A model generated the notes under the pieces. It was not told the DNA's origin. It saw nothing but the letters and a program-made list of their open reading frames with translations, and did no database searches. From Clostridiales bacterium (lineage in GTDB: Bacteria; Bacillota; Clostridia; Christensenellales; CAG-138), in NCBI GenBank assembly GCA_918244965.1, contig CAKJYC010000012.1:1-64000 (forward strand): a stretch of 64,000 nucleotides of DNA, written 5' to 3'. The position numbers and the translations under genes are program-made. Each line of letters opens with the position of its first letter. The stretch's first letter is position 1. Below, one piece after another: positions 1 through 64,000 of the stretch.

Positions 1-144
1 GTGAAGGGCAGCGACACGCAGACGGTCACGCTTTCCGCGCTGTCCTACATCGAGCCGTTCCTGACCGCGTATTCAGGCAACACGGCCGCGCAGAACGCGA
101 TCTGCGCCTTCTACCAGTACGCCATGGCGTCGATCAGCTACTGA
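1..144 (+). CDS. 3' end of an unidentified protein (partial)
   Basis: Open frame 1 from base 1 (VKGSDTQTVTLSALSYIEPFLTAYSGN...MASISY*), stop 142-144, followed by a terminator hairpin. Confidence 0.6.
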   Translation: MKGSDTQTVTLSALSYIEPFLTAYSGNTAAQNAICAFYQYAMASISY

Positions 145-160
145 TCCTTATCACCTGACA

Positions 161-186
161 GGGGAGGTCGGTTCCGGCCTCCCTTT
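161..186 (+). terminator. Intrinsic-type terminator
   Basis: GGGAGGTCGG-TTC-CGGCCTCCC followed by a short TTT. Confidence 0.6.
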
Positions 187-311
187 CATCGTACCGGCGG
201 ATCACAAGGGCGGCGGACCGGCGCGGCGGTTTTGCTGCCGAAAAGTCCGCATTTCCTCTTGACAAACGCCCCGTTTTCGCGGTATCGTATACAAGGAAAC
301 AACCGCATATT

Positions 312-515
312 GTCCCGGAGGAGGGGTCCGGGAGAGATCGCATTTTTGACGCCGAAGGGGACCGCAAAAACTCTCAGGCAAAAGGATCGGACCCGGACGG
401 GACTCCGGAAAGGAAAGGGGTCTGTTCCCCTTTACGCCGACGGTGCAACCGGTGCCGCAATCGCGTCCCGGGAATCTCTCAGGCTCGTTACGGAGGCGCA
501 GGGTACAGGCGTACT
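312..515 (+). ncRNA. Tandem glycine riboswitch
   Basis: Two aptamer-like blocks: GGAGAG...GCCGAAGGGG...CTCTCAGGCAAAAGGA, then GCCGACGGTGCAA...AATCTCTCAGG; directly upstream of gcvT. Confidence 0.9.
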
Positions 516-577
516 TTGCGCTTTTTCATTTTCATCTGCGGCGGGCGCCGCATCATCACATTTTCGAGGAGGATCAT

Positions 578-1819
578 ATGAGCGAACTCAAACGTACCAA
601 ACTGTACGACGCGCACGTCAAAGCCGGCGCAACGATGGTCGACTTCGGCGGATGGGAAATGCCGATCCAGTATCCGGAGGGCATTGTCGCGGAGCATCTG
701 TACACCCGCCGCTGCTGCGGCCTGTTCGACGTAAGCCACATGGGCCGTCTTTTGATCGAGGGGCCGGAACGGCTGGCGTTTTTGCAGCATGTGCTTTCGA
801 GCAATGCGGCTGCGCTGGAGCTGAACCAGGCGCAGTACTGCATCATCCCGGACGAGAACGGCGTCGCCGTCGACGACGCGTACCTCTACCGGTTCGAGGA
901 GGAGCGGTATCTGCTCGTCGTCAATGCGGCGAACACCGAAAAGGACCTTGCGTGGTTCGAGCCGATCGTGAAGGACTTTGACTGCACGATCAGAAACATC
1001 ACGGGCGAGACCGTGTCGATCGCGGTGCAGGGCCCGGAGAGCGAAAACATCCTGAAGGTCCTGTCCGGCGGCGAGGAGATCACCAAGCCCGCTCGCAACA
1101 ACCTGTCCACGATGCTGCTTGAGGGTCACAAGGTCCGCATCGCGCGCACCGGCTACACAGCGGAGCCGATCGGCTACGAGCTGTTCCTGAAAAACGAGGA
1201 CGCAGACTGGATGTGGAACCGCCTGATCGAGCTCGGCGGCAAGCCGGCGGGCCTCGGCGCGCGCGACACGCTGCGCATGGAGGGCATGCTGCCGCTGTAC
1301 GGCGACGAGATGGGTCTCGACGTCGCGGGCGAGCCGATGCCGATCTTCGCGCTGGCGCTTGCGCGGTTCGCGGTCTCCTTCGACGAAGCGAAGGGCGAAT
1401 TCATCGGCCGCGAAGCGCTTCAAAAGCAGTCCGAGGCTGCAGCGTGCTTCCGCGCAAAGAACTATACGCCGGAAGCGATGGAGACGCTCAAAAAGCGCGT
1501 CCGTCCGATCGCGCTCGTCGATCGCGGCGTTATGCGCCACGGCATGCCGGTCTACCGGAACGGCGAGATGATCGGCTGGGTCACCAGCGGCACGATGATC
1601 CCGTATTACATGACCGAGGGCGAAGGCGCGGATGTGCGCCTGCTTCCCGAAACGGGCAAGCGTGCGATCGGCATCTGCTACATCAGCTCCGACGTGCCGG
1701 TGAACGGCGAGGTCGAGGTCGACGTGCGCGGCAAGCGTCTGAAGGCCGTCATCCCGTCGAAGCACATCAGCAACAACGTACCGCCTTACGTGGTACCTGT
1801 CATTTACAAACAGAAATAA
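578..1819 (+). CDS. gcvT: Glycine cleavage system aminomethyltransferase (T protein)
   Basis: MSELKRTKLYDAHVKAGATMVDFGGWEMPIQY...; RBS GAGGAGG; start trimmed from ORF 443..1819. Confidence 0.95.
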   Translation: MSELKRTKLYDAHVKAGATMVDFGGWEMPIQYPEGIVAEHLYTRRCCGLFDVSHMGRLLIEGPERLAFLQHVLSSNAAALELNQAQYCIIPDENGVAVDDAYLYRFEEERYLLVVNAANTEKDLAWFEPIVKDFDCTIRNITGETVSIAVQGPESENILKVLSGGEEITKPARNNLSTMLLEGHKVRIARTGYTAEPIGYELFLKNEDADWMWNRLIELGGKPAGLGARDTLRMEGMLPLYGDEMGLDVAGEPMPIFALALARFAVSFDEAKGEFIGREALQKQSEAAACFRAKNYTPEAMETLKKRVRPIALVDRGVMRHGMPVYRNGEMIGWVTSGTMIPYYMTEGEGADVRLLPETGKRAIGICYISSDVPVNGEVEVDVRGKRLKAVIPSKHISNNVPPYVVPVIYKQK

Positions 1820-1838
1820 ATTGCAGGAGGAATGAACC

Positions 1839-2213
1839 ATGACAATCAATCCCGAACTGAAGTACAGCCGTGACCACGAGTGGGTCAAGGAAGAAGACGG
1901 CCTTCTGGTGATCGGCATCTCCGATTTTGCACAGGATGCGCTGGGCGATCTCGTATTTGTGAACCTGCCTGAGGTCGGCGACGCAGTCACCGCCGGTGAA
2001 GCGTTCGGCGACGTCGAGTCCGTCAAAGCGGTTTCCGATCTGCTCTCCCCCGTTTCCGGCACCGTTGCCGAGATCAACGAAGAGCTTCTGGACGCGCCCG
2101 AAAAGCTGAACGAGGATCCCTACGGCGCGTGGATCATCAAGGTTTCCGACGTCACCGCGACCGAAGAGCTTCTGGACGCTGCGGCCTACGAAGCGTTCTG
2201 CGCGGAGGCATAA
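1839..2213 (+). CDS. gcvH: Glycine cleavage system H protein
   Basis: YSRDHEWVKEEDG...DVESVKAVSDLLSPVSG lipoylation-site motif. Confidence 0.96.
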   Translation: MTINPELKYSRDHEWVKEEDGLLVIGISDFAQDALGDLVFVNLPEVGDAVTAGEAFGDVESVKAVSDLLSPVSGTVAEINEELLDAPEKLNEDPYGAWIIKVSDVTATEELLDAAAYEAFCAEA

Positions 2214-2216
2214 GGC

Positions 2217-3530
2217 ATGGGAAGCTACGTTCCTTCCACCGAGGAACAGCGCCGGGAAATGCTTGAGGCGATCGGGCTTTCCTCCACGCGCGAGCTGTAT
2301 CGCGACGTGCCGGAAAGCATGATCTTAAACCGCCCGCTCGATCTGCCCGAAGGCAAGAGCGAGCTGGAGGTGCGCGCCGCCATGGAAGCGCTGGCAGCGA
2401 AGAATACCGTGTTCAAGACGGTGCTGCGCGGCGCGGGCGCGTACGATCATTACATCCCCTCGATCGTGAAGTACATTCCCGCAAAGGAGGAGTTCCTCAC
2501 CGCGTATACGCCCTATCAGGCGGAGATCTCGCAGGGCGTTTTGCAGTCGATCTTCGAGTATCAGACCATGATCGCGGAGCTGACCGGCATGGACGCAAGC
2601 AATGCGTCCGTGTACGACGGCGCGACCGCGGCGGCCGAAGCGGCGGCCATGTGCCGAGACCGCAAGCGCCGCGTGACCCTGATCTCGGCGACGACGCATC
2701 CGGACGTCATCAACACCGTCCGCACCTACTGCTACGGCACCAACGATACGCTTCAGGTCGTTCCGATGAAGGACGGCAAGACCGATCTCGACGCGCTGAA
2801 GGCCATGCTGAACGACGGCGTCGCCTCGTTCTATGTACAGCAGCCGAACTTCTACGGCCTGTTCGAGGACGCGGAGGCGCTGGGCGAAGCGGTCCATGCT
2901 GCGGGCGCCATGTTTGTGATGGGCTGCAATCCGATCGCGCTTGCGATCATGAAGACGCCGAGAGACTGCGGCGCGGACGTCGCGGTCGGCGAAGGACAGC
3001 CTCTGGGCCTTCCGATCGGCTTCGGCGGTCCGTACCTCGGCTTTATGGCGACGACCATGAAGCACATCCGCAAGCTCCCCGGCCGCATCGTCGGCGAAAC
3101 GACCGACCACGACGGCAGACGCGCGTACGTGCTGTCGCTGCAGGCGCGCGAGCAGCACATCCGCCGCGAAAAGGCGAGCTCCAACATCTGCTCGAACGAG
3201 GCGCTGTGCGCGCTGACCGCAGGTCTGTATATGGCGACGATGGGTCCCGACGGCATGGCCGAGGTCGCAAATCAGTGCATGGCAAAGGCGCATTATCTTC
3301 AGAAGGCGCTCTGTCAAATCGACGGCGTAACGCTGCGCTATGACGGCGCGTTCTTCCATGAATTCCTGCTCGACATGCCGAAGTGCAAAGAGATCGAACA
3401 GGCGCTTGCAAAGAAGGGCGTCCTGTCCGGCCTGCCCTATGAGGACGGCATGCTCTGGTGCGTGACCGAAAAGGCGTCGAAGGAAACGCTTGACGAGGTC
3501 GTCGCCGCGGTAAAGGAGGTGCTCGCATGA
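2217..3530 (+). CDS. gcvPA: Glycine dehydrogenase (decarboxylating) subunit 1
   Basis: YVPSTEEQRREMLEAIG...; typical GcvPA N-terminus and operon position. Confidence 0.95.
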   Translation: MGSYVPSTEEQRREMLEAIGLSSTRELYRDVPESMILNRPLDLPEGKSELEVRAAMEALAAKNTVFKTVLRGAGAYDHYIPSIVKYIPAKEEFLTAYTPYQAEISQGVLQSIFEYQTMIAELTGMDASNASVYDGATAAAEAAAMCRDRKRRVTLISATTHPDVINTVRTYCYGTNDTLQVVPMKDGKTDLDALKAMLNDGVASFYVQQPNFYGLFEDAEALGEAVHAAGAMFVMGCNPIALAIMKTPRDCGADVAVGEGQPLGLPIGFGGPYLGFMATTMKHIRKLPGRIVGETTDHDGRRAYVLSLQAREQHIRREKASSNICSNEALCALTAGLYMATMGPDGMAEVANQCMAKAHYLQKALCQIDGVTLRYDGAFFHEFLLDMPKCKEIEQALAKKGVLSGLPYEDGMLWCVTEKASKETLDEVVAAVKEVLA

Positions 3531-4930
3531 ACCTGATCTTTGAAAAAAGCGTCAAGGGACGCAAGTGCGATATCCTGCCGAAGCTGGACGTCGAGCCGGT
3601 CGCGCTGCCGGAGAATCTGCAGCGCGAGACCGCGCCGCGTCTGCCCGAAATGAGCGAAACCGACGTGTCGCGCCACTATACCGAGCTCAATAAGCAGGTT
3701 CACGGCGTCAACTGCGGCTTCTATCCGCTCGGCTCCTGCACCATGAAGTACAACCCGCGCATCGACGAAGAGGCGGCGGCGCTCGAAGGCTTCACGAACA
3801 TCCATCCGCTTGCGCCGAAGTCCACGGTCCGCGGCGCTTTGGAGGTGCTTGAAACGCTGCAGGCGGATCTTTGCGAGATCACCGGCATGGACGGCATGAC
3901 GTTCGAGCCCGCGGCAGGCGCGCACGGCGAATTCACCGGCGTGCTGCTCATCAAGCAGTACCACGATTCGCACAACGACACGAAGCGCACCAAGATCATC
4001 GTCCCCGATTCCGCGCACGGCACCAACCCCGCGACGGCGGCGATGTGCGGCTATCAGGTCGTCAACATCCCCTCCGCGCCGGACGGCTGCGTCGATCTCG
4101 ACGCGCTGAGATCCGTGCTCGGCGAGGACACGGCGGGCCTGATGCTGACGAACCCGAACACGGTCGGCATCTTCGACGAGAACATCCTTGAGATCACGAA
4201 GCTCGTGCACGAGGCGGGCGGCCTGTGCTACTACGACGGCGCAAACACGAACGCGATCATGGGCGTCGTGCGTCCCGGCGACATGGGCTTTGACTGCATC
4301 CACCTGAACCTGCACAAGACGTTCGCCACCCCGCACGGCGGCGGCGGCCCCGGCGCAGGCGCGGTCGGCTGTAAGGAGTTCTTAAAGCCGTTCCTGCCGC
4401 ATTCGGCGCTGATGGACCGGCCCGGCAGGGTCCAGGTCCGCGCGTTCATGGGCAACTTCCTCGTGTGCGTGCGCGCGCTGGCGTATGTGATGACGCTCGG
4501 CCGCGAGGGCATTCCGGAGGCGGCGACCAACGCGGTGCTGAATGCAAACTACCTGATGCAAAAGATCAAGGGCACGTTCACGCCCGCGTTCGACCGCATC
4601 TGCATGCATGAATTCGTACTCGACCTTTCGGGCTACGAGAAGGAAACCGGCGTGTCCGCGCTCGACGTCGCGAAGTCGCTGATCGACTACGGCATGCATC
4701 CGCCGACAATGTATTTCCCGCTGATCGTGCACGAGGCGCTGATGCTTGAGCCGACCGAGACGGAAAGCAAGGAAACGCTCGACTGGGCGGCGGACGTGTT
4801 CCGCAAGCTGTACGAGCTCGGCAAGACCGATCCGGAATTCATGCACAACGCGCCGCACAACACCCCGATCGGCCGGCCCGACGAGGTCAAGGCGGCGAGA
4901 AATCCGATCGTGCGCTACACCTTTGCATGA
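3527..4930 (+). CDS. gcvPB: Glycine dehydrogenase (decarboxylating) subunit 2
   Basis: HYTELNKQVHGVNCGFYPLGSCTMKYNPRI..., LNLHKTFATPHGGGGPGAG PLP motif; ATGA overlap with gcvPA. Confidence 0.96.
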   Translation: MNLIFEKSVKGRKCDILPKLDVEPVALPENLQRETAPRLPEMSETDVSRHYTELNKQVHGVNCGFYPLGSCTMKYNPRIDEEAAALEGFTNIHPLAPKSTVRGALEVLETLQADLCEITGMDGMTFEPAAGAHGEFTGVLLIKQYHDSHNDTKRTKIIVPDSAHGTNPATAAMCGYQVVNIPSAPDGCVDLDALRSVLGEDTAGLMLTNPNTVGIFDENILEITKLVHEAGGLCYYDGANTNAIMGVVRPGDMGFDCIHLNLHKTFATPHGGGGPGAGAVGCKEFLKPFLPHSALMDRPGRVQVRAFMGNFLVCVRALAYVMTLGREGIPEAATNAVLNANYLMQKIKGTFTPAFDRICMHEFVLDLSGYEKETGVSALDVAKSLIDYGMHPPTMYFPLIVHEALMLEPTETESKETLDWAADVFRKLYELGKTDPEFMHNAPHNTPIGRPDEVKAARNPIVRYTFA

Positions 4931-5901
4931 TCGGCACGATCCGGGTCTTTGAAAGCGAGGGGTTCGATCCCCATCGCAATCTTGCGATCGAGCAGCACCT
5001 GCTGGAAACCGTTGAAGGCGGGTGCTGCCTTCTTTATCTGTGGCAGAACGCGCGCACGGTCGTGATCGGCCGCAACCAGAACGCGTGGGCCGAATGCCGC
5101 ACGACACGGCTTATTGAGGACGGCGGCAAACTCGCGCGGCGTCTTTCCGGCGGCGGCGCGGTCTATCACGACCTCGGCAACCTGAACTTCACGTTTTTGC
5201 TGCGCGAGGAGGACTACGACCTACAAAAGCAGCTTTCGGTGATCCAAACGGCGTGCGCCATATGCGGGATCGAAACGGAGCTGTCCGGGCGAAACGACGT
5301 GCTTGCGTCCGGGCGCAAGTTCTCCGGCAACGCGTTCTATCATCACGAGGGCCGCGCGTACCACCACGGCACGCTGCTCATTGACGTCGACGCGGACGCC
5401 ATGGCGCGGTATCTTTCCCCGTCGAAGGCGAAGCTGCAGGCAAAGGGCGTCGAAAGCGTGCGTTCGCGCATCGTGAATCTGAAGGAGCTGAACCCGGCGC
5501 TGACCGTCGAACGGCTGAAAGCCGCGATGATCCGGGCGTTTTCCGAGGTGTACGGCCTTGCGGTCTCCGCCCCGGCCGCGCTTGATGCGGCGCGGGTCGA
5601 GGCGCTTGCCGCGCACTACGCAAGCGACGCGTGGCTGTTCGGACAAAAGCTGCCGTTCACCTTTCGCTGTGAATCGCGGTTCCCCTGGGGCGGGATCGAA
5701 CTGCAGCTTTTTGTCGATCGCGGTGTGATCCAAAACGCCGCGGTGTTCACCGACGATATGGACCCCGACGCCGCGCCGAAGCTAAAGCAAACGCTTTGCG
5801 GCTGCCCCTTTTCGCTTGCGGCGATGGCGGCGCACATCGAAGCGACTTCCCTCCCGCACGCGCGGGATCTCATCCAAATGCTGACGGAACAGGAGATTTG
5901 A
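4927..5901 (+). CDS. lplA: Lipoate--protein ligase A
   Basis: LARRLSGGGAVYHDLGNLNFTF motif; ATGA overlap with gcvPB. Confidence 0.92.
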   Translation: MIGTIRVFESEGFDPHRNLAIEQHLLETVEGGCCLLYLWQNARTVVIGRNQNAWAECRTTRLIEDGGKLARRLSGGGAVYHDLGNLNFTFLLREEDYDLQKQLSVIQTACAICGIETELSGRNDVLASGRKFSGNAFYHHEGRAYHHGTLLIDVDADAMARYLSPSKAKLQAKGVESVRSRIVNLKELNPALTVERLKAAMIRAFSEVYGLAVSAPAALDAARVEALAAHYASDAWLFGQKLPFTFRCESRFPWGGIELQLFVDRGVIQNAAVFTDDMDPDAAPKLKQTLCGCPFSLAAMAAHIEATSLPHARDLIQMLTEQEI

Positions 5902-5902
5902 T

Positions 5903-7267
5903 ATGTACGATTTTGATCTGATCGTCGTGGGCGGCGGCCCCGGCGGATACGAAGCGGCGCTTCATGCCGCAAAGCTCGGTTTGAAAACCGCTTTGATCGA
6001 AAAGGACTTTGTCGGCGGCACATGCCTGAATCGCGGCTGCATCCCGACCAAGGCGCTGCTGCACGCATCCTCGGTCTATGAGGAAGCGAAAAACGGCGCA
6101 GGTTTCGGCGTCCATGCCGAACCGACGTTCGACCTTGCCGAAATCTATGCCTACAAGCAGGGCGTCGTCGAAAAGCTGCGCGCGGGCGTCGAGGGACTTT
6201 TGAAGAGCGCAAAGGTCACGGTGCTTCGCGGCGTCGGCACGCTGACGGCTCCGCACACCGTGGCGGTCGACGGCGCGGCGTACAGCGCGCAGAGCATCCT
6301 TTTAGCAACCGGCTCCGTGCCCGCGCGTCCGCCGATCCCCGGCCTCGATCTTGACGGCGTTCTGACCTCGGACGAACTGCTTTCGGGTGTCGCGTCGTTC
6401 CAATCGATCGTCATCATCGGCGGCGGCGTGATCGGCATGGAGTTTGCGACGTTCTTCAATGATCTCGGCGTCGACGTGACTGTGGTCGAGGGCCTCGACC
6501 GGCTGTTGCCGCTTCTGGATAAGGAGCTCGGCCAGAACCTTTCGATGATCATGAAAAAGCGCGGCGTGAAGATCTTCACCGGCGCCATGGTCAAATCGGT
6601 CACAAAGACGGAGAACGGGCTTTCCGTGAACTTCGAGTCCAAGGGCGCGCCCGCAAGCGCCGAAGCCGAGGTCGTGCTCTGCGCGATCGGCCGCAGACCG
6701 TATACGGACGGGCTGTTCGGCGAGGGCGTTTCGCTCGAAATGGACGGCCGCCGCATCAGGGTCAACGAGAAGTTCGAGACCTCGATGGAGGGCGTCTGGG
6801 CGATCGGCGACGTCTCCGCAAAGATCCAGCTTGCGCACGTCGCGACGGCGCAGGGGCTTTTTGCGGTCAACGAGATCGCGGGCAGGGCGAACGGCGTCGA
6901 CCTTTCGATCGTGCCGAGCTGCGTGTACACGCGGCCGGAAATCGCTTCCGTCGGCATGACCGAGCAGGAAGCGAAGGACGCGGGCATCCCGGTGAAGGCC
7001 GGCAAAGTCACGCTGTTCAGTAACGGCCGCACCGTCATCATCAACGGCGACCGCGGCTTTATGAAGGTGCTTGCGCATGCCGAAACGCGCCGCATCCTCG
7101 GCGTGCAGATGATGGGCGCAAATGTCAGCGATATGATCGGCGAGCTCGGCCTTGCGATCGCAAACGGGCAGACGGTTGAGGACCTTTTGAAAGCCATGCG
7201 TCCGCATCCGACCTTCGAGGAAGCGCTGACCGACGCGCTTTTGGATCTTTCCGCCAAGCTCGGCTGA
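5903..7267 (+). CDS. lpdA: Dihydrolipoyl dehydrogenase
   Basis: FAD motif VVGGGPGGYEAALHAAKLG; redox-active GGTCLNRGCIPTKALLH; C-terminal MRPHPTFEEALTDAL. Confidence 0.95.
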   Translation: MYDFDLIVVGGGPGGYEAALHAAKLGLKTALIEKDFVGGTCLNRGCIPTKALLHASSVYEEAKNGAGFGVHAEPTFDLAEIYAYKQGVVEKLRAGVEGLLKSAKVTVLRGVGTLTAPHTVAVDGAAYSAQSILLATGSVPARPPIPGLDLDGVLTSDELLSGVASFQSIVIIGGGVIGMEFATFFNDLGVDVTVVEGLDRLLPLLDKELGQNLSMIMKKRGVKIFTGAMVKSVTKTENGLSVNFESKGAPASAEAEVVLCAIGRRPYTDGLFGEGVSLEMDGRRIRVNEKFETSMEGVWAIGDVSAKIQLAHVATAQGLFAVNEIAGRANGVDLSIVPSCVYTRPEIASVGMTEQEAKDAGIPVKAGKVTLFSNGRTVIINGDRGFMKVLAHAETRRILGVQMMGANVSDMIGELGLAIANGQTVEDLLKAMRPHPTFEEALTDALLDLSAKLG

Positions 7268-7278
7268 TGCGAATGTTG

Positions 7279-7318
7279 CAAAAGCTCCCGATTCCGAACC
7301 GGTTCGGGAGCTTTTTTC
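7279..7318 (+). terminator. Intrinsic terminator after gcv/lpd operon
   Basis: AAAAGCTCCCGA...TTCGGGAGCTTTTTT. Confidence 0.9.
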
Positions 7319-7384
7319 ATTGCGCGAACGGGCGAAATTTGATATAATAAAAAAACAGAACCGTTCCGGAAGGAGGACAGATGC

Positions 7385-8710
7385 ATGCAGGAGCAACGGA
7401 CATTGATGAACGCGGCGCTCGGCGAGCCGCTGGCTGCGCGGCTGCGGCCGGAAACGATCGACGAGATCGTGGGGCAAACGCATCTCTTGGGTCCCGGCCG
7501 GATCCTTCGCCGTATCATCGAGCAGGACGCGGTGTCCTCCATGATCTTCTGGGGGCCGCCGGGCGTCGGCAAGACGACGCTCGCGCACGTGATCGCCAAC
7601 CACACCAAGGCGAAGTTCATCAACTTCTCCGCCGTGACGAGCGGCATCCGCGAGATCCGCACGGTCATGCAGCAGGCGGATGAAAACCGCATGTATGGCG
7701 AAAAGACGATCGTGTTCGTCGACGAGATCCACCGCTTCAACAAGGCGCAGCAGGACGCGTTTTTGCCGTTTGTCGAGAAGGGCAGCATCATCCTGATCGG
7801 CGCGACGACCGAGAATCCGTCGTTCGAGGTCAACGGCGCGCTTCTGTCGCGCTGCAAGGTGTTCGTGCTGAAGGCGCTTTCGGAGAACGACCTTGCGACG
7901 CTTTTGCGCCGCGCGATCGACAGCGACAAGGGCTTCGGCAGACAGCAGGTCGTCGTTTCGGACGACGTGCTGCACATGATCGCCGTGTTCGCAAACGGCG
8001 ACGCGCGCACTGCGCTGTCCACGCTCGAAATGGCGGTGCTGAACGGAGACTATAAGGACGGCGTGACGACCGTCACGGTCGAAACGGTTGAGCAATGCAC
8101 CTCGAAAAAATCGCTGCTGTACGACAAAAACGGCGAGGAACACTACAACCTGATCTCCGCGCTGCACAAATCCATGCGCAATTCCGACCCGGATGCGGCC
8201 GTTTACTGGCTCGCGCGCATGCTTGAGGCCGGCGAGGACCCGATCTATATCGCGCGGCGCGTCACGCGCTTTGCAAGCGAGGACGTCGGACTTGCCGATC
8301 CGAGGGCGCTGGAGCTTTCCGTCGCCGCATATCAGGCCTGTCATCTGATCGGGATGCCGGAGTGCGCGGTGCATCTCACGGAGGCAGTGGTCTATCTTTC
8401 GATCGCGCCGAAATCCAATGCGCTCGACGTCGCGTACATGCGCGCGCGTGACGACGCTGTGAAACAGCTTGCCGAGCCGGTGCCGATGCATATCCGCAAT
8501 GCGCCGACCAAGCTGATGAAGGACCTCGGCTACGGCAAGGGTTACCGTTACGCGCACGACTACGCCGAGAAGATGACTGACATGCAGTGTCTGCCGGATT
8601 CGCTCGTCGGCACGACGTATTACGAACCGACCGAACAGGGACTTGAAGTGCGGTTCAAGGAACGGCTGGAGCAGATCAAGGCATGGAAGGCCGCGCAAAA
8701 ACAGAAATAA
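7385..8710 (+). CDS. rarA: Replication-associated recombination protein A (AAA ATPase)
   Basis: MIFWGPPGVGKTTLAHVIAN Walker A, VFVDEIHRFNKAQQDAFLP; RBS AGGAGG. Confidence 0.93.
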   Translation: MQEQRTLMNAALGEPLAARLRPETIDEIVGQTHLLGPGRILRRIIEQDAVSSMIFWGPPGVGKTTLAHVIANHTKAKFINFSAVTSGIREIRTVMQQADENRMYGEKTIVFVDEIHRFNKAQQDAFLPFVEKGSIILIGATTENPSFEVNGALLSRCKVFVLKALSENDLATLLRRAIDSDKGFGRQQVVVSDDVLHMIAVFANGDARTALSTLEMAVLNGDYKDGVTTVTVETVEQCTSKKSLLYDKNGEEHYNLISALHKSMRNSDPDAAVYWLARMLEAGEDPIYIARRVTRFASEDVGLADPRALELSVAAYQACHLIGMPECAVHLTEAVVYLSIAPKSNALDVAYMRARDDAVKQLAEPVPMHIRNAPTKLMKDLGYGKGYRYAHDYAEKMTDMQCLPDSLVGTTYYEPTEQGLEVRFKERLEQIKAWKAAQKQK

Positions 8711-8712
8711 AG

Positions 8713-8745
8713 AAACAGAGGAACGGAAAACCGCTCCTCTGTTCA
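8713..8745. terminator. Bidirectional hairpin between convergent rarA and parB
   Basis: AACAGAGGAACGG-AAAA-CCGCTCCTCTGTT. Confidence 0.7.
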
Positions 8746-8764
8746 TTATATGCGCGTAATACCG

Positions 8765-9619
8765 TTAATCCTCTTTTACGATCGCGCGGTAAATGCGGTC
8801 GAGATCGTCACGGGAATAATAGTGGATGATCAGCTTGCCCTTCTCCTCACTGCCCTGCACGGCGACCTTGGTGCCGAGTTCGGCGCGCATACGATGCAGC
8901 GCACTTTTCATCTCCGGCGACGGCTCGCGCTCAGTGCGTTTCTGATTTTTCGGCATTTCGGCAAAGCGCAGTTCGTCCTCCAGGCGGCGCACCGACCAGT
9001 CGTTTTCCACACACTTTTCCGCAAGCTCCGCCTGCAGATGCGGGTCTGCAACGCCTGCAAGCATCTTGCCGTGACCGGCGGACAGCTTTCCGCTCTTCAC
9101 CAGCGTTTGCACCGGACGGGACAACGTCAAAAGACGCAGCGCGTTTGCGATCGCGGGACGACTCTTCCCGACGCGCTCGGAGACCTCCTCCTGTGTCAGA
9201 TCGTGCTGCTCCATCAACAGCTTCAGTGCGGCCGCCTCCTCGATCGGGTTCAGATCCTCGCGCTGAATGTTCTCGATCAGCGCGATCTCCATCACGGCGG
9301 ACTCGTCGATGTCCGACAGCACGACGGGGACGGTCCTGAGGCCGGCGATCCGCGCCGCGCGGTAACGGCGTTCGCCCGCGATGATCGTATACCGGTCGCC
9401 GTTGCGCTTGACAAGGATCGGCTGCATGACGCCGTGCCGCTTGATCGAAGCGGCAAGCTCGTTCAGTTTGTCGGGATCGAATGTCTTTCTCGGCTGATTC
9501 GGATTCGTGTCAATGCTGTATAAATCGACCTCAAACGACGTTTTGCCCGGGTCTTCCGGCGTTTCGATCTCGTCCAGCAGCGCGTCCAGTCCGCGCCCAA
9601 GCCCCTTATTCTTTGCCAT
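8765..9619 (-). CDS. parB: Chromosome partitioning protein ParB
   Basis: MAKNKGLGRGLDALLDE..., IAGERRYRAARIAGL, ENIQREDLNPIEEA motifs; start trimmed from ORF 8765..9688. Confidence 0.95.
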   Translation of the reverse strand: MAKNKGLGRGLDALLDEIETPEDPGKTSFEVDLYSIDTNPNQPRKTFDPDKLNELAASIKRHGVMQPILVKRNGDRYTIIAGERRYRAARIAGLRTVPVVLSDIDESAVMEIALIENIQREDLNPIEEAAALKLLMEQHDLTQEEVSERVGKSRPAIANALRLLTLSRPVQTLVKSGKLSAGHGKMLAGVADPHLQAELAEKCVENDWSVRRLEDELRFAEMPKNQKRTEREPSPEMKSALHRMRAELGTKVAVQGSEEKGKLIIHYYSRDDLDRIYRAIVKED

Positions 9620-10385
9620 GTCCTTCCTCCCGTTCAATAAACTCGTTCGCCAGATTCGCATACGCCTTCGCGCCGATGTTGCGCGCATCGTACAGCGTGA
9701 TCGGCAGTCCGTGGCTCGGTGCTTCGCTCATGCGGACCGAGCGCGGAATGATCGTATTGTACACCTTGTCCCGAAAATGCTTCTTGACTTCTTCAACAAC
9801 CTGCACACACAGATTGAGACGCGAAGAAAACATGGTCAATACAACACCCTGAATGTCAAGCGATCCGTTCAGTCGGCTGCGGACAAGCTTGACCGTGTTC
9901 ATCAGCTGTGACAGGCCCTCCAGCGCAAAGTATTCGCACTGGATCGGGACCAGGATCGAATCGGACGCGGTCAGCGCATTCAATGTCAACTGACCGAGCG
10001 ATGGCGGACAGTCAATCAGGATATAGTCATAACAGCTGCGGATCGTCTGCAGGATCCGCTTGAGCCTGTGCTCACGACCGGGCAGCGAGACCAGCTCGAC
10101 CTCTGCGCCGGCGAGTGCGATCCGGGACGGCAGGATATCAAGTGTTTCGATCATCGTATGCAGAATGGCTTCCTGTACGGGCACGTCGTCAATCAGTACG
10201 TCGTAGCTTGAGAGCAGGTCTTTTCTACGCGCGACGCCGAGACCGCTTGTGCTGTTGCCCTGCGGATCAAGGTCGACAAGCAAAACGCGTTTGCCGGCCT
10301 GCGCAATGCATGCCGACAGATTGATCGCCGTCGTGGTCTTTCCGACGCCGCCTTTTTGATTTGCAATGGATATAATTTTTCCCAT
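9606..10385 (-). CDS. parA: Chromosome partitioning ATPase ParA/Soj
   Basis: MGKIISIANQKGGVGKTTTAINLSACIA deviant Walker A; overlaps parB start. Confidence 0.95.
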   Translation of the reverse strand: MGKIISIANQKGGVGKTTTAINLSACIAQAGKRVLLVDLDPQGNSTSGLGVARRKDLLSSYDVLIDDVPVQEAILHTMIETLDILPSRIALAGAEVELVSLPGREHRLKRILQTIRSCYDYILIDCPPSLGQLTLNALTASDSILVPIQCEYFALEGLSQLMNTVKLVRSRLNGSLDIQGVVLTMFSSRLNLCVQVVEEVKKHFRDKVYNTIIPRSVRMSEAPSHGLPITLYDARNIGAKAYANLANEFIEREEGHGKE

Positions 10386-10436
10386 ATACGCTCCTTTGCA
10401 GTCATTATACCCCTATGAAACGCGAAATGCAAGCCA

Positions 10437-10452
10437 TGTTTCACGTGAAACA
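10437..10452. promoter_or_regulatory. parS site 1
   Basis: TGTTTCACGTGAAACA, exact 16-bp palindrome matching parS consensus. Confidence 0.95.
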
Positions 10453-10470
10453 ATTGTGCAGGCGGGGGCA

Positions 10471-10486
10471 TGTTTCACGTGAAACA
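10471..10486. promoter_or_regulatory. parS site 2
   Basis: TGTTTCACGTGAAACA, second exact copy 34 bp from the first. Confidence 0.95.
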
Positions 10487-10488
10487 AC

Positions 10489-10513
10489 AAAAGAGCCGCT
10501 GTATGCGGCTCCT
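10489..10513 (-). terminator. Terminator of glg operon
   Basis: Minus strand GGAGCCGCATACAGCGGCTCTTTTG. Confidence 0.75.
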
Positions 10514-10526
10514 TGCATCGCAGAAA

Positions 10527-12098
10527 TTATGCTTTTGTCTTCGGCTTTGTCGTTGACGTCCGCTTCGCGGGCGTTTTCTTTGGCTCTGCAGGAGCCTTGG
10601 GTTCCGCAGGCTTTGCCGCGCGCGGCGCACGTTTTCTGACGGGCTTCGGAGGCTCCTCGTCCGGCAGACCCAAAAGGTTCCGGTACAGCTCCATATACTT
10701 GCGCGCGGAGACCGCCCAAGAGAAGTCGGTCTTCATGGCGCGGCGCATGAGCCGTTGCCACATATCGCGGTCGTCGTACCAGTAGCCGACCGCATGCTCC
10801 AGTACGTGCAACATATCGTGCGCGTTGTAGTCGTGGAAGCTGAAGCCGTTGCCGTCGTCCGTATACCAGTTGTACGGCAGGACGCTGTCGCGAAGACCGC
10901 CGGTCTCGCGGACGACCGGGATGGAACCGTATCGCATCGCGATCATCTGCGAAAGTCCGCACGGCTCGAACTGCGAAGGCATCAGGTACATATCGCTTGC
11001 CGCGTAGACGCGACGGGCGATCTGCTCGTCATGCCGCAGGCAGCAGACGAAATGGCCGGGAAAACGGTACTGCGCGTCGCGGAAGGCGTCCTCAAAATAC
11101 TTGTCTCCGGTGCCGACGACGACCATCTGCACATCCATGCGCATGATGTCGTTCAGCACGCAGGTGATCAGATCGAGGCCCTTCTGCGCGGTCAGACGCG
11201 TTACCATGCCGATCAGCGGCACGTCGCGCTTCTGCAGACCCAGCTCCTCCTGCAGCGCTGCCTTATCCAGCTTCTTGCCTGACGGATCGCTTGCATTATA
11301 ATGCACGGGAATTTGGATATCCGTTGATGGATCAAACGAAATAACGTCGATTCCGTTCAGAATGCCTGACAAAACGTTCTGTCTTGCGCGTAAAAGGCCG
11401 TCGAGACGTTCGCCGTAGTAGCCGGTTCGGATCTCCTCCGCGTAGGTCGGACTGACGGTCGTGATGCGGTTTGCGAACACGAGCCCCGCCTTCATGAACG
11501 ACAGCAATCCGAAGAATTCGAGGTTGTTCGGCGAGAAATAGCCTTCGTTGAGGCCGAGCACGCTGTTGATGCGCTTCCAGTCGAAGATGCCCTGGAATTT
11601 GAGATTGTGGATTGTGAACACGGTATGCACGTCGCGATAGCCGTCGAGCGTGCGGTACTGGTCGTTCAGAAGAACCGGAATGAGGCCGGTCTGCCAGTCG
11701 TTGCAGTGGATGATGTCGGGGTAATAGTTGAGATGCTTGAACGATTCGAGCACGGCGCGGCAGAAGAACGCGAAGCGGAAGCCCTCCTGCTCGTCGCCGG
11801 TGTAGATCTTTTCACCGCCGAACATCGCCAGATTGTCGATGAAATAGAATGTAACGCCGTCCTGTTCGAGCTTATCGACGCCGCAGAACACGGAATAGCT
11901 GCCCAAAAGCAGGGTGAAGTGGCAGACGTGCTGCATCTTCAGGATATAGTAGTCTCCGATCTGCGCGTATTTCGGCACCATGACCGAAACCTCCGCGCCT
12001 TGCCGGACGAGCTCCTTCGGAAGCGAGCCGACGACATCGGCCAGACCGCCCGTCTTGATATACGGGAAGCACTCGCTTGCGGTAAACAGAATTTTCAT
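10527..12098 (-). CDS. glgA: Glycogen synthase with Lys/Ala/Pro-rich C-terminal tail
   Basis: MKILFTASECFPYIKTGGLADVVGSLPKEL; tail KPVRKRAPRAAKPAEPKAPAEPKKTPAKRTSTTKPKTKA. Confidence 0.95.
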   Translation of the reverse strand: MKILFTASECFPYIKTGGLADVVGSLPKELVRQGAEVSVMVPKYAQIGDYYILKMQHVCHFTLLLGSYSVFCGVDKLEQDGVTFYFIDNLAMFGGEKIYTGDEQEGFRFAFFCRAVLESFKHLNYYPDIIHCNDWQTGLIPVLLNDQYRTLDGYRDVHTVFTIHNLKFQGIFDWKRINSVLGLNEGYFSPNNLEFFGLLSFMKAGLVFANRITTVSPTYAEEIRTGYYGERLDGLLRARQNVLSGILNGIDVISFDPSTDIQIPVHYNASDPSGKKLDKAALQEELGLQKRDVPLIGMVTRLTAQKGLDLITCVLNDIMRMDVQMVVVGTGDKYFEDAFRDAQYRFPGHFVCCLRHDEQIARRVYAASDMYLMPSQFEPCGLSQMIAMRYGSIPVVRETGGLRDSVLPYNWYTDDGNGFSFHDYNAHDMLHVLEHAVGYWYDDRDMWQRLMRRAMKTDFSWAVSARKYMELYRNLLGLPDEEPPKPVRKRAPRAAKPAEPKAPAEPKKTPAKRTSTTKPKTKA

Positions 12099-12120
12099 GA
12101 TGATTCTCCTTTCGCTGCGG

Positions 12121-13248
12121 TCAGACGGTCAGATTCTTACGGAAAACCAGCGGAATGCCGTCGTATCCGGTCAGCTGACGGCCGCCGTTGACCGTTACGT
12201 TTTTGTCGAGAATGACGTGATCGAGCGACGCGCCGGAACGGACCGTGACGCCCTGCATCAGGATGGAATTCTTCACGACTGCGCCGCGCTCCACGGTGAC
12301 GCCGCGGAACAGGATCGAATTCTCAACGGTGCCGTCGATCAGGCATCCGTCCGCCATCACGGCGTTGCGCACGCGTGCGGTTTCGCCGTACTTCGAGGAG
12401 ATCTCGTCCTTGACCTTGGTATAGATCGGATGCGCCATGCTGTAAAGGTCCTGGGCCTCCGGCGCATCCAGAAGCTCCATGCTGTGCATGAAGTAGGTGT
12501 TGACAGAGTCGATGCGCGCAACGTAGCCGTCGTACCGCCAGCCCATGATCTTGAGGTTTTTCACCTGCTGCAGCAGAACGTCGCGCACGAAGTCGACGCT
12601 GCCGCGCGAATACGATTCCTCGACGAGATCCTCAAAGAGGTCCTTGTCGATGACGGTGACCTCGCAGCTGCGGAAGTTCGAGCGCGGATTGCGCGGATTC
12701 CATTCGAGGCTTTCCACGGTCATCCCGTCGTCGCCGAAGAGCAGGCGAAGGTCGCGGTTCTGCTCTTCCGGGAAGAAGCGCGGGTCTTCGTTGTACATGA
12801 GCGTGATGTCCGCGCCGGTTGCGATGTGCTGTTCCAGGATCGCGTCAAACGTCGTATTGAACACGGTATGACTGCCGCACAGGATCAGATACCGCTGCGA
12901 GGAGCGGCGGATGTACTGCATAACGGAGTGGAACGCGTCGGTGTCGCCGCGGTACAGACCGGTGTTGTCCTTGGTGGAATACGGAGGAAGGATAAAGAGA
13001 CCGTCGCGCTTGCGGTTCAGGTCCCATTCCTTGCCGGTGCCGAGGTGGTCCATCAGCGAATGGTAGTTCTTCTGCACGATGAGGCCGACGTTGCGGATGC
13101 CGGTGTTGACGAGGTTGGACAAAACGAAGTCGATGCAGCGATAGCGGCCGCCGAACGGCAGCGCGCCGACCGCACGGCTCAGCGTCAGATCACGCATAAA
13201 GGGGTTTGCTTCGCCCGTAAAGATCAGACCGAATGCCTGCTGGTTCAT
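12121..13248 (-). CDS. glgD: Glucose-1-phosphate adenylyltransferase subunit GlgD
   Basis: [41 protein letters not shown]; adjacent to glgC. Confidence 0.93.
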
Positions 13249-14483
13249 GCTTGCGCACCTCCGTTCACAAATTGGTCGAGGGTTTTCGAGGTCACGACCG
13301 CGCCGCGCGGGATCACCGCGCCTGCAGGGACAACCACATCGTTGCCGATCAGGGCGATGTCGCCGGTCAGCCGGTTGTCGACCGTTTCTCCGTCTCTGGG
13401 CGGGACGCCGATCTGCACATTATCGCCGATCACGGCGCCTTCGCCGATGATCGCCTTCTCGACGGTGCAGTTCTGACCGATCTCGGCCAGCGGGAAGATG
13501 ACGGAATCGGTCACCGTCGAGCCCTCGTCCACGGAGGAGCCGCAGAACAGCACGGTGTGCGTGACCGCGCCGCGCACCACGCAGCCCTCGGTCACCAGAC
13601 TGTTCTTCACATCGGCGTTTTTGCCGGTGTAGTGCGGCGGCATGACCGGGTTGCGCGTATAGATGCGCCATGCGGGATCGTTGAGATCGAGCACCGGCTT
13701 TTCACCGAGCAGATCCATGTTCGCCTCCCAGAGACTCTGGATCGTTCCGACGTCCTTCCAGTAGCCCTCGAACGGGTAGGCGACCATGCGCTCACCCGCG
13801 TTGAGCATTGCCGGGATGATGTTCTTGCCGAAGTCGTTTTCGCTGTTCGGATCGGCGTCGTCGCGCTGCATGTAGTCGCGCAGCTTGCTCCAGTCGAAGA
13901 TGTAGATGCCCATCGAGGCGTTGTTGCTCTTCGGCTGCTTCGGCTTTTCCTCGAACGAAACGATGTTGCCGTCGTCGTCCGTATTCATGATGCCGAAGCG
14001 GTGCGCTTCCTCCATCGGGACCTTCAGCACGGCGATCGTCGCCGCCGCCTCGTGCGAGACGTGGAAGCGCAGCATCTTCGTATAGTCCATCTTATAGATA
14101 TGATCGCCTGACAGGATCAGCACGTAATCCGGGTCGTACTGATCGACGAACTCGCGGTTCTGCCAGATCGCATTCGCCGTGCCGCTGTACCAGCGCCCGG
14201 TGCTTTCCGTCATGTAGGGCGGCAGCACGAACACGCCGCCGTTTGAACGGTCGAGGTCCCAGTGCTGGCCTGTGCCGAGGTACGCGTTGAGCGCAAGCGG
14301 GCGGTACTGCGTCAGCACGCCGACGGTGTCGATGTCGGAATTAACGCAGTTAGACAGCGGAAAGTCGATGATGCGGAACTTTCCGCCGAACGGGACCGCC
14401 GGCTTCGCCATGCTGGAGGTCAGGACGCCCAGACGGCTTCCCTGTCCGCCGGCGAGCAGCATGCAGACGATTTTCTTTTTCAT
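13245..14483 (-). CDS. glgC: Glucose-1-phosphate adenylyltransferase
   Basis: [40 protein letters not shown]. Confidence 0.96.
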
Positions 14484-14517
14484 GAGACGATTCCTTTCCG
14501 GTTGTATTGGTCAAGGG

Positions 14518-16383
14518 TTACTTTTCGGCGGGCGTGAAACGGAAGAATACCGCGCCGTAGGCGGGCAGCTTCACGTTGAGGCGATGGCGGAACTTGTTGA
14601 ACGATTCCTCGACGGTCGTGACCGGATGGTTGAACGACATGCCGCCGCCGCCGAAGTACGGCGCGTCGGTCGAGAAGACCTCGGTGTACGTGCCGGCCTG
14701 TTCGGAGCCGAGGCAATAGTCGTCCCACGGGACCGGCGTGAAGTTGAACACGCACAGGATCGTATTGCCGGCGTCGTCCTTGCGCACGAACGAAGCGATC
14801 GAATGCACCGCGTCGTCGACCGCGACCCAGTCGAAGCCGTTCCAATCGTCGTCCCGCTCATAGAGCGCGGGCGTGTTGCGATAGAATTTGTTCATTTCGC
14901 GCACGTAGCATTGCATTTCGGCGTGCTTCGGATATTCGAGCAGCATCCAGTCGAGCGATTCGTCATAGCGCCATTCGATAAACTGACCGATCTCCATACC
15001 CATGAAGTTGAGCTTTTTGCCGGGATGGGCCATCTGGTACGCGTACAGCAGACGAAGCTGCGCGAACTTCTGCCAGTAATCGCCGGGCATCTTGTTGAGC
15101 ATGGACAGCTTGCCGTGTACGACCTCGTCGTGCGAGAACGACAGCACATAATGCTCGGAGAATGCGTACATGAGCGAGAACGTGAGCTTGTCGTGATGCC
15201 ATTTGCGGTAGAGCGAATCCATCTGCATGTAGCGCAGCATGTCGTTCATCCACCCCATGTTCCACTTGTAGTCGAAGCCGAGGCTGTCGTCGTGCTTGTT
15301 GGTAACGCGCGGGAACGCGGTGCTTTCCTCGGCGATGAGGAGCTTGTTGCCGGGCAGCTCGCGGACGGCGGCGGCGATCTTCTTGAAGAGGTTGACGGCG
15401 TCGAGATTCTCCCTGCCGCCGTACTGATTGGGGAGCCATTCACCATCGTTGCGGCCGTAGTCGAGGTAGAGCATGCAGCTGACGGCGTCGACGCGAAGAC
15501 CGTCGATGTGGAACTCCTTGAGCCAGTAGCAGGCATTGGAAACGAGGAAGCTCTGCACCTGCGTGCGGCCGTAGTCGAACAGCAGCGTGCCCCACTGCTT
15601 CATTTCGGAGCGGCGCCAATCCGGATGCTCATAGGTAGGCGTACCGTCGAAATAGGCGAGGCCGTAGGAATCGCGGGTGAAGTGCGCGGGGACCCAGTCC
15701 ATGATAACGCCCAAGCCGCGTTCATGAGCGCGGTTGACGAAGTAGCGGAAATCGTCCGGCGTGCCGTAGCGCGCAGTCGGCGCATAGTAGCCGGTGACCT
15801 GATAGCCCCAGCTCGGATTGTACGGATACGCCATCAGCGGCATGCACTCGATGTGCGTATAGCCCATGTCGGCCGCGTAGTCGACGAGCTCATGCGCGAG
15901 CTCACGGTAGCCGAGGCCCTTCTTCCACGAGCCCATGTGCACCTCATAGATGTTCATCGGCTCCTTATGCCGCTTCGAGCAGCGGGAAATATACGCGTCG
16001 TCCGTCCACGGGAACGGCTGCGCCTCCCAGACCATCGACGCCGTGCCGCCGGGCTCGCAGCGCTGCGCATACGGGTCGGCCTTCATCGTGACGTAGCCGT
16101 TCGGGCCCTGCACCGCGTATTTGTACAGGTGTCCCTCGTTGGCGATGCCGATCACGGCTTCCCACACGCCGGTCGAGCCGACGCGCGTCATCGGATCCTG
16201 AAACGGGCTCCAGCCGTTCCAGTCGCCGACGACCGCAACGGTCATCGCGTTGGGCGCCCAAACCGCAAACCGCCAGCGCTTTTCGCCGTCCACGTCGATC
16301 AGATGGCAGCCGAGCGAACGGTATGCTGTTTTGGTGGTGCCTTCGTTGAAATAGTACAGTTCCTCATCGGTCAGATAAGCCAT
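14518..16383 (-). CDS. glgB: 1,4-alpha-glucan branching enzyme
   Basis: GWSPFQDPM, YEVHMGSW, GLRVDAVSCMLYLDYGR, SHDEVVHGK motifs. Confidence 0.96.
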   Translation of the reverse strand: MAYLTDEELYYFNEGTTKTAYRSLGCHLIDVDGEKRWRFAVWAPNAMTVAVVGDWNGWSPFQDPMTRVGSTGVWEAVIGIANEGHLYKYAVQGPNGYVTMKADPYAQRCEPGGTASMVWEAQPFPWTDDAYISRCSKRHKEPMNIYEVHMGSWKKGLGYRELAHELVDYAADMGYTHIECMPLMAYPYNPSWGYQVTGYYAPTARYGTPDDFRYFVNRAHERGLGVIMDWVPAHFTRDSYGLAYFDGTPTYEHPDWRRSEMKQWGTLLFDYGRTQVQSFLVSNACYWLKEFHIDGLRVDAVSCMLYLDYGRNDGEWLPNQYGGRENLDAVNLFKKIAAAVRELPGNKLLIAEESTAFPRVTNKHDDSLGFDYKWNMGWMNDMLRYMQMDSLYRKWHHDKLTFSLMYAFSEHYVLSFSHDEVVHGKLSMLNKMPGDYWQKFAQLRLLYAYQMAHPGKKLNFMGMEIGQFIEWRYDESLDWMLLEYPKHAEMQCYVREMNKFYRNTPALYERDDDWNGFDWVAVDDAVHSIASFVRKDDAGNTILCVFNFTPVPWDDYCLGSEQAGTYTEVFSTDAPYFGGGGMSFNHPVTTVEESFNKFRHRLNVKLPAYGAVFFRFTPAEK

Positions 16384-16583
16384 TATATTTCACCTCGTCC
16401 CTGGGCAGCAGGCGTTTGCCCCGCCCTATATTATTACAACACTATCATACCATATCCTTCGCGCAATGGAAAGTGTTTCCACCCGTGAATTTATTGTAAA
16501 AGTGAGAAAAAATTTCCGGAACCGTTTTATTTTTGACGCCGGCTGTGGTATACTGCAACAAAACGGGGAAAGGAGATGCCGCA

Positions 16584-17738
16584 ATGAAGGCGAAAACCAA
16601 ACGTCTGATCCTGATCGGCGGCTTTGCGGTCGTGCTGATCACGCTTGCGGTCGTGCTGCCGCTGACGCTCGGCACGCCGAAGCTGTCGCTTACGGAGGCG
16701 CGCATCGTCCTCACCCCGGAGCCGAAGACGGAGGAGGACGACGTGCTTGCGTACACGCCGGTCCCGACACAGGCCGCGCCGGCCGGAACGCCGGTGCCCG
16801 TGTATCCGCAGAAGGCGGTCAACCTGCTGGCGGACGGCGTGCCGCTGTTTGCGGTCGACAGCCGTGAAGCGGCGGAGCAGCTTGTCCGGCTGTACGTCGA
16901 CGAATGCGCATATGAGCATCTGGAGGACAATGACGTGCTGCTGACGGCGACGGTCGACGTTGCGCTTGCCACCGTGCCCGCCGACGGCTCCGTGGAATAC
17001 GTCGCGTTCGATGCGGCGCTGAACAGACTGCGCAAGAATCGCTCGCTGATCCCGGTGCGCCGCACGGTCGAGCGCGTCTCCGTGCTCGCGGAAGCGCCTG
17101 CGCCGCAGACAGAGCGAACCGCGCTGCTGCCGCAGGGCGCGCGTATGCTGGTTCGCTGCGGCGTCGAGAGCCGCACGCTCGTTTTCACCGAAACGCTTTA
17201 CAAGGACGGTCTTGCCGTCTCCGAGACCGAAACGCTGCGCATGCCGATCCGCAACGGCGTCGCGCGGCACACGCTGCTCGGCTCCTATCGCTACACAGGC
17301 GCCGTGTCCGACGCACTGATCAGGGACGAAGGCAGCGCAGGCGCAAAGCCGCAGTCGCTGTCCTTTGCCGCACCGGTCCGCGGAAAGCTCACGAGCTGCT
17401 TTGGGCTGGCGACCGGAACGATGCGCTACGGCGTGGACTTTTCCGCAGCGCCCGAAACGCGCATCGTCGCGCCGGAATCCGGCACGGTCGTGTTCCTCGG
17501 CGAGCGGCCGGGTCTGGGCTATGTCATCGAGATCCGTCACGAGGAGGGCTTTGTTTCCCGCATCTGTGTCGGCGCAAAGGCGGCGGTCGCCGGCCTTACG
17601 CTTGAAAAGCATGTGCAGAAGGGCGAAACGATCGGCTATCTTCCGCAGATCGAGTCAAGCCGGGAAACGATCCTGCACTATGAGCTTTTGATCGACGGGA
17701 TCCCCCATAACCCGCTGTTCTACCTGCCGGCGCAATAA
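16584..17738 (+). CDS. Membrane-anchored G5-like/degenerate M23 (LytM-type) protein
   Basis: N-terminal TM segment; C-terminal LTSCFGLATGTMRYGVDFSAAPETRIVAPESGTVVFLG...LHYELLIDGIPHNPLFYLP; RBS AAAGGAG; start trimmed. Confidence 0.75.
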   Translation: MKAKTKRLILIGGFAVVLITLAVVLPLTLGTPKLSLTEARIVLTPEPKTEEDDVLAYTPVPTQAAPAGTPVPVYPQKAVNLLADGVPLFAVDSREAAEQLVRLYVDECAYEHLEDNDVLLTATVDVALATVPADGSVEYVAFDAALNRLRKNRSLIPVRRTVERVSVLAEAPAPQTERTALLPQGARMLVRCGVESRTLVFTETLYKDGLAVSETETLRMPIRNGVARHTLLGSYRYTGAVSDALIRDEGSAGAKPQSLSFAAPVRGKLTSCFGLATGTMRYGVDFSAAPETRIVAPESGTVVFLGERPGLGYVIEIRHEEGFVSRICVGAKAAVAGLTLEKHVQKGETIGYLPQIESSRETILHYELLIDGIPHNPLFYLPAQ

Positions 17739-17743
17739 CGGCG

Positions 17744-17772
17744 TTGCGTTCACGCGGCGTTCGTGCTATACT
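17744..17772 (+). promoter_or_regulatory. Predicted sigmaA promoter of pth
   Basis: TTGCGT-17-TATACT with TG-extended -10. Confidence 0.55.
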
Positions 17773-17833
17773 ATCCGCATAAAACCCCTCCTCCAGGCGA
17801 GCGTGGGGAAATGCGTTTTGGAAAGGAACGGAT

Positions 17834-18454
17834 ATGTATCTCATCGCAGGGCTCGGCAATCCGGGGCTGGGCTACAAAAAAACACGGCACAACGCGGGCT
17901 TTCAGGCGCTCGACGCGCTGGCGGACCGCTTCGGGATCCGTGTAAAGACCAAGGGCTTTTCGGCGCTGTACGGGGAGGGCCGCATCGGGGACGAGCGCGT
18001 GATCCTCATGAAGCCCCAGACCTATATGAACAACAGCGGCGACGCCGTGCAGCAGCTTCTGCACTTTTACAAGCTCGCGCCGGAATCGCTGATCGTGCTG
18101 TACGACGACATCGAGCTGCCGACCGGGAGCCTGCGCATTCGCGCAAACGGCTCCGCGGGCAGTCACAACGGCATGCGCTCGATCATCGCCTGCGTGCATT
18201 CGGAAAACTTCGCGCGCGTGCGCATCGGCGTCGGCAAGGACGAAAGCGTGCTGCTGCGCGATTATGTACTGAAGCGTCCCTCGAAGGCGGAGCAGGCGCA
18301 GCTGGACGAGGTCTTTCAGAACGCCGCCGACGCCGCCGCGCTGATCGTCGCGGGACGCATCGGGGAGGCGCAGACCAAGTACAACAAGAAGCATGAAAAG
18401 AACCGCTCCGTTTCGATCGACGGACATAAGGACGACACAGAACATGGTGCATAA
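17834..18454 (+). CDS. pth: Peptidyl-tRNA hydrolase
   Basis: MYLIAGLGNPGLGYKKTRHNAGFQALD; LMKPQTYMNNSG. Confidence 0.95.
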   Translation: MYLIAGLGNPGLGYKKTRHNAGFQALDALADRFGIRVKTKGFSALYGEGRIGDERVILMKPQTYMNNSGDAVQQLLHFYKLAPESLIVLYDDIELPTGSLRIRANGSAGSHNGMRSIIACVHSENFARVRIGVGKDESVLLRDYVLKRPSKAEQAQLDEVFQNAADAAALIVAGRIGEAQTKYNKKHEKNRSVSIDGHKDDTEHGA

Positions 18455-18472
18455 ACACACCAAAATGGTCGT

Positions 18473-21400
18473 ATGAAAGAGCTTTTGCGCGCGATCGCAG
18501 ACGATCCCGCCTATCGACAGCTGCATACTGCGTTACAGGACGGCGACGGAACGGTTGCCGTATTCGGCCTGTCCGAGGCGCATCGCCCTGCGGTGAATGC
18601 AGCGCTTGCCGAGGATCGGACGGTCGTTTGGGTCGCGCCGACGCCCGCCGAGGCGATGCGGCTTTTCGAGCTGCAGCGGGCATATCGCCCGGACGCCGGG
18701 CTGTTTTTGCCGCGTGAGCTGCCGCTGGTCCACCTTGAAGCGGTCTCGACCGAGCGACGCGCGGGCAGGCTGTCCGTGCTCTCGCGCCTTGCGCTTTCCG
18801 TGTCCTCGCTCGTCGTTACCTGCGCCGAGGCGCTGATGGAGCGCCTTGCACCGCATGAGATCTTTATGTCGCAGATCGTGCGCGTGCAGGTCGGCGATAC
18901 GATCGACCCGCGCACGCTTCTGGAGCAGCTCTGCACGGCGGGCTACGAGCGCACGGCAGAGATCGAGGGTCCCGGTCAGTGCGCGATGCGCGGCGATATC
19001 CTGGACGTGTTCCCGCCGCAGGCTGAGTATCCGTACCGCATCGAATTTTACGGCGACGACGTCGATCAGATGCGGCAGTTCGATCCACTGACGCAGCGCG
19101 GCGTCGGGCAGGTGCGTTCCGCGGTGCTGCCGCCGGCTTTTGAGACACCGCAGACGGCGGAGGCGATGGCGCGCGCCTTACGGCTGTTGAAGAACGCGCA
19201 GGGCTTCGACGCGCAGCGCGAATCGTGGCGGGAGCGCCGTCCGTGCGTCGGCGCAGACGTGCTGGTTCCGCTGCTGTATCCGGTCACCGAGACGCTCCTC
19301 GATTATCTTCCCGACGGCGCCCTGCTGCTGTTGAACGACCCGTCGCGTATTGCGGACGAGGCAAACGCGGCGGAGATGCTCTTTGCGGAGACGGTCGCGG
19401 CGACGCTCGAACGCGGCGAAGGACATTCGTCGCAGGGAAAGCTGCTGGTTCCGGCCGACGCGCTGATGAAGCGGCTCGACGGCGGGCACAGCGCCGCGTA
19501 TTACGCGCTGTTTCGCCCCTATCCGGAATTCAGGCATCGCGTGCGCGTCGGCTTCACGGCGGAGCCCGCGCCGGCGTACCTCAACGATTCCGCACAGTTT
19601 GTTTCCGAGCTTGCGCGGCTTCTGCAGGCGCGGGAAGCGGTGCTATTATACGTCGGCGAGGCGACGGAGCGCATGCACGACGTGCTCGACGGCAGCGATC
19701 TGCGCGTTGCGTATGCGGACCGTCTCAACCGCCCGCCGGTGCGCGGCGAAGCGCTGGTCCTGAAGGAGACGCTGCCGCAGGGCTTCGCGTTCCCGGAGCT
19801 GCACCTGTATGTGCTGACGGCGCAGGAGCTGTTCGGCAAAAAACCGGCTTCGCACGTGAAAAAGCGCGGGGCGACGCTGCGTTGGACGGATCTTTCCGTC
19901 GGGGATTACGTTGTGCACGAGGCGCACGGCATCGGCAAATTCCTCGGCGTCGAGCAGCTGACCGTGCAGAACAGCACGAAGGACTATCTGCTGTTCGCCT
20001 ATCGCGGCGACGACCGGCTGTACATCCCGACCGATCAGCTCGACCGCATCCAGAAATACGTCGGCGCGGACGCGGACGTGCCCCCGCAGCTATCGAAGCT
20101 CGGCGGCACGGAATGGCAGCAGCGCGTACAGAAGGCGCGCGAGGGCGCAAAGAAGCTCGCGGTCGACCTTGCGCGGCTGTATGCGGCGCGCTCTTCGCAC
20201 AGCGGCTTTGCATACGCAAAGGACACCGCGTGGCAGAAGCGGCTTGAGGACGCCTTCCCCTATGAGGAAACGCCGGATCAGGCGCAGGCGATCCGCGACG
20301 TCAAAGCGGACATGGAATCGCCGCGCCCGATGGACCGGCTGCTGTGCGGCGACGTCGGCTACGGCAAAACCGAGGTCGCCATGCGCGCGGCGTTCAAGGC
20401 GGCGCAGGACAGCAGGCAGACCGCCTTCCTGGTCCCGACCACGATCCTTGCCCAGCAGCACTATCATACGCTTTTGCAGCGGTTCGCGGATTTTCCGGTC
20501 CGCGTCGCGTGTCTTTCCCGCTTCCAGTCGCCGAAGGAGTGCGCCGAGGTCAAAAAAGGGCTCGCGTCCGGCGAGATCGACGTGGTCGTGGGCACGCATG
20601 CGCTGCTTGCAAAGTCCGTGAAGTTCAAGAATCTGGGTCTTCTGATCATCGACGAGGAACAGCGCTTCGGCGTGAACCACAAGGAGCAGATCAAGGCCAT
20701 GCGCAGCGAGATCGACGTGCTGACGCTGACTGCGACGCCGATCCCGCGGACGCTGAACCTGTCGATGACCGGCATCCGCGACATTTCGACGATCGACACG
20801 CCGCCGGAGAACCGGTTCCCGGTGCAGACGTTCGTGACCGAATACAACGACGCGCTCGTTGCGACCGCGCTCCAGAGAGAGCTGGCCCGCGGGGGACAGG
20901 CGTTCGTCGTATCGAACCGTGTGCTGACGATGGGCGCGACGCTCCAGCACCTTGAAAAGCTGCTGCCAGACGCGCGCATTCAGATGGCGCACGGACAGAT
21001 GCCGGAGCAGCTGCTCGAAAACACGATGCTGGCGTTTCTGAACCGCGAGATCGACGTGCTGCTGTGCTCGACGATCATCGAGAACGGCGTGGACATCCCG
21101 AACGCGAACACGCTCGTCGTGCTCGACGCGGACAAGCTGGGCCTTGCGCAGCTCTATCAGCTGCGCGGTCGCGTCGGCCGTTCCACGCGCATGGCGTACG
21201 CGTACTTCACCGTGCCGCAGGCGCGCGCGATCTCCGAGACGGCGCAGAAGCGGCTGCTTGCGATCCGCGAATTCACGCAGTTCGGCGCGGGCTTCCGGCT
21301 TGCGATGCGCGATCTGGAGATCCGCGGCGCGGGAAGTCTTTTGGGCGCGGAGCAGCACGGGCATATCGCGGACGTCGGCTATGAATTCTACTGCAAGCTG

Positions 21401-21913
21401 ATGCGCAGCGCCGTCGCCGAGGCAAAGGGCGAAACGCCGGTGCACGAGATCGAGACGACCGTCGACGCGCCGATCGACGCGTACGTACCGAAGTCGTTTC
21501 TGCCGTCCGAGCTGCACCGGCTCGCCATGTACAAGCGCATTGCGGACATCGGCGACGCCGACGCATATACGGACCTTTTGGACGAATTCAACGACCGCTA
21601 CGGCGACCTGCCGGAGCCGGTGATGACGCTGATGCAGCTGGCGCTGATCCGGGCGTATGCACGGCGGGCGGGCTTCTCCGCCGTCACCGTGCGCGATGGT
21701 AAGGTTACGATGACCTACGACACGTCGGCGCATCCGGACGGCATGCGGCTCCTCGCCGTTCTGTCCGAGGATCCCGATCTCAAACTGGTCGCGGCGGAGC
21801 CCGCGCAGGTGGTCTGGACGAACAAAACCTGCAGTTGTCGCGATTTTGTCAAAAAACTTCCACAATTCGTTTACAGGCTGATGCATTGCATCGACCCGGA
21901 ATCGGGAGTATAA
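18473..21913 (+). CDS. mfd: Transcription-repair coupling factor
   Basis: 1146 aa; CarD/RID-like region GDYVVHEAHGIGKFLGVEQL; helicase motifs LLCGDVGYGKTEVAMRAAFKA, IDEEQRFGVNHKE. Confidence 0.96.
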   Translation: MKELLRAIADDPAYRQLHTALQDGDGTVAVFGLSEAHRPAVNAALAEDRTVVWVAPTPAEAMRLFELQRAYRPDAGLFLPRELPLVHLEAVSTERRAGRLSVLSRLALSVSSLVVTCAEALMERLAPHEIFMSQIVRVQVGDTIDPRTLLEQLCTAGYERTAEIEGPGQCAMRGDILDVFPPQAEYPYRIEFYGDDVDQMRQFDPLTQRGVGQVRSAVLPPAFETPQTAEAMARALRLLKNAQGFDAQRESWRERRPCVGADVLVPLLYPVTETLLDYLPDGALLLLNDPSRIADEANAAEMLFAETVAATLERGEGHSSQGKLLVPADALMKRLDGGHSAAYYALFRPYPEFRHRVRVGFTAEPAPAYLNDSAQFVSELARLLQAREAVLLYVGEATERMHDVLDGSDLRVAYADRLNRPPVRGEALVLKETLPQGFAFPELHLYVLTAQELFGKKPASHVKKRGATLRWTDLSVGDYVVHEAHGIGKFLGVEQLTVQNSTKDYLLFAYRGDDRLYIPTDQLDRIQKYVGADADVPPQLSKLGGTEWQQRVQKAREGAKKLAVDLARLYAARSSHSGFAYAKDTAWQKRLEDAFPYEETPDQAQAIRDVKADMESPRPMDRLLCGDVGYGKTEVAMRAAFKAAQDSRQTAFLVPTTILAQQHYHTLLQRFADFPVRVACLSRFQSPKECAEVKKGLASGEIDVVVGTHALLAKSVKFKNLGLLIIDEEQRFGVNHKEQIKAMRSEIDVLTLTATPIPRTLNLSMTGIRDISTIDTPPENRFPVQTFVTEYNDALVATALQRELARGGQAFVVSNRVLTMGATLQHLEKLLPDARIQMAHGQMPEQLLENTMLAFLNREIDVLLCSTIIENGVDIPNANTLVVLDADKLGLAQLYQLRGRVGRSTRMAYAYFTVPQARAISETAQKRLLAIREFTQFGAGFRLAMRDLEIRGAGSLLGAEQHGHIADVGYEFYCKLMRSAVAEAKGETPVHEIETTVDAPIDAYVPKSFLPSELHRLAMYKRIADIGDADAYTDLLDEFNDRYGDLPEPVMTLMQLALIRAYARRAGFSAVTVRDGKVTMTYDTSAHPDGMRLLAVLSEDPDLKLVAAEPAQVVWTNKTCSCRDFVKKLPQFVYRLMHCIDPESGV

Positions 21914-21914
21914 T
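21886..21914 (+). promoter_or_regulatory. Predicted sigmaA promoter overlapping mfd stop codon
   Basis: TTGCAT-17-TATAAT; mfd TAA stop lies inside the -10 hexamer. Confidence 0.6.
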
Positions 21915-21951
21915 AGGAGAAAACTACGGAAAGGAACTCTGATTTACACAT

Positions 21952-23421
21952 ATGAAGCATTGGAAAAAACTTCTTGCCGTCAGCACGGCAGTACTGATGA
22001 CGCTGTCCATGGCGGCGTGCCTTGTGCCGAAGACCGACGACGCAGAGGCGCCGACGGCAAAGACCTCCGCACAGACGACCGACAAACCCGCGGACAATCC
22101 CGCAGGCGAAACGGCATTTGACGGCGACGCGATCGCGATGGAGCTCGGCAGCGTCACGGTTACCGCGAACGAGTTTGCAAACGTGTTCGAATCCTACATC
22201 GGCATGTTCTCCTACACCGGCGAGATCACGGGCGAAGACGTTGAGCAGTGCTTTGCCATGGTCGAGGACGAGCTGATTCGCTACTACCTGCCGCTGTGGA
22301 AGGCCGAAGCGCTTGGGATCACGCTGTCCGCAGAGGAGGAGACGGAGATCGAATCGCTCGCCCGTGAGCAGGTCGAGGAGGAGCGCAGCGCGCTGCTGTG
22401 CCAGTTCGCGTACTATTACGGCGCGGCCGACGACATTGCGGACGATGCGTCAACGCTGACCGAGGAGCAGATCGCAACGGCGATCGACGGGATCAACGAG
22501 CAGCTTGAGCAGATGTTCTACGAGGGCTTCGTGTTCGAGGACTACCTTGCGATGGAGCAGGACAGCTATGCGGAGAGCTATCGGATCGACAAGCTGACCG
22601 TGCTTCTGCAGGAACGCGTAACAAACGGTCCGGTCGGCGACGCCGAAATCGAGGACTGGTATCAGAAGACGCTTGAGGAGCAGAAGAACCGGTATACCGA
22701 AAAGCCGGAGGAATTCTATTACAATACGCTAAGCTACGACAGCGGGCTCAGCGAAGCCCCCGTGCTGTACGCGCCGGAGGGCTATGTGCGTGTGCAGGTC
22801 GTCGAGATCATGCCGGAAGGCGATCCCGATCCCGCGATCGCGGAGAACCGCACAAAGCTGTCCGCGCTTGAAGCGGAGTACGGCGCGATCCTGCTGAACG
22901 GCGGCGACGAGGCGCGCAAGGCCGAGATCGAGACCGAGCATGCCGCGCTGAAGGCGAAAACCGAAGCGCTGGAGGCAGCATATTACAGCGAAGTGCGCGG
23001 GAAGTGCGAGCAGGCACATGCCGCGCTTGCGGGCGGCGCGTCGTTTGAGGACGTCATGGACACGTACAACGCGCACGACGATGACGAAACCGGCAGCGAC
23101 GAACGGCTGGTCTACCTGAACGGTACGGACACGCGCAACGGCAGTCTGCAGGCGATCGTCAGGACACTTGCGCCCGGTGAATATTCCGCGCCGACGCTGA
23201 TCGACGGTGCGTATGTGATCGTGAAGCTGGTCGAAACGATCCCGGAAGGACCGGTCGACCGCGCGTCGATCGACGACCTGATCCGCGCCGCGGCAAGCGC
23301 ATCTCTGACGGATGAAGCGTGGGAGGAGCAGTTCGACCTCTGGCTTGAGGAGGCCAAGGCGGCTGCTGTGTTCCATCGGGACACCTATGAGATGATCGGC
23401 GAAGACTACCTGTACGAATAA
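21952..23421 (+). CDS. Lipoprotein parvulin-type (SurA/PrsA-like) peptidyl-prolyl isomerase
   Basis: Lipobox SMAAC; C-terminal parvulin-like region YLNGTDTRNGSLQAIVRTLAPGEYSAPTLIDGAYVIVKLVE; downstream of mfd. Confidence 0.75.
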   Translation: MKHWKKLLAVSTAVLMTLSMAACLVPKTDDAEAPTAKTSAQTTDKPADNPAGETAFDGDAIAMELGSVTVTANEFANVFESYIGMFSYTGEITGEDVEQCFAMVEDELIRYYLPLWKAEALGITLSAEEETEIESLAREQVEEERSALLCQFAYYYGAADDIADDASTLTEEQIATAIDGINEQLEQMFYEGFVFEDYLAMEQDSYAESYRIDKLTVLLQERVTNGPVGDAEIEDWYQKTLEEQKNRYTEKPEEFYYNTLSYDSGLSEAPVLYAPEGYVRVQVVEIMPEGDPDPAIAENRTKLSALEAEYGAILLNGGDEARKAEIETEHAALKAKTEALEAAYYSEVRGKCEQAHAALAGGASFEDVMDTYNAHDDDETGSDERLVYLNGTDTRNGSLQAIVRTLAPGEYSAPTLIDGAYVIVKLVETIPEGPVDRASIDDLIRAAASASLTDEAWEEQFDLWLEEAKAAAVFHRDTYEMIGEDYLYE

Positions 23422-23446
23422 AGCACGAATAAGGAGGAACGAAACG

Positions 23447-23872
23447 ATGTACTGTCCGAAATGCAGAAAGGTCCTGCCCGACGACGCGACCGTATGCGAC
23501 GCGTGCGGCGCCGTAATCGCCAAGGAGCCGGAGCTGATGTTTGATCCGCCGAAGAAGGAAAAGACCGAAAAGGCGGCAAAGACGCCCGCCGTCAAGGACG
23601 CGTTCAAAAAATGGGCGCGGGAGCAGGGCTCGTTCTGCCTGATCGCAAAGGCGGTCGCCGTCGTCGTGATGCTGTTCTATCTTTTGACCGCGATCGTGTA
23701 CGCGATCACGCTGATCGTCGAGCACTATGCGGGTGGCGTTGTCTTCTCGGAATTCTTCCTGAAGCTGCTGACCGGCCTCGTCTACGGCGTCGTCATCTGG
23801 CTGCTGTCCGACGCGGTCCTGTACCTGCAGAAGCTGTATGAAATGAAAAAGAAGGAACAGAAGGATAAATAA
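23447..23872 (+). CDS. Zinc-ribbon membrane protein
   Basis: MYCPKCRKVLPDDATVCDACGAVI zinc ribbon followed by TM segments. Confidence 0.7.
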   Translation: MYCPKCRKVLPDDATVCDACGAVIAKEPELMFDPPKKEKTEKAAKTPAVKDAFKKWAREQGSFCLIAKAVAVVVMLFYLLTAIVYAITLIVEHYAGGVVFSEFFLKLLTGLVYGVVIWLLSDAVLYLQKLYEMKKKEQKDK

Positions 23873-23883
23873 TCCGAAAAAAA

Positions 23884-23921
23884 CAGGGACCGTTCAAAAT
23901 GCTTTTGAACGGTCCCTTTTG
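23884..23921. terminator. Bidirectional intrinsic terminator
   Basis: AGGGACCGTTCAAAA-TGC-TTTTGAACGGTCCCTTTT. Confidence 0.85.
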
Positions 23922-23929
23922 CATGCTGT

Positions 23930-25075
23930 TTAATTCGCAACCTTGGAGTGGCACATCGGGCTCGTCAGGTCGAGGCCGAGGAACGTATAGCCGTTTTTCG
24001 TGCCCCATTCGAGGATGGACTCGACGGCGCGCACGCTCTGAAGGTGGATGTCGTGCTGCAGTACGATCGAATAGTCCGGATGGTTCTTCATGCCGGCGAT
24101 GACGCGGTTCTTTACGTCCGCACTCGTGTAGGCCTTGCCGCTGCTGTCGCCTGCAGACACGGTCCAGTCGAAGTACCGGTAGCCCATGTCCTCCATGATC
24201 TTCGTGAGCCGGGTCATGATCCCCTTGTTCCGGCGGCTCGCCGTATTGCCGCTGCCGCCGGGGAAGCGAAAGATACGCGTGTACGAACCGGTCTGTTCCT
24301 TGATGACCTCCTGCGTTTTCAGAAAATCCTCGAAAAACGCCTGCTCGTTCTTGTACATCTTCTTGTATTCGTGCGTATAGGTGTGCACGCCGATGCTGTG
24401 CCCCTCTTCATACGCGCGTTTGATCAGATCCTTGCGGCCCTTATTGCCGATCACAAAGAACGTCGCCTTGGCGTTGTACTTTTTCAGCACGTCAAGGAGC
24501 TGCTCGGTGTAGCCGCACGGACCGTCGTCGAACGTCAGATAGACCGTTTTTTCGGGCGGCATGACGATCTCCGGCATCTCGACCGGCACGACCTCGACCG
24601 TCCGCACGACCGTCGTGCTTCTGCCCTCGCCGTCCGTCGCGGAATAGCTGAGCTCATAGGTGCCGCACAGATACGGCACGACCTCGCCCGAAACCTTGAC
24701 CTCGCCGATCGGGTTCCGCAGATAATCCTCCGCAAAACAGCCCGGATCGGAGAACGTGAAGTCCGCAGGGACCGTGATCTTTTCTCCGCCGATCAGCGTG
24801 ATGATCGGGCCGGTGATCGGGATCTCGGTGGGCTCCGGCGTCGGAACGGGTGTCGGCGGCAGCGTCGGCAGCGGGATCTCCGTCGCAGCGGGCGTCGGAG
24901 GCGGTGTCATGACGACAGCTTCCTCCTCTTCGGCTGTCGGCGCGGCGGTCGGGATCGCCGTGGCTTCCGCGACCGGGACAGACACATCCGTTCCGCTCGA
25001 TCCGCACGCGGCGGCAAGCAGGAACAACAGCGCGCAAAGCAGCATCGCGCATACGCCCCGTTTCATTCCGCTCAC
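23930..25075 (-). CDS. Polysaccharide deacetylase lipoprotein with Ig-like domain and Pro/Thr linker
   Basis: Lipobox LAAAC; PPPTPAATEIPLPTLPPTPVPTPEPTEIP linker; NodB motif YLTFDDGPCGYTEQLLDVL. Confidence 0.9.
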   Translation of the reverse strand: MSGMKRGVCAMLLCALLFLLAAACGSSGTDVSVPVAEATAIPTAAPTAEEEEAVVMTPPPTPAATEIPLPTLPPTPVPTPEPTEIPITGPIITLIGGEKITVPADFTFSDPGCFAEDYLRNPIGEVKVSGEVVPYLCGTYELSYSATDGEGRSTTVVRTVEVVPVEMPEIVMPPEKTVYLTFDDGPCGYTEQLLDVLKKYNAKATFFVIGNKGRKDLIKRAYEEGHSIGVHTYTHEYKKMYKNEQAFFEDFLKTQEVIKEQTGSYTRIFRFPGGSGNTASRRNKGIMTRLTKIMEDMGYRYFDWTVSAGDSSGKAYTSADVKNRVIAGMKNHPDYSIVLQHDIHLQSVRAVESILEWGTKNGYTFLGLDLTSPMCHSKVAN

Positions 25076-25132
25076 CTCCGTTTGTTTTCGCTAACCATAT
25101 TATTATGACATATTTCGCGCAAAAATGCAATG

Positions 25133-25180
25133 AAAAAAGGACGTCCGGAAACTGTGCGTTTCGGAACGTCCCTTCGGGCA
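25133..25180 (-). terminator. Terminator of trxB
   Basis: Minus strand GGGACGTTCCGAAACGCACAGTTTCCGGACGTCCTTTTTT. Confidence 0.8.
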
Positions 25181-25188
25181 GGGTCTTG

Positions 25189-26106
25189 TTATTTCCGCTC
25201 GTTGATGTAGCGGCAGGCGGCCAGCGCGGCGGTCGCGCCGTCGGCCACGGCCGTGGTGAGCTGGCGCACGTATTTACTGCGGCAGTCGCCCGCGACATAG
25301 ACGCCCGGCGTATTCGTACAGCACTGCTCGTCGGTGTCGAAATAGCCGTACTTGTTCAGCGGATGCAGCTCCCTGAACGGCTCGTTTTCAGGGATCAGGC
25401 CGATCGCCACGAACAGCCCGTCGCACGCGATCTCGCGCTTCTGACCGGTCGTGCGGTTTTCGACCTCGACGCCCGCAAGCGCGTCGCCGCTCTTGATCAG
25501 CCGGTTGATCTTGAGGTTGGTCAGCACGCGCACGTTCCTGCGCGATTCCAGCACCTGTTGAAGCCGTACCTCGCCGGTCAGCGCGGGCAGGTCCTGCAGA
25601 ATGATGACCTCTTTGCACTTTTCGGCAAGCAGGATCGCTTCCTGCAGCGCGGAGTTGCCGCCGCCCGCGACGCAGACGGTCTGATTCGTGTAGAAATCGC
25701 CGTCGCAGACCGCGCAGAACGAAATGCCCTCGCCGACAAGCTCGTTCTCGCCTTCAAGGCCCAGCATGCGGTGCTTGACGCCGGTCGCGATCACCACGGT
25801 CAGCGCCTCGTAGCGGCCGCCCTCTTCGGTCTCGACGATCCGGAGATCACCCTCGGTCCTGACGGAGATCGCCCTTTCGAGCTCGACGTCCGCGCCCTGG
25901 TGCAGGATCTGCTCAAGGAAGCGGTCCGCAAATTCGTTGCCGCTCATCTGGAGCGTGCCGGGATAGTTTTCCACCTTCGGCGAATGCGTGATCTGTCCGC
26001 CGAAACCGTGCTTTTCGAGCACCAGCACCGTCTTGCCGTTGCGCAGCGCATACAGCGCCGCCGTCATCCCGGCGGGTCCGCCGCCGATCACGATCATATC
26101 GTACAT
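25189..26106 (-). CDS. trxB: Thioredoxin reductase family flavoprotein
   Basis: MYDMIVIGGGPAGMTAALYALRNGKTVLVLE; redox CAVCDG; start trimmed, RBS AGGAGGT. Confidence 0.9.
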   Translation of the reverse strand: MYDMIVIGGGPAGMTAALYALRNGKTVLVLEKHGFGGQITHSPKVENYPGTLQMSGNEFADRFLEQILHQGADVELERAISVRTEGDLRIVETEEGGRYEALTVVIATGVKHRMLGLEGENELVGEGISFCAVCDGDFYTNQTVCVAGGGNSALQEAILLAEKCKEVIILQDLPALTGEVRLQQVLESRRNVRVLTNLKINRLIKSGDALAGVEVENRTTGQKREIACDGLFVAIGLIPENEPFRELHPLNKYGYFDTDEQCCTNTPGVYVAGDCRSKYVRQLTTAVADGATAALAACRYINERK

Positions 26107-26176
26107 GGGAATACCTCCTGAAAAAACTGGAATCATGCGCCGTAGGCGCAAATGTCACTGCCGCAGGCATATCGCA

Positions 26177-26206
26177 AGGGTGCCGACCGCCGGTCAGCAC
26201 CCTTCG
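26177..26206. other. Strong hairpin between nrdD and trxB (terminator or attenuator without clear T-tract)
   Basis: AAGGGTGCCGACC-GCC-GGTCAGCACCCTT. Confidence 0.5.
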
Positions 26207-26220
26207 TAAAGCCGTCGGGC

Positions 26221-28638
26221 TTATTTGTGCATCAGCCAGCCCTTGATGTCGCTGACGCCGCGGAACTTTTCAAAGCTGCCGTCGTCGTTTAAGAGCACCA
26301 GCGTCGGGGCCTGCTTGACGCCGTACTGTTCGACGAGCGCCTTCTCCTCGTTCGCGTTGAGCGGCGTGAACGCAACGCCCGCCTTTTCGAGCAGCGCGGT
26401 CGCCAGCTTGCAGTTGGGGCAGGTCGGCGTCTTGAACAGCAGCGCCTTCGGGGCGTCGGCCTTTTCGGGCGCGGTCGGCGCGCAGCACGGCGCGGGCGTG
26501 ATCGCTTCCGCAGCGGCCTCGGCGATCGTGTCGTCGGGCGCGGGGTTCGGGCCGACATGCGTGAGGTGCGAACGGCCGATGTTGTACACCTTGCGGTCCT
26601 TGAATTCCTGCGCCTTGCCGTCGTTCCAGTTCTGGACCGGGCGGTAGTAGCCGGTGATGCGGGAATAGACCTCGGTCTTGTTGCCGCAGATCGGGCAGGT
26701 GAAGTGCTCGCCCGTGATGTAGCCGTGGTCTTTGCAGACCGAGTACGTCGGCGACATCGTGTAGTAAGGCAGCTTGTAGTTCTCGGCGATCTTCCGGACG
26801 AGGTTTGCCGCGGCCTTCCAGTCGGGCAGCTTTTCGCCGAGGAACGCGTGGAACACGGTGCCGGAGGTGTACAGCGTCTGCAGATCGTCCTGGATATCGA
26901 GCGCCGAGAAGATGTCCTCGGTATAGCCGACCGGCAGGTGCGACGAGTTCGTGTAGTACGGCGTGCCGTCCATGTTCGCCGTGATGATGTCCGGATAGCG
27001 GGTCTTGTCATGCTTGGCGAAGCGGTAGGTCGTGGACTCCGCGGGCGTCGCTTCGAGGTTGTAGAGGTCGCCGTACTGCTCCTGATAATCGCTGAGGCGG
27101 TTTCGCATGTGGTTCAAGACCTCGCGGGTGAAGCGCTGCGTTTCGGGATGCGTCAGGTCCTTCCGGAGCCACTTTGCATTCAGGCCGACCTCGTTCATGC
27201 CGATGAGGCCGATCGTTGAGAAGTGGTTGTTGAACGTGCCGAGGTAGCGCTTGGTGTACGGATAGAGCCCTGCGTCCAGGAGCTTGGTGATGACGGTGCG
27301 CTTGGTTTTCAAAGAACGCGCCGCAATGTCCATCATGCGGTCGAGCTCGGCGTAGAATTCCTTCTCGTCCTTTGCAAGGTACGCGATGCGCGGCATGTTG
27401 ATCGTGACGACGCCGACCGAACCGGTGGATTCGCCGGAGCCGAAGAAGCCGCCGGACTTTTTGCGAAGCTCGCGAAGGTCAAGACGCAGACGGCAGCACA
27501 TAGAACGCACGTCGCTCGGCTCCATGTCCGAGTTGATGTAGTTCGAGAAGTACGGCGTGCCGTATTTTGCGGTCATCTCAAACAGCAGCTTGTTGTTCTC
27601 GGTCTCGGACCAGTCGAAGTCGCGCGTGATCGAGTACGTGGGGATCGGATACTGGAAGCCGCGGCCGTTGGCGTCGCCCTCGATCATGACCTCGATGAAC
27701 GCCTTGTTGACCATGTCCATTTCCTTCTTGCAGTCGCCGTAGGTGAAGTCCATCTCCTTGCCGCCGACGATCGCGGGCAGGTTTTCGAGGTCCTTCGGAA
27801 CGGTCCAGTCGAGCGTGATGTTGGAAAACGGCGCCTGCGTGCCCCAGCGGGACGGCGTGTTGACGCCGTAGATGAACGACTGGACGCACTGCTTGACTTC
27901 CTTCTGGGTGAGGTTGTCGACCTTGACGAACGGCGCGAGGTAGGTGTCGAACGACGAGAACGCCTGCGCGCCCGCCCACTCGTTCTGCATGATGCCGAGG
28001 AAGTTGACCATCTGGTTGCACAGCGTAGAAAGATGGCTTGCCGGCGAGGACGTGATCTTGCCGGGCACGCCGCCGAGACCCTCCTGAATGAGCTGCTTCA
28101 AGCTCCAGCCCGCGCAGTAGCCGGTCAGCATCGACAGGTCGTGCAGATGGATCGCCGCGGAACGGTGCGCTTCCGCGATCTCGTTGTCGTAGATCTCGGT
28201 CAGCCAGTAGTTCGCCGTGATCGCGCCGGAGTTACTGAGGATCAGCCCGCCGACCGAATACGTGACGGTCGAATTCTCCTTCACGCGCCAGTCGTTGATC
28301 TTCAGATAGTTGTCAACCAGATCCTTGTAGTTCAGCATCGTCGAGTTGATGTTGCGGATCTTCTCACGCTGCTTGCGGTAGAGGATGTACGCCTTTGCGA
28401 CGTCCGCGTAGCCGGACTCCGACAGCACCTTTTCGACGCTGTCCTGGATCTCCTCGACCGTGATCTTGTCGTCCTTGATCTTGCTTTCGAAATCGCTCGT
28501 GACATGCAGCGACAGAAGCTCGATCACGCTCGGATGATAGTGCCTGCCGGTCGCCTCAAACGCCTTGGTGATCGCCGCGCTGATCTTGCCGATCGAAAAC
28601 TCCGCGAGCTTGCCGTCTCTTTTAATGACCTCGTACAT
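26221..28638 (-). CDS. nrdD: Anaerobic ribonucleoside-triphosphate reductase with N-terminal ATP cone and C-terminal redoxin domain
   Basis: MYEVIKRDGKLAEFS ATP cone; Zn site CKDHGY..CPICG; glycyl-radical motif RITGYYRPVQNWN; C-terminal ALLFKTPTCPNCKLATALLEKAGVAFTPL. Confidence 0.95.
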   Translation of the reverse strand: MYEVIKRDGKLAEFSIGKISAAITKAFEATGRHYHPSVIELLSLHVTSDFESKIKDDKITVEEIQDSVEKVLSESGYADVAKAYILYRKQREKIRNINSTMLNYKDLVDNYLKINDWRVKENSTVTYSVGGLILSNSGAITANYWLTEIYDNEIAEAHRSAAIHLHDLSMLTGYCAGWSLKQLIQEGLGGVPGKITSSPASHLSTLCNQMVNFLGIMQNEWAGAQAFSSFDTYLAPFVKVDNLTQKEVKQCVQSFIYGVNTPSRWGTQAPFSNITLDWTVPKDLENLPAIVGGKEMDFTYGDCKKEMDMVNKAFIEVMIEGDANGRGFQYPIPTYSITRDFDWSETENNKLLFEMTAKYGTPYFSNYINSDMEPSDVRSMCCRLRLDLRELRKKSGGFFGSGESTGSVGVVTINMPRIAYLAKDEKEFYAELDRMMDIAARSLKTKRTVITKLLDAGLYPYTKRYLGTFNNHFSTIGLIGMNEVGLNAKWLRKDLTHPETQRFTREVLNHMRNRLSDYQEQYGDLYNLEATPAESTTYRFAKHDKTRYPDIITANMDGTPYYTNSSHLPVGYTEDIFSALDIQDDLQTLYTSGTVFHAFLGEKLPDWKAAANLVRKIAENYKLPYYTMSPTYSVCKDHGYITGEHFTCPICGNKTEVYSRITGYYRPVQNWNDGKAQEFKDRKVYNIGRSHLTHVGPNPAPDDTIAEAAAEAITPAPCCAPTAPEKADAPKALLFKTPTCPNCKLATALLEKAGVAFTPLNANEEKALVEQYGVKQAPTLVLLNDDGSFEKFRGVSDIKGWLMHK

Positions 28639-28715
28639 AAGAAAAACCCCCTGAATGGTAATCGTAAAAGCTTTTTCGGATGCGGGACGGTTTTCCCGCG
28701 ATTCCGAGCAAGCCA

Positions 28716-28745
28716 ACTGTACCACAAGTGGAGGTTGCGTGTCAA
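28716..28745 (-). promoter_or_regulatory. Predicted nrdD promoter
   Basis: Minus strand TTGACA-18-TACAGT; the -35 overlaps NrdR-like box 1. Confidence 0.6.
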
Positions 28746-28787
28746 TATGTTGTGGTGATTGTTAACAAATCATACAATATGTTGTAT
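28740..28787 (-). promoter_or_regulatory. Pair of NrdR-box-like elements
   Basis: TGTCAATATGTTGTGG (28740-28755) and ATACAATATGTTGTAT (28772-28787), shared core CAATATGTTGT, 32 bp apart. Confidence 0.75.
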
Positions 28788-28845
28788 TTATACGTTGCAT
28801 ATGCAAAACGACGTATGCGGCGCGGAAAAAGTCCGAAAAGCCCGA

Positions 28846-29535
28846 TTACAAGCCTCTTAACGCCGTGTTCGGTACGGTTTTTCGGACAGCAGCGGCATAC
28901 TGCTCCATGCATTCGCGGCTCGGCGCATGGAAGTTCTCGTAAACGACCGTATCGCGGTCCGTAAACGCTTGCAGGTAATACGCCTTCGCCCCCGCGATCC
29001 ACTCGGAAATCGCGATAAAATCGGACATATCGTGCAATTCGTCGACGACGGTGGTGCGGAATTCGTAGTCGATCCCGCTGTGCATCAGAAGCGAAATGCT
29101 CTCGAAAACCGGTGCAAGATCAATTGTGTCCAGACCGCATATATGCGCATAATGATGCGGGCCGCCCTTGACGTCCATCGCAACATAGTCGACAAGGCCC
29201 TCGTCAAGCAGCGCTTTAAGCCGGTCCGGGTGCATGCCGTTGGTGTCGAGCTTGACCGGATACCCCAGCGCCCTGATCCTGCGAAGCAGGTCCGGGAGAT
29301 CCTTGCGCAGCGTCGGCTCGCCGCCGGTGATCGCCACGCCGTCCAAAAGCCCCTGACGCTTTTTCAAAAACGCCAGCAGCTCCGCGTCGTCCATGACGGG
29401 CTTTGCCGTGCCGTCGATCAGCTCGGCGTTGTGGCAGAACGGGCAGCGAAGGTCGCACCCGCCCAAAAATACCGTGCACGCCACGCGTCCCGGAAAGTCC
29501 AGAAGCGTCATTTTCTGTAATCCGTGAATGTCCAT
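28846..29535 (-). CDS. nrdG: Anaerobic ribonucleotide reductase-activating protein (radical SAM)
   Basis: MDIHGLQKMTLLDFPGRVACTVFLGGCDLRCPFCHNAELI; start trimmed from ORF 28846..29679. Confidence 0.9.
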   Translation of the reverse strand: MDIHGLQKMTLLDFPGRVACTVFLGGCDLRCPFCHNAELIDGTAKPVMDDAELLAFLKKRQGLLDGVAITGGEPTLRKDLPDLLRRIRALGYPVKLDTNGMHPDRLKALLDEGLVDYVAMDVKGGPHHYAHICGLDTIDLAPVFESISLLMHSGIDYEFRTTVVDELHDMSDFIAISEWIAGAKAYYLQAFTDRDTVVYENFHAPSRECMEQYAAAVRKTVPNTALRGL

Positions 29536-29549
29536 ACCAAATCCTTTCG

Positions 29550-29643
29550 TGTCCCGAAGGGACATATCGTTCCGCAGGAATATCGCGTTCCGCAGGGAAC
29601 ATATCGCGCCGAAGGCATATCGCTCCCCGGAGGGGAATATCGC
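29550..29643. repeat. Array of five small inverted repeats separated by ATATCG(C)
   Basis: gtcccGAAgggac-atatcg / ttccGCAggaa-tatcgc / gttccGCAGggaac-atatcgc / gccGAAggc-atatcgc / tccccGGAgggga-atatcgc. Confidence 0.9.
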
Positions 29644-29679
29644 CGAGGTTTTTGACGATATGCGGCTTACGCCGCACAA

Positions 29680-30621
29680 CTATACTGCCGCCAAAATGTG
29701 CAGGTTGCGGATCCCGCCGTCCGCGATCGAATCGTTGACCGAATACGCGTGCTTTTCGAGATCGCCGCAGATCGCCTTGGTGAGGTTTTGCGTAGTCAGC
29801 TCGTCGATCACGTCCGCCGCGACGTCCTCGATCATGCCGCGCTTCGCGTCTGCGGCGTCCGGTCCGTTGTCGGTCGTCAGAAGGACCTCAAGCGTTTCGG
29901 CGATCAGCGCGAGCTTCGGCAGCGCGCGCATCGCGCGGAAGCGCCACTTGTAATACGGCATGTACGCGCCGTTGAGCAGAAACGCCGCGTGCATCGCCGC
30001 GTTCGCAAACTCCGCGACCGCAAGCTGCGCCGCGCCGGTCTCGCCGTGCGCAAGACAGCGCGGATAGTTGTACTGCCCCGCTTGCGCCATCAGCAGCAGA
30101 CTGCCCGCAAGCTTCTTTTTCCGAACGTCCTCCGGAAAGCGCGAAAGCTCCTCGCGGATGCGCGTGACCTCGCCGCGCCCGTCGAAAAACAGCCTGCCGT
30201 TCGTCGCTTCGAGCAGCGCCTGCTCCGGCACGGTCAGCCATTGCGAAACCGTGAGAACGCCGTCCGCCGCGCCGACCTTCTCCTGAAAGAACTCCGCCGT
30301 GCGCAAAACGCCGTGCCGCGCCCCGCCGACCGGCGCGAGCGGACTGCGGCGCAGCCCCAGGAATTCCTTCGGCAGCTTGCTGTACGCGCGTTCGAGCTGA
30401 AACGCCGTTTTGCGGTCCACTGTGTCCTCGTCCGGCAGCAGGATCAGAAAGCCCGGCTCAAAATCGTGGTCGCGGCTCATGTCGTCGTCAAAGCCGAGAC
30501 ACTCCGAGCCGCCGCCGAACAGTCCGACTGCAAGCTGCGGCAGAAGGTCCGGAAACTGTTCCGTCAGCATCGGTTTTCCGCATTCCAGCCAGTAGCGTTC
30601 GGAAAGCTCAAGTCCGTTCAT
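29680..30621 (-). CDS. DUF4037 domain-containing (nucleotidyltransferase-like) protein
   Basis: GGGSECLGFDDDMSRDHDFEPGFLILLPDED; start trimmed from ORF 29680..30891. Confidence 0.75.
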   Translation of the reverse strand: MNGLELSERYWLECGKPMLTEQFPDLLPQLAVGLFGGGSECLGFDDDMSRDHDFEPGFLILLPDEDTVDRKTAFQLERAYSKLPKEFLGLRRSPLAPVGGARHGVLRTAEFFQEKVGAADGVLTVSQWLTVPEQALLEATNGRLFFDGRGEVTRIREELSRFPEDVRKKKLAGSLLLMAQAGQYNYPRCLAHGETGAAQLAVAEFANAAMHAAFLLNGAYMPYYKWRFRAMRALPKLALIAETLEVLLTTDNGPDAADAKRGMIEDVAADVIDELTTQNLTKAICGDLEKHAYSVNDSIADGGIRNLHILAAV

Positions 30622-31435
30622 ACAGCTGCTTCGCCCTTTCCTTGAGATCGTTCGCCGCGGCGAACCAGCCGTAATATTCGAACGTCGGCGCGCACTTTTC
30701 GCACACGAACGCGTAGTATCCGTCGCGCGGGACCGTCGGCGTGTCCAGAAGCGCCTGCGCGCGCGCAAGATGCGCGTCGATCGCTTCGCACGCGTCCAAT
30801 AGCCCCAGCCGGTCCTCGGCCGCGTTTGCCATATTGAGGTGCGTGATCGCCTGCTCCAACGCCCCGTGCGGCGCCGTTTCCATGACGGCAAGCGCCTTTT
30901 TGTACAGCGCGTCCGCTTCGTCGAAGCGCTTCAGCGATACAAGCAGCAGGGCCATGTTGTTGTACAGCCCGCCCAAAAGCTCCGGCTTGACCGAGGGGAT
31001 CGCCTCGTAGGTCGCCTTTGCCCGTTCAAACATCGCAAGCGCGCGCTCGTTCTCGCCGAACGCGTTCAGCGCCGTCGCGATGTTCACATAGGTCGTGCCC
31101 GCCGTGATCGACCCTTCAAAGCCGAGCGCGCCGATCAGCCGCTCCGCTTCCTCCGCCTGCGCAAGCGCCTTGTCGCGCTCGCCGGTTTTGCGATAGTGGC
31201 CGGTAAGCTCATTTCGGATCATCAGCTCGCCCCGGCGATCGCGGCCGAGCTTCGCCTCCTCAAGCCAGTACAAAAGATGCCGCTCCACGCCCGCGTAGTC
31301 GCGGCGGCTCATATAGTCGTCGACCTTCTCCATGATCCGCTGCTGCGGCACGGGCTTCGTCTGCGGCTCCGCGCCGTACGGCTGCTCGCACAGCAGGCAG
31401 CGCGGCTCGGCATACTCCTCTTTTTCGATCGGCAT
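30608..31435 (-). CDS. TPR-repeat protein with N-terminal Cys motif
   Basis: MPIEKEEYAEPRCLLCEQPYG then TPR-like helices; overlaps the DUF4037 gene. Confidence 0.7.
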   Translation of the reverse strand: MPIEKEEYAEPRCLLCEQPYGAEPQTKPVPQQRIMEKVDDYMSRRDYAGVERHLLYWLEEAKLGRDRRGELMIRNELTGHYRKTGERDKALAQAEEAERLIGALGFEGSITAGTTYVNIATALNAFGENERALAMFERAKATYEAIPSVKPELLGGLYNNMALLLVSLKRFDEADALYKKALAVMETAPHGALEQAITHLNMANAAEDRLGLLDACEAIDAHLARAQALLDTPTVPRDGYYAFVCEKCAPTFEYYGWFAAANDLKERAKQLYERT

Positions 31436-31486
31436 AACGTTCCTCCGTATCGTTCTGTGTTCAGTATAGCAGATCGTGCGCAAAAA

Positions 31487-31516
31487 GAAAAGGGGCGATC
31501 CAACGGATCGCCCCGC
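31487..31516 (-). terminator. Terminator of glmS
   Basis: Minus strand GGGGCGATCC-GTT-GGATCGCCCCTTTTC. Confidence 0.85.
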
Positions 31517-31526
31517 AAAGCAGGTT

Positions 31527-33395
31527 TTATTCCACCGTGACACTCTTTGCAAGGTTGCGCGGCTTGTCGACGTCGAGACCCTTCTGTACGCTGGTGTAGT
31601 AGGCAAGCAGCTGCAGCGGGATGATCGCAAGCGAGCCGATCAGGTGCGGATCGGTGTCGGGGATGCGGATCGTAAAATCGAGCGCGCCGGTCTGCACGTC
31701 GACGCCCTCCGGGCACAGGCCGATCAGGTACCCGCCGCGCGCCTTGCATTCCTCCATATTGCTGAGCGTCTTTTCGAGCAGCTGCTTCTGCGTCAGTACG
31801 CCGACGATCAGCGTGCCGTCCTCGATAAGGCTGATCGTGCCGTGCTTCAGCTCGCCCGCCGCGTACGCTTCGCTGTGGATGTAGCAGATCTCCTTCATCT
31901 TGAGCCCGCCCTCAAGCCCGACCGTATAGTCGAGCCCGCGGCCGATGTAGAAGATGTCGCGCGCGTTGGCGTGGCGGGACGCGAACCACTGGATGCGCTC
32001 CTTTTCCGCAAGCACGCGCTCCATCTGTTCGGGCAGCGCAAGCATCCCGGTCTGGAACCGCGCGTATGCGGCAGCGTCGATCGTACCGCGCGCAAACGCC
32101 GTCTCGACGGCCAGCGCATAGATCGCGGCAAGCTGTGCGCTGTACGCCTTGGTCGTGGCGACGGCGATCTCCGGCCCTGCCAGCGTGTACAGCACGTGAT
32201 CCGCTTCGCGCGCGATGGTAGAGCCGACGACATTGACGATCGCAAGCGTCGGGACGCCGTGCGCCTTGGCGGTGCGCAGCGCGGCAAGGCTGTCTGCGGT
32301 CTCGCCGGACTGCGAGATGACGATCATCAGGTCGTCCGGGTCCGCAAGCAGCGTGCGGTAGCGGAATTCGGACGCAAGCTCGACCCGCACGGGGATGCGG
32401 CACAGGTCCTCGATGATGTACTGCGCGCTCATGCCGACGTGCCACGCCGAGCCGCACGCGGCGATCCGGATCGAGCGGATGCGCCGAAGGTCGTCGGCAC
32501 AGAGCCCCGTCGCCGAAAGGTCGATGCGGTCGTCCCGGATCAGGCTGTGCAGCGTGTCGCGGACGGCCTTCGGCTGCTCGTGGATCTCCTTGATCATGAA
32601 ATGCTCGTAGCCGCCTTTTTCGGCCGCCTCGGCGTTCCAGGTGATCTCGGTCTTCGGGATCTCGATCTCGTCGCCGTTCAGGTCGAAGAAGTGCGCCTCG
32701 CCGGGCAGAAGCCTTGCGGACTGCAGGTTGTCGATGTAGCAGACGCTGCGCGTGTATTTCAGGATGGCGGGCACGTCGGACGCAAGGAAGGTCTCGCCTT
32801 CGCCGACGCCGATGATCAGCGGGCTGTCGCGCCGCGCCGCGTAGATCTCGCCGGGATAGTCGGAAAACATCAGCGCCAGCGCGTAGCTGCCGCGCACGCG
32901 CACCATCATGCGGTTGATCGCGTCGATCGGGCCGATTTTATACTTATTATAATAGTAATCGACCAGCTTGATCACGACCTCGGTATCCGTGCCGCTGTAG
33001 AACCGATAGCCGTTGTTGATGAGCTTCTGCTTGAGCTCCTCATAGTTTTCGATGATGCCGTTGTGGACGCCGACGACCGCGGACTCGACCGGCCCGGACG
33101 CCGTATGCTCGGCGTTGCCGGACACGTGCGGATGCGCGTTCGCGCGGCTCGGTTCGCCGTGCGTCGCCCAGCGCGTGTGCCCGATCCCGCAGGTCCCCGC
33201 GAGCGCGCGGCCCTCGTCCGTCGCGTTCGCAAGGTTGACGAGGCGGCCGGTCGTTTTCACGACGTCTGCGGGCGCGTCGCCGCTGCGCACGGCGATCCCG
33301 GCCGAGTCATACCCGCGATATTCCAGTTTTTTGAGGCCGTCCAGCAGGATCGGTCCCGCGGGGCGGTTGCCCGTATATCCGACGATTCCGCACAT
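31527..33395 (-). CDS. glmS: Glutamine--fructose-6-phosphate aminotransferase (isomerizing)
   Basis: MCGIVGYTGNRPAGPILLDGLKKLEYRGYDSAGIAV; C-terminal PRNLAKSVTVE. Confidence 0.97.
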   Translation of the reverse strand: MCGIVGYTGNRPAGPILLDGLKKLEYRGYDSAGIAVRSGDAPADVVKTTGRLVNLANATDEGRALAGTCGIGHTRWATHGEPSRANAHPHVSGNAEHTASGPVESAVVGVHNGIIENYEELKQKLINNGYRFYSGTDTEVVIKLVDYYYNKYKIGPIDAINRMMVRVRGSYALALMFSDYPGEIYAARRDSPLIIGVGEGETFLASDVPAILKYTRSVCYIDNLQSARLLPGEAHFFDLNGDEIEIPKTEITWNAEAAEKGGYEHFMIKEIHEQPKAVRDTLHSLIRDDRIDLSATGLCADDLRRIRSIRIAACGSAWHVGMSAQYIIEDLCRIPVRVELASEFRYRTLLADPDDLMIVISQSGETADSLAALRTAKAHGVPTLAIVNVVGSTIAREADHVLYTLAGPEIAVATTKAYSAQLAAIYALAVETAFARGTIDAAAYARFQTGMLALPEQMERVLAEKERIQWFASRHANARDIFYIGRGLDYTVGLEGGLKMKEICYIHSEAYAAGELKHGTISLIEDGTLIVGVLTQKQLLEKTLSNMEECKARGGYLIGLCPEGVDVQTGALDFTIRIPDTDPHLIGSLAIIPLQLLAYYTSVQKGLDVDKPRNLAKSVTVE

Positions 33396-33411
33396 AGATT
33401 CTCCCTTTCGA

Positions 33412-34743
33412 TCAGTAGACGATCATGTATTTCTGCAGTTCCCAATCGGTGACGCGCGTCCGGTACTCATCCCATTCGCGCTCCTTACCCGCAATATACC
33501 GCTTGTAAACGTGTTCGTCAAGCGTTTCCCGCATCAGCGCGTCCTCCTTCATGCAGGCGATCGCCTCCTTGAGATTGCCGGGCAGGCTGTCGATGCCGTG
33601 TGCCTTGCGCTCGTCCTCGGTCATGGCGAAGATATTTTCGGTGATCTCCGCGGGCGGCACGAGTCCGCGCTCGATGCCGTCGAGCCCTGCGGCAAGGCAC
33701 AGCGCAATCGACAGATACGGGTTGCAGGCGGGGTCGGGGCAGCGAAGCTCGACGCGCGTCGCGTTTCCGCGTGCGGCGGGAATGCGGATCAGCGCCGAGC
33801 GGTTCGACGCGCTCCACGCAAGATAGCACGGCGCTTCATAGCCGGGCACGAGCCGCTTGTAGGAATTGACGAGCGGGTTCGTGATCGCCGCCATGCCGCG
33901 CACATGTTCAAGGATCCCGGCGATGAAGCAGTACGCCTCCTTCGAGAGCTGCTTTTCGCCGTCCGCGTCGTAAAACAGATTTTTGCCGTCCCGGAACAGC
34001 GACATGTTCGTGTGCATGCCGCTGCCGTTGATCCCGAACACGGGCTTCGGCATGAACGTCGCGTGCATGCCGTGCATCTGCGCGATCGTCTTGACCGCCA
34101 TCTTGAACGTCATGATGTTGTCCGCGGCGCGCAGGGCCTCCTCGTAGCGGAAGTCGATCTCGTGCTGACCGGCGGCGACCTCGTGATGGCTCGCCTCGAT
34201 CTCAAAGCCCATCTCCTCCAGCATCAGGCAGATCTCGCGGCGCACGCTGCCGCCGCGGTCGATCGGCGCCATGTCGAAGTAGCCCGCCGCGTCCGCGGTG
34301 CGCGTCGTCGGCGCGCCGCTTTCATCCGTCTCAAACAGGAAGAATTCCAGCTCCGGACCGACGTTGAACGAGTAGCCGAGCGCCTCGGCACGCTTCAGGG
34401 TCCGCTTCAGAATGTAGCGCGGATCGCCGATAAACGGCGTGCCGTCGGGGTTGTAGACGTCGCAGATCAGCCGCGCGGTCTTTCGTTCGGCAGGCATCCA
34501 CGGCAGGACCGCGAACGTGTCGAGATCAGGACGCAGGTACTGGTCGGATTCGTGGATGCGCGTAAAACCCTCGATCGAGCTGCCGTCGATCATGACCTCA
34601 TTGTTCAGGACTTTATCAAGCTGCGAGCGCGTGACCGCGACGTTCTTGAGCTGACCGAAGATATCGGAAAACTGCAGGCGGATGAACTCCACGTCCTCTT
34701 CGTTGGCAATACGGATAATGTCCTCTTTGGTATAGTGTTTCAT
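33412..34743 (-). CDS. glnA: Type I glutamine synthetase
   Basis: [49 protein letters not shown]. Confidence 0.96.
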
Positions 34744-34761
34744 TGGTTTGTACTCCTTTAT

Positions 34762-36366
34762 TTAATATGATGGATCGGATTGCATCCGCATCGCCGCCCG
34801 GATCAGACCGAGAAACAGCGGGTGCGGACGCGTGGGCCGGCTCTTGAACTCCGGATGATACTGCACGCCGATGTAAAACGGCAGGCCGGAAACCTCCGCG
34901 GCTTCGGCAAGCTGACCGTCCGGCGAAACGCCGGAGAACGTCAGCCCGGCCTGCTCCAATCGCTGTCGGAACACGTTGTTGACCTCGTAGCGGTGACGGT
35001 GTCGCTCCGAGATCGCGTCCAGCATGTACAGCCGCCACAGCTGCGTGTCGGGCCGGATCCTGCACGGATATGCGCCGAGCCGCAGCGTGCCGCCCTTGTC
35101 GATCGTGTCGCTCTGCCCCGGCATGAAGTCGATCACCTTGTGGCTGCTGTCCGGATCGAACTCGCCGGAGTTCGCGTCGTCCCAGCCGAGCGCGCTTCGC
35201 GCGTATTCGATGCACAGGATCTGCATGCCGAGACAGATGCCGAGGTACGGCAGCGCGTGCGTGCGCGCATACCGCGCCGCCGCGATCATGCCCTCGATCC
35301 CGCGGCTGCCAAACCCGCCCGGCACAATCACGCCGTCGACGTTTGCAAGCTGCTCGTCGGAGAACCGCTCCGAATCGAGCCAGCGGATCAGCACCTTGAC
35401 GCCGCAGGCGTAGCCCGCGTGCTTGAGCGCCTCGACGATCGACAGGTACGCGTCGTGCAGCTGCGTGTACTTTCCTACGATCGCGATCGTGACCGCGCCG
35501 CGCGCCTGCTTGATGCGTTCCGTCATCTCGCGCCAGTCCGAAAGCTCCGGCGCGGGCGTTTCAAGGCCGAGCTTGCGGCACACAACGCCGGAGAAGTTCG
35601 CCTCTTCAAGGTACAGCGGCGCTTCATAGAGCACCGGCAGCGTCAGGTTTTCGATCACGCAGTCCGGTTCCACGCCGCAGAAGCCCGCGATCTTCTCAAA
35701 GATCGACGGATCGTTGATCGGTTCGTCGCAGCGCAACACGATGATGTCCGGCGAAATGCCGTAGCCCTGCAGCTCCTTGACCGAATGCTGCGTCGGCTTG
35801 GATTTGTGCTCGCCGCTTGCCCGGAGGTACGGAACCAGCGTCACGTGGATGTAGAGCGCGTTTTCGCGGCCGACCTCGCGGCCGACCTGCCGGATCGCTT
35901 CCAGAAACGGCTGGCCTTCGATGTCGCCGATCGTGCCGCCGACCTCTGTGATGACCACGTCCGCGTTCGTCTGCTCGCCCGCACGGTAGATAAAATGCTT
36001 GATCTCGTCGGTGATATGCGGGATCATCTGTACCGTCTTGCCCAAATAGCCGCCCTGCCGTTCGCGCGCAAGCACGTTCGCATAGACCTTGCCGGTCGTC
36101 AGGTTCGAGTACCGGTTCAGGTCCTCGTCGATGAAGCGCTCGTAGTGGCCGAGGTCCAGATCGGTCTCCGCGCCGTCCTCGGTCACGTACACCTCGCCGT
36201 GCTGGTACGGGCTCATCGTGCCCGGATCGACATTGATGTACGGATCCAGCTTCTGCGCCGCGACCTTCAGCCCGCGCGCCTTTAAGAGCCTGCCGAGCGA
36301 CGCCGCCGTAATGCCCTTGCCGAGTCCCGAAACGACCCCGCCGGTTACAAAAATGTACTTTGTCAT
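34762..36366 (-). CDS. pyrG: CTP synthase
   Basis: [32 protein letters not shown]; GATase motif YLGICLGMQ. Confidence 0.97.
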
Positions 36367-36406
36367 TCCCTCATTCCTTCATTTCTTCATTCTTCATTCT
36401 TCATTT
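36364..36406 (-). repeat. Degenerate heptanucleotide repeat (AATGAAG)n at pyrG start
   Basis: Minus strand AAATGAAGAATGAAGAATGAAGAAATGAAGGAATGAGGGAATG. Confidence 0.85.
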
Positions 36407-36411
36407 GAGAA

Positions 36412-36451
36412 GGCGCCCGTCCGAGGGGTGTTGTCCCTACGGACGAGCGCC
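36412..36451. repeat. Long imperfect inverted repeat
   Basis: GGCGCCCGTCCGAGGGGTGTTGTCCCTACGGACGAGCGCC. Confidence 0.75.
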
Positions 36452-36645
36452 TTTGCGCTCATCTGGTTCGCGCCGCACGGCGGCACAGCTTTTCGGTTTT
36501 TCTATCTGCTCCGCAGAGAAGATATATCTTATATAAAAACATGTGAAACAGTATATCCGCGCAGCCGCCGTTTGTCAAGACCTATTTTTCGAATTTTGCA
36601 AGACCGCCGTCCGCGCCGTCTGAACGGACAAAACGCACGGCGCGC

Positions 36646-36674
36646 TTGTCAATTTGACGACGCTGTGCTATACT
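36646..36674 (+). promoter_or_regulatory. Predicted promoter abutting the carboxypeptidase start (possible leaderless mRNA)
   Basis: TTGTCA-17-TATACT-7nt-ATG, no Shine-Dalgarno. Confidence 0.6.
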
Positions 36675-36681
36675 GTGTGGC

Positions 36682-38199
36682 ATGAAACGGTACCGTTTTT
36701 TCCTGCTGCTGCTGTGCATGGCGCTTCTGCTGACGCCGAAGCCGATCGCAGCGGAACAGAATACCCCCACGCCCGTTCCGGAGGAAACGCCGGAGCCGTC
36801 GCCCACGCCGCCGTTCGGGATCGGGCTCGGTTTTGACGACGCGCAGCGCGAGGAACGCGAGAAAGCGCATCAGAAGGTCCTGAGAGCCGCCGGCGCAAAG
36901 GGCATCTACGTTGTCGACGCGCACGACCTGTCGCTGTGCTATTTTTCGCGCCGCGAGCATGAGCAGTTTGCGCCGGGCAGCACGACCAAGATCATGACGG
37001 CGCTGCTGACGCTTGAAAACGTTTCGCTCGACGACATCGGCGTTGCCACGCCTGAAGCGACGCGGTTCGGCGGCACCAATACGATCCTCGGCCTGTACAC
37101 GGGCGAGGAAATGCGCGTCGAGGATCTTCTGTACGGGCTGATGCTCGTATCCGGCAACGACTGCGCCGTTACGCTCGCGGTTCTGATGGACGGCTCGGAG
37201 GAAGCGTTTGCCGAGCGCATGAACGCGCGCGCCCTGTCGCTCGGCATGGTCGACACGGATTTCACGAATCCGTGCGGCAGAAACGTCGGCCGGAACCTGT
37301 CGACGCCGTACGATATGGCGCTGCTGACGCAGGAGGCGCTGAAAAACCCGCAGTTCTGCAAGATCGTCGGCACAGCGGAGTACACGATCCCGACCAATGA
37401 AAAGCGCAAGCAGCCGCTTGAGATCCGCAACAGCAATCATCTCGTTTCGGATCAGCCGGGGAGAGGGTATCACTATCCTTACGCGATCGGCGTCAAGACC
37501 GGCGCGACCGCGCTCGGAACCAATCTGGTCACGGCGGCAACGCGCGAGGACGTGACGATCATCTGTGTGCAGATGGGAAAGCTCGGCGAGGACAACAAGG
37601 CAAAGCGGAACGAGCTGTTTGCGCGCTCGATCCAGATCTTCGAGTATGTGTTTACATACGAATATGCGACCGTCGACGCCGAGACGATGCTCGGCAGCTA
37701 TTCGGAGACTGTCGCGTGCTTCGGCGCGGATCCCGCCGATCCGAACGGCGGCATGCTGACCGTACATGCGGACACGACGGGCGCGACGGCGTTCCGGCCG
37801 ATCCGCGAGATCGACCTGCTGAAGAGCGGCGAAGCGGAATTCACCGTAACGACCGAGCTCAAAGCGGTTGCGCCGGTGAAAGAGGGGGATACGCTCGGCA
37901 CGGTGACCTTCTCCTACGACGGACGCGACTGGTTTGCGCTGCCGCTGGTCGCCGACCGCGATGTGGAGCTTCCGCCCACGCCGATCCCGGCCACGCCGAT
38001 TCCCGTGACCGGGGACCCGATCCCCGATCCGACGCCCGCGCCCACGCCGGTCCCGACGTCCGCGCCCACGCCTGCGCCGACGCCCGCCCCCGCCGCGCCC
38101 GCGCCTTCCGGCGCCCCGACGTGGCTTTGGATCGCACTTCCCGCCGCAGCCGCTGCCGCTGCAGCCGGCGTCTTCCTCTGGAAGCGAAAAAAGCAGTAA
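36682..38199 (+). CDS. D-alanyl-D-alanine carboxypeptidase (S11) with C-terminal TM anchor
   Basis: PGSTTKIMTALL (SxxK), VSGNDCAV (SxN), GVKTGATALG (KTG); Pro/Thr linker, then TM and WKRKKQ. Confidence 0.9.
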   Translation: MKRYRFFLLLLCMALLLTPKPIAAEQNTPTPVPEETPEPSPTPPFGIGLGFDDAQREEREKAHQKVLRAAGAKGIYVVDAHDLSLCYFSRREHEQFAPGSTTKIMTALLTLENVSLDDIGVATPEATRFGGTNTILGLYTGEEMRVEDLLYGLMLVSGNDCAVTLAVLMDGSEEAFAERMNARALSLGMVDTDFTNPCGRNVGRNLSTPYDMALLTQEALKNPQFCKIVGTAEYTIPTNEKRKQPLEIRNSNHLVSDQPGRGYHYPYAIGVKTGATALGTNLVTAATREDVTIICVQMGKLGEDNKAKRNELFARSIQIFEYVFTYEYATVDAETMLGSYSETVACFGADPADPNGGMLTVHADTTGATAFRPIREIDLLKSGEAEFTVTTELKAVAPVKEGDTLGTVTFSYDGRDWFALPLVADRDVELPPTPIPATPIPVTGDPIPDPTPAPTPVPTSAPTPAPTPAPAAPAPSGAPTWLWIALPAAAAAAAAGVFLWKRKKQ

Positions 38200-38202
38200 A
38201 GC

Positions 38203-38243
38203 AAAGCGTGCTCCGGATCTTTCCGGAACACGCTTTTTTGTTT
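38203..38243 (+). terminator. Intrinsic terminator
   Basis: AAGCGTGCTCCGGATCTTTCCGGAACACGCTTTTTTG. Confidence 0.85.
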
Positions 38244-38253
38244 CCGTCTGCTT

Positions 38254-40920
38254 TCAGTGCCGGTCGATCAGCAGCCAGCTGCTGCCGTTGATCGTCCCGT
38301 CTTTCGTACATGCAAAGCAATACCGGAGCTCACCGGAGGTCACGACGGCGCACCAGACGTCCTCTGCGTTCCCGAACAGCCGTACCTCGGCGTCGAGATC
38401 GCTTGCGTTCAGGGAATCGGCGAATCCGATCGCGGAAAGGCGGGAAACGTACACCGAGGTACACCGGTCGGTCGGCTGTACATACCGTTCCGCAATGTAT
38501 CCCGGATAGTCGTCAAAGAAGAAATCGTAGCCGTCGGCGTAAGCGTTCGAGAGTGTGCTGTCGAAGGAGAAGCTGAACTCCGGCTTTCCGGAAAACTTGT
38601 ACCGGTAGATCATGAAATCGCCGCCGGGGCCGACGGTCTCCAGCGTGCCTGCGTCCGAACGGACCACGTCGTACGTTTCATCCAGATAGAACTCGATGTT
38701 CGATCGCGCGATACAGAACCACAGATCATCGACAACACCCGCATCGTATGTCGATACGGTGATCCAGCACGGCTTGTCGTCCGAGATATTCCCGTAGCGG
38801 TCGTCGCAGATGAACTCGTATTGGAGCCCGTTGCGCGTGACGAACGCAAGCCAGAGATCCTCGTACTCCTCGTCCTTGAAGAATTCGGCGCCGATATCCT
38901 TTGCGTTCACGGTGCCGCGGAATCCGGTCAGGGAGAGCCGGGGAATGCAGATGCCGTTGCAGAGCTCGGTACCCTTCAGATACCGCTTCGCGATCGCGGC
39001 CGGAATGCTGCCGGAATACTCGGTTTCCTCCTCGGCCTCCCAGAGATTCGCGTCGAAGGAGAACGCCAGCTCCGTGTTTGCAAAGCAGAACGAATACAGC
39101 ATGCCGATCTCGTATTCGACCTCGACCGTTTTCAGCGCGCCCATCAGCGCTTCCATCCGGCTGTACGGCACGGAGATATACCGGCAGACCCCGGACCGGT
39201 CGATCGCCGCCAGGAGATCGCCGGTCGGTTCGGTCTCGCGTTTGTCCGGAATGCTGCGATGCAGGGCCGTCTCGACATACGCCGCCCAGTCCATCGCCAT
39301 AAGCGCGTCATAGGTGTACATCTCCAGCGGCGCAAAGCGCCCCGATTTGAACAGCAGGTACAGGTCCTCGTCTTTTGTTCGCTTGACCGTCGCGCCTTTG
39401 TCTTCGTCGTATTCATCCACCGTTTCGGACGTGATTTTACCGTCCTGCAGGCCGAGGTATACCGTCCAGTAAAGCCCTGTAGACGCATCGCTGTGGAACA
39501 GGCCGGGATAGTTGTCGTTGTCGGTATACGCAAGATCGCTGCTGCCCTCGTTCCATCCGCAGCTGATCTGTCCGATCTCCCGGATACGGGTTACGTAGGT
39601 GTACACAATGCATGCGGCGCCGGCGTGGCTTCCGTCGCCGTTGTAGATCAGAAGCTCCGGTACGCCGTTCATATCCATATCGAAGAGCGCGAAGCGATGC
39701 GGCTCGTCGTTCAGATACTGCCCCGGCGAGGCCTCCGGATACAGCCGGTCCCGGATAAAACGGTAATACGCGTCGACCCACATGGGCACATCCCGCGATT
39801 TGTTCTCGTGATGGTTGATCGTCTCCTGCACGCACTCGGTATATGCCTTTAATCCCTTTTCGTTCGGGTGCATGGAGTAGGAGCTGATGAAATCTTTCTT
39901 CTCCATGTCGATATGATCCGTCAGATCCTGCGCACGCTTAAAGAACATGATCGGATAGATGAACTGCCGGGTCGGCAGGCTGTATGCCCCGTGTCCCTCA
40001 AACGCTGTTTCCACCGAGCAGAACTCGATATCCAGGCCGTAGAGCGTCTGGCATTCCAGCACAAGCAGCCGAAGCCGGTCATTCAGTGCGCCGACGGCCT
40101 GATTGATATAATCGCATTCCCAGGTGTTGAACAGCGGCATGCCGATGTTGCCCGCCTTGCTCAAAAGCGGCGGGTAGCCGACCACGATGATCGTTGCGTT
40201 CGGTGCAGCGGCATGGATGCGCAGATATGCGTCAAGAATATCGTCGTGCGTGCTGCCGGGATCGTAAAAATGCTTCAGCTTGGCATCAATATTGTCATAT
40301 AACTCCGAGGAGAAGATTCCGCGGAACGCAGCCAGCTTGAGGACCTCGACGAATCCGACGTCGTTTCCGCCGATGGAAACGGTCACGTAATCCACGTCCT
40401 CGCGCGAATACTTCCCAAGCGTTCCGTCGTAGAAAATATTCAGCTGACCGGGCAGATAATACGTGCCGGAAACGCCGTCCCGGTCGTACACCTTCTTCTG
40501 CTCGCCCGGATGGATCTGCTTGGTCGGGTCCGGGTTATAGCGGGTCCTGACGATGTTCTCCGTTTCCGCGCCGGATGCAGCGGCAAAAAACCAGTTTTTG
40601 CCGCGCGTCATGGAAACGCTGCGGCCGGTCGCCGGGTCGTTGAGGCGGAGCTGACCGCTCCATGCAAGCGTCGACCGGTGCGCCAGCCAGTCCTCCCAGG
40701 CCTGCCGGTTCTCCCTGCGCTGCCGGATATCCTTGATCTCCTGACCGTAAAAGTCCTCGTTTCCCTCGCCCGACGCGTAGGAATCGCCGAGCGACACGAC
40801 GATACAGGGGTCGTCGTCCGCCGCTGCGGCGCCTTGCGCGATGCAGGGCGCGCCGCTCAGAAGGACCGCAAGACAAAGCAGGAACGCCGCCAGCCGTTTT
40901 CGGATAAGAATTGCGCGCAT
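38254..40920 (-). CDS. Secreted SGNH/GDSL hydrolase-like protein with EF-hand/FG-GAP-like segment and duplicated C-terminal domain
   Basis: Signal peptide; CIVVSLGDSYASGEGNED and VSIGGNDVGFVE SGNH blocks; ALFDMDMNGVPELLIYNGDG; two C-terminal repeats. Confidence 0.8.
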   Translation of the reverse strand: MRAILIRKRLAAFLLCLAVLLSGAPCIAQGAAAADDDPCIVVSLGDSYASGEGNEDFYGQEIKDIRQRRENRQAWEDWLAHRSTLAWSGQLRLNDPATGRSVSMTRGKNWFFAAASGAETENIVRTRYNPDPTKQIHPGEQKKVYDRDGVSGTYYLPGQLNIFYDGTLGKYSREDVDYVTVSIGGNDVGFVEVLKLAAFRGIFSSELYDNIDAKLKHFYDPGSTHDDILDAYLRIHAAAPNATIIVVGYPPLLSKAGNIGMPLFNTWECDYINQAVGALNDRLRLLVLECQTLYGLDIEFCSVETAFEGHGAYSLPTRQFIYPIMFFKRAQDLTDHIDMEKKDFISSYSMHPNEKGLKAYTECVQETINHHENKSRDVPMWVDAYYRFIRDRLYPEASPGQYLNDEPHRFALFDMDMNGVPELLIYNGDGSHAGAACIVYTYVTRIREIGQISCGWNEGSSDLAYTDNDNYPGLFHSDASTGLYWTVYLGLQDGKITSETVDEYDEDKGATVKRTKDEDLYLLFKSGRFAPLEMYTYDALMAMDWAAYVETALHRSIPDKRETEPTGDLLAAIDRSGVCRYISVPYSRMEALMGALKTVEVEYEIGMLYSFCFANTELAFSFDANLWEAEEETEYSGSIPAAIAKRYLKGTELCNGICIPRLSLTGFRGTVNAKDIGAEFFKDEEYEDLWLAFVTRNGLQYEFICDDRYGNISDDKPCWITVSTYDAGVVDDLWFCIARSNIEFYLDETYDVVRSDAGTLETVGPGGDFMIYRYKFSGKPEFSFSFDSTLSNAYADGYDFFFDDYPGYIAERYVQPTDRCTSVYVSRLSAIGFADSLNASDLDAEVRLFGNAEDVWCAVVTSGELRYCFACTKDGTINGSSWLLIDRH

Positions 40921-41720
40921 CAGCGATCCACCTCCTCAGCCGTCATGGATTCCAGAAGCGCCGCGTCGATCCGCGAGACCGGTTTTACGCGGAGCGCGGA
41001 GGGGTCCGGCAGGATCTCAAAAAAGGTCGTTGCCGCGCTGTCATACTGCACGCACAGCCCGGTCTCGGACAGAAGATGCATCACGTCCCAGTGTTCCCCG
41101 TCGTTGAAGGAGAGCGGGTTTGCGGTGACCGAGCCGTTGATCGACAGGATCGACCAGATCACGCCGTCTCCGGTCATGTACAGCGTCTGATAGGTCGGAT
41201 GACGCTCGCCGGATTGTGCGGAGATCTCCTTTTCCTCCGTATAGGAGCCGTCGGCGGCGTAGGACGTCGTGATCGGCGCCTGCGTAAAGCCCCGGTCCGC
41301 GAGGTCGCGGTACGCCTCCGCCTCCGTCTGCGCGGTCTGCGAAGCCGACAGACGCGTTTCGGAAACGATCGTTCCGGCTTCCTCCAGCATGGTCCGCGTA
41401 TCCGGACGCGCGAGCTCTGTATTCGAGATGAACTCCGGCGGCGTCGGTTTGTGCTCGAATTCGTAAATGCTCTGCCGTTCGTCGCCCGCATCCTTTCGGA
41501 ACGGGTTCGGGATGACGCCGAAGTGTATCAGAAGAAATACGGCGAGCACGCCCAAAAGCAGCGCGTTCACGGCGACCAGAACGATCGCAAGCGTGTGCCG
41601 TTTCTTGTTTGCCGGCGCTTTTTGCGGCCCGCGCGCAGGCGAGGCGCCTTTTGAACAGTACGGGCAGCGGCCGTCCGCGTTCAGCGGTCTGCCGCAGCGC
41701 ATGCAGAATCTTGCTTCCAT
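40920..41720 (-). CDS. Zinc-ribbon single-TM protein of unknown function
   Basis: MEARFCMRCGRPLNADGRCPYCS, then TM LAIVLVAVNALLLGVLAVFLLI; ATGA overlap with the SGNH gene. Confidence 0.7.
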   Translation of the reverse strand: MEARFCMRCGRPLNADGRCPYCSKGASPARGPQKAPANKKRHTLAIVLVAVNALLLGVLAVFLLIHFGVIPNPFRKDAGDERQSIYEFEHKPTPPEFISNTELARPDTRTMLEEAGTIVSETRLSASQTAQTEAEAYRDLADRGFTQAPITTSYAADGSYTEEKEISAQSGERHPTYQTLYMTGDGVIWSILSINGSVTANPLSFNDGEHWDVMHLLSETGLCVQYDSAATTFFEILPDPSALRVKPVSRIDAALLESMTAEEVDR

Positions 41721-41736
41721 AGTTCCCTCCTTGTGC

Positions 41737-42405
41737 TCAGCCTTCTTTCGCGTCCATCAGAAGCCAGCCGAGGCTGACCGGCGCGGAGAAGGCCGTGCCG
41801 CAGTAGACGCACACGCGCGCGCCCGCCGCGGGCAGCGGACCGCCGCAGTTCGGGCAGTTGAAGCCCCGGATCGGGCTGTCCGGATCGTCCGCATAGCCTG
41901 CGACGTAGCAGAGGGTCAGCCGCCGCTCACGCGGGGTGTCGGCCGTGTCGGTAAAGCCCACCGCTGCCTGACAGAACAGCAGCTTCTTGCGCGTCAGCCC
42001 GTCGTATGCCGCGATCGTGACGCGATGCACGGTCACGCCGTCCTTCACGTCGGCGGGCAGACGGTCCGCGAACGTATCCTTGAAAAACTCGGTCGCGTCG
42101 TCGGCGAACAGCACCTTGCCCTCGATTCCGCTCTGATAATACGTTTTCGCGTCGCGGCGCACGCGCTCGGCGAACACCTGCGGGTTGAAATCCGGGAAAT
42201 CCTTCAGGATCTTCGGCAGAAGCACCGATTCGAGCGACGACAGCGAGCGCGGCTTTTCCGGCTCCTGATCCGCCTTGATCGCATCATCCAGCGCGTCCTT
42301 CAGATACCGAAGACGCGACCGTATCCCCTTTGTTGCGGCGCGAAGACCGAAGAATCCCAGCGTAATCGCTCCCGTGACGATCAGCGCGATTTGCCACCAT
42401 TCCAT
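41737..42405 (-). CDS. Membrane protein with Tim44-like region and C-terminal zinc ribbon
   Basis: N-terminal TM; LPKILKDFPDFNPQVFAERVRRDAKTYYQ; FNCPNCGGPLPAAGARVCVYCG. Confidence 0.65.
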   Translation of the reverse strand: MEWWQIALIVTGAITLGFFGLRAATKGIRSRLRYLKDALDDAIKADQEPEKPRSLSSLESVLLPKILKDFPDFNPQVFAERVRRDAKTYYQSGIEGKVLFADDATEFFKDTFADRLPADVKDGVTVHRVTIAAYDGLTRKKLLFCQAAVGFTDTADTPRERRLTLCYVAGYADDPDSPIRGFNCPNCGGPLPAAGARVCVYCGTAFSAPVSLGWLLMDAKEG

Positions 42406-42487
42406 GTCTGACCTCCGAAAAGAAACCTTATGGTTTCAGTTTGGACGCAATTCCTTCGTTTGTCAAGCAAAGTTTTTTCTTTGAGGG

Positions 42488-42506
42488 GCATTCCCCACAG
42501 GAATGC
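42488..42506. promoter_or_regulatory. Inverted repeat in divergent intergenic region (candidate operator)
   Basis: GCATTCC-CCACA-GGAATGC. Confidence 0.45.
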
Positions 42507-42529
42507 GACATATTTGCACCAATCAAAGG

Positions 42530-42558
42530 TTGACATTCCGCCCGCCATGCCGTAAAAT
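42530..42558 (+). promoter_or_regulatory. Predicted sigmaA promoter
   Basis: TTGACA-17-TAAAAT. Confidence 0.6.
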
Positions 42559-42616
42559 ATACAATAAGAATGGACTGTCATTCGATCCGAATCTAACAGA
42601 AATGAGAGGGGTTTGT

Positions 42617-43498
42617 ATGGAAGAAAAGAAAAGAACCGTTACCAAGGTATCGAGCGGCGAAAAGGCCAGGAAAGCATCCGCGCCTGCGGAAGAAGTGAAG
42701 GCGACCGGCAAGAAGGTCGGAGGTCTTACCAAGGCGGAGGAAAAGAGCAAGGCTACGACGCTGCGCATCGTTTCAGCGATCCTTTGGCTGGCGGCGATCG
42801 CCTGCGAAGTGCTGGCGATCCTGGTCGTTTTCAGAGCGCTCCGTCTGCCGGGTCTCGAAAAAGCGCGCATATGGTGGATCATCGGCTTCATGGCCGTGGA
42901 CTTCATCTGCTGCGTCATAGCGGGTCTGCTTTGGAAGAAGGCGAGCCATCTGGATCCGTTCAGCGGAAAGAACAAGTTCCTGTTCTTCATTCTGTCGCAG
43001 CTCGGCGCGATCATGGCGGCAGTCTGCTTCCTCCCGCTGATCATCATCGTGCTTGCCAGCAAGGAGGATAAGCTCGACAAGAAGAGCAAGACCATCGTAA
43101 CCATCGTCGCCTGTGTTCTGCTTGCGATCGCGTGCCTGCTCGGCATTGATTTCCATCCGCTTAACGCGGAGCAGAAGGCGGAAGCTGCGCAGCAGCTCGG
43201 CGATTACAAGAAGGTCTACTGGACCAGATACGGTCACAAGTATCATCTGTATGAAAACTGCCAGGCGATCAGGAATTCTACCGACGTCAGCTACAGCGAA
43301 GGCGAGGAGATCGACGGCGAATTCGTCCCGGCAGTCACAGTCGCAATGGACAACGGCTGCACCGGCCTTTGCGCATTCTGCGCAAGAGATGCGGAAAAAG
43401 AGGGCAAGAACCTGGACGGTATCGTACTGGATGACGGCTCACGCGTAGGCGACGGCGAAGCTCCCGCGCAGGACCTGACCACTGTGCCTGAGGAATAA
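42617..43498 (+). CDS. Multi-TM membrane protein with Lys-rich N-terminus and Ada-like Cys C-terminal motif
   Basis: MEEKKRTVTKVSSGEKARKASAPAEEVKATGKK; TM segments; YGHKYHLYENCQAI...CAFCARD; start trimmed. Confidence 0.65.
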   Translation: MEEKKRTVTKVSSGEKARKASAPAEEVKATGKKVGGLTKAEEKSKATTLRIVSAILWLAAIACEVLAILVVFRALRLPGLEKARIWWIIGFMAVDFICCVIAGLLWKKASHLDPFSGKNKFLFFILSQLGAIMAAVCFLPLIIIVLASKEDKLDKKSKTIVTIVACVLLAIACLLGIDFHPLNAEQKAEAAQQLGDYKKVYWTRYGHKYHLYENCQAIRNSTDVSYSEGEEIDGEFVPAVTVAMDNGCTGLCAFCARDAEKEGKNLDGIVLDDGSRVGDGEAPAQDLTTVPEE

Positions 43499-43501
43499 AC
43501 C

Positions 43502-44344
43502 ATGGCAGTCGATATCAAATCCCTGATGGGGCTGATCGGCGGCGACGGCGTGGAAGCGCTGTCCTCGATCACCAAGACGGACGGCAGCAAGGTCTCGGCC
43601 GTGCTGACCGAAGCGCTGCCGGTGCTCGTCGGCAAGATGTCCGACAATGCTTCCACCAAAGAGGGCGCGGCGTCGCTCAACAAGGCGCTGAATGAGCATA
43701 AGACCGGCGACGTCATCGACGCAGCTGCGTTTTTGAAGACGGCCGACAGCAAGGACGGCAAAAAGATCCTCGGCCATATCCTGGGCGACGACGAAGCCGC
43801 GGCAACGAAGGCGATCTCGAAAAAGAGCGGACTGTCCGGCTCCAAGGTCGGCACGATCCTTGCGACCGTCGCACCGCTGCTTCTTTCGCAGCTCGGCAAC
43901 AAAAAGGACGACGACGATGCGGACGGCTCCGGACTCGGAAGCCTGCTCGGCGGCCTTCTGGGCGGCGGCTCCGGTTCGGGCTCCGGCGCTTCGGGCGACA
44001 TCGGCGCATCGCTTCTCGGAAGCCTGCTCGGCGGCGGCTCGTCCTCCTCTTCCTCCTCGTCTTCCGGCGGCATCCTCGGCGGGCTCGGTTCGCTTGCGGC
44101 GGGTCTGTTCGGCGGCGGCAAGGAGGAAAGCACGTCCTCCGGCAAGAAAAAGACCGGCAAAAAGACGGGCACTGCCACCGCGAAGAAAAAGACCGGCACG
44201 ACCGCGTCCGGCAAAAAGACGGGCACGACTGCGTCCGGCAAAAAGACGGGCACGACCGCGTCCGGCAAGAAGACGGGCACGACTGCCAAGAAGACCGGCA
44301 CAACGTCGACCGGCAAAAAGACTGCAAAAAAGACCAATAAATAA
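43502..44344 (+). CDS. DUF937-like protein with Gly/Ser linker and Lys-rich tandem-repeat tail
   Basis: MAVDIKSLMGLIGGDGVEAL...ILGHILGDDEAAATKAISKKSGLS; tail (GTTASGKKT)n. Confidence 0.75.
   Translation: MAVDIKSLMGLIGGDGVEALSSITKTDGSKVSAVLTEALPVLVGKMSDNASTKEGAASLNKALNEHKTGDVIDAAAFLKTADSKDGKKILGHILGDDEAAATKAISKKSGLSGSKVGTILATVAPLLLSQLGNKKDDDDADGSGLGSLLGGLLGGGSGSGSGASGDIGASLLGSLLGGGSSSSSSSSSGGILGGLGSLAAGLFGGGKEESTSSGKKKTGKKTGTATAKKKTGTTASGKKTGTTASGKKTGTTASGKKTGTTAKKTGTTSTGKKTAKKTNK
44191..44271 (+). repeat. 27-bp coding tandem repeat, 3 copies
   Basis: gacSggcacgacYgcgtccggcaaRaa x3 encoding a 9-aa unit. Confidence 0.9.
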
Positions 44345-44356
44345 CCGTGCAGCAAT

Positions 44357-44384
44357 CGGGCATCCGTTCGGATGCCCTTTTTGC
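44357..44384 (+). terminator. Intrinsic terminator
   Basis: GGGCATCC-GTTC-GGATGCCCTTTTT. Confidence 0.85.
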
Positions 44385-44398
44385 GGGAAGGAGCCGAC

Positions 44399-44824
44399 AT
44401 GGAATACAAACGATTCAACGATACGCTGCTTGTGCGCATCGACCGCGGCGAGGAGATCATTGAGAAGGTCCGCGAGGTCGCAGAAGCCGAGCACATCCGT
44501 CTTGCAAGCGTCGAGGCGCTCGGCGCGACGGACAACTTCACGGTCGGCGTCTACGACGTCGCGACAAAGCATTACGAGCAGCGCACCTTCACCGGCCCGC
44601 ACGAGATCGTTTCGCTTACCGGCACGATCACCGAGAAGGACGGCGCGTTCTACCAGCATCTGCACATGAGCGCGGGCAACCGGGATTGCGCGGTCGTCGG
44701 CGGGCACCTGAACCGCGCGACGGTCTCCGCGACCTGCGAGATGGTGATCCGCTGCATCGACGGCGCGGTTGATCGCCGCACCGACCCCTTGATCGGGATC
44801 AACCTTTTGCATTTTTCCGATTGA
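44399..44824 (+). CDS. PPC/DUF296 domain DNA-binding-like protein
   Basis: LLVRIDRGEEIIEKVREVAEAEHIRLASVEALGATDNFTVG; HLHMSAGNRDCAVVGGHL. Confidence 0.85.
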   Translation: MEYKRFNDTLLVRIDRGEEIIEKVREVAEAEHIRLASVEALGATDNFTVGVYDVATKHYEQRTFTGPHEIVSLTGTITEKDGAFYQHLHMSAGNRDCAVVGGHLNRATVSATCEMVIRCIDGAVDRRTDPLIGINLLHFSD

Positions 44825-44844
44825 AACAAGAATATTACGATACA

Positions 44845-44864
44845 ATATCGCGCCGCAGAGGCGC
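44845..44864. repeat. ATATCGC plus small inverted repeat (related to 29550 array)
   Basis: ATATCGCGCCGCAGAGGCGC. Confidence 0.55.
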
Positions 44865-44882
44865 AAACGAAAGGAGAACCAA

Positions 44883-46586
44883 ATGAAATTTTCCGAAATG
44901 CCGTATCAAAGACCCGATCCCGAAGCGGTGAAAAAGCAGCTTCGGGAGCTGACCGAACGGCTGCAGAACGCAAAGAGCTATGACGAAGCCAAGGCGATCT
45001 TCCTCGAAAAGGAAGAGCAGAGCAAGCGCGTCGAAACGTCGGCAACGCTGGCGCAGGTGCGTCATACGATCGACACGCGCGACGAATTCTACGACAAGGA
45101 AAACGAGTTCTGGGACAGCTTCGGTCCGGAGATCGCCGAATACGAGCATGCCTGGATCGAAGTGATGCTCTCCTCGCCGTTCCGCAAGGATTTCGCGGCT
45201 GAGTACGGCGATCTGATGTTCGTGAACGCCGAGATCGAGAAAAAGGCGTTCTCGCCGGAGATCATTCCGGAGCTGCAGAAGGAGAATGAGCTGACGACCG
45301 AATACGCAAAGCTGATCGCCTCCGCGCAGATCCCGTTCGAGGGCGGCGTCTATACGCTGTCTCAGCTGACGCCGTTCAAGACCGACGCGGACGACGCGAG
45401 ACGCCTTGCCGCGTGGAAGGCCGAAGGGCAATGGTACAAGGAGCATCAGGCGGATCTTGACCGGATCTACGACGAGCTTGTGCATCTGCGCGACACGATG
45501 GGCAAAAAGCTCGGTTACGACGGCTACACGCAGCTCGGCTACTACCGCATGGGCCGCAACTGCTATACGAAGGCGGACGTCGAACAGTTCCGGAAGGCGG
45601 TGCAGAAGTACCTCGTTCCGGTCGCGGACGCGATCAAGCGCGAACAGGCGAAGCGCCTCAACAAGGACTATCCGCTGTCGTTTGCGGACTCTGCGCTGGA
45701 ATTCCGCAGCGGCAACCCGCGCCCGGTCGGCACGGCGCAGGACATCCTCGAACAGGGCAAAAAGTTCTACGACGCGCTTTCGCCGGAGACGAGCGAATTC
45801 TTCCGCACGATGCTGGATTCCGAGCTCCTCGACGTGCTCTCCACCGAGGGCAAGAGCGCGGGCGGCTACTGCACCGGCATTCTGCGGTATGAACTTCCGT
45901 TCATCTTCGCGAACTTCAACGGCACGCAAGGCGACGTCGAGGTTGTCACGCACGAGGCGGGACATGCGTTCGCCTACTGGATGAACCGCAAGCGCGTTCC
46001 GATCGCGTACGCATGGCCGTCGATGGAGGCGTGCGAGGTGCATTCGATGAGCATGGAATTCTTCGGCTGGATGAACGCCGAGGGATTCTTCGGCCCCGAC
46101 GCACGGAAGTTCAAATACAGCCATCTTGCGGGCGCGCTGACGTTCATTCCGTACGGCACGATGGTCGACCACTTCCAGCACATCGTCTATGAAAAGCCGG
46201 AGCTGACGCCCGCCGAACGCCACGCTGCGTGGAAGGAGCTGCTCGGCGTCTACATGCCGTGGATGAAGCTCGACGGCGACATTCCGTTCTATTCCGAGGG
46301 CGAGGGCTGGCAGCGGCAGACGCACATCTACGAAAGCCCGTTCTACTACATCGACTACTGCCTTGCGCAGACGGTGTCGCTGGAGTTCTGGGCGATGATC
46401 CGGAAGGACCGCGACGACGCATGGAAGCACTACATGGCCTACACCGTGCAGGGCGGCAGCCGCACGTTCGTCGAGCTTTTGAAAAACGCCGGGCTGGCCA
46501 CGCCGTTCGACGAGGCATGCCTGAAGACGGTCTGTGAGACCGCAACCGAATGGCTCAACGCCTTCGATCTCACGGGCATCGAATAA
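44883..46586 (+). CDS. M3 family oligoendopeptidase
   Basis: VEVVTHEAGHAFAYW (HExxH), MSMEFFGWM; RBS AAAGGAG. Confidence 0.92.
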   Translation: MKFSEMPYQRPDPEAVKKQLRELTERLQNAKSYDEAKAIFLEKEEQSKRVETSATLAQVRHTIDTRDEFYDKENEFWDSFGPEIAEYEHAWIEVMLSSPFRKDFAAEYGDLMFVNAEIEKKAFSPEIIPELQKENELTTEYAKLIASAQIPFEGGVYTLSQLTPFKTDADDARRLAAWKAEGQWYKEHQADLDRIYDELVHLRDTMGKKLGYDGYTQLGYYRMGRNCYTKADVEQFRKAVQKYLVPVADAIKREQAKRLNKDYPLSFADSALEFRSGNPRPVGTAQDILEQGKKFYDALSPETSEFFRTMLDSELLDVLSTEGKSAGGYCTGILRYELPFIFANFNGTQGDVEVVTHEAGHAFAYWMNRKRVPIAYAWPSMEACEVHSMSMEFFGWMNAEGFFGPDARKFKYSHLAGALTFIPYGTMVDHFQHIVYEKPELTPAERHAAWKELLGVYMPWMKLDGDIPFYSEGEGWQRQTHIYESPFYYIDYCLAQTVSLEFWAMIRKDRDDAWKHYMAYTVQGGSRTFVELLKNAGLATPFDEACLKTVCETATEWLNAFDLTGIE

Positions 46587-46594
46587 AAGAGACA

Positions 46595-46637
46595 GAAAAA
46601 ACGTCCTGCCCCCGGTCGGGGACAGGACGTTTGTCGT
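46595..46637. terminator. Bidirectional terminator
   Basis: AAAACGTCCTGCCCCCGGTCGGGGACAGGACGTTT. Confidence 0.8.
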
Positions 46638-46641
46638 TTCG

Positions 46642-48024
46642 TTACATTTCGAGGTTGGCCGCTGTGCGCGGGAAGGGCAGCACGTCGCGGATGTTCTGCA
46701 TGCCGGTCAGGTACATCACCATGCGCTCGAAGCCGAGGCCGAAGCCCGCGTGCTTGACGCCGCCGTACTTCCTGAGATCGAGGAACCACTGGTATTCGCG
46801 CATGTCCATGCCGAGCTCCTTGCAGCGCGCGTCCAAGACGTCGTAGCGCTCCTCGCGCTGGCTGCCGCCGACGATCTCGCCGACGCCCGGCACCAGAAGA
46901 TCCGCCGCCGCGACGGTCTTGCCGTCGTCGTTCTGCCGCATATAGAACGACTTGATCTCCTTCGGATAGTCGGTCAAAAACACAGGCTTTCCGAAGACCT
47001 TCTCGGTGATGTAGCGTTCATGCTCGCTCTGCAGATCGACGCCCCATTCGACCGGGTACTCGAACTGCTCGCCGGAGTTCTTCAGGATCTCGATCGCCTC
47101 GGTGTAGGAGAGGCGCTTGAACTCGTTGTTCAGCACGTTGTCGAGCCGCGAAAGAAGGCCCTTGTCGACGAACTTGTTGAAGAATTCCATCTCGGCCGGG
47201 CAGCGGTCCAGCACCGTGCGGATGATGTACTTCACCATCGCTTCGGCGACGTCCATATCGCCCTCAAGGTCGCAGAACGCCATCTCCGGTTCGATCATCC
47301 AGAACTCGCTTGCGTGGCGGGCGGTGAAGGAGTATTCGGCGCGGAACGTCGGCCCGAAGGTGTAGATGTCGCGGAACGCCAGGGCAAACGCCTCGCCGTA
47401 CAGCTGACCGGAGCCACTTAGATGGACCGGCTTTTTGAAGAAGTCCTGCGAATAGTCAACCTTGCCGTCCTCGGTGCGGGGCAGGTTCTCAAGGTCGAGC
47501 GTCGTGACCTGGAACATTTCGCCGCGGCCCTCGCAGTCGGCGTTGGTCAGAATCGGCGTGTGGACGTAGACGAAGCCGCGGTCCTGGAAGAACTCGTGGA
47601 TCGCCGCCGCTGTGACCGAGCGTACGCGGAACGTCGCAAGGAACGTATTGGTGCGCGGACGGAGCGTCTGCATCGTGCGCAGATACTCCAGCGTGTGGCG
47701 CTTCTTCTGCATCGGATAGTCCGGTGGGCACTCGCCCTCGATCGCGATCGCGTTTGCATGGATCTCGAACGGCTGCGGCGCGTCCGGCGTTAGTTTGAGC
47801 TCGCCGTCGACAACGATGGCGCAGCCGGTCGTCAGGCCCTTGCCGAGCTTCCGGTCGTCGTTCTGATACACGATCTGCACGGGGCGGAACGACGTGCCGT
47901 CGTTCAGCTCGATGAACCCGAACGCCTTGCCCTCGCGGACGGTGCGCACCCATCCGCAGACGGTGATCGCGCCGACATACGATTCCGGCGCTTTTTGAAT
48001 GTCCTTGAGCTTCAGATACTGCAT
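46642..48024 (-). CDS. asnS: Asparaginyl-tRNA synthetase
   Basis: [10 protein letters not shown]...[51 protein letters not shown]. Confidence 0.95.
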
Positions 48025-48128
48025 AACTGCCTCCAAAACAGGGATAATCCCCTCTATTTCTGCGTATTGTACAGAGAATTATACCATATTTTTTCCGTTT
48101 TGCAATGGTAAATCCGCATGGAATGCGG

Positions 48129-48141
48129 TATAATACAACCA
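48129..48141 (+). promoter_or_regulatory. -10 element directly abutting ATG (possible leaderless mRNA)
   Basis: TATAAT-ACAACC-ATG, no Shine-Dalgarno. Confidence 0.5.
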
Positions 48142-48848
48142 TGGAAGGATATATTTACTATTTCGCAGTGATCGCAGTTTTCCTGCTGTCGCTGCTCGCG
48201 CAGTCGCGCGTCAAGTCGGTGTTCAACAAATATGCGCAGGTCCCCGCCGCACGCGGCGTCACCGGCGCACAGCTCGCGTATGAGCTGATGCAGAAAAACG
48301 GACTGTCGCTGCCGATCAAGGCGGTCGCGGGCAGCCTGACCGACCACTACGATCCGAAGAACCAGGTCGTCGGGCTTTCCGAAGCGGTCTACGGCTCGTC
48401 GTCGGTGTCCGCGCTGGCCGTCGCCGCGCATGAGATCGGGCACGTGCTTCAGTACAACGAGGACTATCGCCCCATGCGCATGCGCAGCGTGATCCTGCCG
48501 ATGGCAAGCATCGGCGGCAGCATCGGGCCGCTCCTCGTGATCGGCGGACTGCTGCTCTCGCTGCTGGCCGAAAGCGTCGGCAACACCGGCTACTATATCG
48601 CGCTCGGCGGCGTCGCCCTGTACGTTATGGTGCTGCTGTTCCAGCTCATCACGCTGCCGGTCGAGTTCAACGCTTCCAGGCGCGGCCTCGCCATGCTGAC
48701 CGACGGCGGTTACATCACCGACGAGGAGCTGCCCGGCGCAAAGAAGATGCTCAACGCCGCGGCCATGACCTACGTGCTCGCCGCGCTCGGCTCGTTCGTG
48801 ACCGTGCTTCGGCTCCTGTCGCTCGCCGGCAGCGCTCGGAGAAGATAA
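48141..48848 (+). CDS. Membrane zinc metallopeptidase (Zn_peptidase_2/YugP-like)
   Basis: SALAVAAHEIGHVLQY HExxH flanked by TM segments. Confidence 0.88.
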   Translation: MEGYIYYFAVIAVFLLSLLAQSRVKSVFNKYAQVPAARGVTGAQLAYELMQKNGLSLPIKAVAGSLTDHYDPKNQVVGLSEAVYGSSSVSALAVAAHEIGHVLQYNEDYRPMRMRSVILPMASIGGSIGPLLVIGGLLLSLLAESVGNTGYYIALGGVALYVMVLLFQLITLPVEFNASRRGLAMLTDGGYITDEELPGAKKMLNAAAMTYVLAALGSFVTVLRLLSLAGSARRR

Positions 48849-48856
48849 TTTCCGGA

Positions 48857-48894
48857 TACGAAAAACGGGACCGCGTCTGCGATCCCGTTTTTGC
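48857..48894. terminator. Bidirectional terminator
   Basis: AAAAACGGGACCGCGTCTGCGATCCCGTTTTT. Confidence 0.8.
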
Positions 48895-48908
48895 TTGCTC
48901 TGCAAGGA

Positions 48909-49346
48909 TCATTCGATTGTAATGGAATGGGTTTCAGGCAGCTTCGGCTGCTCCGCCTTCGGGAACTCCAGCGTCAGCACGCCGTTCTCGTAGCGGCACT
49001 TGACCGATTCCGGCTGCACGTCGCCGACGTAGAAGCTGCGGCTCATCGAGCCCACATAACGCTCGCTGCGGATGACCTTCTTCTCCTGCTTCTCCTCTTT
49101 TTCGAGGTTCTTTTCCGCACTGACGGTCAGATAGCCTTCCTTGAGGTCCACATGGATGTCCTCCTTCTTGAAGCCGGGCAGATCCACGTTCATTTCATAG
49201 CCGTTCTCGCTCTCGTGCACATCGGTCCGCATCAGGTTCCTTGCGTGTTTGCCGTACAGCTCGCGCTCCTGCGGCCACGGCGTCAGTTCAAAACTCCTGT
49301 CAAACAGGTCCTCGATCCAATTGCGATTCCAAATACCGGGCAGCAT
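48909..49346 (-). CDS. Hsp20/alpha-crystallin small heat-shock protein
   Basis: GYEMNVDLPGFKKEDIHVDLKEGYLTVSAEK; RSFYVGDVQPESVKCRYENGVLTLEFPK. Confidence 0.95.
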   Translation of the reverse strand: MLPGIWNRNWIEDLFDRSFELTPWPQERELYGKHARNLMRTDVHESENGYEMNVDLPGFKKEDIHVDLKEGYLTVSAEKNLEKEEKQEKKVIRSERYVGSMSRSFYVGDVQPESVKCRYENGVLTLEFPKAEQPKLPETHSITIE

Positions 49347-49590
49347 AGGTCACACTTCCTTTCTCTTTGTCACATTACCGCGGATCTCAGTCTGAAACCG
49401 GATAGCTTGCGGCATCTTTTCCGTCGCTTCGGCTTCGTCGGATCTTGATTGACCGCCAGTCAACCTTCGATCCTCCTCATGGAATCGGCGAAAAATCTTC
49501 TCGCAATCCGATCCGCTTTCATGCTTCGCTCCGCGTCCCTTGTGCCCTCGGACATCCTTTAGGATGCCCTTCTTTCTTCTTTCAATACCC

Positions 49591-49618
49591 ATTATACGCA
49601 GCATTTTAGCACTGTCAA
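49591..49618 (-). promoter_or_regulatory. sigmaA promoter of hsp20 overlapping CIRCE
   Basis: Minus strand TTGACA-16-TATAAT. Confidence 0.8.
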
Positions 49619-49632
49619 TAGGAGAGTGCTAA
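49606..49632. promoter_or_regulatory. CIRCE element (HrcA operator)
   Basis: TTAGCACTG-N9-GAGTGCTAA, one mismatch to TTAGCACTC-N9-GAGTGCTAA. Confidence 0.92.
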
Positions 49633-49672
49633 ACGTCACAAAGGAAACACAATCGACAAAATTGCGACACAA

Positions 49673-50833
49673 TCACGCTGCGGTGCGCGGCTTTCGGGCG
49701 GCAATGAAGACGAGAAGAACGCCGAGCGCGACAAGGCCTTCGCAGAGGATCAGCGACGTGCCAACACCGAGATGCGACAGCGACAGTCCGCCGAACAGCA
49801 TGCTGACGACGCCGGACAGAAGGCCGGTCTCGGTCAGGAGCATCTGCCCTTTCACCTGATCGGCGGGGTCGACCGCGTCGTTCGCATAGTACAGCGACGC
49901 CGGGGTGAAGATCGCGTAGCAGAGCATCTGCATCGCGAAGGAGGCGTAGACCGCCCACGGCCCGACCGGCACAAGCGCGGCGAGCAGCAGAAGCCCCGTT
50001 TTCAGCAGATAGAAGCAGGCGGAGATCAGCAGCGGCAGGCGGTCGCCGGTGCGCTTGCGCAGATGCGAATACGCGATCATCGCGGGGAACTCGACGAGCG
50101 CGGCGATCGCGATCATCACGCTCATGTCGCCGCCGGTCACGTCCGTGATGCTCTTCAGATAGGAATTGATAAACATGTGCGGCACGTTCAGCACAAGCGT
50201 GCCGACGCAGAACAGCAGGAGCCGCGGATAGCGCCGGAGCAGGGAAAACACGTTCCCGACCGGCTCGGCGGCACGGCAGGCGGTGCGGTGCGGCGCAAAC
50301 CACAGCGCCACGAGCAGCAGCGCGGCGTTAGCGGCGATGTACACCCAGAGGAGCGCTTCGATGTGCAGCGACGCCAGCGCGCCCAAAAGCAGCGACGCCA
50401 GCGCGTACGCCACGCTGCCGACCCCGCGCGCAAAGGAAAGGTCGAGCGATTCGCCGCGGTTCAGGTAGTGAAAGCCGACCGCGTTGACGAGCGGCTGCAT
50501 GGCGAGCGTCACGCAGGACATGGCGCCGAACGAGATCGCAAGCAGCGGCAGCGCGCGTGCCGATACGCGGGTCAGCGCCGCAATCAGGATGCACAGGATC
50601 GCGCAGCCGACGATCCCGGTTTTCAGCGTAACGCGCTTTTCCCGGTCCGCCGCCTGTGACAGCAGCGGCTGCAGCAGCATCGACGCAAGATACGCAAGCG
50701 CAAGGACGAGGCCGATCTCGGCGGTCGAAAAGCCGTAGTACAGCAAAAAGCGCTCCGCATAGGCGTACACCATGCAGGACGTCATCCAGTAGAAACCAAA
50801 AAGAGCGGACAGCTTGAACGTGCGAAATACCAT
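49673..50833 (-). CDS. MFS transporter
   Basis: 12-TM-like hydrophobic profile; MVFRTFKLSALFGFYWMTSCMVYAYAERFLLYYGFSTAEIGLVLALAYLASMLLQP. Confidence 0.85.
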   Translation of the reverse strand: MVFRTFKLSALFGFYWMTSCMVYAYAERFLLYYGFSTAEIGLVLALAYLASMLLQPLLSQAADREKRVTLKTGIVGCAILCILIAALTRVSARALPLLAISFGAMSCVTLAMQPLVNAVGFHYLNRGESLDLSFARGVGSVAYALASLLLGALASLHIEALLWVYIAANAALLLVALWFAPHRTACRAAEPVGNVFSLLRRYPRLLLFCVGTLVLNVPHMFINSYLKSITDVTGGDMSVMIAIAALVEFPAMIAYSHLRKRTGDRLPLLISACFYLLKTGLLLLAALVPVGPWAVYASFAMQMLCYAIFTPASLYYANDAVDPADQVKGQMLLTETGLLSGVVSMLFGGLSLSHLGVGTSLILCEGLVALGVLLVFIAARKPRTAA

Positions 50834-51044
50834 GCCGGGATCCTTTGAAGGCGGGAATCGGAAGGGATCTTCCGTTTTGTATTTTACCAAATCGCGGCCG
50901 CACCGTCAACACGGCAATTCTGCAATCAACCAGCAGTAGAACGGAAAAGAATTCGCCTCGCTTGTATTTACAAAAACATGCGATATAATAAGGGCATAAA
51001 GAAACGCAAGGCAACTTGCGAAACAACCAACAGTTTAGGAGGAT

Positions 51045-52076
51045 ATGACCATGATCGGCATGAATATCAAACAGTTAAGACAGGAAAAACACATCCGGCA
51101 GGAGACCCTTGCGGACGCGATCGGCGTAAGTGCGCAGGCGGTCAGCAAATGGGAGACCGGCGCAAGCGATCCGGACATCGCGCTGCTGCCGCAGCTTGCG
51201 ACCTATTTCGGTGTCAGCATCGACGAGCTCTTCGAGGTGCCGCGCGCCGAGAAGATGGAGCGCATCCAGAACATGATCTGGGACGAGCGCCGCATCCGTC
51301 CGGAAACCTTCGACCGCACCGCTGCGTACCTCGAAGGCATCCTCAAGGAGGACCCGCAGGACGCGGAAGCGCTCACCATGCTCGCCGAGCTTTATAACCA
51401 CCGCGCCCACAGCGACCATGAGAACGCGTCCTACTATGCGGAGCGCGCGCTCGAAGCCGACCCGGTCGACGCACACAACGCATGGGCGGCATACCTTGAA
51501 GCGAACCACGCGCCGTGCGGCGACAACTGGCTCGACAACCACTTCTCCGTGATCCGCTTTATCCGGGATTATGCGGAGCGTCGTCCGGAGCTTCGCTACC
51601 CGCGGATGCTGCTGGTCGAAAATCTGCTTGCGGATCACCGGCTCGACGAAGCGGAGGCCGAGATCGCGCAGATGAAGAAGGACGACGCGTACCTTGAATA
51701 CACCGCGAAGCTCGCATTCCTGAAAGGCGACCGCGAGGAAGCGCTGCGCCTCTGGAAGAAAGCGGCGGCGGATTATCCGGACAAATGGGCGGCAACCGAC
51801 TGCCTCGGCGAAGGCTATCGCCTGCTCGGCATGTACGAAGAAGCGCTCGACACGTTCGAGAAGAGCTTCACCATGCAGACCGCCCCGCGCTATACCGACG
51901 GGCTGTTCGCAAGAGCGCAGGTGCACGAGCTTATCGGCGACTATGCGGGCGCGATCGAGGACCGCAGGCGCATCATCGAGTGCCTGAAAACCGAGTACAA
52001 CGTGACCGACGGCGAGAGCGTCGACGAAAACCTCCGCGAGATCGAGCGCCTGAAGGCGCTTGCCGCCAAGCGGTAA
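51045..52076 (+). CDS. XRE-family HTH regulator with C-terminal TPR-like region
   Basis: IKQLRQEKHIRQETLADAIGVSAQAVSKWETGASDPDIALLPQLATYFGVSIDEL; RBS AGGAGG. Confidence 0.88.
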   Translation: MTMIGMNIKQLRQEKHIRQETLADAIGVSAQAVSKWETGASDPDIALLPQLATYFGVSIDELFEVPRAEKMERIQNMIWDERRIRPETFDRTAAYLEGILKEDPQDAEALTMLAELYNHRAHSDHENASYYAERALEADPVDAHNAWAAYLEANHAPCGDNWLDNHFSVIRFIRDYAERRPELRYPRMLLVENLLADHRLDEAEAEIAQMKKDDAYLEYTAKLAFLKGDREEALRLWKKAAADYPDKWAATDCLGEGYRLLGMYEEALDTFEKSFTMQTAPRYTDGLFARAQVHELIGDYAGAIEDRRRIIECLKTEYNVTDGESVDENLREIERLKALAAKR

Positions 52077-52082
52077 TATAAT

Positions 52083-52143
52083 CGCGGGAGGCCGACCCCG
52101 GCCTCCCGCAAAAAACGGACCCTCGTGTTGAGGGTCCGTTTTG
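52083..52143. terminator. Two consecutive intrinsic terminators between convergent genes
   Basis: GCGGGAGGCCG-ACC-CCGGCCTCCCGC and ACGGACCCTC-GTGTT-GAGGGTCCGTTTT. Confidence 0.85.
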
Positions 52144-52773
52144 TCAATCGAATAATTGCCCCGGCAGCTTCAGCTTCTCCTTGGGCGGAAAGGCTTTGTC
52201 GAACGCCTCGGCCTCGGCTTCGTCCACATAGTAGCCCGCGGGCGTCTGATAGACGCCGGTGACATCCGAAAGAGCGCCCGGAATCAGCTCCTTGCAGAGA
52301 AAGAACGAATCGTCCGCGCCTTCCGGCAGATCGTGGTAGCGGATGCCGAAACTGCGCGCGTAATCGAAGCCGCTGTGCCCGTAAAAGCCGATATTGCCCT
52401 CGAACAGCACCGCACAAAAGCCCATTTCCTTCGCTTTTTCGAGCGAATAGTCCAGCAGCTTTTTGCCGTAGCCCTTGCGCTTGTACGCGGGCGCAATGCC
52501 GATCGGGCCCATGGTGAGGACCTCGACGCGGCGGCCGTCGTCGGCGTCGATGTGCGTTTTCACGAAGATGTTCTGTCCGATCGGCTCGCCGTCCAGCTCC
52601 ATGACGAAATCGAGCTCCTTGACGAACGCCGGATCGTCGCGCAGGACGTGGATGACGTAGTGCTCCAGACAGCCGGGGCGATACACGTTCCAGAACGCTT
52701 CGCGCACCAGATTTTCGATCGCGCGGTGATCCTTCTCGGTTTCGTTGCGGATGATGATGCTTCCCGTTTCCAT
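52144..52773 (-). CDS. GNAT family N-acetyltransferase
   Basis: IIIRNETEKDHRAIENLVREAFW...GPIGIAPAYKRKGYGKKLLDYSLEKAKEMGF; start trimmed. Confidence 0.9.
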   Translation of the reverse strand: METGSIIIRNETEKDHRAIENLVREAFWNVYRPGCLEHYVIHVLRDDPAFVKELDFVMELDGEPIGQNIFVKTHIDADDGRRVEVLTMGPIGIAPAYKRKGYGKKLLDYSLEKAKEMGFCAVLFEGNIGFYGHSGFDYARSFGIRYHDLPEGADDSFFLCKELIPGALSDVTGVYQTPAGYYVDEAEAEAFDKAFPPKEKLKLPGQLFD

Positions 52774-52789
52774 ACTGCCCTCTTCAGAG

Positions 52790-55195
52790 TCAGCCAACCA
52801 CGAGGTTGATGATGTTCTTGACGACGATCGTTTTGCGGATCGTCTTGCCTTCGACAAAGGGCTTGACGTCGTCGAGCGCCAGCGCGGCGTCGACGATGGC
52901 CTTTTGCTCCATGCCGACCGGCAGCTTGATCCTTGCGCGGACCTTGCCGTTGACCTGTACGCCGTATTCGACCGTGTTTTCAACAAGCGCCGAGGGATCG
53001 AATTGCGGCCACGCGGCGTGGTGCAGCGGCGTGAAGCCGAGCCGTTCGTTCAGCTCCTCGCTGATGTGCGGCGCGACCGGGTTCAGAAGCTGCAGCAGCG
53101 TGCGGAATTCGTCCTTTGTCAGCGAGCCCTTCGCGTAGAAGTCGTTCACGAGCGTCATCATCGCGGCGATCGCGGTGTTGAACTTCATGCGCTCATAGTC
53201 CTCGCCCACCTTCTTGATGCAGGCGTTGACCTTGGTGCGCATCTCGTCGTCGGTATACCCTTCGCCCTTCACCATGTCCTGCAGACGCCAGACACGGTCG
53301 AGGAAGCGCTTGCATCCGTTCGCGGAGTCCTCGTTCCACGGCGTCGCGGCCATGTAGTCGCCCATGAACATGACGTACAGGCGCAGCGTATCCGCGCCGA
53401 GCCGTTCGATGACGCTGACCGGGTCGACCACGTTGCCCTTGGATTTGCTCATCTTGTCGCCGTCGGGACCGAGGATCAGGCCCTGATAGGTGCGCTTTGC
53501 GTACGGCTCCGGCGTGTTGACCTCGCCGATGTCGTACAGGAAATGATGCCAGAAGCGCGAATACAGCAAATGCCGCGTGACGTGCTCCATGCCGCCGTTG
53601 TACCAGTCGACCGGCATCCAGTAGCGCATCTCCTCCGGATCGCAAAAGACCTTGTCGTTGTGCGGGTCGATAAAGCGCAGATAGTACCACGAGGATCCCG
53701 CCCACTGCGGCATCGTGTCGGTCTCGCGCTTTGCTTTTCCGCCGCACTGCGGGCAGGTGCAGTTCACGAACGATTCGATCCGGGCAAGCGGGCTCTGTCC
53801 GTCGGTGCCGGGCGCAAAGTTCTCGACGTCCGGAAGCCTTAACGGCAGCTCCTCATACGGCACGCCGACCGTGCCGCACTTTTCGCAGTGAATGAGCGGG
53901 ATCGGCTCGCCCCAGTAGCGCTGGCGGTTGAACGCCCAGTCCTTCATCTTGTACTGGATGCCCTTTCTGCCGAGCCTGTGCGCGCCGAGGTAGTCGAGCA
54001 TCGCCGCGATCGAATCCTTTTTGTTGTCGTACGCGTTCAAAAAATCCGAATTGATCATGCGGCCGTCGCCGGTGTAGGCTTCCTTTTCGATGTCGCCGCC
54101 CTCGATGACAGGAATGATCTCCACGCCGAACTTCTTTGCGAACTCCCAGTCGCGCTGGTCGTGCGCAGGCACCGCCATGATCGCGCCGGTGCCGTAGCCC
54201 ATCATGACGTAGTCCGCGATGAAGACCGGGATCTCGCGGCCGCTGACCGGATTGATCGCCGTGAAGCCTTCAAGGCGAACGCCGGTCTTTTCCTTACTGA
54301 GCTGCGTCCGCTCGAATTCGGTCTTTTTCGCGCAGGCCGCGCGGTACGCTTCGACCTCGTCCCAGTTTTGAATGCGGTCGCGGTACTTGTCGAGCATCGG
54401 ATGCTCCGGCGCAATGACCATGAACGTCACGCCGAACAGCGTGTCGCAGCGGGTCGTGTAGATCTCAAGCGCTTCGGGGATGTCCTTCAGCCGGAAGTTC
54501 ACGAACGCGCCGACGGATTTTCCGATCCAGTCGATCTCCTGCTGCTTGATCGAGTCGGGATAATCGACGTCGTTCAGGCCGTTTAAGAGCTTGTCGGCGT
54601 ACGCGGTGATCTTCAGGTACCACACGTCCTTCGGAAGCTGCACGACGTCGCTGTGGCAGACGTCGCACTTGCCGCCCTGCGAATCCTCATTGCTGAGGAC
54701 GACCTTGCAGTTCGGGCAGTAGTTCACGAGCGTCTTTGCGCGGAACACAAGCCCGTGATCGAACAGCTTCAAAAAAATCCACTGCGTCCACTTGTAGTAA
54801 TCGGGCACGGACGTGGCGATCTCGCGCGACCAGTCGAACGAATAGCCGACGCGCTTCATCTGGTCCTTAAAATGCTCGATGTTCGCGGTCGTGATGACGT
54901 GCGGATGCGTGTTGGTCTTGATCGCGTAGTTCTCGGCGGGCAGGCCGAACGAGTCGAAGCCCATCGGGAACAGTACGTTGTAGCCCTGCATGCGGCGCTT
55001 TCTGGACAGCACCTCAAGGCTGGTATACGCCTTGATGTGCCCGACGTGCATGCCCGCGCCGGACGGGTACGGAAACTCCACGAGCGCGTAGAATTTCGGT
55101 TTTGTATGATCCTTTTCCGCCTCAAAGCAGCGGTGCGCGTCCCAATACGCCTGCCACTTCCGCTCGACGGCGTTGAAATCGTAAATATCAGCCAT
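52790..55195 (-). CDS. leuS: Leucyl-tRNA synthetase
   Basis: FPYPSGAGMHVGHIKAYT (HIGH), DKMSKSKGNVVDP (KMSKS). Confidence 0.97.
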   Translation of the reverse strand: MADIYDFNAVERKWQAYWDAHRCFEAEKDHTKPKFYALVEFPYPSGAGMHVGHIKAYTSLEVLSRKRRMQGYNVLFPMGFDSFGLPAENYAIKTNTHPHVITTANIEHFKDQMKRVGYSFDWSREIATSVPDYYKWTQWIFLKLFDHGLVFRAKTLVNYCPNCKVVLSNEDSQGGKCDVCHSDVVQLPKDVWYLKITAYADKLLNGLNDVDYPDSIKQQEIDWIGKSVGAFVNFRLKDIPEALEIYTTRCDTLFGVTFMVIAPEHPMLDKYRDRIQNWDEVEAYRAACAKKTEFERTQLSKEKTGVRLEGFTAINPVSGREIPVFIADYVMMGYGTGAIMAVPAHDQRDWEFAKKFGVEIIPVIEGGDIEKEAYTGDGRMINSDFLNAYDNKKDSIAAMLDYLGAHRLGRKGIQYKMKDWAFNRQRYWGEPIPLIHCEKCGTVGVPYEELPLRLPDVENFAPGTDGQSPLARIESFVNCTCPQCGGKAKRETDTMPQWAGSSWYYLRFIDPHNDKVFCDPEEMRYWMPVDWYNGGMEHVTRHLLYSRFWHHFLYDIGEVNTPEPYAKRTYQGLILGPDGDKMSKSKGNVVDPVSVIERLGADTLRLYVMFMGDYMAATPWNEDSANGCKRFLDRVWRLQDMVKGEGYTDDEMRTKVNACIKKVGEDYERMKFNTAIAAMMTLVNDFYAKGSLTKDEFRTLLQLLNPVAPHISEELNERLGFTPLHHAAWPQFDPSALVENTVEYGVQVNGKVRARIKLPVGMEQKAIVDAALALDDVKPFVEGKTIRKTIVVKNIINLVVG

Positions 55196-55341
55196 GGAAA
55201 AGCTCCTTTCCTTCAATGCCTCATAGATACAATAGGATATAACTTTTCCATGGCGTTTGTCAACCGCTTTACATTATTTTCAGGATATGATACACTGAAT
55301 AAACACCGGATTGCGGCGCGTCTGCCGCGAAAGGAGATACT

Positions 55342-56253
55342 ATGCTCGGTACTTTTTTATTTAAGATCGGCGACTTCGGCGTGCCGACGATGGGCGTGTG
55401 CGTGCTCGTCGGCGCGGCGCTCGCCGTGTTTTTAAGCTGGCTTCTGCGGAAGCATTCCACGCTCGACTGGAACGGCGAGTTCGTCGACGCGATCATCGCG
55501 GGCGTGCTTGCGGGCTTCGTGGGCATGAAGATCCTCTACTGGATCGTCACGCCCAACGTCTTTTCCGAAGCGTTCAAGAACGGCGTGTTCCGCGGGATCT
55601 TAAGCCTTCTGATGGAGGGCATGGTCTTTTACGGCGGGCTCATCGGCGGCATCGTCGGCGTCCTGCTGGTTGCGCGCAAAAAGAAAAAGCACATCCTCGC
55701 CTTCCTGGACCTGTTCGCGCCGTGCTTCTGCGTCGCGCATGCGTTCGGCCGCATCGGATGCCTGCTCGTCGGCTGCTGCTACGGCGTTGCGACCGGCGAA
55801 ACGACGCAGTTCGGGCTTTGCACCTATGACGGCGCCTGCGCGGTGCGCTATGCCGACGGCACAATGCGCCTGCCTGCGCCGCTGTTCGAGGCGATCTTCC
55901 TGCTGCTGCTGTGCGCGCTGCTCGTTGTGCTGTTCATCCGGCAGAAGCATCTCGGCACCGTCACGGGCTGGTATCTCATCCTGTACGCGGTGTGGCGTTT
56001 CATCATCGAGATCTTCCGCGGCGACGTCGAGGAGCGCGGACACCTTGGGCCGCTGTTCACCTCGCAGTGGATCAGCATCGCGATCCTTGCGGCGGGCATT
56101 GCGATCCTCATCTGGTCGCGTAAGCTCAAAAAGGGTGAGCCGTTCAAGGTCTTCCGTGAAGACGAGCTGAAGGTGCCCGAACCGGAAACGCCGGCTGAAG
56201 AGCCGATAGCGCCGGAGGACGACGCGCCGAACATCGAAGAAGATCTGTACTGA
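55342..56253 (+). CDS. lgt: Prolipoprotein diacylglyceryl transferase
   Basis: GGLIGGIVGVLLVARKKK; HAFGRIGCLLVGCCYG; W/R/E C-terminal motifs. Confidence 0.9.
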   Translation: MLGTFLFKIGDFGVPTMGVCVLVGAALAVFLSWLLRKHSTLDWNGEFVDAIIAGVLAGFVGMKILYWIVTPNVFSEAFKNGVFRGILSLLMEGMVFYGGLIGGIVGVLLVARKKKKHILAFLDLFAPCFCVAHAFGRIGCLLVGCCYGVATGETTQFGLCTYDGACAVRYADGTMRLPAPLFEAIFLLLLCALLVVLFIRQKHLGTVTGWYLILYAVWRFIIEIFRGDVEERGHLGPLFTSQWISIAILAAGIAILIWSRKLKKGEPFKVFREDELKVPEPETPAEEPIAPEDDAPNIEEDLY

Positions 56254-56259
56254 ACGACA

Positions 56260-56296
56260 AGCTGCCGGACCCAAGCGTTCCGGCAGCTTTCTTTAT
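56260..56296 (+). terminator. Intrinsic terminator
   Basis: AAGCTGCCGGA...TTCCGGCAGCTTT. Confidence 0.7.
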
Positions 56297-57063
56297 CCCA
56301 GTCTCACATATTTTGCGGGGTCCTTGGACACACCGTCGATGTACACCGCGAAGTGCAGATGCGGCGGCAGCGCGCATTCAGAGATCGCGCTCGTGCCGAC
56401 CGTGCCGATCGTGTCGCCTGCATTCAGCCGGTCGCCGACCTTCACGCGGATGTCCTCACCGAGGTTTGCGTACAGCGAGCTCTTGCCGTTTGCGTGCGCG
56501 ACAACGACCGTCCAGCCCAGCGCGTCGTCCTTTCCGACGCGTTCGACCGTTCCGGCGAATACGCATTTGACGGGCGTGCCCGCGTCCGCCTTGATGTCCA
56601 CGGCGGCGTGCGTCGTCCACTGATCGAGCGTCACGGAGTACAGCAGCTTGTCGACGGCATAGCCGAACACGATCTCGCCCTGCACGGGCGGCGCGGCCTT
56701 CGTCGACGTGCCGGAGGGCTTTTTCGTCGGGTCGGGCGTCGGCGTCGGCGTCGGAACCGCGGTCGGCAGCGGCGCGAAGGTCGGCGCGGGCGTGCGCACG
56801 GCCGGCGCCGGCTTGACCTCCGGCGGGTTAAACAGATCGCTGATCCGCTGGTCGTTCGACTGACCGACGATCGTGATCGGATCGGAAACGTTCGCGTCCG
56901 CCTCCTTTTCCTCCGACGGCCCGCCGAGCGCGAGCAGCAGGATCGCGCCGCCGATCACGACGAGGCAGATCACCAGTGCAATATAAAATCCGTTGTTTCT
57001 GAGAAACAGCCGAAACCGCTCCATGCGGTCGTTCCGTTCGGTTTTCGGTTCTTCCATCTTCAT
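56293..57063 (-). CDS. SpoIIQ-like M23 domain membrane protein
   Basis: TM NNGFYIALVICLVVIGGAILLL; Pro/Thr linker; WTTHAAVDIKADAGTPVKCVFAGTVERV...PPHLHFAVYIDG; MKMEEPK start region. Confidence 0.8.
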   Translation of the reverse strand: MKMEEPKTERNDRMERFRLFLRNNGFYIALVICLVVIGGAILLLALGGPSEEKEADANVSDPITIVGQSNDQRISDLFNPPEVKPAPAVRTPAPTFAPLPTAVPTPTPTPDPTKKPSGTSTKAAPPVQGEIVFGYAVDKLLYSVTLDQWTTHAAVDIKADAGTPVKCVFAGTVERVGKDDALGWTVVVAHANGKSSLYANLGEDIRVKVGDRLNAGDTIGTVGTSAISECALPPHLHFAVYIDGVSKDPAKYVRLG

Positions 57064-57074
57064 CACCTCGGCAG

Positions 57075-57104
57075 TAGTATGGCCGCGCCGTATGTGATTC
57101 ATAC
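57075..57104 (-). promoter_or_regulatory. Predicted forespore sigmaF/sigmaG-type promoter
   Basis: Minus strand GTATG-N15-GGCCATACTA (cf. GYATA-N15-GGNNANAHTR). Confidence 0.65.
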
Positions 57105-57114
57105 CGGAAGAAAA

Positions 57115-57153
57115 TAAAAAAGTCTGTCGAAACGTCACGCATTTCGACAGACA
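57115..57153 (-). terminator. Terminator of antiporter gene
   Basis: Minus strand GTCTGTCGAAATGCGTGACGTTTCGACAGACTTTTTT. Confidence 0.85.
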
Positions 57154-57168
57154 ATTCAATCGGCAGTC

Positions 57169-58191
57169 TTACACGACCGCAAAGGAATAGATTGCGTATG
57201 CGATGTAGCACGCGAGCAGGATCCCGCCCTGCACGCGCGAGCCCTTTTTGCGGATCAGCATCGGAACGATCAGCAGCGACATGACGGCAAGCGCGATCGG
57301 CAGGTCGATGTACAGCGCCTTGGACGTGAACACGAGGTTGCCCGTGATCGTGGCGGGCAGACCGATGACCAGCAGCATGTTGAACAGGTTCGCGCCGATG
57401 ATATTGCCCAGGCCCACGTCGCCCTGCCCTTTGATCGCGGAGGTCACGGTCGTGACAAGCTCCGGCAGCGACGTGCCGAGCGCGACAAGGGTGACGCCGA
57501 TCACGCGTTCCTCGACGCCGGCCATCTCCGCCAGCACCACGCCGTTGTCCACGAGCAGATGCGCGCCGACGAACAGCGCGGCGGCCGAGATCGCAAGCAT
57601 CAGCAGCGCGCCCCACAGCGGCATGAGCTTTTCGGTTTCGTCGTATTCGGCCTCGCCGTCGCTGTCCTTCAGCTTGATGGACAGGAACGCATAGACGCAG
57701 AAACCGAGCAGCAGCACGATGCCGATCACGCGAAGGACCGTGCCGACGGCGTGATCCGTTTCGCCGTCCTTGTTGATAAAATCGTGCGCGGGCGTGAACA
57801 GAACGGACAGGAACAGCAGAAGCGCGGTCCCGACAAAGAAGAGAAAGCGCCAGCTCACGGAGTTCGACTTGACCGACTTTGCGGGGCGGATCAGCTGGCC
57901 GACGCCGGCGATCAGCGCCGTGTTGCAGATGATGCTGCCGAGCGCGTTTCCGACGCCGATCTCGGGCGACTGCGCCTTTCCGAGCACGGCGGTGGTGGAG
58001 ACGAGGATCTCCGGCAGCGTCGTGCCGAGGGACACGATCGTGGCGCCGACGACGATCTGCGGGATCTTCAGCCGCCGCGCGATCGCAACGGCCGCATCGA
58101 CGAATTTATCGCCTGCCACACAGGTCAGCGCAAGGCCGACGATGAACAGGGCGATCGTCCAGAACAGGGAATTCGGAACCGAAAACGACAT
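57169..58191 (-). CDS. Calcium/sodium antiporter family (CaCA/YrbG-like) cation antiporter
   Basis: Two alpha repeats: VVGATIVSLGTTLPEILVSTTA...GNALGSIICNT and VIGVTLVALGTSLPELVTTVTSAIKG...GNIIGANLFN. Confidence 0.92.
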   Translation of the reverse strand: MSFSVPNSLFWTIALFIVGLALTCVAGDKFVDAAVAIARRLKIPQIVVGATIVSLGTTLPEILVSTTAVLGKAQSPEIGVGNALGSIICNTALIAGVGQLIRPAKSVKSNSVSWRFLFFVGTALLLFLSVLFTPAHDFINKDGETDHAVGTVLRVIGIVLLLGFCVYAFLSIKLKDSDGEAEYDETEKLMPLWGALLMLAISAAALFVGAHLLVDNGVVLAEMAGVEERVIGVTLVALGTSLPELVTTVTSAIKGQGDVGLGNIIGANLFNMLLVIGLPATITGNLVFTSKALYIDLPIALAVMSLLIVPMLIRKKGSRVQGGILLACYIAYAIYSFAVV

Positions 58192-58205
58192 AAAACCCTT
58201 CCTTT

Positions 58206-58333
58206 CGCATGAAAAAAGAGACTTTCATGCATACCAAATCATGCATAAAAGTCTCGCACATTCCGACCGACAGCGGGATCAAATCCGTGCTGACGCCGCA
58301 GGTCACGCAACAGCGTCGGCTACTCCCTTTTAC
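58206..58333 (-). ncRNA. yybP-ykoY (manganese) riboswitch with terminator
   Basis: Minus strand AAAAGGGAGTAGCC...GTGCGAGACTTTTATGCAT...ATGCATGAAAGTCTCTTTTTTC upstream of a cation antiporter. Confidence 0.8.
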
Positions 58334-58339
58334 GAGCCC

Positions 58340-58368
58340 ATTATATGTTAACTTTTTTCAAACGTCAA
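58340..58368 (-). promoter_or_regulatory. sigmaA promoter for riboswitch/antiporter
   Basis: Minus strand TTGACG-17-TATAAT. Confidence 0.7.
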
Positions 58369-58447
58369 GTGGAAAATATGGCGGAAACGGCGGTTGTCTG
58401 CTATAATACAAAATGGATCATTATCTGAACGGGAAGGCGGTGTAAGG

Positions 58448-60073
58448 ATGGACGTACAAAACCCCATCTATGTCACGGGGCATAAAAATCCGGATACCGA
58501 TTCGATCGTATCGGCGATCGCATACGCCGCGCTGATGAACGCGCTGGGCGACCGGCGCTATACGGCGGCGCGGATCGGGACAGTCAGCGACGAGACGGCG
58601 CATATCCTGGAGCGGTTCGGGTTTGAACCTCCGGAACGGGTCTATAACGTCCGCACACAGGTGCGGGATCTGAACTTCGACCGTCCGCCGGTGCTGTCGA
58701 GCGCCGTCACGGTGCGCCGTGCATGGGAGACGATGCTGAACGGCGAGGGCGAGTCGACGTTCCTGCCGGTTGCGGGCGAGGACGGAAAGCTCCTCGGCAT
58801 GGTCACCACCGGCGACATTGCGGCGTTCGATCTCGAATCCTCGGAGAACCCGACGCTCAAGGAGATCCCGCTGTTCAATCTGGTCTCGAATCTGGACGGA
58901 CAACTGTGGGATCGCTGCAGCGGCGTCACAACGCTGTCCGGAAAGCTCGTCATTGCCGTGCCGCAGGCCGGTGCAGAGGCGCGCACGTTTTCCCGCGATT
59001 CGATCGTCGTGACCGGCAACGATCCGCAGGTCATCCATGACGCGCTTTCGGCGAATGTCGCGTGCATCGTGGTCTCCGGCGCGCAGATCGACGCGTCGCT
59101 TGCGGAGCAGGCGAACAGCACGGTGCTCATCACCACGCCGTACGACGCGTATCGCGCCGCGCGGCTGATCATCCAGTCCGTCCCGGTCGAGCGCATCCTG
59201 CCCGGCACGCCGCTTGTGGCGTTCCATCTGAACGATTATCTCGACGAGGTCCGCGAGCAGACGCTGAAATCGCGCTTCCGCAGCTATCCGATCCTGGACG
59301 AGCACGATCGCGCGGTCGGCACGCTGTCCCGCTTCCACCTGCTGCGGCCGAACCGCAAGAAGGTGGTCCTGGTCGATCACAACGAGCTTGCGCAGTCGGT
59401 GGACGGGCTCAACGAGGCGGAGATCCTTGCGATCATCGACCATCACCGCCTTGCCGACGTACAGACCGGCGCACCGATCTATGTGCGCAACGAGCCGGTC
59501 GGCGCGACCTGCACGATCGTCGCGACGATGTTTCAGGAACGCGGCATCATGCCGAACCGCCACCTTGCGGGGCTTCTGGCCGCAGGCATCGTGTCCGACA
59601 CGATCTTCTTCAAGTCCCCGACGGCGACGCCGCGCGACCGCGTGATGGCGGAGCGTATGGCGGCGATCGCGGGCGAATCGCTTGACGAGCTGGGCCGCGA
59701 CATTTTCACGCCGTCCGCCACGCGCGAGACCGACGCGAGAAAGATGCTGCTCTCGGACTTCAAGCATTTTCAGATCGAGGGTCACCGACTCGGCATCGGA
59801 CAGATCAACTGCATCGACTCGACCGAGCTTTTGAACCGCCGCGACGAATTCCTTGCGGTGATGGAGCAGGTCAAGACGGAGCGGGAGTTCGATCTGCTGC
59901 TGCTGATGTTGACCGACGTGCTGAAGGAGGGCACGGAGCTGCTCTCCGTCGGCGATCTTGACACCGTCGAGGAGGCGTTCAACATCAAGATCAAGGACCA
60001 CACCGTATTCCTTCCGGGCGTGCTTTCGCGTAAAAAGCAGGTCGTCCCGGCATTATCCGTACTTTGGGGGTAA
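58448..60073 (+). CDS. CBS-domain manganese-dependent inorganic pyrophosphatase (DHH/DHHA2)
   Basis: IYVTGHKNPDTDSIVSAIAYA; CBS-like MVTTGDIAAFD; DRTGG-like region; LVDHNELAQSVDG; IIDHHRLAD; start trimmed. Confidence 0.93.
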   Translation: MDVQNPIYVTGHKNPDTDSIVSAIAYAALMNALGDRRYTAARIGTVSDETAHILERFGFEPPERVYNVRTQVRDLNFDRPPVLSSAVTVRRAWETMLNGEGESTFLPVAGEDGKLLGMVTTGDIAAFDLESSENPTLKEIPLFNLVSNLDGQLWDRCSGVTTLSGKLVIAVPQAGAEARTFSRDSIVVTGNDPQVIHDALSANVACIVVSGAQIDASLAEQANSTVLITTPYDAYRAARLIIQSVPVERILPGTPLVAFHLNDYLDEVREQTLKSRFRSYPILDEHDRAVGTLSRFHLLRPNRKKVVLVDHNELAQSVDGLNEAEILAIIDHHRLADVQTGAPIYVRNEPVGATCTIVATMFQERGIMPNRHLAGLLAAGIVSDTIFFKSPTATPRDRVMAERMAAIAGESLDELGRDIFTPSATRETDARKMLLSDFKHFQIEGHRLGIGQINCIDSTELLNRRDEFLAVMEQVKTEREFDLLLLMLTDVLKEGTELLSVGDLDTVEEAFNIKIKDHTVFLPGVLSRKKQVVPALSVLWG

Positions 60074-60078
60074 CCGTC

Positions 60079-61794
60079 ATGCAAATCCTGATCGACAACA
60101 TTCCGGCGGAGGTCCGCACGGGAGAAAGCCTTTTGGACATCATTCGTCGGCTCGGCCTCGATACCGACAGTCTGAAAACGCGTCCGATCGCCGCGGATAT
60201 CGCGGGCGAGGTGTTTACGCTGAATTATGTGCCGGTGCGGCAGAAGGAGCAGGGCGCCGCGCCCACGACCTTCCGCATGCGCAAGGCGATCCGCAAGGGC
60301 AGCGGCGAGGTCAAGCTGATACGTTATGAGGAGAGCCGCGGCCGCGCGATCTACGAGCGGACGATCATCTATATCTTCTTCCTTGCCATGCGCGAGCTGT
60401 TTCCGCAGGCGCACGCCAAGGTCAACTATGCGATCGGGCCGTCGCTCGATATCTCCGTGGACCTTGATCCGCAGTTCACGCCGGACGACGTGGAGACGAT
60501 CCGCGCGAAGATGCGCGAGATCGTCGAAGCCGATTTTCCGCTGCAGCGCAAGCGGCTCGACATCGACGAGGCGATCCAGTTCTTCGAGCGCGACGGGCAG
60601 GAGGACAAGGTGCGGCTTCTGAAGTGGCGCCAGTTCACCTACTTCGACGTGTACGTGCACGGCGATTACGTCGACTATTTCTACGGCGAAATGCTGCCCT
60701 CCACCGGCTACGCAAAGGTGTTCGACCTGCAGTACCGCCCCGGCGGACTGTTTCTGCTGCGCCCGTCGACGGCGGACGCGGACGTTGCGACCCGCTACGT
60801 CTATATGCCGAATCTGACCAAGGTTTTTGCGCGGTCGGACAAATGGGGCGAACTCATACACTGCCGCTGCGTCGCGGACCTCAACGATATGGTCGAAAAC
60901 GGCAGCATCCGTGAGCTGATCCGCGTCAACGAGGCGCTGCATGAGCGGCGGTTTTCGGAGATCGCAACCGAGATCGTCAACCGAGGCGCGCGCGCCGTGC
61001 TGATCGCGGGACCGTCAAGCTCCGGCAAGACCACGAGCGCCAATCGCGTGGCGACCCAGCTCCGCGTGCTCGGCAAGACGCCGATCCTGCTGTCGCTCGA
61101 CGATTACTACATCGACCGTTCGCTCATCCACCCGGACGAGAACGGCGAAATCGACTATGAGCACATCAACATGATCGACGTGCCGCAGTTCAACCTCGAC
61201 CTCGAACGGCTTCTGAACGGCGAGCGTGTCGAGATCCCGCACTTCGATTTCAAGACGGGCTCGCGGCAGATGCTCGGCCATTTCGTACAGCTGTCCCATG
61301 ACGCGATGCTGATCATCGAGGGCCTGCACGGCCTGAACCCGCAGCTGTTGACCCCGCGCATCGACAAAAAGCAGATCTTCAAGCTGTACGTGTCAGCGCT
61401 GACGACCATCAACCTCGACGATCACAACCGCATTCCGACGACCGACGTGCGGCTTTTGCGCCGCATGGTGCGTGACTACGAAACGCGCGGCGCGACCATT
61501 GAGCGGACGCTCGGCATGTGGGATTCCGTCAAGCGCGGCGAGCAGCGCTGGATCTTCCCGTATCAGGAGAGCGCGGACGAGATCATGAACACCTCGCTTG
61601 TCTATGAGCTGGCGGTGCTCAAGAAGCACATCTATCCGCTGCTGAACGACGTCGATTCCGCGAGTCCGTGCTATGACGAGGTCATCAACATCATCAAGTT
61701 TTTGAACTACATCTCGGACGCCGCGGTGGAGGACGAGATCCCGCCGACCAGCATTCTTCGGGAATTCGTCGGCGGCAATACGTTTTATCGCTGA
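60079..61794 (+). CDS. Nucleoside (uridine) kinase fused to TGS/ThrRS-SAD-like N-terminus
   Basis: N-terminal MQILIDNIPAEVRTGESLLDII; ThrRS-like region; LIAGPSSSGKTTSANRVATQL P-loop. Confidence 0.85.
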   Translation: MQILIDNIPAEVRTGESLLDIIRRLGLDTDSLKTRPIAADIAGEVFTLNYVPVRQKEQGAAPTTFRMRKAIRKGSGEVKLIRYEESRGRAIYERTIIYIFFLAMRELFPQAHAKVNYAIGPSLDISVDLDPQFTPDDVETIRAKMREIVEADFPLQRKRLDIDEAIQFFERDGQEDKVRLLKWRQFTYFDVYVHGDYVDYFYGEMLPSTGYAKVFDLQYRPGGLFLLRPSTADADVATRYVYMPNLTKVFARSDKWGELIHCRCVADLNDMVENGSIRELIRVNEALHERRFSEIATEIVNRGARAVLIAGPSSSGKTTSANRVATQLRVLGKTPILLSLDDYYIDRSLIHPDENGEIDYEHINMIDVPQFNLDLERLLNGERVEIPHFDFKTGSRQMLGHFVQLSHDAMLIIEGLHGLNPQLLTPRIDKKQIFKLYVSALTTINLDDHNRIPTTDVRLLRRMVRDYETRGATIERTLGMWDSVKRGEQRWIFPYQESADEIMNTSLVYELAVLKKHIYPLLNDVDSASPCYDEVINIIKFLNYISDAAVEDEIPPTSILREFVGGNTFYR

Positions 61795-61803
61795 GGAGGG
61801 CGC

Positions 61804-62901
61804 ATGCGCAATACATTCGGAAAACTGAGCGTGATCCTTGCGGCGCTGGTTCTGCTGTTCGCCGCAGGCTTTTTCACGGTCTCGCTGATCCTCAGAGACG
61901 CCGAGATGATCGGAGGCCTCTTCAAAAAGCCGGAGGTCCGGCAGGAGGTCACGGAACGGACCGGCATCGACAAGCCCGCCGAGATGGAAAATGCGACCGT
62001 GGTGCTGCTTGAATACATGCGCGGCGAGCGCGCGAACATCAAGGTCTCCGCACGCGTCAACGGCGCGGAGCTCCCGGAGGTGTTCTACCACGAGAAGGAG
62101 ATCGTGCACATGGCCGAGGTCCAGTCGCTTTGGCTCGGCCTTGAAGCGTTCGCCAAGTACGGCGCGATCGGCGCGGCGGCGCTGCTGCTGTTCGGATTCT
62201 TCCTGATCGAGCACGGCAAGCGGCGGGCGGTGCTGTCCTCCGGCCTGTTCTGGGCCTGCGGGATTTTCGGCGGCGTGCTTGCGTTCATGGGCGCGTGGGC
62301 GCTGCTCGACTTTTCGAGCTTCTGGACCGTGTTCCATTTCATCATCTTTCCGGGTTCGCTGTTCCAGTATCTGTCCGCCGGCGCAAGCGTGCAGGCCATG
62401 AACGAGCTCAACTGGGTGTTGGATTCCGACAGCATCATGGTAAACCTGCTGACGCCGATCTTCCCGCCGCTGGTGCTGCGCTGCGCGATCTGCATTCTGC
62501 TGGAGATCGCCGCAGCAACGCTGATCGCCGTGTTTATTCGCTTTGCGTGGCGCAAGCAGGGCAAGCCGTCGCCGATCGCCGACGTCGTTGTGATCGAACG
62601 CGACGAAAACGAACCGGTCCCGATCCAGGGACCCGACCTCGTGCTTGCGCATAAGCTGCGCAACGCGCCGGTCAGCAAGCGCGAAGAGATCTTGGAAAAG
62701 GCCAAGAACGGCGAGCCGCTGGACGATGAGCCGGAAATGCCTTCCCCTCAAGAGGAGGGCGGCTCGCAAGGTGAGACGGATGAGGCGCCGTTGCCGGAAA
62801 ACCCGGACGATATGTCCTTGACGGGACACGATATTTCTGCAGTGCAATCTGCAGAGGGCGACGACCCCGGCGCCCCGTCGGAGGAACCCCATGAACTATG
62901 A
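61804..62901 (+). CDS. TIGR01906/DUF1461-like integral membrane protein
   Basis: Multi-TM; VFYHEKEIVHMAEVQSL; FHFIIFPGSLFQ. Confidence 0.75.
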   Translation: MRNTFGKLSVILAALVLLFAAGFFTVSLILRDAEMIGGLFKKPEVRQEVTERTGIDKPAEMENATVVLLEYMRGERANIKVSARVNGAELPEVFYHEKEIVHMAEVQSLWLGLEAFAKYGAIGAAALLLFGFFLIEHGKRRAVLSSGLFWACGIFGGVLAFMGAWALLDFSSFWTVFHFIIFPGSLFQYLSAGASVQAMNELNWVLDSDSIMVNLLTPIFPPLVLRCAICILLEIAAATLIAVFIRFAWRKQGKPSPIADVVVIERDENEPVPIQGPDLVLAHKLRNAPVSKREEILEKAKNGEPLDDEPEMPSPQEEGGSQGETDEAPLPENPDDMSLTGHDISAVQSAEGDDPGAPSEEPHEL

Positions 62902-63943
62902 CGAACGTGCGGCCGCAAAGCAGGCGGCGCTGATTGAACGCGGGCACGCGACGGTGCTTGCGATCGAGACCTCGTGCGACGAGACCGCGTGCGCGATCGT
63001 GCGAGACGGGCGCGAGGTGCTTTCAAACGTCGTGCACACGCAGATCCCGCTGCACCGGCAGTACGGCGGCGTCGTGCCGGAGCTCGCAAGCCGCAACCAC
63101 GTCGAGCGCATCGGCGCAGTGGTCGAAAAGGCGCTCCTTGACGCGGGCATGACGCTGAAGAACGTTGACGCGGTCGCGGTCACCTGCGGGCCGGGTCTGG
63201 TCGGCGCGCTGCTGGTCGGCGTGAGCTACGCAAAGGGACTTGCGCTGGCGCACGACCTGCCGCTGGTCGGCACGAACCACATTTTAGGGCACATCGCCGC
63301 GAACTATCTGACCTTTCCGGACCTTGTGCCGCCGTTTACCGCGCTGATCGCGTCGGGCGGGCACAGCCATATCGTGCGCGTGCACGATTACGACCGCTAC
63401 ACGCTGTTCGGCCGCACGCGCGACGACGCGGCGGGCGAGGCGTTCGACAAGGTTGCGCGCGTGCTGGGACTTCCGTATCCGGGCGGTCCGGAGATGGAAA
63501 GGCTTGCGAAGGCCGGCGACCCGAAGGCATACCGCTTCCGTTCCGCGTTCAACGAGCGCGAGGACGAGTACGACATGAGCTTTTCGGGGCTCAAGACCGC
63601 GGTCATCAACCTGCTGCACACGGCAGAGCAGCGCGGCGAGCAGGTGAACCGCGCGGACGTCGCGGCGAGCTTTCAATACGAGGTCGTCACGATCCTGTCG
63701 GACAAGGCGGTTCGCGCCGCCGACGATACGCTGGTGCTTGCGGGCGGCGTGTCCGCAAACGCGGCGCTGCGCGAGATGCTTGCAAGAAAAGCAAAAAAGA
63801 AGGGCATTCGCTTCTGCTGCCCGGATTGGACCTACTGCACCGACAATGCCGCCATGATCGGCAGCGCCGGCTTCTACCTGCTGATGAAAGGGCATCGCGA
63901 CGGGCTCGACCTGAACGCGACGCCGTACCTCTCTGTCGTATAA
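62891..63943 (+). CDS. tsaD: tRNA N6-adenosine threonylcarbamoyltransferase
   Basis: VLAIETSCDETACAIVRDGREVLSNVVHTQI; GGVVPELASRNHVE. Confidence 0.96.
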   Translation: MNYDERAAAKQAALIERGHATVLAIETSCDETACAIVRDGREVLSNVVHTQIPLHRQYGGVVPELASRNHVERIGAVVEKALLDAGMTLKNVDAVAVTCGPGLVGALLVGVSYAKGLALAHDLPLVGTNHILGHIAANYLTFPDLVPPFTALIASGGHSHIVRVHDYDRYTLFGRTRDDAAGEAFDKVARVLGLPYPGGPEMERLAKAGDPKAYRFRSAFNEREDEYDMSFSGLKTAVINLLHTAEQRGEQVNRADVAASFQYEVVTILSDKAVRAADDTLVLAGGVSANAALREMLARKAKKKGIRFCCPDWTYCTDNAAMIGSAGFYLLMKGHRDGLDLNATPYLSVV

Positions 63944-63949
63944 TATAAA

Positions 63950-64000
63950 ATGAAGAGATTGCGCAGATCGAACGAGATACAGATGCTGGAAGGACCTTTG
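63950..64000 (+). CDS. 5' end of probable MATE family efflux transporter (truncated by window)
   Basis: MKRLRRSNEIQMLEGPL..., MATE-like N-terminus; ATG 63950. Confidence 0.5.
   Translation, partial: MKRLRRSNEIQMLEGPL

Follow-up and report, generated by a model that had tools for sequence, protein, structure and literature searches.

What is a chain of small hairpins doing between two bacterial genes? The window analysed here, a stretch of 64,000 nucleotides from a Clostridiales bacterium, carries on its minus strand the gene for a DUF4037 protein (PF13228; 29680..30621) as the upstream cistron and nrdG, which encodes the anaerobic RNR activase (TIGR02495; 28849..29535), as the downstream cistron; nrdD and a thioredoxin-reductase-like gene come next. 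The original prediction placed an array of mini-hairpins in the leader of nrdG. The array does adjoin nrdG, whose ribosome-binding site AAAGGA abuts unit 1, but its setting is an intercistronic gap running from the DUF4037 stop codon at 29680, which borders the array, to the nrdG ATG at 29535. Five units and one inverted unit (29551-29676) fill this gap.

Read on the plus strand, the array opens with the hairpin GTCCC-GAA-GGGAC (29551..29563) and its linker ATATCG (29564-29569). It continues with TTCC-GCA-GGAA (29570..29580; ATATCGC at 29580-29586), GTTCC-GCAG-GGAAC (29587..29600; ATATCGC at 29601-29607), GCC-GAA-GGC (29608..29616; ATATCGC at 29617-29623) and TCCCC-GGA-GGGGA (29624..29636; ATATCGC at 29637-29643). 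The five predicted units with their ATATCG(C) linkers are real and can be read directly in the sequence; the loop of unit 3, predicted as GCA, has four nucleotides, GCAG. The sixth element, TGCGGC-TTAC-GCCGCA at 29661-29676, is present as well, and the label of variant given to it does not hold: it is a further unit, inverted, which on the minus strand reads TGCGGC-GTAA-GCCGCA and then TATCG (29656..29676), with the GNNA loop GTAA and the same linker. Five successive ATATCG motifs, each at most 24 nt from the next, compare with a maximum of two in 60 Markov windows of 64 kb, so the array is not due to chance. A CRISPR was rejected, as had been predicted: the constant part is only the linker of 6-7 nt, the segments between linkers are self-complementary, and there are no identical repeats of 23-50 bp.

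The pairing of the arms was scored at mirrored positions in segments chosen by their flanking linkers alone, which avoids circularity. In the cleanest length classes the arms of such segments pair at 0.91-0.97, and in the noisier ones at 0.75-0.89; over 300 permutations the highest value in any class was 0.74, reached in the shortest class (18 segments). The claim that arms vary while pairing is kept is thus borne out. A pair of orthologous arrays (L052 in genome G011, L053 in G010) illustrates it, with ATCCC/GGGAT in one and ATCCT/AGGAT in the other, both sides having changed. Most units have near-perfect stems, and among the 18 units of locus L111 there are runs of near-identical ones. The further claim, that selection acts on structure rather than on sequence, is no more than half right: the stems do vary and remain paired, but the conserved parts are the sequences of linker and loop, and mutation by template switching could also keep the stems paired.

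Across the family the unit is a perfect stem of 3-8 bp closed by a C-G pair, a GNA or GNNA loop, and a linker of 7 nt. The closing C-G pair is found in 238 of 277 distinct near-symmetric hairpins, GNA in 105 of 163 three-nucleotide loops and GNNA in 79 of 114 four-nucleotide loops, in support of the predicted C-GNA-G apex. The third base of the four-nucleotide loops is a pyrimidine in 44 cases and a purine in 35, so these are not RNA-type GNRA loops. C-GNA-G and C-GNNA-G are stable DNA loops, described as in vitro motifs and not as a genomic family, and both match the loop rule of the ATATCGC strand by sequence. UNCG tetraloops on the mRNA strand were considered and rejected, as the arms are symmetric about a triloop. 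Single mismatches on the linker strand are G.T in 28 cases and A.C in 10 (p=0.005, an optimistic value because the sequences are related), an asymmetry suggesting that it is the ATATCGC strand on which pairs are preserved; a strand-biased C-to-T change would give one of the same sign. Nearest-neighbour energies show no strand difference for triloops, and in two four-nucleotide test units they favour the GNNA strand by about 0.9 kcal (RNA) or 0.4 kcal (DNA), so that energy alone does not decide between the strands.

The nrdG array is not isolated. Two relatives in the window, both foreseen, are a second array of two hairpins, GCGCC-GTA-GGCGC and TGCC-GCA-GGCA with TATCGC (26136..26175, plus strand), between nrdD and the thioredoxin-reductase-like gene, and a single unit in which the ATATCGC linker is followed by GCGCC-GCAGA-GGCGC (44845..44864, plus strand). 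Elsewhere in the window, at 62745-62860, a repeat fragment (CCTTCCCCTCAAGAGGAGGG.. and two hairpin pieces of the GCGATAT type) lies in frame at the 3' end of a membrane-protein gene, and from the reading frame the C-terminal tail of this 365-aa protein seems to be partly encoded by repeat DNA. The genome of origin (2.33 Mb) has 56 matches to the pattern CGNAG-N2-7-ATATCGC against 4 for the reversed control pattern, together with 13-15 matches at E<=0.001 to the Rfam family Gut-1 (RF01706), the statistics for this genome coming from fetched stretches of which many were picked for holding arrays. The two checks attached to the original prediction, copies beyond these loci and covariation of the arms, thus returned many copies and arms that covary. 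The same pattern is enriched to varying degrees in congeners; beyond the family, it mostly gives about as many matches as its control.

What the original prediction overlooked is the kinship with Gut-1, along with the empty and filled orthologous sites described below. On the minus strand the window array (29575..29645) aligns full length to RF01706, model positions 1-77, with three hairpins and 7-nt linkers in the order of the model; the score of 34.1 bits (E=0.0035 in 30 kb) lies below the gathering score of 50, whereas other copies in the same genome reach 60-64 bits. Three short hairpins and a 7-nt linker, G(U/C)GA(A/U)AU, are common to both, and the linker is GTGAAAT in Gut-1 and GCGATAT in the window. 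Gut-1 matches occur in 27 of 61 genomes in the relatives set, a genome of 1.3 Mb having the most with 52, and in at least 47 of 246 genomes of the class; an Oscillospiraceae MAG (L104) is one named carrier with a match above threshold. Among 14 control genomes E. coli alone matched, below the cut-off. Exact two-unit matches in GTDB come nearly all from Clostridia MAGs, many of them from rumen or cecum. The linker is ATATCGC in the window and ATATCAC, ATTTCAC, ATATAAC or ATTCA elsewhere, and arrays of mixed linkers (L016 and L067, for example) join the ATATCGC and ATATCAC types. These comparisons show that the nrdG array is one copy of a dispersed family of tandem mini-hairpins of Clostridia, of which RF01706 is a subset. 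Gut-1 was listed in 2010 by Weinberg et al. as a likely noncoding RNA, from human-gut sequences only (PMC2864571), and our literature search found no paper that reinterprets it; we read the window array as a multi-copy DNA repeat, and the multi-copy dispersal of Gut-1 matches argues against a single noncoding RNA gene. The surprise is that Gut-1 falls within such a repeat, and that the repeat follows rules of loop, linker and strand.

The DUF4037-nrdG junction itself bears on how arrays arise. Eleven congeners have no array there, just the stop codon and a ribosome-binding site; the three gaps measured among them are of 6-8 bp. Nine genomes (G000, G003, G006, G010, G011, G014, G016, G021 and G022), in contrast, have hairpin arrays or repeat mosaics of 141-770 bp where measured. 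Empty and filled orthologous sites of this kind are one mark of a mobile element. The last units, GCC-GNA-GGC and TCCCC-GNA-GGGGA, are common to G000, G006 and G010; unit 4 of the window recurs at the orthologous sites of G006 and G010 and unit 5 at those of G006, G010 and G022. At the same place G021 has arrays with a TGAAT linker. From the empty and filled sites, the history is most simply read as a gain of arrays that later diversified, with a linker type that depends on the species, the ancestral state being judged by the number of empty congeners and not by a tree. No clear target-site duplication was found at nrdG; TCA stands at both borders in some species only, and the ends are blurred by later insertions.

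Placement is directional. For 71 arrays from four genomes, with genes called by a simple hexamer method, the distance to a stop codon is often no more than about 100 nt. When each array is compared with the closest 3' gene end beside it, the ATATCGC strand runs against the gene in 45 cases and with it in 11 (p=5e-6, an optimistic value, given that arrays close together are not independent and neither are homologous copies). Arrays of G024 and G035 are often found straight after a terminator hairpin followed by CAACNAAAT, and several lie behind tRNA genes; at L170, L183 and L187 of these genomes, arrays of the ATTTCAC type adjoin terminator hairpins whose head is CAACNAAAT, and several of these arrays lie 3' of tRNA-like genes. 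In the genome of origin, a GATTCTCC..GGAGAATC hairpin that carries a T-run comes after some arrays in the mRNA sense. This conserved palindrome, GATTCTCC-N3-4-GGAGAATC, ends many arrays (L052, L053, L054, L060, L016 and L024), and some copies have the T-run and look like terminators. A second palindromic repeat of about 110 bp (ACACCTCATCCGTCACTCC..CTTCTCCTCAAGGAGAAGG..GGTGATGAGGTG) is interleaved with arrays of the genome of origin (L024 1-480 and 2360-2480, on contig C93; L009 170-300, on contig C10), and several of its copies are near contig ends.

We propose that the family is a dispersed, REP-like repeat of DNA that is recognised, or maintained, in the form of single-stranded hairpins, a reading that we judge about evenly balanced between right and wrong. 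REPs tagged with GTAG or CGTC are small palindromes found outside genes in many copies per genome; alternative residues in their stems are complementary, and each hairpin has a constant tag next to it (PMC3733652). The arrays share the many short extragenic palindromes, the alternative stem residues and the constant sequence beside the hairpin; they differ in having linkers (ATATCGC, ATATCAC, ATTTCAC and others) in place of the GTAG/CGTC tag, in forming long head-to-tail arrays with strongly varying stems, and in having no linked RAYT gene. The intergenic hairpin repeats of fungal and sponge mitochondria are likewise sometimes tandem, with complementary stem substitutions and a copy number that differs between related species (PMC2800124), but their stems are conserved and they lack a constant 7-nt linker and a G..A loop rule.

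The likeness to REPs raises the question of a REP-associated Y1 (HUH) transposase as the mobilising agent, which the original prediction had suggested looking for. Two Y1_Tnp proteins in the genome of origin (at L122, contig C91, and L123, contig C92) speak for it, one at a contig start with 64 bits and the other a weak relative of 172 aa that is seen in several congeners, as does a weak rank correlation between copy number and Y1 count (rho 0.26, p=0.04); the association of Y1 presence with Gut-1 presence is not significant (Fisher p=0.18). However, no arrays were found near either of these two loci, and no array of at least two units was found in 20 fetched loci, nearly all of them Y1 loci, a result that holds for the commoner linker types: a near-identical version of the detector recovers known arrays but overlooks those with divergent linkers, such as the ATTTCAC arrays of L141. 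In a profile search of 61 genomes for Y1_Tnp (PF01797), four genomes that are 94-100% complete had no match, yet they hold 52 (G033), 29 (G035), 15 (G051) and 13 (G039) Gut-1 matches, so an HUH transposase is not required. With the characteristic tetranucleotide tag absent too, and no RAYT flanked by repeats, a classical REP system is highly improbable. A reverse transcriptase is not required either, as PF00078 has no match in G033, G024 and G039; G033, with about 52 copies, has neither enzyme. Phage and plasmid records gave no match, and viral carriage was set aside after the lone IMG/VR pattern match (L115), which has no hairpin array, was judged from its sequence to be due to chance.

That no mobilising protein was found counts against the REP-like reading, and the direction of the arrays and their nearness to stop codons would suit a role of the other strand as RNA as well. 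On that account the Gut-1 strand would act as a hairpin chain in the 3' UTR or between cistrons, where it blocks 3'-to-5' exonucleases or tunes nrdG against DUF4037, or as a free noncoding RNA, the role originally put forward for Gut-1. In its favour are the placement of arrays right after stop codons, the Gut-1 strand being in the mRNA sense (45:11), the GATTCTCC..GGAGAATC hairpin with its T-run that follows some arrays of the genome of origin, and the intercistronic nrdG site, and because placement is directional we retain it as a tentative alternative, though an unlikely one. It sits poorly with the mRNA strand having fewer G.U pairs (10) than the other strand has G.T pairs (28), with arrays of G024 and G035 that lie beyond an intrinsic terminator in the mRNA sense, and with the 11 congeners that have no array at nrdG at all. 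To our knowledge, the UNC and UNNC loops that the mRNA strand would form have no special stability, which we also count against it. Still less probable, in our judgement, is that nothing recognises the units: slippage and recombination would expand the arrays, and template switching during replication (quasipalindrome correction) would keep the arms complementary. Template switching has been proposed, from reconstructed sequence histories, to create and repair hairpin stems and to yield changes that look compensatory (PMC8794818), and the near-perfect stems of most units and the runs of near-identical stems among the 18 units of L111 are in keeping with it. What it leaves unexplained are the conserved linkers and G..A loops amid variable stems, the strand asymmetries and the directional placement.

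In the REP-like reading that we prefer, the recognised form would be the hairpin of the ATATCGC strand as single-stranded DNA, that is, the template strand of the neighbouring gene. The strand asymmetries in these sequences favour a DNA hairpin on that strand. As linker and G..A loop are conserved and the stems are free, recognition would be by loop and flank, on one strand; as the ATATCGC strand is in most cases the antisense of the mRNA next to it, a single-stranded DNA form is favoured. Units would be copied, expanded or kept at the single-stranded hairpin step, by a factor acting in trans or by hairpin-dependent strand switching tied to replication. The nrdG copy would then be chiefly selfish, an insertion of the REP-like kind. 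A by-product may be that its transcript folds into a row of small hairpins between DUF4037 and nrdG, which could shield the upstream message and separate the expression of the two genes. A bolder version, which we consider speculative and on balance doubtful, is that the arrays are the substrate of an as yet undescribed system with neither HUH transposase nor reverse transcriptase that recognises single-stranded mini-hairpins by their C-GN(N)A-G loop and 7-nt linker, not by their stem, and places them directionally behind stop codons or terminators across Clostridia, the linker type co-evolving with the recogniser from species to species.

Were the repeat reading correct, the RNA family Gut-1 would need to be re-read as a widespread DNA repeat, with consequences for the annotation of many Clostridia genomes. 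The family also lends itself to testing whether stems that covary reflect selection on structure or template-switch mutation, since its small stems are many, its loops and linkers are fixed, and its orthologous sites are both empty and filled. Several array copies sit at contig ends, so the family is a possible cause of some assembly breaks. A strong raiA RNA motif (192 bits) was also noted at L090 4527-4734, in an array-carrying Clostridiales MAG.
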